This document shows positions 1 to 35,606 of a DNA stretch of 35,606 bases, piece after piece. Each line of letters opens with the position of its first letter. The stretch's first letter is position 1. Source of the DNA: a bacterium (lineage in GTDB: Bacteria; Myxococcota_A; UBA9160; UBA6930); NCBI GenBank assembly GCA_024228115.1, contig JAAETT010000242.1:1-35606 (forward strand), in the 5' to 3' direction. The notes under the pieces are model-generated. The model worked only from the letters and a program-made list of their open reading frames with translations, had not been told where the DNA came from and searched no databases. A program made the translations under genes and the position numbers.

Positions 1-60
1 CCATTGCTGAAGCGTCGCCCGCTGGCTCTTGCTGAGGTGAATCTCGGCTGCGACCCGCAT
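1..60 (-). CDS. IS630-family transposase, N-terminal fragment (runs off left edge)
   Basis: Twenty codons read leftward from an ATG at 60 and continue past the window edge. The peptide begins MRVAAEIHLS and goes on with KSQRATLQQW, which fits the N-terminal helix-turn-helix start of IS630-family transposases (LS..QR..L..W). The terminal repeat at 123-135 lies upstream of this start, as expected for the end of the element next to the transposase start. The C-terminus of a transposase of the same family, on the same strand, lies at the opposite edge. IS630 elements insert at TA dinucleotides. The family call rests on a short peptide plus the matching termini, so it is probable rather than certain. 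Confidence 0.6.
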   Translation of the reverse strand, partial: MRVAAEIHLSKSQRATLQQW

Positions 61-122
61 CGTGCCCCTCTGGCCGTTCGCCGCGAGGGTAACGTGGATA
101 GTCCAATAGTGCCCTTTATTTA

Positions 123-135
123 TGAATCATATCAC
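123..135. repeat. IS630-type terminal inverted repeat, inner boundary of left IS copy
   Basis: TGAATCATATCAC is followed by TA (136-137). Its reverse complement GTGATATGATTCA matches GTGATGTGATTCA at 35471-35483 in 12 of 13 positions, and that copy is also preceded by TA. Two matching termini next to TA, one near each transposase fragment, mark the IS boundaries. Host sequence therefore begins at about 136-138. Confidence 0.65.
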
Positions 136-218
136 TAGGGGCGCTCGGATCCGCGGCGACCCGACTGCGGAGCAATCCGCTCGTCTCGGTCGAGCCTGTC
201 GGTTCGACCACCGTCCGC

Positions 219-965
219 GTGCATCGCCCGCAGAACGGCGACGGTCGGCGATCCCCCGCCATCCTGTGGCTTCACGGCGGTGGCTTCATCGGCGGTTCTC
301 CCAGTCAGGATGACGCGCTGTGCCGCCGCCTGGCGGATGAACTCGGCGTGGTCGTGGCGGCTCCGAAGTATCCCCTTTCCCCTGGCCATCGGTTTCCTGC
401 CGCGCTCGAGATCGCCCACGAGGCCCTCGTCTGGCTGGCTTCACGCGACGACGTCGATGCCGATCGCATCGCGATCGCTGGCGCGAGCGCGGGCGGAGGC
501 CTCGCGGCGCAACTCGCTCTGCTGGCTCGCGAGCGCGCCGAGGTTCGCCCCGTGATGCAGGCATTGGTCTACCCGATGTTGGACGATCGCACGGCGCTTC
601 GGACCGACATCGATGAAAGCGGCTTCCGCCTGTGGAACAATCGCGGAAACCATCTCGGCTGGGCTGCCTATCTCGGTCGCGCGCCCGGCGACCCGGACGT
701 CAGCCCGATGGCAGCGCCGGCGCGCAACAAAGATCTCGCCGGGCTACCGCCGACGTGGATCGGCGTTGGCGATCTCGATCTCTTTCACGACGAAGACGTG
801 GCGTATGGTGAGGCGCTCCGAAGCGCCGGCGTCCCTTGCGAAACGCTCGTAGTCGAAGGGGTCTTCCACGGCTTCGACGGCATTCTCCCCAAGGCTTCGG
901 CTACCGTCCGATTTCGCCGTTCGATGATCGACGCACTCCGGCACGCCTTCGGATCAAACGACTAG
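219..965 (+). CDS. Alpha/beta hydrolase (HSL-type esterase), 5' end cut by IS
   Basis: The 248-residue product has the oxyanion motif HGGGF (about residues 20-24), the nucleophile elbow GASAGG, an aspartate in GDLDLFHDE and a histidine in VFHGFD. This is the hormone-sensitive-lipase arrangement of carboxylesterases that cleave small esters. The GTG at 219 is the first usable start, but the frame stays open with coding character back to the IS boundary near 138 and includes a strand (VSVEPV then TTVRVHRP) that normally precedes the HGGG motif. Homologues usually have several dozen more N-terminal residues. The native start was therefore probably removed by the insertion and lies beyond the IS. 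It may be a pseudogene or may be expressed from an IS-borne promoter. The family call is firm; activity is uncertain. Confidence 0.8.
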   Translation: MHRPQNGDGRRSPAILWLHGGGFIGGSPSQDDALCRRLADELGVVVAAPKYPLSPGHRFPAALEIAHEALVWLASRDDVDADRIAIAGASAGGGLAAQLALLARERAEVRPVMQALVYPMLDDRTALRTDIDESGFRLWNNRGNHLGWAAYLGRAPGDPDVSPMAAPARNKDLAGLPPTWIGVGDLDLFHDEDVAYGEALRSAGVPCETLVVEGVFHGFDGILPKASATVRFRRSMIDALRHAFGSND

Positions 966-1009
966 CATCCGGCCCTCGGCGGAGCGGGTACCGCGCCGAC
1001 ATGCGCCGC

Positions 1010-1429
1010 CTAGCGAGCGCCATACAGTCCGATCCCCAGGGCCAGCAATCCGAAGGGGATCGTGTATCCGGTCCACGAGACCTTCTTGGCGAGTTCGAAG
1101 AACTCGCCCTCGTCGGTGGCTCGTGCACGCTGCACGACCCAACGGATGCACACGAGGTTGGAGAGGACGGCAATCAGTCCGGCCACGACCTTCACGATCA
1201 AGAGCGGCGTCGCACCGGGCCACAAGCGGTAGAAGAGGACGGATCCCGTCAGCAGGACGATGCCGACCAGGGGCGCTTCGAAGTAGAGGTCGATCCGCTT
1301 GTGGGCCTCGGCCACGAAACGGCGGGTCGCCATGTCGTGGGCCAGCAACTCGACCACGACCTCCGCAGCAATCAGGCCCATCCAGGCGCTCGCTGCGACG
1401 ATGTGGATCTGAAGCACGGTGATGTCCAT
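1010..1429 (-). CDS. Small multi-pass membrane protein (CopD/DUF2269-like topology)
   Basis: The 139-residue protein starts at the ATG at 1429, preceded by a purine-rich stretch (GAGAGGGGG) as ribosome site. An upstream in-frame extension is rejected because it runs through a tRNA-derived repeat. It has about four hydrophobic segments: residues 5-25 (HIVAASAWMGLIAAEVVVEL), about 50-65, about 72-95, and a C-terminal one ending GLLALGIGLYG. A conserved-looking HIVAASAWMG opening resembles membrane proteins of the CopD and DUF2269 type. No catalytic motif is visible. It lies convergent with the hydrolase at 219-965 and 45 bp from it. The function is unknown; only the membrane topology is well supported. 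Confidence 0.7.
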   Translation of the reverse strand: MDITVLQIHIVAASAWMGLIAAEVVVELLAHDMATRRFVAEAHKRIDLYFEAPLVGIVLLTGSVLFYRLWPGATPLLIVKVVAGLIAVLSNLVCIRWVVQRARATDEGEFFELAKKVSWTGYTIPFGLLALGIGLYGAR

Positions 1430-1634
1430 GGCCGCCCCCTCTCTGCGGATCGCCAATCGATCGCCCGACAGGATACCGCTAGACCTCGGGTGTTCTTGTC
1501 TTCGCGGAAACCCGCAGGGTGCGGGGATTCCTGTGGGTCGTTCGGCCTGAAACGCCTCAAGACGCCCGCTCCCCGAACCGCCCAACGCCCTGAAGCCCTT
1601 GGGTTTCGGGGCGTTCCCACTTCGCCGCGGCGCC

Positions 1635-1683
1635 TTGCGGAACTGGGGGTCGCACGTTCGAGGCGTGCCGGGCGCGCCATGGG
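1635..1683 (+). repeat. tRNA 3'-half-derived repeat, copy 1
   Basis: The segment reads as the 3' half of a tRNA. An anticodon-loop-like TTGCGGA is followed by ACTGG, then a T-arm with the perfect stem GCACG/CGTGC (1652-1656 and 1664-1668) around a 7-nt loop TTCGAGG, an acceptor strand CGGGCGC, a discriminator G and CCA at 1677-1679. No D-arm or 5' acceptor precedes it, so it is not a functional tRNA. A second copy at 14854-14902 matches in 46 of 49 positions. It sits 14 bp downstream of the stop of the minus-strand gene at 1698-1988. Confidence 0.65.
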
Positions 1684-1697
1684 CCACGCGTCTTCAG

Positions 1698-1988
1698 TCA
1701 GGCGGCTGACTTCAGGTTTTCACGAATGATCCTCGGGTGTCGCGCTGCGATTCGAAGGAGCGCGACCGCGGGTCCTTCTGGCTTCCGTCGACCCTGCTCC
1801 CAGTTCCGCAGGGTATGAACGCTGATTTCGATGGCTTGAGCGAATTCTTCCTGCGTCAGGCCAACGAACTTCCTCAGTGCCACGATGTCCTCTCCGGACT
1901 CGAAGAGTCCCTGCATCAGCCGCTTTCGGAGGCGGGCAGGGATCGCTCGGTGGAGCTGCTCGTCGGTCAGTTCGGGGATGTCAGTCAT
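1698..1988 (-). CDS. XRE/HigA-type helix-turn-helix antitoxin
   Basis: The 96-residue protein has a central Cro/C1-type helix-turn-helix at about residues 38-85 (ALRKFVGLTQEEFAQAIEIS, then VHTLRNWEQGRRKPEGPA). The recognition-helix pattern TLRNWEQGRRKP is typical of NadS- and HigA-like antitoxins. Its ATG overlaps the stop codon of the upstream BrnT-like gene (ATGA at 1985-1988), which indicates translational coupling in one operon. By family analogy it would bind the toxin and repress the shared promoter, where a palindrome is visible at 2286-2318. The gene is intact, unlike its toxin partner. Confidence 0.85.
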   Translation of the reverse strand: MTDIPELTDEQLHRAIPARLRKRLMQGLFESGEDIVALRKFVGLTQEEFAQAIEISVHTLRNWEQGRRKPEGPAVALLRIAARHPRIIRENLKSAA

Positions 1989-2275
1989 TGATTTGCTCCC
2001 ACATGTGAGTGGTACAAGGATTGTTCGTGCTTGTTCGCCAACCGCGCGCCGATGACTCTGATGAGTTCTTCATCCCGCTCCGTGTAGACGACGACCACGA
2101 GTCCTCAATCGATGGGGCCGATCGCGATGAAACGGTCTTCGACATCCGAATGCTCAGCGTCGAATATCTCGAGGTAGTCGACACCAGATTCGAAGAGTCT
2201 GCGAGCTTCTGCGAATGAGACTCCGTGTTTCTGCTGGTTGCTGCCGTCCTTCGCTTCATCCCACTCAAACTCCAC
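1985..2275 (-). pseudogene. BrnT-family toxin with in-frame TGA at codon 57
   Basis: Read from the GTG at 2275, the frame gives VEFEWDEAKDGSNQQKHGVS, then FAEARRLF and FEDRFIAIG-like blocks, all BrnT hallmarks (the EWDxxKxxxNxxKHGVSFxEA signature). BrnT toxins are about 90-100-residue RelE-fold ribonucleases. Codon 57 (2105-2107) is TGA. The frame then continues for 39 conserved-looking codons (GLVVVVYTERDEE, then IRVIGARLA) to the natural stop at 1985. A C-to-T change of CGA (Arg) would explain the stop. The C-terminal part carries family-conserved residues, so a 56-residue product should be inactive. A sequencing error is possible. The stop overlaps the antitoxin start. Confidence 0.75.
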
Positions 2276-2285
2276 AGGCTACAGA

Positions 2286-2318
2286 CTAAGCCATTGGCGT
2301 AGTAAGTCAATGGCTTAG
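2286..2318. promoter_or_regulatory. Palindrome over the toxin-antitoxin promoter
   Basis: CTAAGCCATTG (2286-2296) and CAATGGCTTAG (2308-2318) are perfect inverted repeats, 11 bp per arm, extendable by a G.T and a C-G pair. On the minus strand the palindrome overlaps a candidate promoter, TTGACT (2310-2305), a 16-nt spacer and TAGTCT (2288-2283), which would start transcription next to the GTG at 2275. This layout fits an autoregulatory toxin-antitoxin operator. There is no T-run to favour a terminator. Confidence 0.5.
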
Positions 2319-2495
2319 ATGTCTTCCGCGTCTCAGCCGTCCGGATGGGACGCGGAGAGCGTCTTCGGACTGATTCCTGCTGTCTCGATCCCCAGACCTG
2401 CCGCGGTTCTCTTCGTCGCCGTCCATGATCGAATCTGCGGCGATGCCCTCGGCAGTGGCGCGCAGCTCTTCTCCCCCCGGCCCCTCGTTCGTCAT
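2307..2495 (-). CDS. Possible small ORF coupled to the TetR gene
   Basis: The 62-codon frame begins MTNEGPGGEEL. Its ATG overlaps the TetR stop codon (ATGA at 2492-2495), and it ends inside the palindrome at 2286-2318. The product would be hydrophilic and charged with no recognisable domain. The start overlap and a moderately GC-rich third position are the only support. It may equally be untranslated spacer. Confidence 0.2.
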   Translation of the reverse strand: MTNEGPGGEELRATAEGIAADSIMDGDEENRGRSGDRDSRNQSEDALRVPSGRLRRGRHLSH

Positions 2496-3103
2496 GACTC
2501 CTCGTCGCGCTGGCTAGCAGCCGGTGGCCCTGCCATCGCTTCGAGCCAGGTGCGTACGATCTCGGCAACCCGCTGGTCGAGGTCGTCCGCGTCGGTACCG
2601 ATGCGCTTCGCGTACGGTTCACGGAAGATGCGGTAGCCACGGAGCAGCGCTGAGATCGCCACCTGCAGCGCCTCGAGATCGTGGGCACGATCGATATCCC
2701 CGTCGATGACGTCCTGGCGCAGGCGGCTGAGCATCTCCTCGTATCGCGGCATCGGGTCGACGGTGTCGTCACCGTCGATGACGAGCAGAGCGCGCAATTG
2801 GCTGTCGTGGATCGTGTCGGTCGGCCGGAGGGCCCGAAGCCTCCGCTCGACGAAGGAGGCGCCCCGCCTGTCGGCGATCAGAGATTCGGCCACCGCTTCG
2901 AAGCGACGAGCAATCGCCGCGCGCAGCAGCTCCCGTCTCGAGCCGAAGTAGTGGTAGATGTTGCCACGATTGACCCCGGCACCGTCGGCGACCTCGCGGA
3001 GATTGAGACCGGCCAGCACGCCGTTGCGTCGGATGAGGTCGAGGGCGGAATCGATGAGTCGACGCTCGGTTTCGGCCCGATTTTGCTTTGTCTTCGTGGC
3101 CAT
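2492..3103 (-). CDS. TetR-family transcriptional regulator
   Basis: The 203-residue protein has an N-terminal helix-turn-helix at about residues 10-60, with LIDSALDLIRRNGVLAGLNL then REVADGAGVNRGNIYHYFGS. The YHYFGSRRELL signature defines the TetR fold. The C-terminal ligand-binding domain is all-helical and not assignable to a substrate. The ATG at 3103 gives the usual distance to the helix-turn-helix; an upstream in-frame ATG would add only 11 atypical residues. It is divergent from the operon starting at 3257, and the perfect palindrome at 3173-3187 between them is the likely operator. The natural inference is that it represses the metallo-hydrolase/DUF3604 operon and itself. Confidence 0.9.
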   Translation of the reverse strand: MATKTKQNRAETERRLIDSALDLIRRNGVLAGLNLREVADGAGVNRGNIYHYFGSRRELLRAAIARRFEAVAESLIADRRGASFVERRLRALRPTDTIHDSQLRALLVIDGDDTVDPMPRYEEMLSRLRQDVIDGDIDRAHDLEALQVAISALLRGYRIFREPYAKRIGTDADDLDQRVAEIVRTWLEAMAGPPAASQRDEES

Positions 3104-3172
3104 CGATCGATTCGCCTTCTCCGGCCTGGCTTGCAAGAGGACCGGCCGACGGTCACACTCGCCTCAGTGGAT

Positions 3173-3187
3173 TTAGCGAAACGCTAA
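3173..3187. promoter_or_regulatory. Putative TetR operator between divergent genes
   Basis: TTAGCGAAACGCTAA is a perfect inverted repeat (TTAGCG, AAA spacer, CGCTAA). It is followed by an AT-rich stretch, TAATAATATC (3185-3194), that could serve as a -10 region for the rightward operon. Palindromes of this length in the gap between a TetR gene and a divergent operon are usually its binding site. Confidence 0.6.
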
Positions 3188-3236
3188 TAATATCTATCGC
3201 TGTGAGCAAGGCCCGCGACGACTCAGGGGAGAGGAA

Positions 3237-3260
3237 ATGTTGAAGAAGGCCAAGTCTTGA
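3237..3260 (+). CDS. Seven-codon leader minigene MLKKAKS
   Basis: An ATG at 3237 has the strong ribosome site GGGGAGAGGAA and encodes MLKKAKS, then stops with a TGA that overlaps the TTG start of the next gene (TTGA at 3257-3260). The first four residues equal the N-terminus of the DUF3604 gene at 6342 (MLKK). It may be a coupling leader for a weak TTG start, or the remains of the original start after a frameshift. Confidence 0.35.
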   Translation: MLKKAKS

Positions 3261-4294
3261 AAAAGCTCTTCTCCGTCGTGGTCGCCTTGGTCGTGCTGAT
3301 CAGCGCGGCCGCTGCTTTGGTACTCAACGTGCCCGCCGCCCAGGACGCGGTCTTCAAGCGCGCAGCGACCGCCGTTCTGGGACAGGCGCCCGCACCTCTG
3401 GACGGCATGCGCGTCATCGTCTGCGGCAGCGCGTCGCCGCTCGGCCGGGATCCCGAGCGCGCCCAGGCCTGCATCGCGGTGGTCACCGAAGAGCACTTTC
3501 TTCTGTTCGACGTCGGCGCGCGCTCACCCCTCAGGATGGCCCAGGCCCAGCTGCCCATGGCGCGCATCAACGGCGTCTTCCTCACCCACTTCCACTCGGA
3601 TCATATTGCCGCGCTGCCGGACGTGAACCTGGCCTCCTGGGTACAGGGCCGACCCGCTCCACTCGACGTCTACGGCCCACCCGGGGTGCAATCAGTAGTG
3701 GATGGATTCAACGCCGCCTATGGGCTGGATCGTGGCTACCGCACGGCCCATCACGGCGCAGCGCGGCTGCCTCCCGAGCGCGGCGCGATGCGGGCTCAAG
3801 TGTTCGACCCGGGCGAGGTCGTCTGGCAGGACGACCTCCTCACCGTCACGTCGTTCGCCGTCGAGCATCCGCCCATCGAGCCTGCGGTGGGCTACCGGGT
3901 CGACTATCGGGGCCGGTCGGTGGTCATCTCCGGAGATTCCAACGCCGCCGACGGCCTGTTCACCGCCGCAAAGGCCGCAGACCTCCTCCTCCACGACGCG
4001 CTGTCACGTACCCTGCTCGACCCGATGATCGAAGCCGCGACGGAACTCGGCCTGCCAGTGTCAGGGATCATGACCGACGTCATCGACTATCACGCCGACG
4101 TGACGTTGCTGCCGGCCCGCGCGGCCGAGGCAGGCATCAAGCGTCTCGCACTGTACCACCTGGTGCCGGTCCCGAACGCGCTGACCGAGAGAATGTTCCT
4201 GCGCGGGCTGCCCGACGAGGTCATCCTCACGCGCGACCTGCACACCTTCGATCTGCCCGCGGACTCCAGCGAGATCCGCATCAGGGAGCCCTGA
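3257..4294 (+). CDS. Membrane-anchored metallo-beta-lactamase-fold hydrolase (RNase Z/arylsulfatase-like)
   Basis: The 345-residue protein begins with an N-terminal hydrophobic segment (residues 4-24), so it is probably anchored in or exported across the inner membrane. The metal site is complete: HFHSDH at 111-116, GDS at 226-228, HD at 246-247 and a late histidine in LYHLVP (301). The spacing resembles RNase Z-like hydrolases rather than class B lactamases. The exported location argues against tRNA processing and for a small-molecule or ester substrate. The TTG start at 3257 is preceded by GAAGAAGG and overlapped by a seven-codon minigene. The next gene starts 3 bp after the stop, so this is the first gene of an operon with two DUF3604 proteins, probably controlled by the divergent TetR. 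Confidence 0.85.
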   Translation: MKKLFSVVVALVVLISAAAALVLNVPAAQDAVFKRAATAVLGQAPAPLDGMRVIVCGSASPLGRDPERAQACIAVVTEEHFLLFDVGARSPLRMAQAQLPMARINGVFLTHFHSDHIAALPDVNLASWVQGRPAPLDVYGPPGVQSVVDGFNAAYGLDRGYRTAHHGAARLPPERGAMRAQVFDPGEVVWQDDLLTVTSFAVEHPPIEPAVGYRVDYRGRSVVISGDSNAADGLFTAAKAADLLLHDALSRTLLDPMIEAATELGLPVSGIMTDVIDYHADVTLLPARAAEAGIKRLALYHLVPVPNALTERMFLRGLPDEVILTRDLHTFDLPADSSEIRIREP

Positions 4295-4297
4295 ATC

Positions 4298-6325
4298 ATG
4301 AGCCATCGTACACAGATCCTCAGCATCGGATCCCTCGCTTTGCTATGCGTGCTCGCCTCGTCAGGTTGCGAGGACATCGAGGACGCTCAGACGGCGAGCG
4401 AGGTCAGCTCGGGCCAGCCGAGCCGGCTTCAGGTGGACAACGTGGTGTTCGAGCCGAACATGGGCACGATGTCCCTGCGACCGGAGGCGAACCCCGAGCG
4501 CAATGTCTACTACGGCGATCTGCACGTCCACACCGAGTACTCCTTCGATGCCTTCGCATTCGGCACCCAAGCGACACCCCGCGACGCCTACCGCTATGCC
4601 AAGGGCGAGGCGATCCAGCACCCAGTGGGCTACGAGATCAAGCTGAGCCGTCCTCTCGACTTCTATGCCGTGACCGACCACGCCATGTTCCTCGGTGTCG
4701 CGAAGGAGGCCGCCGACACCAGCTCCGAGCTCTCGAGGCTGCCGGTCACCGACTTCATCCACGACCTGAACGCGCCGGACAACCGTGGCATCATGAGCCT
4801 CTCCACGCGCGCCAAGGTGTTCAGCAGGCTCGTGTCGGGTTTCATCGAGAGAATCGCGGCAGGAGAAGTCGAGCAGCAGGAAATCGATGACATATCGAAA
4901 TCCGCCTGGCGCGACACGATCGAGGCGGCAGATGAGGCCTACGTGCCGGGCCGATTCACGGCCTTTGCCGGCTACGAATACACCTCGTCGACGAGCGAGC
5001 GCGGTAATCTGCATCGCAACGTGATCTTCCGCGGCACGGACGATCTGCCCGAGCTGCCCTTCTCCCGACTCAACTCACGGAACCCCGAAGGCCTCTGGGA
5101 CTGGATGGATGCGCTACGAGCACAGGGCATCGAATCGCTCGCCATCCCCCACAACTCGAACGGCTCGAACGGCGCGATGTTCAAGCGCGTGAACTGGGCC
5201 GGTGAGCCGATCGACGAGGCGTACGCCGCACAGCGCATGCGCAACGAGCCGCTGGTCGAGGTGACACAGGTCAAGGGCACGTCGGAGACCCACCCTCTTC
5301 TCTCCGACACGGACGAGTGGGCCGGCTTCGAGATCATGCCCTACCGGGTTGGGACGAAGAGGCCGAGCCAACCCGAGGGCAGCTACGTGCGAGAGGCCTA
5401 CCGCACAGGCCTCGAAGTCGCGGCCGGTGGCGTGGCGAACCCCTACAAGTTCGGCTTGATCGGCTCGACCGACACCCACGTGGGCGGCGGATCCGATCGC
5501 GAGGAGACCTACTTCTCGAAGACGGGTCTGATCGATGGCACACCCGAGCGACGCGGATCGATTCCCGCCGGTCGGCTGCTCGGGCTGGCCCTCCGCACCG
5601 TTGCTCCCGAGCTCGTGAACGAAGTCGACGGCACGACCTATCTGGAATTCAGTTCCTTCGAGTTCTGGGGCGCTTCGGGGCTGACGGCGGTCTGGGCCGA
5701 GGAGAACACACGTGAGGCGATCTACGAGGCGTTCCGTCGCAAGGAGACCTTCGCTACCTCGGGCCCGCGAATCAGGCTGCGCTTCTTCGCGGGGTACGAC
5801 TTCGACGACGCTCTGCTCGACGCGCCCGACGGGTTGGCCCGCGCCTACGCCGAGGGCGTCACGATGGGTGCCGACCTCGCGGCAGACACCAACCGCGCAC
5901 CGCGTTTCTGGGTGTGGGCGCTGGCCGATCCGGTGGCCGCACCGCTGCAACGCGTGCAGGTGATCAAGGGCTGGGAGGAAGGCGGCACGAGCCACGAAAA
6001 GGTCTTCGACGTGGCTTGCTCGGGTGGCCTCGCAGTGGATCCCGCGACCCATCGTTGTCCCGACAACGGTGCGCGGGTGAACCTCGCCGATTGCTCGTTC
6101 GACCCGGACGCCGGTGCCATGCAGTTGCGAACACTCTGGGAAGACCCGGAGTTCCAGGCCGATCAGGAAGCGTTCTACTACGTGCGCGCACTCGAGAACC
6201 CGACCTGCCGCTGGTCCACCTGGGAGGCGGTTCGCGCCGGCGTCGAGCCGCGAAGTGACCTGCCCACGACGGTGATGGAGCGCGCCTGGTCCTCACCCAT
6301 CTGGTACCGGACGGACGACTCGTGA
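4298..6325 (+). CDS. DUF3604 (PHP-like) putative lipoprotein
   Basis: The 675-residue protein has a signal peptide with a lipobox-like end (VLASSGC, Cys24), so it is probably a lipoprotein. DUF3604 proteins are related to the PHP phosphoesterase superfamily. The metal-binding motifs are present: GDLHVHTEYS at 73-82, AVTDHAMF around 124-131, IPHNSN and GSTDTHVGG further on. The C-terminal part contains WAEENTREAIYEAFRRKETF, typical of the family. Substrates of the family are unknown. It is adjacent to a paralogue at 6342 of nearly equal length, and 3 bp downstream of the metallo-hydrolase. The paired exported hydrolases suggest joint breakdown of one extracytoplasmic substrate, which is inference. 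Confidence 0.9.
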   Translation: MSHRTQILSIGSLALLCVLASSGCEDIEDAQTASEVSSGQPSRLQVDNVVFEPNMGTMSLRPEANPERNVYYGDLHVHTEYSFDAFAFGTQATPRDAYRYAKGEAIQHPVGYEIKLSRPLDFYAVTDHAMFLGVAKEAADTSSELSRLPVTDFIHDLNAPDNRGIMSLSTRAKVFSRLVSGFIERIAAGEVEQQEIDDISKSAWRDTIEAADEAYVPGRFTAFAGYEYTSSTSERGNLHRNVIFRGTDDLPELPFSRLNSRNPEGLWDWMDALRAQGIESLAIPHNSNGSNGAMFKRVNWAGEPIDEAYAAQRMRNEPLVEVTQVKGTSETHPLLSDTDEWAGFEIMPYRVGTKRPSQPEGSYVREAYRTGLEVAAGGVANPYKFGLIGSTDTHVGGGSDREETYFSKTGLIDGTPERRGSIPAGRLLGLALRTVAPELVNEVDGTTYLEFSSFEFWGASGLTAVWAEENTREAIYEAFRRKETFATSGPRIRLRFFAGYDFDDALLDAPDGLARAYAEGVTMGADLAADTNRAPRFWVWALADPVAAPLQRVQVIKGWEEGGTSHEKVFDVACSGGLAVDPATHRCPDNGARVNLADCSFDPDAGAMQLRTLWEDPEFQADQEAFYYVRALENPTCRWSTWEAVRAGVEPRSDLPTTVMERAWSSPIWYRTDDS

Positions 6326-6341
6326 ATCCTTTGGAGACGAA

Positions 6342-8381
6342 ATGCTGAAGAAGATCCTGCTTGGGTTCCTGGGCCTGCTCGTGCTCGCTGCCGCCATCGC
6401 GTGGTTCACGATCGGCCGAAATTTCCAGAACGCCGATCGACTGTATGGGCGCGAGAGCGCGCCCGCCGACTATGCGCTCCAGGACGATTCGAAGGTCGAT
6501 GCACCTGTGCCAGAGCCGCTGGTCGTCCAGCCGATGAACCCCCTCAAGAACGTCTACTGGGGCGATACCCACGTGCATACCCACGAGAGCTTCGACGCGA
6601 AGCTCTTCGGGACCACGCTCACCATCGAGGATGCCTATCGCTTTGCGAAGGGCGAGGCGCTTCGCAGCGATGGCGGAGAGCGGATGCAGCTCTCGCACCC
6701 GCTCGATTTCGTCGCCATCACGGACCATGCCGAGGGGTTCGGGAGCCGAACGCGTTGTGGCGACGCGAACCTCACGTGGCTCGAGTCTCTCAACTGCTCG
6801 GTGATGGAAACGCCCAACGTCGCCACCTTCCAGCTGATCCGCGGGCTCGCGAATACGCGCGCTCAGGAAATCCAGCCCGACCCCAGCGTGCCGGCAGGCG
6901 TGTATCGACCCAGGAAACGCGAACCCAACGATCGAAGCGCCGTTCCGATCTGCTCCCGAGGCGAAGGCGGCGTCGAGCGCTGCGAGCGAGATGCCCGAAG
7001 TGACTGGGCCCGCTACATCGCCGTGGCCGATGCCCACAACGAACCGGGCGTGCTCACGACCTTCGCCGCCTACGAATACTCACCCGTTCTCCCGGACTCC
7101 GGCAAACACCATCGCAACGTGCTCTTCAATGGCAGCGACTTGCCCGAGCACGCCATCTCATCCCTGGACGTGGGCAATGCCATCGACCTCTGGCGCGGCC
7201 TGGAGGACACCTGCACGGGTGACTGCGACTTCCTCACGATCCCCCACAACATGAACAAGGGATGGGGCCTCTTCTACAGCCGCTACACCTGGGACGGTGG
7301 AAGTTACGACGACGAGGGATGGCGGCTGCGCAAGCGTCGCGAACCCCTGGCCGAGATGTATCAGATCAAGGGTGCATCCGAGTGTGCGCTGGGCGTTGGC
7401 GCCACCGATGAGGAGTGTGCGTTCAGTCAGGTGCTCGCGCCTTGCGAGCAGGGCGAGGAGACTGGCTGCGCATTCGAAACCGGCTTTGCCAGGCAGGGGC
7501 TCAAGATCGGCCTCGAACTCGACCGGGAACTCGATTACAACCCCTTGGCGTTCGGAATGATCGGCTCGACGGACACGCACAATGGAAACCCCGGCGACGT
7601 CGAAGAGTGGGACTTCGTAGACAAGGTGGGCCTGATCACCTCGCCTGCCATTCGGCGGCTGCGGGATCGGCCGAACACGCCCCCTGACCAGAAGCCCTAT
7701 GAATCGATCCTCAAGTTCCATACCTCCGGCGGCTTGGCCGCAGTCTGGGCCGAGGAGAACACGCGCGACGCACTCTTCGCCGCGATGAAACGCCGCGAGG
7801 TGTACGCCACGTCGGGGCCGCGCATTGCACTGCGCTTTTTCGCGGGCTGGGGCTTCGACGAGCGTGTCGCCACCGAGCCGGACCCCGTTGCCGTCGCGAC
7901 CGCAGGTGGGGTTCCGATGGGCGGTGTGTTGCATCCGGCCGATGGCGAGACCGCGAGCCCCACCTTCTACGTGGCGGCGCTCGGCGACTGGATGAGCGCT
8001 CCCCTTCAGCGTATCCAGATCATCAAGGGTTGGATCGACGCGGAAGGGCAGACCCATGAGAAGGTCCGGGACATCGCCTGCGCCGACGGCCTTGAGGTGG
8101 ACCCGACCACCCTTCGCTGCCCCGACAATGGCGCATCCGTCGACCTGACGACCTGCAAGCCGACGGCAGACTCCGGCGCCATGCAGCTGATGAAGGCCTG
8201 GAAGGACCCCGACTTCGATCCGACGCAGGGCGCCTTCTACTACGTTCGTGTCCTCCAGAACCCGACCTGCCGGTGGTCGACCTACGACGCGCTGCGCCTC
8301 TCGCGGGAGCCCGATCCGCGCGTCCCCGCGACCCTGCGCGAGCGGGTCTGGTCATCGCCGATCTGGATTGACGCCTCGTAG
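6342..8381 (+). CDS. DUF3604 (PHP-like) protein, membrane-anchored paralogue
   Basis: The 679-residue protein starts MLKKILLGFLGLLVLAAAIA, a single N-terminal membrane anchor rather than a lipobox. It shares all motifs of the preceding paralogue: GDTHVHT at 74-80, AITDHAE at 125-131, IPHNMN, and GSTDTHNGNPG. It also keeps the shared C-terminal blocks WAEENTRDA, YATSGPRI and WSSPIW. It has extra cysteine-containing insertions, for example around ECALGVGATDEECAF, that the first copy lacks. The ATG is 16 bp after the upstream stop, with GGAGACGAA as ribosome site, so the two are co-transcribed. The pair probably arose by tandem duplication and diverged in anchoring and loop regions. Confidence 0.9.
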   Translation: MLKKILLGFLGLLVLAAAIAWFTIGRNFQNADRLYGRESAPADYALQDDSKVDAPVPEPLVVQPMNPLKNVYWGDTHVHTHESFDAKLFGTTLTIEDAYRFAKGEALRSDGGERMQLSHPLDFVAITDHAEGFGSRTRCGDANLTWLESLNCSVMETPNVATFQLIRGLANTRAQEIQPDPSVPAGVYRPRKREPNDRSAVPICSRGEGGVERCERDARSDWARYIAVADAHNEPGVLTTFAAYEYSPVLPDSGKHHRNVLFNGSDLPEHAISSLDVGNAIDLWRGLEDTCTGDCDFLTIPHNMNKGWGLFYSRYTWDGGSYDDEGWRLRKRREPLAEMYQIKGASECALGVGATDEECAFSQVLAPCEQGEETGCAFETGFARQGLKIGLELDRELDYNPLAFGMIGSTDTHNGNPGDVEEWDFVDKVGLITSPAIRRLRDRPNTPPDQKPYESILKFHTSGGLAAVWAEENTRDALFAAMKRREVYATSGPRIALRFFAGWGFDERVATEPDPVAVATAGGVPMGGVLHPADGETASPTFYVAALGDWMSAPLQRIQIIKGWIDAEGQTHEKVRDIACADGLEVDPTTLRCPDNGASVDLTTCKPTADSGAMQLMKAWKDPDFDPTQGAFYYVRVLQNPTCRWSTYDALRLSREPDPRVPATLRERVWSSPIWIDAS

Positions 8382-8651
8382 CAGGATTGGAGCAAGGACC
8401 CGGTTCGCTACGGCGGCCGATCTCGGTCACACGCACCGAGGCCCGCGACTCGGCTTGCTCGTGTTCCAGCACCGGAGTTGGTCGCTTGCCTTTCTCACCA
8501 AGGCTGGTGGCTGATGCTGCTCGGCCCAACTCCCTGGTACCCTGATCGGGAACCCGAGCCGGTCATGCCCGGCTCGCGAGCCAGAGCGAGCATCGATGGA
8601 ACTTGTGCGAAGGGTCCCCCGCGTCGTTTCGAGCCTGCGAGGCGGAAGCGG

Positions 8652-10871
8652 GTGAGTGAGGACACCACACGCCATCTGGGTCTCCTCGGTGCGACGTCGG
8701 TGGGCGTGGGCGCGATCGTGGGCGGCGGCATCCTCGCGCTGGCGGGCATCGCATTCGCGACGGCGGGCCCCGCGGCCATCGTCGCCTTTGCGTTCAATGG
8801 ATGCATCGCACTCCTCACGGCCGCGAGCTTCGCCGAGCTTGCGATCCGTTTCCCCCAGTCCGGCGGCACCTACACCTACGCCAAGCGCGTGCTGTCGATC
8901 GAGGCGGCCTTCGTGGTGGGCTGGGTCGTCTGGTTCGCGTCGATCGTCGCGGGTGTGCTCTACGCGCTTGGCTTCGCCGTCTTCGCGGCAGAGGGTGCGG
9001 CCCGCCTGCTCGAAGGGATGGGGCGTGACGCAGCCTGGCTAGGGGGCTCCGTGCTGCGCGGCGCGGTCGCGGTTGGGGCAACGGCATTCTACGGACTCAT
9101 GCTGGTGCGCACGGCACGCGGTGGCGGCCAGACCGCGACGGCGGGCAAGCTGATCGTCTTCGCAGTGCTGGTCGCGGGGGGCGCCTGGGCCATGGGCCAG
9201 ATGTCGACATCCACGCTGCTGTCGCGGCTCGATCCCTTCTTCGTCGGCGGATCTGACGGGCTGCTCCGGGCGATGGGATACACCTTCATCGCGCTACAGG
9301 GCTTCGACCTGATCGCGGCCGTCGGCGGCGAGGTGCGCGACCCGGAGCGGAACCTTCCGCGTGCCATGTATCTCTCGCTCGGGATCGCCCTGGGCATCTA
9401 CATCTCGCTGCTCCTCGTGCTCATGACGGTCGGCACGCCCGACGGGGGAAGCATTGCCGAGGCTGCCGCGGCCAACCCGGCCGGTCTGGTGGCGGAGGCG
9501 GCCGAACGATTCCTGGGTCCGACCGGCTATTGGCTGGTGATCGGCGCCGGCGTGCTCTCGATGCTCTCGGCGCTGCAGGCCAATCTGCTCGGTGCGTCGC
9601 GTGTCGCCTTCGCGATGGCGCGCGACCGCACGTTGCCGCGGCCGCTCGGCCGCATGCGGGGAAGGAGCGGCACGCCGGCGATCGCCGTGGGGGTGACGGG
9701 CGCGTTGTTGGCCGCCCTCGCGCTCGTCGTGGGCGATGTCTCCGCAGCGGGGGCGGCGTCGAGTCTCATCTTCCTGCTCTCCTTTGCCATGGTGCACGGC
9801 GCCGCCATCCTTGCTCGCCGCCGCTCGGGCGAGCGCAGCGTCCCCTGGCTTCCGCTTGCGGGCGGTCTCCTGTGCCTCGCTCTGGCGGTGTTCCAGACCT
9901 TCGCGGTACCGCAGGCGGGCGCCATCGTGTTGTCGTGGCTCATGCTCGGCGGTGCGTTCTACTTCCTGTGGCTGGCTCCGGGCGCCAACCTTGCGGACGC
10001 CTCGGCCGAGGCGCGCGATCCCGAGCTCGCCCGGCTGCGGGGCCGCAGCCCGCTGGTGCTGGTGCCCATCGCCGACCCGACCAGCGCCGCGGTCATGGCC
10101 GGTGTGGCGGCGACGGTTCGTACGCCGGGGACGGGGCGGATCCTGCTGTTCTCCGTGGTGCAAGAGCTCGACGAGGTGCCGGCCGACGGGCATCCGGCTC
10201 TCGCAGATGCACAGGGCATTCTCGGGGAGGCGCTGCGCCGGAGCTTCGAGCGCGCCACGCCAGCCGAAACCCTCTTCACCGTCGCCCCCGACACCGTGGC
10301 CGAGATCCTGCGGGTCGCGAGGCTGTACCGTTGCGAGACCGTTCTCCTGGGGGCGCCGCGGCTCGAAGGCGGCAAGGTCGGTCCGCGTGTCTCCGAGTTG
10401 CTGCTCGGTCTCGATGCCGACGTCGTGCTCGTGCGGGCGCCGCATCGCTGGTGCGTGGCCCAGGTGCGGCGGGTGCTCATACCGATCGGCGGGGTCCGCG
10501 ATCACAGCCGGGTGCGTGCGCGCCTGCTCGCGAGCCTGAGTCGCACCGACGAATGTGCCCTCACCTTCCTGCGCACGGTTCCGCCCTCCGCCTCGCCGGA
10601 GGAGCGGCTGCGTGCCGAGCGTGAGCTGCGCGTCCTCGCGCGGGACGAGGCGGGCGGGCAGTTCGAGATCGTCATCGAAGACGCCGTGGATCCGCGCGAG
10701 GCGATCCTGCGCCGCGCCGCGGAGACCGATCTCGTCCTGATGGGTCTGCAGCGGGATCGTCGTGCGGGCCGAGCGATCGGGCCCCTGGCCCTGGCGATCA
10801 CGACCGAGAGCGAAGTTCCGTTGATCTTGATCGGCGCGCGCCGCGTTCGCGGCTTCGGTCGGGGCGGCTAG
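8652..10871 (+). CDS. APC-family amino-acid permease fused to two Usp domains
   Basis: The 739-residue protein starts at the GTG at 8652 (SEDTTRHLGLLGATSVGVGA follows), preceded by GGAAG. A longer frame from 8478 is hydrophilic and unlike the family. Residues 1 to about 445 carry the 12-helix amino acid/polyamine/organocation permease core, opening with the substrate-binding motif GAIVGGGIL. Two universal-stress-protein modules follow: one from about 459 (PLVLVPIAD) and one from about 603 (RRVLIPIGG) ending with DLVLMG and a GPLALAITTESEVPLILIG block. Usp domains on transporters are thought to sense nucleotides or energy state. The 270 bp upstream contain no gene and separate it from the DUF3604 operon. 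The transported substrate cannot be told from sequence. Confidence 0.88.
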   Translation: MSEDTTRHLGLLGATSVGVGAIVGGGILALAGIAFATAGPAAIVAFAFNGCIALLTAASFAELAIRFPQSGGTYTYAKRVLSIEAAFVVGWVVWFASIVAGVLYALGFAVFAAEGAARLLEGMGRDAAWLGGSVLRGAVAVGATAFYGLMLVRTARGGGQTATAGKLIVFAVLVAGGAWAMGQMSTSTLLSRLDPFFVGGSDGLLRAMGYTFIALQGFDLIAAVGGEVRDPERNLPRAMYLSLGIALGIYISLLLVLMTVGTPDGGSIAEAAAANPAGLVAEAAERFLGPTGYWLVIGAGVLSMLSALQANLLGASRVAFAMARDRTLPRPLGRMRGRSGTPAIAVGVTGALLAALALVVGDVSAAGAASSLIFLLSFAMVHGAAILARRRSGERSVPWLPLAGGLLCLALAVFQTFAVPQAGAIVLSWLMLGGAFYFLWLAPGANLADASAEARDPELARLRGRSPLVLVPIADPTSAAVMAGVAATVRTPGTGRILLFSVVQELDEVPADGHPALADAQGILGEALRRSFERATPAETLFTVAPDTVAEILRVARLYRCETVLLGAPRLEGGKVGPRVSELLLGLDADVVLVRAPHRWCVAQVRRVLIPIGGVRDHSRVRARLLASLSRTDECALTFLRTVPPSASPEERLRAERELRVLARDEAGGQFEIVIEDAVDPREAILRRAAETDLVLMGLQRDRRAGRAIGPLALAITTESEVPLILIGARRVRGFGRGG

Positions 10872-10932
10872 GCCAGGCAGTCGGGCCAGACGCTACAGGC
10901 CCGGCGCTCCAGGCCCGAAGCAGGGCGGGCCT

Positions 10933-12069
10933 TCAAGCGGATGTGAGCGTGGCGACCATCCGCATCTCGAGGGACTTGCGGATGACCCGGTCTCGGGCGG
11001 CCTCGGCGCGGGCGCTCCACGTCTCGCTGAGGGTGGCCTCGCGAAGCAGCCCGGTGAGCTTGCGGAAGGTCGCGCGGATGGGCTCGGTCGTGACCTCGGG
11101 GAGGGCCGGCGGCTCGCTTGCGGAGAGGGCCTGGAGCGCCGCCTCGTCGCCAGCGGCGACGGCCTCGCAGCCACGCCCCAGTTCGAGGTAGAGCCACTCG
11201 AGCGCATCCTCGCCCGGCAGTATGCACGCGCCGTGGGGCATGCCCAGGGTGTCGAAGACCCAGGCCTGCTCTGGGCCCATCTCGGAACGGAAGTGCCACT
11301 CCTGGCCCGGGTCGGGCAGAAACGTCCAGATGTCGTTGACGCTCTTCTCCTCGTCCCGTTCGAGGAAGGAGGTGACGGGCAGGCCGTAGCGGAGCTGGTG
11401 GCGTTTGGCGTCGAGGGTGCGCCGGTCCATCAGGACGAGGGGGCGCGTCACCTGCTGGATCGGGATCCAGAGGTTCAGGAGGAAGAGCGACGACGTGTCG
11501 TTGCGCCCGTCCGGGGTCTGGTGGCGGAAGAGCTGCGGGGCGGCGCCCTTCATCATCTGCTTCAGCGGTGTGCCGAACACGTCTTGATCGCCGTGGATGC
11601 CCATGGCGCCGCCGTGGCCGTTGGCCCCGTCCATGCCGCCAGGGTTCACGTCGAGCCCGTTGGGCCCGGCCCACCGCAAGATCATGCCGTCGTCGGCAAC
11701 GTGCTGGATCTCGAGCGCCTTGCCGCCGGTCAGCTCGAAGCGCGCACCGTTCACGTTCTCGCGCACCGCGCGCGCCGTGGCGTCGGAGAGAAAGTCCTCT
11801 TCACGAATCGTGGCGAGGGCGGCCTGCAGGCCCGGGTGGCCCGAGAGGTCGATGGCCTCGAAGCCGGCCTGCTCGAGCTCCGGGGCCGGAGCGCCGGGTG
11901 TCGCGTCCTCCTGGATCCGGCAGGGCCGGAAGTCGAAGACGTCCTTGTGCATTCGGCCGAAGGGCTGGGTCTTCGCACGGAGGAGGCTGGGGCGCTCGTT
12001 GTCCGCGAGCACGTGCTCGGCCCGGGTGAAACCCAGCGGAGCGGTGATCGAGGTGGGTGCCGAGGGCAT
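10933..12069 (-). CDS. CmcJ/NvfI-like putative oxidoreductase
   Basis: The 378-residue protein is soluble with no signal peptide. The central part (about residues 195-290) contains NLWIPIQQVTRPLVLMDRRT and, later, WHFRSEMGPEQAWVFDTLGM. This pattern (NLWxP, PLxLxDxRS, WxxxxxMxxxEAxxFxxxD) is characteristic of the CmcJ/NvfI family, named for a cephamycin-pathway methoxylation component and a fungal oxygenase. A glycine-rich stretch (GGMDGANGHGGAMGIHGDQD) near residues 145-165 is unusual. The start at 12069 gives MPSAPTSITAPLGF, which fits the family's open N-terminus. It is convergent with the permease and about 100 bp from the next minus-strand gene. Family membership is moderately sure; the substrate is unknown. 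Confidence 0.6.
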   Translation of the reverse strand: MPSAPTSITAPLGFTRAEHVLADNERPSLLRAKTQPFGRMHKDVFDFRPCRIQEDATPGAPAPELEQAGFEAIDLSGHPGLQAALATIREEDFLSDATARAVRENVNGARFELTGGKALEIQHVADDGMILRWAGPNGLDVNPGGMDGANGHGGAMGIHGDQDVFGTPLKQMMKGAAPQLFRHQTPDGRNDTSSLFLLNLWIPIQQVTRPLVLMDRRTLDAKRHQLRYGLPVTSFLERDEEKSVNDIWTFLPDPGQEWHFRSEMGPEQAWVFDTLGMPHGACILPGEDALEWLYLELGRGCEAVAAGDEAALQALSASEPPALPEVTTEPIRATFRKLTGLLREATLSETWSARAEAARDRVIRKSLEMRMVATLTSA

Positions 12070-12173
12070 CTCTCGATGCTACAGCGGCGGTCCTCGGCGT
12101 GCCGGCACGGCCTGGGAACCGAACGAGGGTCGCCTGGCCGCCCGGCGGGGAGTGCGGAGTCGCCTCGGGCCGT

Positions 12174-13295
12174 TCAGAGAGTCGCCGGCGCGCGAGCGAA
12201 GACGTCATCGAGGAACCGGATCATTACGTCGAGGGCCGCGGGCGCGTCGGCTTCGAAGTTGGTTCCGAGTACTGTGTTCGAACCTGAATCCAGGAACGCG
12301 TGCGACCTCCCCTCGTATTCCCAGTACTCCGCGGGATGGCCGGCCGATTCCAGCTTCTGGAGGTAGGCCTTGACGGACGCTGGCGTGACCAGCGGGTCGT
12401 CGGTTCCGACGGTCAGCAGCTGCGGGGGGAGCAACCGCTCTGCTGCGTGTGGAATGTTGTGGACGGGAGATAGCGCGCGGTAGAGATCAGGATGTTCGGC
12501 CACGTTGCGGTCGTTCCCGAACACACCTCTTGCGAATGAACCACTGAAGAGCCAGAAGGGGTTCCAGAAGCTCTCGAATCCGTCGACGGCTCCCTGGAAC
12601 ACGTCGAATGCGCCGTAGCTGAGGATGGCAGCCTGGACGCCGACGCCACCCTGCGCGGAAACCTCTTCCGCCGTCTTTCCGGGCGGCAGGTAGCTGGGTT
12701 GGAAGTTCAGCGACGCCTCCGAGAAAGGTGCTGAGCTGAGCCGATCCCCCAGGTTGACGACCATGGCCGACAGGTGTCCGCCCGCGCTGTCTCCAGTAAC
12801 GGCGATCCTGGTCCCATCTCCCTCGTAGCGTCCGATGTGGTCCTTCACCCAGAGCACGGCACCAAAGACATCATCGACGATCTGGTTCAACGTTACGGAA
12901 TTGCCATTGTCCGCGAGCAGTCGATAGTCGACGTTGCAGATGACGTACTCGCTGTGCGTTGCCAGGTAGGCAGAGGCCTGATCCATGATCGACTTGTCAT
13001 TGATCAGCCATCCGCCGCCATGGAACATCACGATGACCGGATACGAGCCCTTGCCTGACTTCGGCGTGTAGATGTCCATGCTGAGGTCGAACCCGTCCGG
13101 GGATGCCCACAGGACATCCTCGACCAGCGTGTATCGGTCGGGATCGTTGTTCTGCCGCAACTCATGGTGCTCGGAACAGGACGACAGGGCGAGCGCAATG
13201 AGCAGGAAAGGCAGCAATGCCTCGCGGAAGGTTCTGGTGGCACGCATCTCGATCGCCGTCCTCGAATCGTCTGCCCGAACCGACTTGGCTCCCAT
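12174..13295 (-). CDS. Alpha/beta hydrolase lipoprotein (esterase/feruloyl-esterase-like)
   Basis: The 373-residue protein has a signal peptide ending in the canonical lipobox LSSC, so the mature enzyme should be an envelope lipoprotein. Catalytic features are FHGGGWLIND for the oxyanion hole, TGDSAGGHLS for the nucleophile serine, VGTDDPLVTP for the acid and EGRSHAFLD for the histidine. The arrangement matches BD-FAE/HSL-type carboxylesterases. The ATG at 13295 is preceded by AAGGAGGTGATC, almost an ideal anti-Shine-Dalgarno match, which decides the start; an internal ATG closer to the signal peptide is less likely. It stands alone, with about 290 bp of non-coding DNA upstream (13296-13589) that contains only a weak 8-bp inverted repeat (ACGGAGAG at 13412-13419, CTCTCCGT at 13431-13438). 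Confidence 0.85.
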   Translation of the reverse strand: MGAKSVRADDSRTAIEMRATRTFREALLPFLLIALALSSCSEHHELRQNNDPDRYTLVEDVLWASPDGFDLSMDIYTPKSGKGSYPVIVMFHGGGWLINDKSIMDQASAYLATHSEYVICNVDYRLLADNGNSVTLNQIVDDVFGAVLWVKDHIGRYEGDGTRIAVTGDSAGGHLSAMVVNLGDRLSSAPFSEASLNFQPSYLPPGKTAEEVSAQGGVGVQAAILSYGAFDVFQGAVDGFESFWNPFWLFSGSFARGVFGNDRNVAEHPDLYRALSPVHNIPHAAERLLPPQLLTVGTDDPLVTPASVKAYLQKLESAGHPAEYWEYEGRSHAFLDSGSNTVLGTNFEADAPAALDVMIRFLDDVFARAPATL

Positions 13296-13589
13296 TGAGA
13301 TCACCTCCTTCTGGCGCCCGCGTTCACGATCGGAATGCTCACCGGCCGGCAAGCCTCTCCTAGATATTAGGCACGCGAGAGAAATCCGCGAAGACGACGT
13401 AGATCACCAACACGGAGAGCGAAATCCTCTCTCTCCGTTGCTCTCTCGTTCCGAGCGTGGTGAGAGCCATTGGCCCTTCGGCTGATCGACGAGATGTCGC
13501 TCGAACCGACGTTTCAGGTCCTCGCACGATCGATGTTCCACGTTTGGCGACACCGTTGCAGCGCGCCCGGCTCACTGGAGTCAGAGACT

Positions 13590-14030
13590 TCAGCCCGGCG
13601 GTGCCACCACTACGTAGACGACCGCACCTGCTTGGATTCGAGGTTGGAACCAGGTGCTGCCGCAGGCCAGGTAGCTGAGGCCACCCACACTTGCGTCCTG
13701 GCATCCCGAGGGCGGCGTGGCGATGGTCATCCCGATGGGGATGGTCGCCGCGGCCGGAGCCGCGGCGGGGGCGACGACCACCGTGGGCGCCGGCGCGACC
13801 ACGACAGCCGCCGGAGCGACCACGGCGACGGGTGCCACGGCCGTATGGCGTCTGACGACCCTTCTCGAGGTTCGGCGGGAGGTTCTCCGTGCGCCACCCG
13901 CCACACTGCCCGGAGTTGCGGGGCGGCCCACGATGGCTTCCGCCGATTCAGGCAGCATGAGGTTGGGCAGGGCAAGAGGCCACGCCAACAGGAGAGCGGC
14001 CATGAGAGTCGTCGGGATCCTGTTGGTCAT
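13590..14030 (-). CDS. Small exported protein with Ala/Val/Pro-rich linker, unknown
   Basis: The 146-residue protein has a signal peptide (LMAALLLAWPLALPN), an arginine-rich stretch (RRTSRRTSRRVVRR) around residues 48-62 and a low-complexity Ala/Val/Pro linker. A compact C-terminal module carries two cysteines: SGCQDASVGGLSYLACGSTW, then FQPRIQAGAVVYVVVAPP. The C-terminal pattern (GGxxYxxCGxTWxxP, then VVYVVV) is seen in many small uncharacterised envelope proteins. Its ATG overlaps the stop of the DUF2092 gene by four bases (14027-14030), so the two are translationally coupled and probably act together. No function can be assigned. Confidence 0.75.
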   Translation of the reverse strand: MTNRIPTTLMAALLLAWPLALPNLMLPESAEAIVGRPATPGSVAGGARRTSRRTSRRVVRRHTAVAPVAVVAPAAVVVAPAPTVVVAPAAAPAAATIPIGMTIATPPSGCQDASVGGLSYLACGSTWFQPRIQAGAVVYVVVAPPG

Positions 14031-14791
14031 TCCGGGTCCTCCTCAGCCACGACGAACGGGATTGGTTTCGCGCCCGCCGGAGGGTTGGTGTCGAAGCTGC
14101 CGGCAGAAATCGTCGGTGAGGTGTTCCACTTGCGGAACGTGACGCCCATCGCGGGTCGCCCTTCCACATCCAGGGTGGAGATGAGGTACCGGCAGGGGAG
14201 CGGTCGGTCCCCCTCCTCGATCCAGAGCTGCAAGTCGACATCGGGTGCACGGAAGGCCAGGTGGTGGCAGGAGCGACCGGCGATCATGGCGGTACCCACG
14301 TAGAGACCCGACGTCACGCCTTCAAGGATGCCGGCCCCGCCATCGGCATAGAGCAGATCCACGCCCGGCGGCGCCATATCCAGACGGTCGAGCGCGAAGT
14401 CGAGAGTTTCGTCGAGCGACCCCGGGGCCTCCCGGACGGCGAAGTAATTCTGCGGCTTCACGAAGAAGCTGACCTGCTTGCCGTCGTAGGTGAAGACCGC
14501 CGAGCCGCGCTGGCCCAGTCGCTCCGAGCGCAGCTTGTTGGGTCGTTGGAGCAGCACGGTGGAGGCACCGCCGTATTGGATCTTCTGGCCGGTCTCGAGC
14601 GTGACGTCGACCGTATATTCCGTCGAAATCTCCGCCGCCTTCAGAGCAGCCAGTTCCTTGGCCATCGCATCGACCCGCTGCTTTGCTGCCGGATCGATCG
14701 CGGGTGCCGTGGTTTGTTCCGCCCGCGCTGCCGGGGTGCCGACCGCCAGCGCGAGAGCCAGAACGGCTGCCCACTTCTTCCACATGCTCAT
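14027..14791 (-). CDS. DUF2092 predicted periplasmic protein
   Basis: The 254-residue protein has a cleavable signal peptide (WAAVLALALAVGTPAARA). The body matches DUF2092: an early helix (VDAMAKELAALKAAE), then beta-strands with LQRPNKLRSER, FTYDGKQVSFF, a long middle helix around SLDETLDFALDRL, and late strands including IAGRSCHHLAFRAPDVDLQL. The fold is thought to resemble lipoprotein carriers of the LolA/LolB type, which is established only by analogy. The ATG at 14791 is preceded by GAGGAGGGACGAGG; an upstream extension would read through a tRNA-derived repeat. It is coupled to the small exported protein that follows. Confidence 0.8.
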   Translation of the reverse strand: MSMWKKWAAVLALALAVGTPAARAEQTTAPAIDPAAKQRVDAMAKELAALKAAEISTEYTVDVTLETGQKIQYGGASTVLLQRPNKLRSERLGQRGSAVFTYDGKQVSFFVKPQNYFAVREAPGSLDETLDFALDRLDMAPPGVDLLYADGGAGILEGVTSGLYVGTAMIAGRSCHHLAFRAPDVDLQLWIEEGDRPLPCRYLISTLDVEGRPAMGVTFRKWNTSPTISAGSFDTNPPAGAKPIPFVVAEEDPE

Positions 14792-14853
14792 GCCTCGTCC
14801 CTCCTCGAATCGGTCGCAGGATAGCTGGGATCTCCCCGATCTCCCGCTGCACG

Positions 14854-14902
14854 TTGCGGAACTGGGGATCGCACGATCGAGTCGTGCCGGGCGCGCCATG
14901 GG
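14854..14902 (+). repeat. tRNA 3'-half-derived repeat, copy 2
   Basis: This is the second copy of the 49-bp element at 1635-1683, differing at three positions. The T-arm stem GCACG/CGTGC (14871-14875 and 14883-14887) surrounds the loop ATCGAGT, followed by acceptor strand CGGGCGC, G and CCA at 14896-14898. The 5' half of the tRNA is absent. It ends 9 bp short of the acyl-CoA dehydrogenase stop codon, a position like that of copy 1. Confidence 0.65.
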
Positions 14903-14911
14903 AGCTTCTCT

Positions 14912-16102
14912 CTACGCGAAGCGCTTGAGCTCGCGCCGGGCGATCACCATCTTGTGGACCTCGTCCGGACCATCGGCGATGCGCAGCGCGCGTCCATGTC
15001 GCCACATGGCGGCTACCGGCGTGTCGTCGGTGACACCGAGGGCGCCCAGGCTCTGCATCACGCGGTCGAGGACGTTCATCATCATGTTCGGGACCACCAC
15101 CTTGATCATGGAGATCTCCTGGCGGGCCTGCTTCTTGCCGTACTTGTCCATCTTGTGAGCCGCATGGAGCGTCAACAGTCGCGCCTGGTCGATCTCCATC
15201 CGCGAGGTTGCCACGAACTCCTGGATGAACTGCTTGTCGCGGAGCAGGCCACCCGCGACCTCCCGGTTGTTGGCGTTGCGGCACATGATCTCGAAACCGC
15301 GTTCCGCCATGCCGATGGCGCGCATGCAGTGATGGATGCGGCCCGGGCCGAGCCGTGCCTGGGCGATCATGAATCCTGAGCCCGGCGGTCCGAGTACGTT
15401 CGTAGCGGGGACGCGGCAGTCTTCGTAGCGGATCTCGCAGTGGCCTCCGCCGCCGGTGTGCCCCATGACCGAAACCGGTCGGATGATCTCGAAGCCCGGG
15501 TTGTCCGTCGGCACGAGGATCTGGCTCATGCGCTCGTGCGGGGCTGCGTCGGCATCGGTCACCACCATGGCGATGGCAAAGGAGGCGCCGATGGCGCCCG
15601 AGGTGAACCATTTGTGTCCGTTGATCACGTAGTCGTCGCCGTCTCGCACGGCTCGGGCCTGGAGCTTGGTCGGGTCCGCCCCCGAGACCGCTGGCTCCGT
15701 CATCGAGAAGCAGGAACGGATCTCCCCCTCGAGCAGCGGCACGAGCCATTTCTCTTTTTGTTCCGGGGTGCCGAACTCGGCGAGGATCTCAGCGTTGCCG
15801 GTGTCCGGCGCCTGGCAGTTGAACACCCGAGCCGCGATGCCGCTGCGGCCCATGATCTCGCACAGCGGTGTGTACTCGAGGTTGGTGAGGCCGGCGCCCC
15901 ATTCGGCGTCCGGTAGGAAGAGGTTCCAGAGCCCGATCTCCTTTGCTTTCGCGCGAAGCTCCAGCATGATGCTCGGCTCTTCCTTGGGCTTCGCCTCTGC
16001 CTGCTCGGCGTACTCCCTCTCTGCGGGATAGACGTACTCGTCCATGAATCGGCAGAGCTGCTCTTCGATCGCCCTGGCCTTGTCCGAAAGTTCGAAATCC
16101 AT
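14912..16102 (-). CDS. Acyl-CoA dehydrogenase (ACAD10/11-like)
   Basis: The 396-residue FAD enzyme has normal family length. Visible family blocks are CFSMTEPAVSGADPT (FAD/substrate loop), GHKWFTSGAIGASFAIAMVV, the ending ADGPDEVHKMVIARRELKRF and an arginine/glycine-rich FAD-binding stretch. It oxidises an acyl-CoA to the 2,3-enoyl-CoA in the cytoplasm; the ADGPDEVH ending is typical of the ACAD10/11-like subgroup, which handles longer or branched acyl chains. The ATG at 16102 (MDFELSDKA) is preceded by GAGGAGAG and aligns with family starts. It is divergent from the outer-membrane protein gene at 16312; the 209 bp between them contain no gene. No electron-transfer partner is nearby. Confidence 0.92.
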   Translation of the reverse strand: MDFELSDKARAIEEQLCRFMDEYVYPAEREYAEQAEAKPKEEPSIMLELRAKAKEIGLWNLFLPDAEWGAGLTNLEYTPLCEIMGRSGIAARVFNCQAPDTGNAEILAEFGTPEQKEKWLVPLLEGEIRSCFSMTEPAVSGADPTKLQARAVRDGDDYVINGHKWFTSGAIGASFAIAMVVTDADAAPHERMSQILVPTDNPGFEIIRPVSVMGHTGGGGHCEIRYEDCRVPATNVLGPPGSGFMIAQARLGPGRIHHCMRAIGMAERGFEIMCRNANNREVAGGLLRDKQFIQEFVATSRMEIDQARLLTLHAAHKMDKYGKKQARQEISMIKVVVPNMMMNVLDRVMQSLGALGVTDDTPVAAMWRHGRALRIADGPDEVHKMVIARRELKRFA

Positions 16103-16311
16103 CGTCTCTCCTCGCGTTCGTTTTCCCGAAGCATGCTTCGAGCAGCCTGGTCGCACCGGAATGCACGACCGACGAGAGATGATACGGCGAGAGGGTCTTC
16201 CGATCGAGGGATTCTCGCCGAAATCGCAGGCTCCGCTGTGCTCCCTCGGCCGTGGCGATCCGCCTGCAGATCGACTTCTGATGGTCCCTTCTCCGGTGCT
16301 ACCGTCGCCTC

Positions 16312-16803
16312 ATGGAAAGACATCTCTCGCCTGCGGCCTGGGTCATCGTCATCGCCCTCGTTCTCTTGGCGGGCGTCGCTGGTGCCGAGGAGGGCGCGGC
16401 CCAGCACGGTGAGGAGGCGGAGAGCCTTCATCACCTGTCGGTCATCCTCGGCGCCACCGACAACGAGGAGGCGACGGGCTTCACCCTCGGCCTCGACTAC
16501 GAATATGAGTGGTCCGAGCGCGTCGGCTTCGGCGCGGTCCTCGAGAACGCCTTCGGTGACGTCGATGCACTGGTTTTCCTGGCGGTTGCCGATCTGCACC
16601 TCTGGCGGGGATTGACGCTGCAGACCGGCCCCGGCGTCGAGTTCATCCACGGAGGCCATGAGAGTGGCGAGCGGGAAGCAGTCTTCCGGCTGGGCCTCGT
16701 CTATGAGTTCGAGTTCGGTCAGTTCTTCGTCGCGCCGCAGGCCCACTACGACTTCACGCCTGGCGTCGACTCGTTGGTCGTGGGCGTGGGTATCGCCTTC
16801 TAA
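16312..16803 (+). CDS. Small outer-membrane beta-barrel protein
   Basis: The 163-residue protein has a signal peptide (WVIVIALVLLAGVAGA, cleavage near AGA-EE) and then alternating hydrophobic/polar strands: HHLSVILGA, FTLGLDYEYEW, VGFGAVLENAF, ALVFLAVADLHLW, LTLQTGPGVEF, VFRLGLVYEFEF, FFVAPQAHYDF and LVVGVGIAF. It ends in the aromatic C-terminal Phe that signals beta-barrel assembly. The size fits an eight-stranded barrel. It is a monocistronic gene between divergent and convergent neighbours. The short acidic/His stretch EEGAAQHGEEAESLHH follows the signal peptide. The function is unknown, but the location is well supported. Confidence 0.8.
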   Translation: MERHLSPAAWVIVIALVLLAGVAGAEEGAAQHGEEAESLHHLSVILGATDNEEATGFTLGLDYEYEWSERVGFGAVLENAFGDVDALVFLAVADLHLWRGLTLQTGPGVEFIHGGHESGEREAVFRLGLVYEFEFGQFFVAPQAHYDFTPGVDSLVVGVGIAF

Positions 16804-16943
16804 CAGCCCGCCTCGGACCGGTGGAGGGGGGAACCGGCGGCGGAGCGCCGAGCTCGCCCGCTTGCGCTGGTGAGTGCTCGTGGCTCCGGCCTCGCGCTGA
16901 GCCCCCGCGGCCCAGCCATGGCAAGAGGCCTTCGGAGCCCCGG

Positions 16944-17588
16944 CTACGCGACGCCCAGCAACTTCCTCGCGAGATCCACGCCGTCCTTCGCCTGCGCTCC
17001 CCAACCGTCGGCGCCTTCTCCGTCCGCCCACTTCTGGGACGTGACGGCGCCGCCGACGATCACCGGGTACTTGTCGCGTACGTCCATTTCCTTCAGGAGA
17101 CCGAGGAGCTCGGTGAACTTTTCCATCGCGGGAGCGAAGACGACCGAGACGGCGATCATGTCCGCGCCGGAATTCTCGGCGGCCTCGTAGAAATCCCAGG
17201 GCGCGTTCTTCTCGCCCATGTCGACGACCTCGAAGCCTCCGATCGAGAGCAGCGTACCCACCAGGTTCTTCCCGATGTTGTGCTGGCTGAGCATCGTGCC
17301 GAGGACGATCTTCTTGCCGGTCTTCTGCCCTCCGCCCTTGGGCAACGCCTCTTCGATCAGCGGGATGCAGGCCTTGGCGCAGACACCGGCGCGCACCAGG
17401 TCGAGCACGATCGCCTGCTTGGCCGCGAAGCGGTTGCCGACGTCGTTGAGCCCGTTCATCACTCCTTGCTCGAGGATGTCCATGGGGTTCAGGCCGGCGT
17501 CCAGCAGCTCGCGGGTCATCGCCTCGGCCTCGTCGGTCTTCGTCTGACTCACCAGCTCTCGTAGGTCTTCGATCGTGGACATCTTCAT
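16944..17588 (-). CDS. Corrinoid (cobalamin-binding) methyltransferase protein, MtmC/MttC-like
   Basis: The 214-residue protein has the two-domain layout of methyl-carrying corrinoid proteins: an N-terminal four-helix cap (residues 5-85, with VMNGLNDVGNRFAAKQAIV) and a Rossmann-like B12 domain. The axial-ligand motif is divergent. GTMLSQHNIGKNLVG (98-112) keeps the histidine (103), IGKN and downstream glycines, but the aspartate of DxHxxG is serine and the loop is one residue shorter than the usual GTVxGDxHDIGKN. Later B12-domain features, including VSVVFAPAM and VIVGGAVTSQ, are present. Its start lies 11 bp downstream of the stop of the MtmB homologue. It should shuttle the methyl group from that enzyme. 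Confidence 0.9.
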   Translation of the reverse strand: MKMSTIEDLRELVSQTKTDEAEAMTRELLDAGLNPMDILEQGVMNGLNDVGNRFAAKQAIVLDLVRAGVCAKACIPLIEEALPKGGGQKTGKKIVLGTMLSQHNIGKNLVGTLLSIGGFEVVDMGEKNAPWDFYEAAENSGADMIAVSVVFAPAMEKFTELLGLLKEMDVRDKYPVIVGGAVTSQKWADGEGADGWGAQAKDGVDLARKLLGVA

Positions 17589-17599
17589 GTTTCTCCTGC

Positions 17600-18955
17600 T
17601 CAGTGGGTCCAGGTCGGGTAGTCGAGGCCCAGATCCTGGAAGATCCGCGTGAACTTCCGATAGTGCTCGACCAGCTCGGGCGCGGGGTTCAGGGTCTTCG
17701 GGTCGTAGAGCTTGCTGAAGTGCATCGGGGACGGATCCGGGCTTTTCTCTGCTGCATTGATCCTCTTGAGCAGCTCGACCCCCTCCTTCGGCGACAGCCC
17801 GGCGGCGGCCCGCGCCATCTCACCGGCCCAGCGAGATTCGAACCCGGTCGAGCCACCCGCCAACCAGAGGCCTTCCATGCCCGAGATGGACCCGCCGATG
17901 CACGCTGCCGCGGTCGCGTACCAGGACGTATCCGAAAGCGCCCCGGCCGGGTTCCCCATACTGCCAAAGGAGAGCCACGGCAGCTTCAGGTTCCGATCGG
18001 CTGCGAGCGCGGCGGCCGTGTTGCAGCAACTGATGTCGTTGCCGATGTAGGTGCCGTGCACCGAGACCGACATGGCCTGGGTGAGCGCGCCGCCGGAATA
18101 GGCCAGCATGCCCAGCGTGTGGGCGATGATCTCCATCGCGCCTTGCTCAGGCCCGGTGAGATAGGCGTAGAGCGCAGGCGAGCAGCTCATCCAGGGCTCG
18201 ATGCCGTGCTGCTCGGCGAAGAACGCGAGGTTGAGCCGGTCGTAATCGATCCGCATGTCCTGGATGATCTGGACGGGCAGCGTGCAGTTGCGCCTGTTGT
18301 AGAGCCCTGATCCGAAGGCGCTCATCAAAGTGAGTGGGGTGGTCGCGCTCATCGGGATGCCCAGGAAGAGGCCAGGCTTTCCCGCCCATGTCGCCGCGTC
18401 GTTGATGATCCGGGCCTCTGTCAGGCACACCAGCGTCTGCGACGGTGAGTCTGCGATGTTCTTGAAGTCGCCGACGGCGTAGAGGGGGATCGGGATCACG
18501 CCGTCGCAGGTAGGCTCCTGCATGACGGTCAGGGCGTAGTTGCGGTAAAGCTCGGTGTCCGTCGTCAGCGCACCGGCCGGGAAGAAGGTGTAGAGGCGTT
18601 TCTCGTCGCCGGGCGATCTGGGCGTGAGCGTGATCTCCTGCCGGTCGAAGCCGAGGGTGATCTCGTGCCGCGCCGTGGCGATCACCCCCTCGATCTCGTC
18701 CTCGGTGTACTTGACGATGCGTCGTGTGTTCTTGCAGTAGAGGCCGACCTCGAGCAGGAGTTCCTTTCCGGCCTGGAAGACCGCGTCCGCCATGTCGGGG
18801 TCGATCATCGCGGGCTCGTCGGGATCGAACTCGAGCTTGTACTTCGCCTGCAGGTCGGCGAGCACGTTGGGGAAGAACTCTGTCTCGAACTTGTCTTCCG
18901 CCATGAGCGGACCCGTGGTGGTGCGTTGAATGGTCTCCCACAGAAGCTTGCCCAT
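17600..18955 (-). CDS. MtmB-family (monomethylamine methyltransferase-like) protein without pyrrolysine
   Basis: The 451-residue protein is close to the 458 residues of archaeal MtmB and aligns from its start. KELLLEVGLYCKNTRRIVKY followed by TEDEIEGVI (64-92) corresponds to the MtmB block EMLLECGIYCTDTHRIVKYTE. EMARAAAGLSPKEGVELL matches the late EVARATAG block. In MtmB, in-frame UAG encodes pyrrolysine in AGRPGMGV-Pyl-GPE; here the segment is AGKPGLFLGIP (191-201), with glycine 199 at that position and no in-frame TAG. This is therefore a non-pyrrolysine member, comparable to MtgB-type members of the separate MttB family. It probably demethylates a different N-methyl or other methylated compound. 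The ATG at 18955 follows GGAGGGACC. It is the third gene of the TetR-MtrA/ThyA-MtmB-corrinoid operon. Confidence 0.88.
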   Translation of the reverse strand: MGKLLWETIQRTTTGPLMAEDKFETEFFPNVLADLQAKYKLEFDPDEPAMIDPDMADAVFQAGKELLLEVGLYCKNTRRIVKYTEDEIEGVIATARHEITLGFDRQEITLTPRSPGDEKRLYTFFPAGALTTDTELYRNYALTVMQEPTCDGVIPIPLYAVGDFKNIADSPSQTLVCLTEARIINDAATWAGKPGLFLGIPMSATTPLTLMSAFGSGLYNRRNCTLPVQIIQDMRIDYDRLNLAFFAEQHGIEPWMSCSPALYAYLTGPEQGAMEIIAHTLGMLAYSGGALTQAMSVSVHGTYIGNDISCCNTAAALAADRNLKLPWLSFGSMGNPAGALSDTSWYATAAACIGGSISGMEGLWLAGGSTGFESRWAGEMARAAAGLSPKEGVELLKRINAAEKSPDPSPMHFSKLYDPKTLNPAPELVEHYRKFTRIFQDLGLDYPTWTH

Positions 18956-19029
18956 GGTCCCTCCTCTCGGATGTGGCGCGCAGCAAGGGCACGCAGCCCG
19001 TATATGTCGATACGTCTTGGTGAAGGCGC

Positions 19030-20466
19030 TCAGCCCTGCAGATAACACTCGCGTTCTTGCATGGCGCGTAGCAGCGATGCGCACTCCTGGCCCACGTACC
19101 GCATGTGCTGCGGCAGCAGCCACGGCATGGCGTCAATGATGTACCAGGAGAGGTCGATGGGGCTGTCGAACGCGTCTTCCCAGAAGATCGTGCCGGCGTC
19201 GTGGTCGAGCAGCATGCCCCGGGCCTGTCCGCCGTCATTGCCGAAGAGGAAGACCCCCGAGTGGTCCACCTGAAGCGGCAGCGGCCGCCGGAACGACTCG
19301 GCTAGCACGCGTTCCGCGCGCTGCCAATCGCGCTCGTAGAGGTGCGCGGCGTGCACGATGAAGGTGGCCGCGCCCGGCTCGAGCTCGAGCCGCTTCGCGA
19401 CGTCATGCTGCAGGCGGATCAACGCCATCGCCTCCAGCGGCCAGTCGCTGTAGACATCGGCGCTGCGCAACACGAAGGAGCCGTAGAGGCTCTGGTCGAC
19501 CACATTGAAGGTGGCGGAGATCGCGTTGGGCGCGAAAGTTGAATTCACCAGGTCACCCGGCTCGTGGATCACAATGGTGGCGGACTGCGCATCGAGCGAT
19601 TGTTTCAGACGGTCGCAGACGATCTCGATCTGATCCCGTCCCTCACGCGCGCGCAACCGCCCACCGTAATCGTTGCGGGCGACGTCATCCGAAGAACCCG
19701 GGGCGTCGAAGCGCTCGTAGTAGCGCTCGAAGTCCTCGGCGCCGAAATCGAAGAAGGAGGGAAAGTCCTCCGGCTGCGCGACGTCCACCTCGAGATCCTC
19801 CGCGATGACCGGCAGGCCCACCGTCACGACGACGTTCAGGGCCTCGGCCAGCCGCTCGCCCTCGGCCGTCTGCTTCTCGCCCCCGATCCGCAAGCAGAGA
19901 TTGAGGAGCTGGAGCCAGCTGTCGCCCAGGTCATTGGCGTAGAGCGGGAACGAGGTCCTTCGCGAGAGGAACACCTTCCGGCTCGGGATCTCCGGGTCGG
20001 GGAGCAGCTGCGGCTTCCTCTCCGGCGCCAGAAGCGGGAGCCCCTGGATCCCCTCGCCCAGGCCGGGCAGCGATCGGCCGCGCCAGTCCAGCAGCTTCAC
20101 GTCGCGCCGCAGCGTATCCACCGCATCCGCGTCGATCTCCTCGCAGAGCCGCCCTCGACCGCCCGCGATGGCACCTTCGGCGTCGAGCCCGTCCTGCCAG
20201 AGCGCCAGCAACGCCTCTCCCGCGATCCTGAGATCGTCGCCGCAGAGGACGAGATGGCGAATGTTGGGATGCAGGTGGAGCCCTCGCAGCAGCCACTCCA
20301 GGTCCGATCGGGATTCCAGTGGCGCGACGAACGCGACTCGCTGCTCGTCGAGCGCCTGGAGCATCGGGGCGCGGTCCGCGAATGCGCCGCAGAGGACGAG
20401 GTCGCCTGCCTCGACGTTGGCGAGCTCGAGCTTCTTCAGATGATCCGACTGCCAGGTATGTACCAT
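19030..20466 (-). CDS. MtrA-like (DUF4346) / thymidylate-synthase-like fusion protein
   Basis: The protein has 478 residues. Residues 20-130 resemble MtrA of tetrahydromethanopterin S-methyltransferase and DUF4346: LVLCGAF, VAPLESRSDLEWLLRGLHLH, PNIRHLVLCGDD, GEALLALWQDGLD, DTLRRDVKLLDWRG. The MtrA axial histidine motif GHxxGQ appears as RIAGE, without histidine. Residues 205-385 look like thymidylate synthase: NDYGGRL, LRSADVYSDWPLEAM (the QRSxDxxLG block) and HAAHLYERD (the HxY block). The catalytic PC motif is replaced by APNAISATFNV (312-322), so no cysteine nucleophile is present. The ATG at 20466 follows CGGAGAATCGAA. The inferred role is transfer of a methyl group between corrinoid and a folate held by the ThyA-like domain. 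Confidence 0.78.
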   Translation of the reverse strand: MVHTWQSDHLKKLELANVEAGDLVLCGAFADRAPMLQALDEQRVAFVAPLESRSDLEWLLRGLHLHPNIRHLVLCGDDLRIAGEALLALWQDGLDAEGAIAGGRGRLCEEIDADAVDTLRRDVKLLDWRGRSLPGLGEGIQGLPLLAPERKPQLLPDPEIPSRKVFLSRRTSFPLYANDLGDSWLQLLNLCLRIGGEKQTAEGERLAEALNVVVTVGLPVIAEDLEVDVAQPEDFPSFFDFGAEDFERYYERFDAPGSSDDVARNDYGGRLRAREGRDQIEIVCDRLKQSLDAQSATIVIHEPGDLVNSTFAPNAISATFNVVDQSLYGSFVLRSADVYSDWPLEAMALIRLQHDVAKRLELEPGAATFIVHAAHLYERDWQRAERVLAESFRRPLPLQVDHSGVFLFGNDGGQARGMLLDHDAGTIFWEDAFDSPIDLSWYIIDAMPWLLPQHMRYVGQECASLLRAMQERECYLQG

Positions 20467-20498
20467 TTCGATTCTCCGGACGGAGGGTTCGGCCCCGC

Positions 20499-21158
20499 CT
20501 ACGAAGCGGGTTTGCAGAATGCCCGAATGAACTGACGCTGGAGCCGATCGAGGACTTCGTCGTGGGGCGCCGTCATGCCCTGCTCGACCCAATGGATGAG
20601 CTCGACCTGCTTGAGCGCGAGCATCTTTCGCACCAGCAGCTCGGGGTCCTCGTCGACGTAGATGCCCTCGGCGACGCCGCGCTCGAAGAGACCGCGCGGA
20701 ACCGAGGCGCCCTCGTCCCAGAGCGCGGCACCGCCGGGAAACGCCGCGAAGTCGGACGCCCAGCCGAAGCCGGCCCGGCAGCACATGCGCAGAAAGTCCG
20801 GCCGTTCGAGGAAGTACTCCGCACCGAGCCGCACGACAGCGAGGTGGCTCGCGAGGGTGTCCTGCTCGGAGTCACGCGCTGCGCGGATACAGTCCATGAA
20901 CTCGCGCATCCGCCTGGCGTGGATTCCGGCGACCAGGGATGCCTTGCCTTCGATCACGCCATACAGGGTCCCGAGCGAGATGCCGGCCTTGGCTGCGATC
21001 TCGTTCATGCGGGAGCCGTCGGCGCCCTTCTCGGCGAAGACCCGCTCCGCGGCCTCGATGATGGCCCGGCGGTAGATGGATTGGCGCTCCTCCTTCACCC
21101 GTCGCCGCAGGGAAGGGGGGCCGCTGGTCGCTGATGTCCGGGAATCGGCTTTCGCCAT
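20499..21158 (-). CDS. TetR-family regulator of the corrinoid methyltransferase operon
   Basis: The 219-residue protein has a TetR helix-turn-helix at about residues 26-75: RAIIEAAERVFAEKGADGSR followed by MNEIAAKAGISLGTLYGVIE. The usual YxYFxSK motif reads LYGVIEGKASL, still TetR-like. The C-terminal domain is helical with an aromatic pocket (FGWASDFAAFPGG). It is the first gene of the minus-strand operon and starts 33 bp upstream of the MtrA/ThyA gene. The inverted repeat at 21171-21194, just upstream of its ATG, is the likely operator, so it should control itself and the methyl-transfer genes, possibly in response to their substrate. Confidence 0.88.
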   Translation of the reverse strand: MAKADSRTSATSGPPSLRRRVKEERQSIYRRAIIEAAERVFAEKGADGSRMNEIAAKAGISLGTLYGVIEGKASLVAGIHARRMREFMDCIRAARDSEQDTLASHLAVVRLGAEYFLERPDFLRMCCRAGFGWASDFAAFPGGAALWDEGASVPRGLFERGVAEGIYVDEDPELLVRKMLALKQVELIHWVEQGMTAPHDEVLDRLQRQFIRAFCKPAS

Positions 21159-21170
21159 AATTGGGTAATG

Positions 21171-21194
21171 GATATTCTAGAAAAGCAGAATATC
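21171..21194. promoter_or_regulatory. Putative operator of the TetR/methyltransferase operon
   Basis: GATATTCT (21171-21178) and AGAATATC (21187-21194) are perfect 8-bp inverted repeats separated by 8 bp, in an AT-rich patch within GC-rich DNA. The site lies 13 bp upstream of the TetR ATG at 21158, where repressor binding would block transcription of the operon. Confidence 0.6.
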
Positions 21195-21284
21195 GATTTC
21201 AACTGCCTTTCTGGCGGCGAGCCGAGAAAGACCGAGCGTGGCCGGTCCCGGGCCCCTGCGATCTGGGCGGCGGGCTACCGAGCG

Positions 21285-21380
21285 CGAAGGGGGGTAGAGC
21301 CAGCCGCGGCCGAAGTCGATGCCGAGCTCCTCGAGCGTGTCGAGGCTCTCGCCGATCACCCGCGCCGCGTTCTGCCTTGC
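21285..21380 (-). pseudogene. Remnant resembling an EAL-domain C-terminus
   Basis: Reading leftward from about 21380, the frame gives ARQNAARVIGESLDTLEELG then IDFGRGWLYPP, with almost every third position G or C. This resembles the end of EAL phosphodiesterases (LxELGVDYGQGWLxGxP). The stretch is too short to be a gene, has no plausible start and loses the family pattern after WLYPP. It is most likely a decayed fragment lying between the TetR gene and the repeat-tailed protein. The family call is tentative. Confidence 0.3.
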
Positions 21381-21381
21381 C

Positions 21382-23046
21382 CTATGACTTCGTACCGCGC
21401 CTGCGTTCGGCCTTCGGCTTCACCCTGGCGTTGCGCCTGCGTTCGTTCTTGGGCTTCGCCTTGGCGTTGCGCCTGCGTTCGGTCTTGGGCTTCGCCTTTG
21501 CGTTGCGCCTTCGCTCGGTCTTGGGCTTCGCCTTGGCGTTGCGCCTGCGTTCGGTCTTGGGCTTCGCCTTTGCGTTGCGCCTTCGCTCGGTCCTGGGCTT
21601 CGCCTTGGCGGTGCGCCTGCGTTCGGTCTTGGGCTTCGCCTTGGCGTTGCGCCTTCGCTCGGCCCTGGGCTTCGCGTTCGCAATCCTCTTGCGGTCGGCC
21701 CTGGGCTGGCGACGCTCGACATGGCGGCCGGGGCGATGTCTCCGCGAGTCGTCGAGGCCTAGCCGGGCATGACGGCGGCGTGTGCCATTTCGCACGTGCG
21801 AGCGCTTGACGCGCTGGCGGTCACTACCCCGGTGGATCTCACGTCGTGAGTCGTGGGACCGGCCTGCCCGGTAGTGGTGGGCGTGATGTGCGCGCCGGAC
21901 CGGCTTCGTGTGGTGAACGTGCCGGACGCGGTGGTGATGCGGGTAGCTGCGCACGTAGTGGTGGTGTGGTTGTCGCACACGCAACCAGTAAAGGAAGGGG
22001 AAGGAGGGGGCCGAGAACACGACCAGCGAATGTCCACGGCTGTAGTGGAAGCCGAGGTGGCCCCAATGCGAGCGCGGATACCACAGCGTGTGTGCATGGG
22101 CCGCGGGCACGAAGACGCCGACCCTGAAAGCCGGATAGCCGTACCAGTAAGGGTAGGGCCGCACGTGTGAGAGGTGCGTTCGGCCGTCTGCGTAGCCGTG
22201 CTCGTACCCGTCGTCGTAGCCGCCATCGTATGCGTCCTGGCGGGCGCCGCTCTCCTCCTCCCAGGCGGCCGCTGTCTCGACCACCTGCTCGCGCAGTCCC
22301 TCGTCCTCCTGAATCGCCTCGGACCACTCGTCGCGCTCGAGCTCATCAGCTGCTGCGACCTTCACCGAGAGATCCGCCAGCCACGTGCGAAGTTCCTCGG
22401 GCTCGCGCTCGTAGGCCTCACCGAGGGCCACCGTGAGTTCCAGGTTCTCTGCGAGGACGCTCAGCAACGCCGGCTCGCTGGCCACGTTCTCGAGAGCCTC
22501 GGCGAGCTCTGGCTCGACATCGTCCAGCACATCGCCGAATGCCGCGTGGGTCTCCTGCTGCAACGCATCGATCTTCTCGAGTGTCTTGGGCGAGTTCCGA
22601 ACCGCACGCAACGCGGCTTCTTTCACGCCGGCCGGGGTGTCGGCCAGGATCTCCTCGAGGTCCTCGGGGACGTTGCCCTCGACGATGGCTTCGACGACCT
22701 CGGGGTAACGGACCATCTCCCAGAGGTCGGCGCGCTCCGCGTCGTCGTGTCCCTCGAGGATCTCTTCGAAGCCGCGGCTGGTCCACGCCCGGATGCCTTC
22801 GATCCGCACGATGAGTTCGGGCTGCGACGCGACACGCATGGCGGATTCGCGCAGCGCCTCGGGATGCCGCGCGATGGCCTCGAGGGCCTCGCGTTCCGAC
22901 CCGTCGTGCGGGACGTCCGCCCAACTGGAAGTGGCGCCCTCGGGAACCGCGCCGGCCGAAACGGCCCATGCGATGCTGGCCAGGGCACAGCATGCCAGTC
23001 TGAAGGGAATTGAAAGGACTCGTTGCCTGTTTCGAGTTCGAGGCAT
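21382..23046 (-). CDS. Exported His-rich protein with histone-H1-like Lys/Arg repeat tail
   Basis: The 554-residue protein has four parts. A signal peptide (LACCALASIAWAVSAGA) is followed by an acidic helical domain (about 35-290) rich in E and D, with repeated EALE/ALE motifs. A Tyr/Gly/His-rich middle (DGGYDDGYEHGYADG, then VRPYPYWYGYP) leads to a hydrophobic stretch (SLVVFSAPSFPFLYWL) and a histidine-rich block around residues 365-395. A very basic tail from about 450 contains eight 12-residue units of the type ERRRNAKAKPKT. The ATG at 23046 has GGAGGAG upstream. The acidic head and basic tail in one exported protein suggest binding to a polyanion, or metal binding by the histidines; both are inference. 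No family was recognised. Confidence 0.75.
   Translation of the reverse strand: MPRTRNRQRVLSIPFRLACCALASIAWAVSAGAVPEGATSSWADVPHDGSEREALEAIARHPEALRESAMRVASQPELIVRIEGIRAWTSRGFEEILEGHDDAERADLWEMVRYPEVVEAIVEGNVPEDLEEILADTPAGVKEAALRAVRNSPKTLEKIDALQQETHAAFGDVLDDVEPELAEALENVASEPALLSVLAENLELTVALGEAYEREPEELRTWLADLSVKVAAADELERDEWSEAIQEDEGLREQVVETAAAWEEESGARQDAYDGGYDDGYEHGYADGRTHLSHVRPYPYWYGYPAFRVGVFVPAAHAHTLWYPRSHWGHLGFHYSRGHSLVVFSAPSFPFLYWLRVRQPHHHYVRSYPHHHRVRHVHHTKPVRRAHHAHHYRAGRSHDSRREIHRGSDRQRVKRSHVRNGTRRRHARLGLDDSRRHRPGRHVERRQPRADRKRIANAKPRAERRRNAKAKPKTERRRTAKAKPRTERRRNAKAKPKTERRRNAKAKPKTERRRNAKAKPKTERRRNAKAKPKNERRRNARVKPKAERRRGTKS
21412..21699 (-). repeat. 36-bp tandem repeat encoding ERRRNAKAKPKT units
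   Basis: Eight consecutive 36-bp units encode the C-terminal basic tail. Four consecutive inner units have identical protein sequence (TERRRNAKAKPK) and the outer ones are diverged (ADRKRIANAKPR, NERRRNARVKPK), as expected from recent amplification in the centre of the array. The copy number may vary between strains. Confidence 0.85.
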
Positions 23047-23234
23047 GGCCCGGCTCCTCCGCGCTGCAAGGTGCATGCGGATTGGACGCGCTGCCCGCCC
23101 ATCCATTCAGTGTGGCAGCTCCAGCCCACGGGCGTTGCCCCGCGGGGCGATGCTGACCGTGACGGGCAAGGGCGAGAGGGTGCTGGTCTACGGCGAGGTG
23201 GGAATTCCGGGCCCGTATTCACTCCACCTCCGGT

Positions 23235-23738
23235 TCAGCGAGACCACGTCACGCGCAACAGGTTCTCCCCGTCGGTGTATTGGTAGTCCAACTCTCCTTC
23301 GTACGCGTCATGCAGGGCATCGCCGATGTTGCGAGCCAAACCGGAATCGGTCGTCGTGATGATGACCGCATCCCCCTCCTCGCGGGTCGCCATGATGCGC
23401 TTGAGCGCATGTTCTCCCTTCTCCCGTTCCTCGATGTTGCGCGCCAGCCCCAGGATCTCGTCCTGGTGTCCGCGCCAGAACGGCCCGGAGACGGTCAGGA
23501 TCCCCGCCGGGTACTGATCCCGGATGCGCTGACAAGCAGGGCAGAGCTCGCGGTTGGCGTCCGCAGGGGGCGCGCCCCACATCCAGCGCCCGTTGCGGTA
23601 CATGGCCCCGCACTCGGGGCAGGCCGTCGGATCCGGAAGCTTCGCTCGGACCTTGTACGGGTCGTGCTCCTGCTGGCGGATGAGCCTGCCCCGGCGCCCT
23701 GCGGGCGGGGGCCCCGTCCTCTCTCGCCGATTCGTCAT
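23235..23738 (-). CDS. BCAM0308-like zinc-ribbon protein
   Basis: The 167-residue protein carries two zinc-ligand pairs, CPECG (about residue 40) and CPAC (about 67). It then has YPAGILTVSGPFW, an EI-GLARNIEEREKGEHALKR helix, a central VIITTTDSGLARNIGDALH block and the C-terminal LLRVTWSR. This order (DPYK.RAKLP, CPxCG, CPAC, YPAG, ITTTD.xLA..IG) is that of the BCAM0308 family, whose role is not established; a link to translation or stress has been suggested by context only. The ATG at 23738 is preceded by GGAGGG; an earlier in-frame ATG is less well placed. It lies 82 bp downstream of the beta-CASP nuclease start region, on the same strand. Confidence 0.75.
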   Translation of the reverse strand: MTNRRERTGPPPAGRRGRLIRQQEHDPYKVRAKLPDPTACPECGAMYRNGRWMWGAPPADANRELCPACQRIRDQYPAGILTVSGPFWRGHQDEILGLARNIEEREKGEHALKRIMATREEGDAVIITTTDSGLARNIGDALHDAYEGELDYQYTDGENLLRVTWSR

Positions 23739-23820
23739 GAGACCCTCCATGCGTTCTCGATCGCCCGAACCGCCCAGCCGGGCGTCCCGTGGTGCGCGGC
23801 GTGGCGCTCCAAATGGAATG

Positions 23821-25239
23821 TTACAGGTCGAACGATTCACCCGCTCGAGGGCAAAGGATCTCTCGGGGGTGATGCTCGTGCTTCAGATGTCGGGCGAGTT
23901 CGTCCATGGGCTCGGCCTCGCCATGAACCAGCGCGACGGGAGGACGTCCCCGAAAGCCGCCGTACCAGTTTGCGAGGCCGGTGAGACCAGCGTGCGCAGA
24001 AAGCCCACCCACGGTGTGGACCTGCGCGGCGATGCGCACCTCGTCGCCGTACAGGCGCACACGCCTGGTGCCGTCGACGAGCGCCCGTCCCAACGTGCCA
24101 CGCGCCTGGAACCCGGCGATCACGAGATGGCACCCCCGGCGAACGGCGTGTTGCTTCAGATGGTGTCTGATGCGACCACCGGTGCACATTCCGCTGCCCG
24201 CGATGATGATCGCTCCCGATTTCAGCTCGTTCAGCTTCATCGAGTCCTCGGCGTCCGGACAGAGTTCGAAGTTGGGCAGCTCGAAGAGAGATCCCAATTC
24301 CCGGTGCGCGCGGCGTGCGGCGGGATCGTAGATCTCGGAATGGCGGGCGTAGACTTCCGTCGCCTCGATCGCCAGAGGGCTGTCGAGGAAGATCTTCCAG
24401 CGGTCGAGCCGCCACTCGTCGAAGTGCCGTTGGAACGCGTAGAGAAGTTGCTGCGTGCGACCCACCGCGAAGGCGGGAACCAGGATATTGCCCTTCTCGT
24501 GGTCCGCCGCCTCCAGGATCTCTCCCAGCTCACGCCACGTGGCCTCCCAGGACCTGTGCTCCCGATCGCCATACGTGCTCTCGAGCACGACAAGGTCCGC
24601 CTCGTCGACCCGCTCCGGATCACAGAGCAGAGGCTTGCCCAGGTGCCCGAGATCGCCGCTGAAGACCACCTTGCGAGGCCGCTTCTTTGCCCCGAGCCAG
24701 AGCTCGACGATCGCGGCGCCCAGGATATGTCCTGCGTCGCGAAGACGGACGCGAACCCGCGGCAAGATCTCCCGGTCCTCGCCGTAGTCGAGAACCTCGA
24801 ACTGCTCCATCGCCTTCTCGGCATCCTCTTTGGTGTAGAGCGGCTCGATCGGCTCCCGGCCCTTCCGTCTTCGCTCACGATTCTCCCACTCCGCCTCCCG
24901 TTCATGGATGTAGGCGGAATCCCGGAGCATGATGCTGCAGAGATCGCGAGTTGCAGGATGGGTGAAGATCGGTCCCCGAAAGCCCTGCTTGACGAGGAGG
25001 GGCAGGCGGCCCGAATGATCGATGTGGGCATGGCTCAGGACGACGGCGTCGATCTCGCTGGGGGAGAACGGAAAGGGCTGCCTGTTGCGTTCCTGGTCTT
25101 CGCCCTGGAAGAGGCCGCAGTCGAGCAACACGGACAGCTCGCCGAGTACGACCCGGTGACACGAGCCGGTCACCTCGCGAGCCGCCCCATTGAATTCCAG
25201 CCGGGGGCTCCCACTCTCCGAGCCCGGGCGGGCCGTCAC
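23821..25239 (-). CDS. Beta-CASP metallo-beta-lactamase ribonuclease (CPSF/Ysh1-like)
   Basis: The 472-residue protein has the full metal site of the fold: SHAHIDHSG (motif 2), GHILGAA, SGDLGHLG and a late GGLSAHAG. The beta-CASP insertion carries ILVPAFAVGRTQQLLY and the family's SGMCTGGRI block, and the C-terminus contains VALVHGEAEPM. Bacterial relatives are RNA exo/endonucleases of the CPSF73/YSH1 type acting in the cytoplasm. The start is a GTG at 25239; its ribosome site is weak (TGAGGCTCG). It ends 82 bp before the BCAM0308-like gene on the same strand, so the two may be co-transcribed, and a shared RNA-related role is plausible. Confidence 0.9.
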   Translation of the reverse strand: MTARPGSESGSPRLEFNGAAREVTGSCHRVVLGELSVLLDCGLFQGEDQERNRQPFPFSPSEIDAVVLSHAHIDHSGRLPLLVKQGFRGPIFTHPATRDLCSIMLRDSAYIHEREAEWENRERRRKGREPIEPLYTKEDAEKAMEQFEVLDYGEDREILPRVRVRLRDAGHILGAAIVELWLGAKKRPRKVVFSGDLGHLGKPLLCDPERVDEADLVVLESTYGDREHRSWEATWRELGEILEAADHEKGNILVPAFAVGRTQQLLYAFQRHFDEWRLDRWKIFLDSPLAIEATEVYARHSEIYDPAARRAHRELGSLFELPNFELCPDAEDSMKLNELKSGAIIIAGSGMCTGGRIRHHLKQHAVRRGCHLVIAGFQARGTLGRALVDGTRRVRLYGDEVRIAAQVHTVGGLSAHAGLTGLANWYGGFRGRPPVALVHGEAEPMDELARHLKHEHHPREILCPRAGESFDL

Positions 25240-25431
25240 AGCTGTCGAGCCTCACTCAATTCGCGCTCGCTCACGGGGATGAGGTGTCCGAGACATCACG
25301 CTTGTACCTTCTCAGTGGGCCAGCTTAGCTACCGCGGCAGGCAGGATCACCCCACGACCGCGTTCGATGGAGCATCGACTGCACGGATCCCGGACTCCCG
25401 GCGCGGGTCGCATCCCGGACGTCCGCGACCG

Positions 25432-26379
25432 TCAGCTCGAATCGACCAACAGAATCCGAAGCACCGCAAAGGACGAGTAGAGGACGATCATCGCGATTGC
25501 CTCGTTCCGCTGAAGTCCACGCTTTCGGACGAAGAACACCAGTGCGGCTAGCGTCAGGAGCGCGAGGAACGGGAGGTCGATGACGAGCGTCGAGGCGCTC
25601 ACGGACAGCGGGTAGATCATTCCGCTGACTCCGAGAGGCACCAACAGATCGAAGATGTTGCTGCCGATGATGTTGCCTACTGAGAGTCCGGTTCGCCCCT
25701 TGGCGGCCGCACCGAGAGACAGGGCGAGCTCCGGGAGGCTGGTCCCGGCGCCGATGAGAAGCAGCCCGACCACCGTCTGGTCCCATCCCTGCAGCTTCGC
25801 GAGCGCGACGGCGCCGCCCACGACGAACTCGGCCGAAAACACGACGAGGACGAGTCCGCCGAGAATGCCCAGTACGAGAAGCGTCTCTCCCCCTCGAGGT
25901 TTCGAGGACGCCTTCGGTCCCGATCGCTCCGCCTGGAGGAGAGAGACGAAGTAGATCGCGTACGCACCGAGTAGCGCTCCGCTCTCGAGCCGGTCCAACT
26001 GCCCGTCTGCAGCGAGGAGAGCGACGACGGCGATCGAGAACACGAGAACCCCGCCGTCACGGCGAATCATGCGGGGAGCGAGACGTAGATATCCGAACAG
26101 GCCCGCTACGCCGAGCACGAGGCTGCCCTGCGTAATCGCGCTGCCGACCGCGTTCCCGACGACGATCCCCGCTGTTTCAACACCGCCCAGTTGGGAGAGT
26201 CCACCCTGGATGGCCACGACGAGTTCCGGCAGGTCGGTCCCGACAGCCAGCACCGTGAGTCCGAGGAATCCGTGAGAGAGTCCGCGTCGCTCGGCCAACT
26301 CGATGGTGCTTCGCAATGCGAGCTCCGTCCCCAGCCAGAGACCCATGATTCCGGCTACGACGAAGACGAAATGCACCAC
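25432..26379 (-). CDS. Ca2+/cation antiporter (CaCA family)
   Basis: The 315-residue inner-membrane protein has about ten hydrophobic segments and the two inverted alpha-repeats of the CaCA superfamily. Alpha-1 is AVGTDLPELVVAIQG followed by VGNAVGSAITQG; alpha-2 is GAGTSLPELALSLGAAAKGR followed by GNIIGSNIFDLL. These hold the acidic residues that bind the exchanged ions. In alpha-1 the usual GTS is GTD. The start is probably the GTG at 26379, one base after the symporter stop, so the two genes are coupled; a second GTG at 26376 is equally possible. A longer N-terminal frame is an artefact because it reads antisense to the symporter. Confidence 0.88.
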   Translation of the reverse strand: MVHFVFVVAGIMGLWLGTELALRSTIELAERRGLSHGFLGLTVLAVGTDLPELVVAIQGGLSQLGGVETAGIVVGNAVGSAITQGSLVLGVAGLFGYLRLAPRMIRRDGGVLVFSIAVVALLAADGQLDRLESGALLGAYAIYFVSLLQAERSGPKASSKPRGGETLLVLGILGGLVLVVFSAEFVVGGAVALAKLQGWDQTVVGLLLIGAGTSLPELALSLGAAAKGRTGLSVGNIIGSNIFDLLVPLGVSGMIYPLSVSASTLVIDLPFLALLTLAALVFFVRKRGLQRNEAIAMIVLYSSFAVLRILLVDSS

Positions 26380-26380
26380 G

Positions 26381-28300
26381 CTACGCCGCCTTCGGCGAGC
26401 CACCGCCGTCGCCCCGTGGGCGAAGGCCCAGGCGCCACCACACGGGGACGAGGGCCGCTGCCACGACGAGCAGGAAAACGATCCATAGGCCGCGGCTCGC
26501 GGGCCAGCCGACAGGGGCGGGACTTCCGACCAGGGCACTGCCCAGCCCTGCGAGCACGGCAAAGCTGCACCCAGCCCCGGCCACGGTCGCAATGAGCCCC
26601 CGTGCGAGGCGCCGCCGCGGCAGGCGGGCTTCTGTGACGGGGCTCCAGAAGCCCGGCGGGCGCGCTCGCTCGAAGAAGGCGGCGAGCGTCGCGAACGGTT
26701 CCTGCGGCCCGTACACGGAGACGGCGATGCCGACCGAGGTCGAACCGATCGCCATGAGCAGCAGGCGCAGGACTTCGCGGTCGGACGGAACCATCATCAA
26801 GAGCACGGGCGCGAGAATCAGCGAGGCCAGGATCGTAGAAAGCTCGCCCCAAGCCGTCACGCGCCACCACACCCAGCGCAGTACGAGCATCACGCCCATG
26901 CCGGCACCGAGCAGCAGGCTGGTCTGCCAGGCCGTCTGGATCGAATCGAGCTGCGTCATGACGAACATCGCGACGGCGAGGATGCCCAGGGTCGAGAGGC
27001 GCGCGACCGTGACGAGTTCGCGCGGTGCCGGCTCGCGGCCGCGCACACCGCGGCACCAGACACGCGCGTAGAGATCGTTCGTCCAGTAGGACGCGCCCCA
27101 GTTCAGGTGCGTGTCGATGGTGGACGCGAGCGCAGCGAGCATCGCCGTGAGCATGAGGCCCAGGGCACCGACCGGCAGCAGGTCGGCCATGCCGCGCACG
27201 AAGGTCACCTCGCGGTCGGCGGCGAGTGCGCCGCCCACGAGCGTGAGGTCAGCGGGGTAGAGCACGAGCAGCCCCAGCGCGATCGGCAGCCAGAGCAGAC
27301 TGCGCAGCACGACCTGCAGGCCCGTGAACACGACAGCAGCCGTGCGGGCGTCGGCGTCGCTGCGACAGGCCATCGAACGTTGTGCGAGGTATCCCGTCCC
27401 GTCGGCGTTCATCTGCACGAGCCATTGCAACGCGAAGGCGGCGAGCAGGAAGGGCCCGGCATCGCGTGCACGCGTCGGGTCGAAGGCCAGCAGCTGATCG
27501 GTCGTGAGGCCGGCGCCGCGAACGGCGGGATCATCGAGGGCCTCGCGCAGCCCGCCGAGCCCGCCGACCTCGGCGAGCACGAAGCCCGCGTAGAGCGCAG
27601 TGCCGCCGAGCATGAGCGCGAGTTGCAGGATGTCGGTGCGCACCACGCTGCGCAGCCCGCCGCTGGCGGAGTAGCCGAACGTCACTGCCACCAGTGCTCC
27701 GACCGAGATCAGGTTGTCCGTGGAGCGAACCCAGAGATCTGCACTCGAACCGGCCGCAAGATCCCGCGCGAAGGGCACACCGATGGCGCGGACTGCGGCT
27801 TCCAGCCCAGCAAACAACCGTTCTGGCAACCACGCGTGCCAGAGCAGGAACGGCTCGGCGATCTCCTTTGCGGCCCACAGCACCATCGCGAGTACCACGC
27901 AGTTGAACACGGTGCCGAAGTAGAGGGCCTTGACCACTCGCAACGCCGCCGCAGCGCGTCCCGCATAGCGAAGCTCGGTGAGTTCGGCGTCGGTAAGCAC
28001 CTTCGCGCGCCGCCAACTCGCCGAGAGCAGGAAACCCATCAACAGGAATGCGAGAGCGTAGATCCAGAGCCGCCACAAGGAGAAGATTCCCGCGGTCGCA
28101 ACGAGCCCGGTCACGAGTAGTGGCGTGTCGGCGGCGAACTGCGTGGCCGCCATGCTCGCTCCGGCCTGCCAGCCCTTCAGGGTGCGCCCAGCGAGGAAGT
28201 ATTCCTCGAGGCTCCGCGAGGCCTTGCCGCGCGCGCGGAAGCCTGACGCCAGCGCGATGGCCGCGAAGCCCAGGACGATGACGGCGTCGATCGGATGCAC
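26381..28300 (-). CDS. Sodium:solute symporter (SSS family)
   Basis: The 639-residue protein has about 13-14 hydrophobic helices. Family features are the N-terminal DAVIVLGFAAIALASG, the EEYFLAGRTLKGWQAGASM block, ADTPLLVTGLV, and SVVRTDILQLALMLGG in the centre, which is the SSS signature region. The position of ions and substrate within the helices cannot be used to name the solute; carbohydrates, amino acids or other small molecules are possible. The ATG at 28300 gives the family's standard N-terminus. Its TAG is one base from the antiporter start, so the two transporters form an operon, perhaps linking solute uptake and ion balance. Confidence 0.9.
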   Translation of the reverse strand: MHPIDAVIVLGFAAIALASGFRARGKASRSLEEYFLAGRTLKGWQAGASMAATQFAADTPLLVTGLVATAGIFSLWRLWIYALAFLLMGFLLSASWRRAKVLTDAELTELRYAGRAAAALRVVKALYFGTVFNCVVLAMVLWAAKEIAEPFLLWHAWLPERLFAGLEAAVRAIGVPFARDLAAGSSADLWVRSTDNLISVGALVAVTFGYSASGGLRSVVRTDILQLALMLGGTALYAGFVLAEVGGLGGLREALDDPAVRGAGLTTDQLLAFDPTRARDAGPFLLAAFALQWLVQMNADGTGYLAQRSMACRSDADARTAAVVFTGLQVVLRSLLWLPIALGLLVLYPADLTLVGGALAADREVTFVRGMADLLPVGALGLMLTAMLAALASTIDTHLNWGASYWTNDLYARVWCRGVRGREPAPRELVTVARLSTLGILAVAMFVMTQLDSIQTAWQTSLLLGAGMGVMLVLRWVWWRVTAWGELSTILASLILAPVLLMMVPSDREVLRLLLMAIGSTSVGIAVSVYGPQEPFATLAAFFERARPPGFWSPVTEARLPRRRLARGLIATVAGAGCSFAVLAGLGSALVGSPAPVGWPASRGLWIVFLLVVAAALVPVWWRLGLRPRGDGGGSPKAA

Positions 28301-28360
28301 GGCCTGAGACTATCAACCAGCGCCGGCCGTCGTATGCTCCACGCCGTTCTTTTCAGGGCG

Positions 28361-28383
28361 GCGACCCCATTCCATGGGGTCGC
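28361..28383. terminator. Strong stem-loop between two minus-strand genes
   Basis: GCGACCCCAT (28361-28370) and ATGGGGTCGC (28374-28383) form a perfect 10-bp stem with a 3-nt loop. It lies between the hydrolase stop (28398) and the symporter start (28300). No T-run follows on either strand, so intrinsic termination is uncertain; RNA stabilisation or a regulator site is possible. Confidence 0.4.
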
Positions 28384-28397
28384 TGAGTTCTCGGACC

Positions 28398-29288
28398 CTA
28401 GATTTGAGCCTCTCGCAACACGTGGTGCGCGCCCATCGCGATGCGAGCCGGGACCGTCCCCTCGATGAACTCGTAGAGCAGTTCGACGAAGCGCTGTGGC
28501 GCCTCACAGTGCGGGTAGTGGCCGACCCCGGGGAAGATCTCGAGTCGGCTGCCGGGCATCGATTTGTGTGCGGCGTAGGCGTGATCGACGGGGATGATCG
28601 GATCCGAGTCTCCCCAGATGATGAGTGTCGGCACTTCGTCGGCCATGTGCAGGCGGTTCGACGCGCTCACGGCCTGACCGCTCGGGTCGACGACTGCACG
28701 CAGCGTGCGCATGAACGCGCTGCGTGCATCATCGTCACCGAGGGATGCATAGCTTCGCCACAATTCCTCGACGACCGGCGCGGGGCGCAGGCCCACCCGC
28801 GCGGCACCGCTGCCGAGGGACTCGATGGCCCCACGAACCGGTGCCGCGCAGGCCAGGCGCAGCACGTTCTCAGCCCCAGGCAAGCTCAGGAAACGAAGGA
28901 TCGGGTTCACCTCCTGGCCGAGGCCGCCGCTGCCCACGAGCACCAGGCGTTCAGTGCGCTCCGGGTATTGGTAGGAGAACTGGAGTGCGACGCCGCCACC
29001 CAACGACTGGCCGACCACCGTGGCCTGCTCGTGGCCGAGGGCCACCATCAGGTCGCGCAGCGTGCAGGCGAAGGCGCCAAGCGAGTAGTCGCCCTGGGGC
29101 TTCTCGGAGCGGCCGTGCCCGAACAGGTCGGGCGCGATGACGGTGAAGCGCTCGGCGAGCGCGGGCATGACCTGGCGCCAGGTGGTGGCGCTTCCGGCCA
29201 TCCCATGGATCAGCAGCAGGACCGGCCCTGAGCCTGCGGTCCGGTACGTAAGACGTTGATCGTGGATCGAGATTTCACGGAGGTCCAT
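28398..29288 (-). CDS. Alpha/beta hydrolase (epoxide hydrolase/lipase-like)
   Basis: The 296-residue soluble enzyme has LLIHGMAGSATTW for the oxyanion region, a nucleophile elbow GQSLGGG, an acid in WGDSDPIIPVDHAY and the histidine in GVGHYPHCEAP, the catalytic triad of the fold-1 hydrolases. The cap region (around RGAIESLGSGAARVGLRPAP) is helical. The ATG at 29288 (MDLREISIHDQRL) gives the usual distance to the first strand; a start at 29375 would add 29 residues of doubtful coding character. The substrate is unknown. It is separated from the symporter by the stem-loop at 28361-28383. Confidence 0.85.
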   Translation of the reverse strand: MDLREISIHDQRLTYRTAGSGPVLLLIHGMAGSATTWRQVMPALAERFTVIAPDLFGHGRSEKPQGDYSLGAFACTLRDLMVALGHEQATVVGQSLGGGVALQFSYQYPERTERLVLVGSGGLGQEVNPILRFLSLPGAENVLRLACAAPVRGAIESLGSGAARVGLRPAPVVEELWRSYASLGDDDARSAFMRTLRAVVDPSGQAVSASNRLHMADEVPTLIIWGDSDPIIPVDHAYAAHKSMPGSRLEIFPGVGHYPHCEAPQRFVELLYEFIEGTVPARIAMGAHHVLREAQI

Positions 29289-29472
29289 CCGGTGAAGGTC
29301 GTCCCATGCGAGAGGGACGCAAACGCCGCGCCAGCCATAGGTTCCGAGGGGTCCCAGGGATGTCCCATGAATCATCGCCGGATCCGCTCGATCTACACCA
29401 AGGAATTCCCTGGATGGAAACCGACACCAAGAAGCAGCGTCAGCACTTCGATCGCGGCTCCGGGAGTGGCCG

Positions 29473-29793
29473 GTGGTCGATGATGAGGGCGAGATTCGCC
29501 TCCTGGCTCGGCGGGCCCTGGAGAGTGTCGGTTGCCGCGTTTACGAAGCGTCGAATGAGAACGAGGCCTTCGATGTCGCCTTCCGGACACCCGAGCTGGC
29601 CGCGGTGTCCCTGGACACGAGCATGCCGAGTATGAGCGGCGGCGAGACCCTCGAGCAGCTCCGGAACGCCGGGTGTCGACGCCACAAGGTGGGGCGCTTT
29701 GGCTTTGGTGTTTCAGGTGGCAACTCCCGCGGGGAGTCAGCCGCTATCACGCAGGGCCTACGCGACCTGTGGGAAACCTCGGATCACGGATAA
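29473..29793 (+). pseudogene. Truncated response-regulator receiver domain
   Basis: From a GTG at 29473 the frame encodes VDDEGEIRLLARRALESVGC, then YEASNENEAFDVAFRTPELA and VSLDTSMPSMSGGETLEQLR, which is the first two thirds of a receiver domain. The acidic pair DDE and the phospho-acceptor Asp in SLDTSMP are present. After RNAG the family pattern is lost (RRHKVGRFGFGVSGG), so the last strand with the conserved Lys is missing. There is no output domain and no clear ribosome site. It is probably the decayed end of a hybrid histidine kinase. The rest of 29289-29883 holds no other gene that I can support. Confidence 0.5.
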
Positions 29794-29883
29794 ACTGCTA
29801 GCCTAGACGAGCTTCGCGGAGTATCATCTGGTGGTCACGAGGGTGTGTGGGTTACCAGTTGCCTCGCTATCAGGAGTTCTCGA

Positions 29884-30162
29884 GTGAGTGAAGCTGAGTT
29901 GAATCTCCAGGATTACAAGGAAATCGAGGAGCTCGCCGAGCGAACTCGAGTCATCGACCGTCGCACGGCCCTGAAGATGGGCGCTGCCGCCATCGTGGCC
30001 GCGCCCGTGCTGGCGTCCACGATCGTGCCGCGCCGGGCTCTGGGCCAGGTCTGCTCGGCGCCGCGTAAGAAGAGGAAGAGGGCGACCAGGAAGAAGGCGA
30101 CCAGGAAGAGGGCGACCAGGAAGAGGGCGACCAGGAAGAGGGCGACCAGGAAGAAGGTATAA
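29884..30162 (+). CDS. Small Tat-like leader protein with RKRAT repeats, candidate modification substrate
   Basis: The 92-residue protein starts at a GTG (SEAELNLQDYKEIEELAERT follows), with CAGGAG eight bases upstream. A charged N-terminal segment is followed by DRRTALKMGAAAIVAAPVLA, which resembles a twin-arginine signal (RRxxLK) or the hydrophobic leader of peptides in PqqD/HprK-like clusters, and then RRALGQVCSAP. The last third is five RK(R/K)AT units ending RKKV: 15-bp repeats rich in Arg, Lys and Thr. It is the first gene of the cluster with PqqD-like, kinase-like and arginine-methyltransferase-like genes, 28 bp upstream of the PqqD-like gene. The inferred role is the substrate of that cluster. 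A DNA- or polyanion-binding tail is the alternative. Confidence 0.65.
   Translation: MSEAELNLQDYKEIEELAERTRVIDRRTALKMGAAAIVAAPVLASTIVPRRALGQVCSAPRKKRKRATRKKATRKRATRKRATRKRATRKKV
30073..30156 (+). repeat. 15-bp tandem repeat encoding RKRAT
   Basis: Units of AGGAAGAGGGCGACC occur five times in tandem (30073-30147) with one G-to-A variant, followed by a partial unit. Near-identical DNA units suggest recent slippage and possible length variation between strains. Confidence 0.85.
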
Positions 30163-30190
30163 CCGTACCCTAGCGGGCGCTGGATCTTCG

Positions 30191-30481
30191 ATGTCGGTGG
30201 ACACGGTCGATACGAACAAGGTCTACCGGTTGGCCGGCCGCCTGATGTTGAAGCCCGACGGGGACGTGACGCTCGCGTTCGATCCCCAGACGTTGGCCGT
30301 TCATCAGCTCAACGCCACCCTGGCCGCGGTTGCGGAGCGTCTCGATGGCGAGCGATCCACGGAGAGCGTCGTGTTGGACTGCTCGGAGGCTTGGGGCCTC
30401 GACGTTGGTGCAGCGTCGAGGGAGGTCTACCGGTCGCTGCAAATCCTTCTGGCCGAGAGTTTGATCGAAGTCTGCGAGTGA
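30191..30481 (+). CDS. PqqD-like peptide-recognition protein
   Basis: The 96-residue protein has the PqqD/RRE fold pattern: short strands (LMLKPDGDVTLAFDPQ), the LNATLAAVAERLDGERS block (PqqD LNxTAxxIxxxxDG) and two helices ending SLQILLAESLIEV. PqqD-type domains bind the leader of a ribosomally made peptide and present it to modification enzymes. The ATG at 30191 lies 28 bp after the small protein's stop, and the next gene starts 4 bp after this one, so it is in the same operon. A similar domain is fused to the methyltransferase at 31292. The PqqD plus HprK-related pair is a recognised combination in polysaccharide and peptide clusters. Confidence 0.8.
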   Translation: MSVDTVDTNKVYRLAGRLMLKPDGDVTLAFDPQTLAVHQLNATLAAVAERLDGERSTESVVLDCSEAWGLDVGAASREVYRSLQILLAESLIEVCE

Positions 30482-30485
30482 GCCG

Positions 30486-31319
30486 GTGCGCGCTCTGAAG
30501 CTGAGTTTCTGCGGGGCGCGGGTCGAACTGAAGACCGATTGTGCTCCCCTGTTCACGGCACTGGCGCATCTCTACCGGCCATTCCTGGAAGCCGAAATCC
30601 CGGCTCAGGCAACGGAGATTTCAGCGGCGCCTCAGGCATGCCGCGCCTGGCTCGAGGGCGAGCTCCATAGCTTTGGATCGGTTGGAGACGCGGTATACGA
30701 GCTGGACCAGCTCATCGAGCCGCGCCTCCTCGCGCATACCTCTTCCCAGCTCCGAGTGCATGCCGCCGCAGTCGAGAGCGCGACCCATACGATTCTGCTG
30801 GTCGGGCCATCCGGCTCGGGCAAGACGACGTTGGCGATGGAACTCGTCCGGAGAGGCATGCGGTACCTCAGCGACGAGTTCGCCATCGTGGATCCACGAG
30901 CCCGAACTCTCCAACCCTTCCCCAGGGCGGCGACCCGCAAAGCGGAGGGGCCAACCCCGCCCGGCCCGAGAATTGGCTTCTTGGATGGCTGGGGCTTCCG
31001 CGACTACGTGCTCCCCGACCTTCGAGCCGATCTAGCAACGCGACCGCTTGGGTCGCGTTGGATTCTGTTTCCCACCCATCGCAAGGAATGCGTTCCGACG
31101 GCCGAGATCCTCGAGCCTGGCGAGTGTTGTGCGCGCTTCCTGCCCTCCATCTTCGATTTCGAGGGAGCCGAGCAGAAGCGCTGGCCCGCCCTCGCAAACC
31201 TCGTGGCGGGCTCCCGCGCTTGTTCCCTTGACTTCCAGGACGCCGCAGCGGATCTCGACCTGGCTCTCGAATTGTTGGGAAACGACGAAGCTTGGACGAC
31301 TACTACGCAAAGATCCTGA
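30486..31319 (+). CDS. HprK-related P-loop kinase
   Basis: The 277-residue protein contains the HPr-kinase core without a full HprK N-domain. Key motifs are VHAAAVE (91-97), the P-loop GPSGSGKTT (107-115) and LSDEFAIVD (128-136), the Walker-B/catalytic region. HprK proteins phosphorylate a serine in HPr; HprK-related kinases next to PqqD-like genes are presumed to phosphorylate another, unknown target. The start is a GTG at 30486. The gene end overlaps the next gene by 28 bases in a different frame. In this cluster the candidate target is the small Thr-rich repeat protein, by inference. Confidence 0.82.
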   Translation: MRALKLSFCGARVELKTDCAPLFTALAHLYRPFLEAEIPAQATEISAAPQACRAWLEGELHSFGSVGDAVYELDQLIEPRLLAHTSSQLRVHAAAVESATHTILLVGPSGSGKTTLAMELVRRGMRYLSDEFAIVDPRARTLQPFPRAATRKAEGPTPPGPRIGFLDGWGFRDYVLPDLRADLATRPLGSRWILFPTHRKECVPTAEILEPGECCARFLPSIFDFEGAEQKRWPALANLVAGSRACSLDFQDAAADLDLALELLGNDEAWTTTTQRS

Positions 31320-32425
31320 CCGACGACGCCCGCTTGCGCGTATTCGAGCGCGCGATCGCGAAGGCGGTACGCCCCGACGACGTGGTTCTCGACCTGGGCT
31401 GCGGGATCGGTACGTACGCCTTCTATGCCGCCCGTGCGGGGGCGTGCCGGGTTCACGCCGTCGACCTCCATCCAATCGCAATGCTCGGGCGGAGTCTGGC
31501 CCGTGACAATGGGCTCCAGGTGGAGTTCACCCATGGCGACGCGCTAGGCCTGGAGCTTCCCGAGCCGGTGACCCTCGTGATTTGCGAGGAGTTCCTGGCC
31601 ACCCTGTTGGAGGGGCCGGCACGAGAGCTGCTCGATGACGCACGAGCTCGGCTCCTGGCCGAGGGGGCCCGCATCATCCCCGCACGAGGTCGCCTCTGGG
31701 CCGCGCCGCTTTCCAGCGCAGACGCCCGCGGCAAGATCCTGCCCGCCCAGCTCCTCGGGCCACGGGACGATGGGCTCGATCTAGGGCCTCTCGTCGAGAT
31801 GCGGCTCAATGATCTGCACCAGATCCACGAGGAAGCGGACGCCCTGCTGCTCGCGCCGCCCGTGGTGGTTCTCGATCATGACTTCGCGGAGTCGATTCCC
31901 ACCCGCTGGGAGTGCGATCAGACAGTCGAGCTGAATGCTTCCGGATCGCTTGACGGTCTTTGCATGTGGATGGAGCTCCAGCTCGACGACGAGAACTCGT
32001 ACTCGAATGCGCCGGGCGACGCGGCGATCTGGGGCCAGCTCTTGTTCCTCGTACCAGAGCGCTGGGAGGCTGGGGCAGGCGAGTGCCTGCGTTTCCGGGT
32101 GCAGTTCCAGGCCCACGGGATGGACGGTTTCTGGAAGTGGAATCTCGAACTCGGCGGGCCCGACGCGAAGCCGCGGCTGAAGCATACGGGCAACACGTTT
32201 GCTTCGACGCCAATGAGCGCCTCGATGCTCGAGAACTACAAGCCGGACCGGCCAATCCGTCTGACCCGGCGTGCGGAAGAGGAAGCCCTCGTGCTCTCGT
32301 TGGTCGACGGCCAGCGCACGGCTGATGACATCGCTGCTGAGTTCATGCGGCGGATGAACGTGACCGACCACGATGAGGCGTTGCGCCGGGTCTTCCAGCA
32401 CCTCGAGGATCGCCGCCGCTCGTGA
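31292..32425 (+). CDS. PRMT-like methyltransferase fused to a C-terminal PqqD-like domain
   Basis: The 377-residue protein starts at a TTG (31292) and gives DDYYAKILTDDARLRVFERA, the N-terminal helix pattern of protein arginine methyltransferases (MLxDxxRxxxYxxAI). SAM motif I is LDLGCGIG (33-40) with AARAGACRVHAVD after it; CEEFLATLLEG (98-108) takes the place of the SEWMGxxLxxE double-E loop. The THWxQ loop appears as AIWGQLLFLVP (245-255), followed by a beta-barrel-like RFRVQFQAHG. Residues 308-372 (ALVLSLVDGQRTADDIAAEF) form a PqqD-like winged-helix domain. This combines a leader-binding module with a putative arginine methyltransferase, next to an Arg-rich repeat protein. PRMT activity is inferred. 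Confidence 0.75.
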   Translation: MDDYYAKILTDDARLRVFERAIAKAVRPDDVVLDLGCGIGTYAFYAARAGACRVHAVDLHPIAMLGRSLARDNGLQVEFTHGDALGLELPEPVTLVICEEFLATLLEGPARELLDDARARLLAEGARIIPARGRLWAAPLSSADARGKILPAQLLGPRDDGLDLGPLVEMRLNDLHQIHEEADALLLAPPVVVLDHDFAESIPTRWECDQTVELNASGSLDGLCMWMELQLDDENSYSNAPGDAAIWGQLLFLVPERWEAGAGECLRFRVQFQAHGMDGFWKWNLELGGPDAKPRLKHTGNTFASTPMSASMLENYKPDRPIRLTRRAEEEALVLSLVDGQRTADDIAAEFMRRMNVTDHDEALRRVFQHLEDRRRS

Positions 32426-33477
32426 GCCGTGCCGCCGAAACCCTGGTGCGTTCCCTCGTCGCCGGGGGGGCGCCGGCTCTGCCTGCAGCGGCCGATTGGC
32501 CGGAGGTTCACGAGATCCTGCAGAGCCACCGGCTCGGCGCCTGGGCGTGGTCCAAGCTGGCCAGTGCAGCTGGCGGCGACGAGATCCCGTTCCACGTCCG
32601 AACCGCCCTGTACGCCGAGGAGTGGCATGTCGCCGAGACCAATCGGCGATTCGCCCGCGAGACCTCTACCTTGCTAGCCGCCTTCCGGGAACGCGACGTG
32701 AATCCGATCGTGATGAAGGGGATGGCGTTGCTGGCCCTCGTCTACCGCGATGTCGGCGCGCGCCCGATGGACGACGTGGATCTTCTGATCACCGCGGAAG
32801 AGCGTCCGCGGGCCCAGGCACTGCTGGCGGAACTTGGCTTCGAGCAGGCGGTGGGGATCGGCGACGCCGACGAGTACTTCGGTCCGGCGGGTCTCGTCCT
32901 CGATCTTCACCACCGCTTCCGGCTCCACGGGGGGCGCGATCTCGCTGCGCTGACGATCGACGCAGCAGCGCCCCTGCTCGGTACGGATTCGATCCGCGTC
33001 TTCTCCCCCGAGGCCATGGTTGCCCACCTGGTGCGGCATCTGGTCGGGCACCGGCGCTCGGCCGGCATCCTGCTCGCCTGGGTGCTCGACATCGCATTGG
33101 CCCTGGATACCTGGCACGATCGCCTGGACATGGCCGCGGTCGAGACCCTCCTGCCGCCGGGGCCATCGAGAACGGCCCTTCCGCTGGTGATCGGATTCTG
33201 CGTGCACAGGCTGGGGGTTCGCATGCCCAAGGGCAGCGGAGAGCCGCACGACGTCTGGAGCTTCGATCAGATCGTGCGAGCCCGGCGGCGCGCGATGTGG
33301 AACCTTCGCTCACCTCGCGGCTGGGCCGCGCTGGGCGCTGCGTGGCTGGGAAGATCCGGTTCTCGCGATCGTCCGCGTCTGCGGGCGAAGGACCTGGCAT
33401 TGGCTCCGTTCGACATCCTGCGCGAGTCCATACGACACAGGTCAGGCGCCGCGAGTTCTTCGAGGAAGAAGATCTAG
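32422..33477 (+). CDS. Nucleotidyltransferase family protein (NTP_transf_5-like)
   Basis: The 351-residue protein carries the nucleotidyltransferase pattern VMKGMALLALVYRDVGARPM (97-116) followed by DDVDLLI (117-123), where the acidic residues bind metal. A helical region with LDLHHRFRLHGG and a basic C-terminus follow. Such proteins are frequent beside PqqD and HprK-related genes, but no substrate is established. The GTG start at 32422 overlaps the methyltransferase stop (GTGA), so translation is coupled. It is the last gene of the tight cluster; 195 bp follow before the sulfatase-like gene. Confidence 0.78.
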   Translation: MSRAAETLVRSLVAGGAPALPAAADWPEVHEILQSHRLGAWAWSKLASAAGGDEIPFHVRTALYAEEWHVAETNRRFARETSTLLAAFRERDVNPIVMKGMALLALVYRDVGARPMDDVDLLITAEERPRAQALLAELGFEQAVGIGDADEYFGPAGLVLDLHHRFRLHGGRDLAALTIDAAAPLLGTDSIRVFSPEAMVAHLVRHLVGHRRSAGILLAWVLDIALALDTWHDRLDMAAVETLLPPGPSRTALPLVIGFCVHRLGVRMPKGSGEPHDVWSFDQIVRARRRAMWNLRSPRGWAALGAAWLGRSGSRDRPRLRAKDLALAPFDILRESIRHRSGAASSSRKKI

Positions 33478-33672
33478 TACCGGAACCCGCAGGCGTTTCG
33501 AGATCGCACGCCAGCTGCAAGAGTGCACAGGTCCAGGGCCATGCACCCGACACAGCGCGCGCGACGCGTTGCGGCGCCAGTTCCCGCTGCGGGTACCGAA
33601 GCGTTTTGACACAACGCGGATGCGCCGACATTCAGTTGCTGCACTATCGGAACCGTGGGATGATTGCGTGGC

Positions 33673-35457
33673 ATGCGGGCGCGGATGTCCTTGAGCCGAA
33701 CGGTGGTGCATGGAGCCAGAGCGGGGGCCGGCCTCGGCTTCTCCTTGGGTGCGTGGATCGGTGTCGTTGATGGATGGCTTGCGCTGCGGGCGGCGGGTGA
33801 GGTAGCGGGTCCTTTCGTAGGCCGCCTCGGCACCCTGCTCGTTGCTGCATTGATCGATGCAAGCGTGGGAGGTGTGGTCGCGGGTGTCGCCGGTGCTCTG
33901 CTCGCCGCCGTGCTCCACGTCGCACAGCGCGCGGCGCCTGTACTCTCGTACACGCAACGCGTGAGAAGCGTTCGGCCGGTCGCGATTGCCATCCTGCTTG
34001 CCACAGGAGCGGCGGTCCTCGTTGCCGTGGCGGGCCTGGTTGGACCGCGGGAAGGCGGGACTGAGCGACCCAATTTCCTGCTGATCTCTGTCGATACCTT
34101 GCGTGCTGATCACGTCGGGGCCTACAGATACGAGCGTGCGACGACGCCTCATCTCGACCAGCTTGCCAAGGGTGGTGCTCTCTTCGAGAGCGCATACGCT
34201 CAATCGAGCTGGACGTTACCCTCCCACGTGTCGATGCTCACGGGCCTCGATCCCGACGCCCACGGCGTGTTGACGGCTCGCGACCGCATCGATCCGAGGC
34301 TCGCAACCTTGGCCGAGCACCTCTCGCAGGCCGGATACTGGACAGGCGCCTGGGTGGGTACGCCTCGCTGGGGATATGTCGGCGCGCAGTATGGATTCGA
34401 CGCCGGCTTTGACAGCTATCGTCATTCGCCCCACCCCAAGCGATTTCGATCGAGTTGGCTGGTTCGCAAGCTGGACTCCTGGCTCTCGCGCAAGTTCTTT
34501 CGAGACGTCGGAAACGCCCGAGAGGAGGTGGATTCGGTCCTGGAATGGTTGCATGGCGCGAGGCGCACTCCCTTCTTTCTCTTCGTTCACTTCTATGACG
34601 TCCACTCGAAAGCGGCGTCGCTGCCCTATGAGGCGCCGGAGCCCTTTTTTGATCGTTTCTGCGACTCAGGGATCGAATCCTTCGACGGCTGTGAGGCAGG
34701 GCTCTGCGCATCCAATCGTCTCGTCGCAATGGCGCGAGGCGAGGCCCGCCGTTTCGACGCGTCCGAGCTCGATCAGGTTCGGTGTCTCTACGATGGTGGT
34801 GTCGCGTTCGTGGATGACGAGATCGGGCGCCTTTTCGAGGCCTTGCGTGGGGCGGAGCTCTGGAAACAGACGGTGGTGATCGTCACCTCGGATCATGGCG
34901 AAGGTTTCTTCGAGCACGGTTCTTCCCTGCATGCCACGTTGCACGACGAGATCACGCGTGTTCCGCTTGTGGTGAGACTTCCCGGCGGAGGCGTCGGCAA
35001 GCGTGTGAGGGGTGTCGTGTCACTGACGGACCTGGTGCCCACCGTTCTCGAACTCGCGGGAGCCGACGTGGACCCCCTTCGCCAGGGGCGCAGCCTTGTG
35101 CCGGTGTTGCAGGGTGGTAGGGACGACGTAGGTAACGCCGCTGTTGCCTTCGACAGCGGTCCAAAATGGGCAATGATCCGGAGGGGCGATCAAAAGCTGA
35201 TTCAGTTCCTCTCTTCCGGGAACGCACGGCCCCGGGTCGATTCCGAGCTCTACAACCTCGCGCTTGATCCGCACGAACGGCGAAATCGCGCGCGAGGCAA
35301 GCCGCGGCAGGTGGAGCGATTGCGCGCGGAGCTGCGCGGTCGACGCCAGCTGGGCCGCAGCTTCCATCAGACTGTCCTCGGAGGTGTGCCAGCTACCAGT
35401 GTCGATGTCGGAGAGGAGGAGCGCAAACGCCTGCGTGCCCTGGGCTATGTCGAATAG
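33673..35457 (+). CDS. Membrane sulfatase-superfamily enzyme with non-canonical nucleophile
   Basis: The 594-residue protein has N-terminal membrane helices (about 18-40, 50-85, 105-125) and then an alkaline-phosphatase-superfamily domain. ISVDTLRADH (138-147) binds metal, and SWTLPSHVSMLTG (179-191) is the active-site loop. In sulfatases this reads C/SxPxR; here no Cys or Ser sits at the converted position, Thr181 occupies it, and PSH replaces PxR. VTSDHGEGFFEHG and LHATLHDEITRVPL complete the site. A phosphotransferase or phosphodiesterase role is therefore more likely than a sulfatase. The ATG at 33673 is chosen; a TTG at 33664 or an ATG at 33685 is possible. It sits downstream of the modification cluster, perhaps acting on an envelope product. 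Confidence 0.8.
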   Translation: MRARMSLSRTVVHGARAGAGLGFSLGAWIGVVDGWLALRAAGEVAGPFVGRLGTLLVAALIDASVGGVVAGVAGALLAAVLHVAQRAAPVLSYTQRVRSVRPVAIAILLATGAAVLVAVAGLVGPREGGTERPNFLLISVDTLRADHVGAYRYERATTPHLDQLAKGGALFESAYAQSSWTLPSHVSMLTGLDPDAHGVLTARDRIDPRLATLAEHLSQAGYWTGAWVGTPRWGYVGAQYGFDAGFDSYRHSPHPKRFRSSWLVRKLDSWLSRKFFRDVGNAREEVDSVLEWLHGARRTPFFLFVHFYDVHSKAASLPYEAPEPFFDRFCDSGIESFDGCEAGLCASNRLVAMARGEARRFDASELDQVRCLYDGGVAFVDDEIGRLFEALRGAELWKQTVVIVTSDHGEGFFEHGSSLHATLHDEITRVPLVVRLPGGGVGKRVRGVVSLTDLVPTVLELAGADVDPLRQGRSLVPVLQGGRDDVGNAAVAFDSGPKWAMIRRGDQKLIQFLSSGNARPRVDSELYNLALDPHERRNRARGKPRQVERLRAELRGRRQLGRSFHQTVLGGVPATSVDVGEEERKRLRALGYVE

Positions 35458-35470
35458 TTCGAGATCGCTA

Positions 35471-35483
35471 GTGATGTGATTCA
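35471..35483. repeat. IS630-type terminal inverted repeat, right IS copy
   Basis: GTGATGTGATTCA follows TA at 35469-35470 and matches the reverse complement of the left terminus in 12 of 13 positions. It overlaps the stop codon of the transposase (35481-35483) and lies 13 bp after the sulfatase-like gene stop. Confidence 0.65.
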
Positions 35484-35606
35484 CGCTGTTGGGGCATTAT
35501 CCAGCGCGCGCCTGGCTCTGCCAACCTTTTCGATGATCTCTTCTGCTGTCTTGGACCAGACGAAGGGAGTGGGATCATCGTTGTGTCCGTCCACGTAACT
35601 CATCAC
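35481..35606 (-). CDS. IS630-family transposase, C-terminal fragment (runs off right edge)
   Basis: The last 41 codons read leftward to a TGA at 35481. The peptide contains VDGHNDDPTPFVWSKTAEEI followed by IEKVGRARRALD, the conserved C-terminus of IS630 transposases (NxxPxPFxWxKTADEILEKV). The rest of the gene lies beyond the right edge. The strand is the same as that of the N-terminal fragment at 1-60, so a single element read across the two edges, or two copies in direct orientation, are both possible. Confidence 0.8.
   Translation of the reverse strand: MMSYVDGHNDDPTPFVWSKTAEEIIEKVGRARRALDNAPTA

Follow-up and report, generated by a model that had tools for sequence, protein, structure and literature searches.

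A tightly packed bacterial gene cluster with a PRMT-type methyltransferase, PqqD-, HprK- and nucleotidyltransferase-like proteins and a small Tat-like polybasic protein

The closest described counterparts of the locus reported here are the gene clusters for phosphorylated and phosphoglycosylated lasso peptides. Tailoring by an HPr-kinase homologue and a nucleotidyltransferase has its precedents in the lasso peptides paeninodin and pseudomycoidin (PMC8498205). A second related arrangement is the HPr-rel-A system (models TIGR04352 and TIGR04353), in which an HprK-related kinase and a PqqD-family protein are encoded side by side. The recruitment of an arginine methyltransferase to a bacterial biosynthetic cluster is exemplified by SznE of the streptozotocin cluster, there described for clusters that do not belong to the RiPP type (PMC12637814). 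In the open-access literature, no paper was found that combines a lasso peptide, PqqD/HprK and an arginine methyltransferase, and no relevant paper connects PqqD with twin-arginine (Tat) signals.

The analysed window, 35,606 nucleotides long, represents one whole contig of a 6.4 Mb draft genome assembled in 700 contigs. As the original prediction had described, five tightly packed open reading frames are present, all of them on the forward strand, with neighbours overlapping by up to 28 bases or standing up to 28 bases apart (Table 1). The cluster is flanked by genes for an alpha/beta hydrolase at 28398 and a sulfatase at 33685. It has in common with the phosphorylated and phosphoglycosylated lasso clusters (PMC8498205) the PqqD-type chaperone, the HPr-kinase homologue and the nucleotidyltransferase. 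In contrast to the paeninodin and pseudomycoidin clusters, the window contains neither a B2 protease nor an AsnB-type cyclase, a PRMT-type enzyme is added, and a Tat-like polybasic protein of 92 residues is found instead of a lasso precursor. A lasso peptide cluster was rejected because no B2 protease or AsnB-like cyclase lies between the two flanking genes. The locus is best read as a known general kind of RiPP tailoring cluster, of which the methyltransferase and the putative substrate are the unusual components.

Table 1. Genes and sequence features of the cluster (positions refer to the window)
Feature	Position	Strand	Remarks
P0001, small protein, 92 aa, candidate substrate	29884..30162	+	GTG start, AGGAG seven bases 5'
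P0001, Tat-like segment RRTALKMGAAAIVAAPVLASTIVPRRALG, residues 26-54	29959..30045	+	resembles segments in L206, L218, L270, L272, L274
P0001, polybasic tail, residues 61-92	30064..30159	+	tandem array, unit AGGAAGAGGGCGACC = RKRAT
P0002, PqqD-like peptide chaperone (RRE), 96 aa	30191..30481	+	PF05402 1.6e-4, TIGR04353 0.002
P0003, HprK-like kinase, 277 aa	30486..31319	+	TIGR04352 1e-20
P0003, Walker A, GPSGSGKT	30804..30827	+	conserved among peptide-cluster HprKs
P0004, PRMT-type methyltransferase, 377 aa	31292..32425	+	TTG start; 28-base overlap with P0003 gene
P0004, double-E loop equivalent EEFLATLLEG, residues 99-108	31586..31615	+	E99 aligns with the first Glu; the second comes one position early
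P0004, THW-loop equivalent AIWGQ, residues 245-249	32024..32038	+	Trp and Gln kept, His lost
P0004, C-terminal three-helix piece, partly PqqD-like (DGQRTADDIA), residues 326-376	32267..32419	+	models, weak profile matches
P0005, NTP_transf_5 nucleotidyltransferase, 351 aa	32422..33477	+	PF14907 6.6e-41; 4-base overlap with P0004 gene

The family matches agree with the earlier naming of P0002, P0003 and P0005 as PqqD-like protein, HprK-related kinase and nucleotidyltransferase, respectively. P0002 reaches 22.3 bits against PF05402, just under the cut-off of 23.4, and its size, position and neighbours match those of other PqqD/HprK clusters. The best NCBIfam models for P0003 and P0002 are those of the HPr-rel-A system (TIGR04352, HprK-related A, and TIGR04353, HPr-rel-A PqqD), but both proteins score far below the equivalog cut-offs: 73.9 bits against 200 for P0003 and 19 bits against 35 for P0002. 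P0003 keeps the Walker A motif, His92 and Asp130 of the HprK type; 12 HprKs from peptide clusters all share His92, Lys113 and Asp130. P0005 exceeds the NTP_transf_5 cut-off of 31.2 with 141 bits and carries a KG...DVD motif. The catalytic motifs are thus kept in both P0003 and P0005.

P0004 gives a methyltransferase family match (5.8e-12), and the solved structures closest to it in sequence are those of PRMT6 (9.5e-13), PRMT9 and PRMT7. An AlphaFold2 model, built with five related sequences, has a mean pLDDT of 82, and all 50 of its 50 best fold matches in the PDB are PRMTs (PRMT6 4.1e-26; TM by target 0.72-0.85). Since PRMTs account for both the sequence relatives and the fold matches, the assignment of the modelled protein to the PRMT type at the level of the fold, Rossmann SAM domain and beta-barrel included, is solid. 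The earlier designation as PRMT-like, which depended on this fold, was checked by the structure prediction and held.

Compared to the class I PRMTs (PRMT1/2/6/8 and CARM1), P0004 shares the whole-chain fold, SAM motif I (VLDLGCGIG), the first Glu of the double-E loop, and the Trp and Gln of the THW loop. The differences relate to the second Glu, which is shifted from the class I spacing of two Glu nine apart, the lost THW His, an Asp in place of Glu after strand 2, and the extra C-terminal three-helix piece. No canonical THW loop was found in the alignment, and the match to PF22528 (PRMT_C) amounts to 15.3 bits, under the cut-off of 27. Because the second Glu is shifted and the THW loop reads AIWGQ, arginine specificity is not readable from the sequence. 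In the tree, P0004 forms a long branch that could not be assigned to a PRMT subclade. Close relatives were absent from 84,980 species genomes scanned with short patterns, a search by which distant relatives would be missed; a search with a two-row alignment returned five loci, none of which adjoins HprK. Arginine methylation by P0004 is a reasonable hypothesis, with somewhat less than an even chance of being correct.

PRMT-like genes (E <= 1e-25) occur in 86 of the 379 genomes of the phylum (Myxococcota), and most of some 45 neighbourhoods inspected do not adjoin peptide genes. Seven other clusters, from Myxococcota, pair a PRMT-like gene with HprK (L043, L045, L050, L132, L133, L134 and L150/L057). 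PqqD, HprK, NTP5 and PRMT are found together in L132 and L133, of the lasso type, and in L150/L057, of the radical SAM type; among the other lasso-type clusters, PRMT, HprK and AsnB, usually with PqqD, are present in L043, L045 and L050, and PRMT, HprK and PqqD in L134. The recurrence of the same enzyme set in lasso-type and radical-SAM peptide clusters indicates that the window cluster is a RiPP-type tailoring set. The six lasso-type clusters have in common with it the PRMT-like gene and HprK, usually PqqD and sometimes NTP5, whereas their precursor is of the lasso type and AsnB is present in most of them. Conversely, the 20 loci retrieved by way of HprK included no flagged PRMT-like gene, which makes the PRMT-like enzyme a minority component. 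In the tree, L043, L045, L132 and L134 form a well-supported clade; because L133/L232 and L150 branch elsewhere, several recruitments of PRMT-like enzymes into peptide clusters appear likely.

The PRMT-like enzymes of L043, L045, L050, L132 and L134 have an altered active site: their loop reads SDLRG, with Asp in place of Glu and no second Glu. The THW loop is also lost in the lasso-cluster enzymes. The precursor cores of L045 (GTSNKIGEGGNTMNM), L134 (GTSNKAGEAGNTMNM) and L132 (GTGEMFPDFSGGPAGAMAAPM), with starts set by the penultimate-Thr rule for lasso peptides, contain no Arg, and that of L132 contains no Lys either. Relatives with Arg-free cores that have lost the Glu pair and the THW loop mean that PRMT-like does not imply arginine here. 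P0004 might accordingly serve this peptide system by methylating Lys, a carboxylate, a kinase-placed phosphate or the backbone. This reading, with which the missing THW His of P0004 and a P0001 tail nearly as rich in Lys as in Arg also agree, is regarded as rather unlikely: P0004 retains more of the canonical site than the lasso-cluster enzymes (it keeps the first Glu as well as W-G-Q in the THW loop), lies outside the lasso clade and adjoins an Arg-rich protein, and the loops are canonical in L150, the relative from a radical SAM cluster, whose candidate precursor (L057) has one Arg in its likely core (SGRIS). The original view of an arginine-methylating peptide cluster therefore stands as far as the PRMT fold and the recurring tailoring set are concerned, but its Arg target stays hypothetical, with loops that are not canonical and Arg-free cores in three lasso clusters.

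PqqD-type domains bind the leader along their beta strands. A PqqD-like domain of its own had also been ascribed to the methyltransferase, and residues 326-376 do hold a PqqD-like sequence, LVDGQRTADDIAAEF, with weak likeness (Pfam E 0.17, targeted profile E 0.002). In the models, however, this piece consists of three helices with no beta strands, and its most probable fold matches, lasso B1 proteins, are non-significant (E above 2). With no strands along which a leader could bind, the C-terminus of P0004 can at most be called PqqD-like and possibly binds no leader; a proper RRE, that is, a winged helix with leader-binding strands, was not supported.

P0001 consists of an acidic N-terminal part, a Tat-like segment and a polybasic tail. 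The GC content by codon position of its non-repeat part (0.73/0.45/0.79) is the same as in the neighbouring genes, and the gene therefore looks coding. The putative signal, read by eye as RRTALK, an uncharged core and a candidate cleavage site ALG-Q, gives 14.8 bits against TIGR01409 (TAT_signal_seq; cut-off 16.7), and TatC is encoded in the genome. The tail is specified by 5.5 tandem copies of a 15-base unit (30073-30154, 97% matches), in which three of five units read ATRKR; an origin by chance was rejected, as shuffles are expected to give 0 two-unit matches. Residues 56-92 comprise 11 Arg, 10 Lys and 5 Thr, with a charge of about +21.

The N-terminal part of P0001 has no homologue in 148 related genomes, the strong matches being to the tail, and conservation thus cannot tie P0001 to the enzymes. 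Stand-alone (ATRKK)n proteins are common across the class in unrelated places, and the copy in this genome lies just upstream of rpoZ; the tail composition is therefore a local habit and not in itself evidence for a PRMT. The earlier view was to fall if the RKRAT protein were missing beside homologues elsewhere, and on this point it is contradicted: no Arg-repeat protein occurs near any other PRMT/HprK locus examined, this type of tail being found in the (ATRKK)n proteins instead. A small Tat-like protein, however, does recur next to PqqD or fused with it. Together with the missing YxxP-type leader motif, these features would suit a P0001 that is not the substrate at all, but a separate exported or DNA/polyanion-binding polycation placed upstream by chance, with the true substrate encoded elsewhere. 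Such a separate role is considered quite unlikely, given that the P0001 gene precedes the co-directional PqqD gene by 28 bases, that precursor features are lacking in every other small called gene of the cluster, and that Tat-like proteins are tied to PqqD/HprK elsewhere, fusions included. The tail as a recent duplication from the (ATRKK)n gene was rejected, because the codons differ.

The links between Tat-like proteins and PqqD/HprK take several forms. In L218, a 76-residue Tat-like protein rich in Cys and Pro shares an operon with the radical SAM enzyme, PqqD and HprK encoded after it. In L206, a fusion protein of PqqD, a Tat-like segment and a Cys-rich tail is encoded beside HprK. Fusions of PqqD, a Tat-like segment and a charged tail lie next to or near ATP-grasp enzymes in L268, L270, L271, L272 and L274, four of them with a 2OG-oxygenase domain. 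A simple Tat filter was passed by 7 of the 268 small called genes in the loci, three of the seven being beside or in PqqD/HprK clusters, in a biased sample that makes these counts no more than indicative. P0001 and P0002 look like a split version of the PqqD-Tat fusion arrangement.

The cluster is missing from four same-genus genomes searched, and so are both flanking genes; an empty site in the genus could not be shown because neither flanking gene was found there. With no counterpart in these genomes and, as far as the scan was sensitive enough, no close relatives among public species genomes, the cluster is accessory. Its distribution, and the AsnB or radical SAM enzyme that nearly all comparable PRMT and HprK loci possess and that is not found adjoining the window cluster, would fit a lasso or radical-SAM cluster that lost its core enzyme and survives as a remnant of tailoring genes. 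A remnant is nevertheless judged improbable. All five frames are intact, coding-like in composition and tightly spaced, and in a draft of 700 contigs the core enzyme could lie elsewhere. Moreover, the Tat-like precursor type of P0001 is unlike lasso precursors, and a lasso origin would therefore need a swapped precursor.

Under the preferred reading of RiPP-type tailoring, which is given an even chance, we infer the identity of the substrate, the residue specificity, the order of the steps and the export as follows. P0001 would be the substrate, presented to the enzymes by the PqqD-like P0002. P0004 would methylate side chains of the polybasic tail, with the Arg residues of the recurring R-K-R motifs as the most probable targets, and P0003 would phosphorylate Ser/Thr of P0001. 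The repeated Thr are a possible target by analogy. P0005 would then transfer a sugar or nucleotide group onto the phosphate, as in the pseudomycoidin pathway, and the modified polycation would leave by the Tat route. The observations counted for this mechanism comprise the tight co-directional packing with overlaps, the PRMT fold, the recurrence of the set, the PqqD/Tat links, the lasso-peptide precedents for kinase and nucleotidyltransferase (PMC8498205) and TatC; those counted against it are the P0001 sequence without a homologue beyond the tail, the loop changes, the PRMT_C score under its cut-off, the Arg-free lasso cores, the unrelated (ATRKK)n proteins and the unplaced position of P0004.

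A broader proposal, speculative and in our estimate unlikely, is a "histone-tail-like" secretion, in which an Arg/Lys/Thr tail would be methylated, phosphorylated and decorated in the cytoplasm by a PqqD-guided PRMT/HprK/nucleotidyltransferase set and then exported through Tat. The system would then belong to a larger family in which PqqD guides the modification of charged tails on Tat-signal proteins, elsewhere through oxygenase and ATP-grasp enzymes.

If P0004 methylates Arg, a RiPP-like pathway would, as far as found, contain a PRMT-type enzyme for the first time, and guanidine methylation would be added to the tailoring chemistry; the use of an arginine methyltransferase in a bacterial biosynthetic cluster would be shared with SznE, whose clusters are not of the RiPP type. 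If the target is not Arg, the PRMT-like enzymes of lasso-type clusters, some of them with Arg-free cores, would represent a PRMT-fold set with a changed target. Either way, the association of PqqD with Tat-like charged-tail proteins suggests modification before Tat export.

Among the loci fetched for comparison (L numbers), five encode proteins built from three parts, namely a PqqD-like domain, a Tat-like segment and a long tail of low complexity and charged residues, and in each a RimK-type ATP-grasp enzyme adjoins the gene or lies near it. Four of these ATP-grasp enzymes, those of L268, L271, L272 and L274, carry a fused 2OG-Fe(II) oxygenase domain; the one in L270 stands alone. Together, these proteins and enzymes look like an undescribed system modifying the tails. 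In the L206 fusion, a single chain holds both the chaperone and its likely substrate.

Features identified in the window and the comparison loci
Feature	Locus	Coordinates	Remark
Corrinoid methyl-transfer cluster (predicted)	window	16944-20466	
PRMT-like enzyme with additional N-terminal region, ~100 residues	L133	8232-9374	
Same	L232	607-1812	
PqqD domain fused to Tat-like segment and Cys-rich tail	L206	5107-5595	HprK-like kinase alongside
PqqD-like domain, Tat-like segment, long charged low-complexity tail	L268	2833-4095	
Same	L270	5130-5831	
Same	L271	5769-7106	
Same	L272	5555-6373	
Same	L274	5048-5716	
ATRKK-repeat protein	L071 (G000:C484)	1677-2069	directly upstream of rpoZ in this genome
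Membrane-like protein with (V/I)SDDD(Y/F)AR motif	L045	1093-2439	
Same	L134	8749-10095	
Same	L213	9046-10353	
Same	L232	1824-3143	

The PRMT-like enzymes of the lasso-type clusters L043, L045, L050, L132 and L134 have lost the Glu pair of the double-E loop. Arginine is absent from the predicted cores of L045, L132 and L134; methionine is the last core residue in L043, L045, L132 and L134 (4/4 of these cores). PRMT-like genes form a tandem pair in L133. The four membrane-like proteins sharing the SDDD motif, with peptide clusters or PRMT-like genes nearby, are perhaps glycosyltransferases.

The window also encodes an MtmB-type monomethylamine methyltransferase, whose frame is open without an in-frame stop, a corrinoid protein, and a third protein whose matches are of thymidylate-synthase, pterin-binding and MtrA-like type; this gene set is a predicted cluster for corrinoid methyl-transfer.

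Relatives of the L071 protein occur among L233-L259, the ATRKK repeats making up nearly the whole protein. Such stand-alone proteins are frequent across the class, and their role is perhaps nucleoid or polyanion binding.
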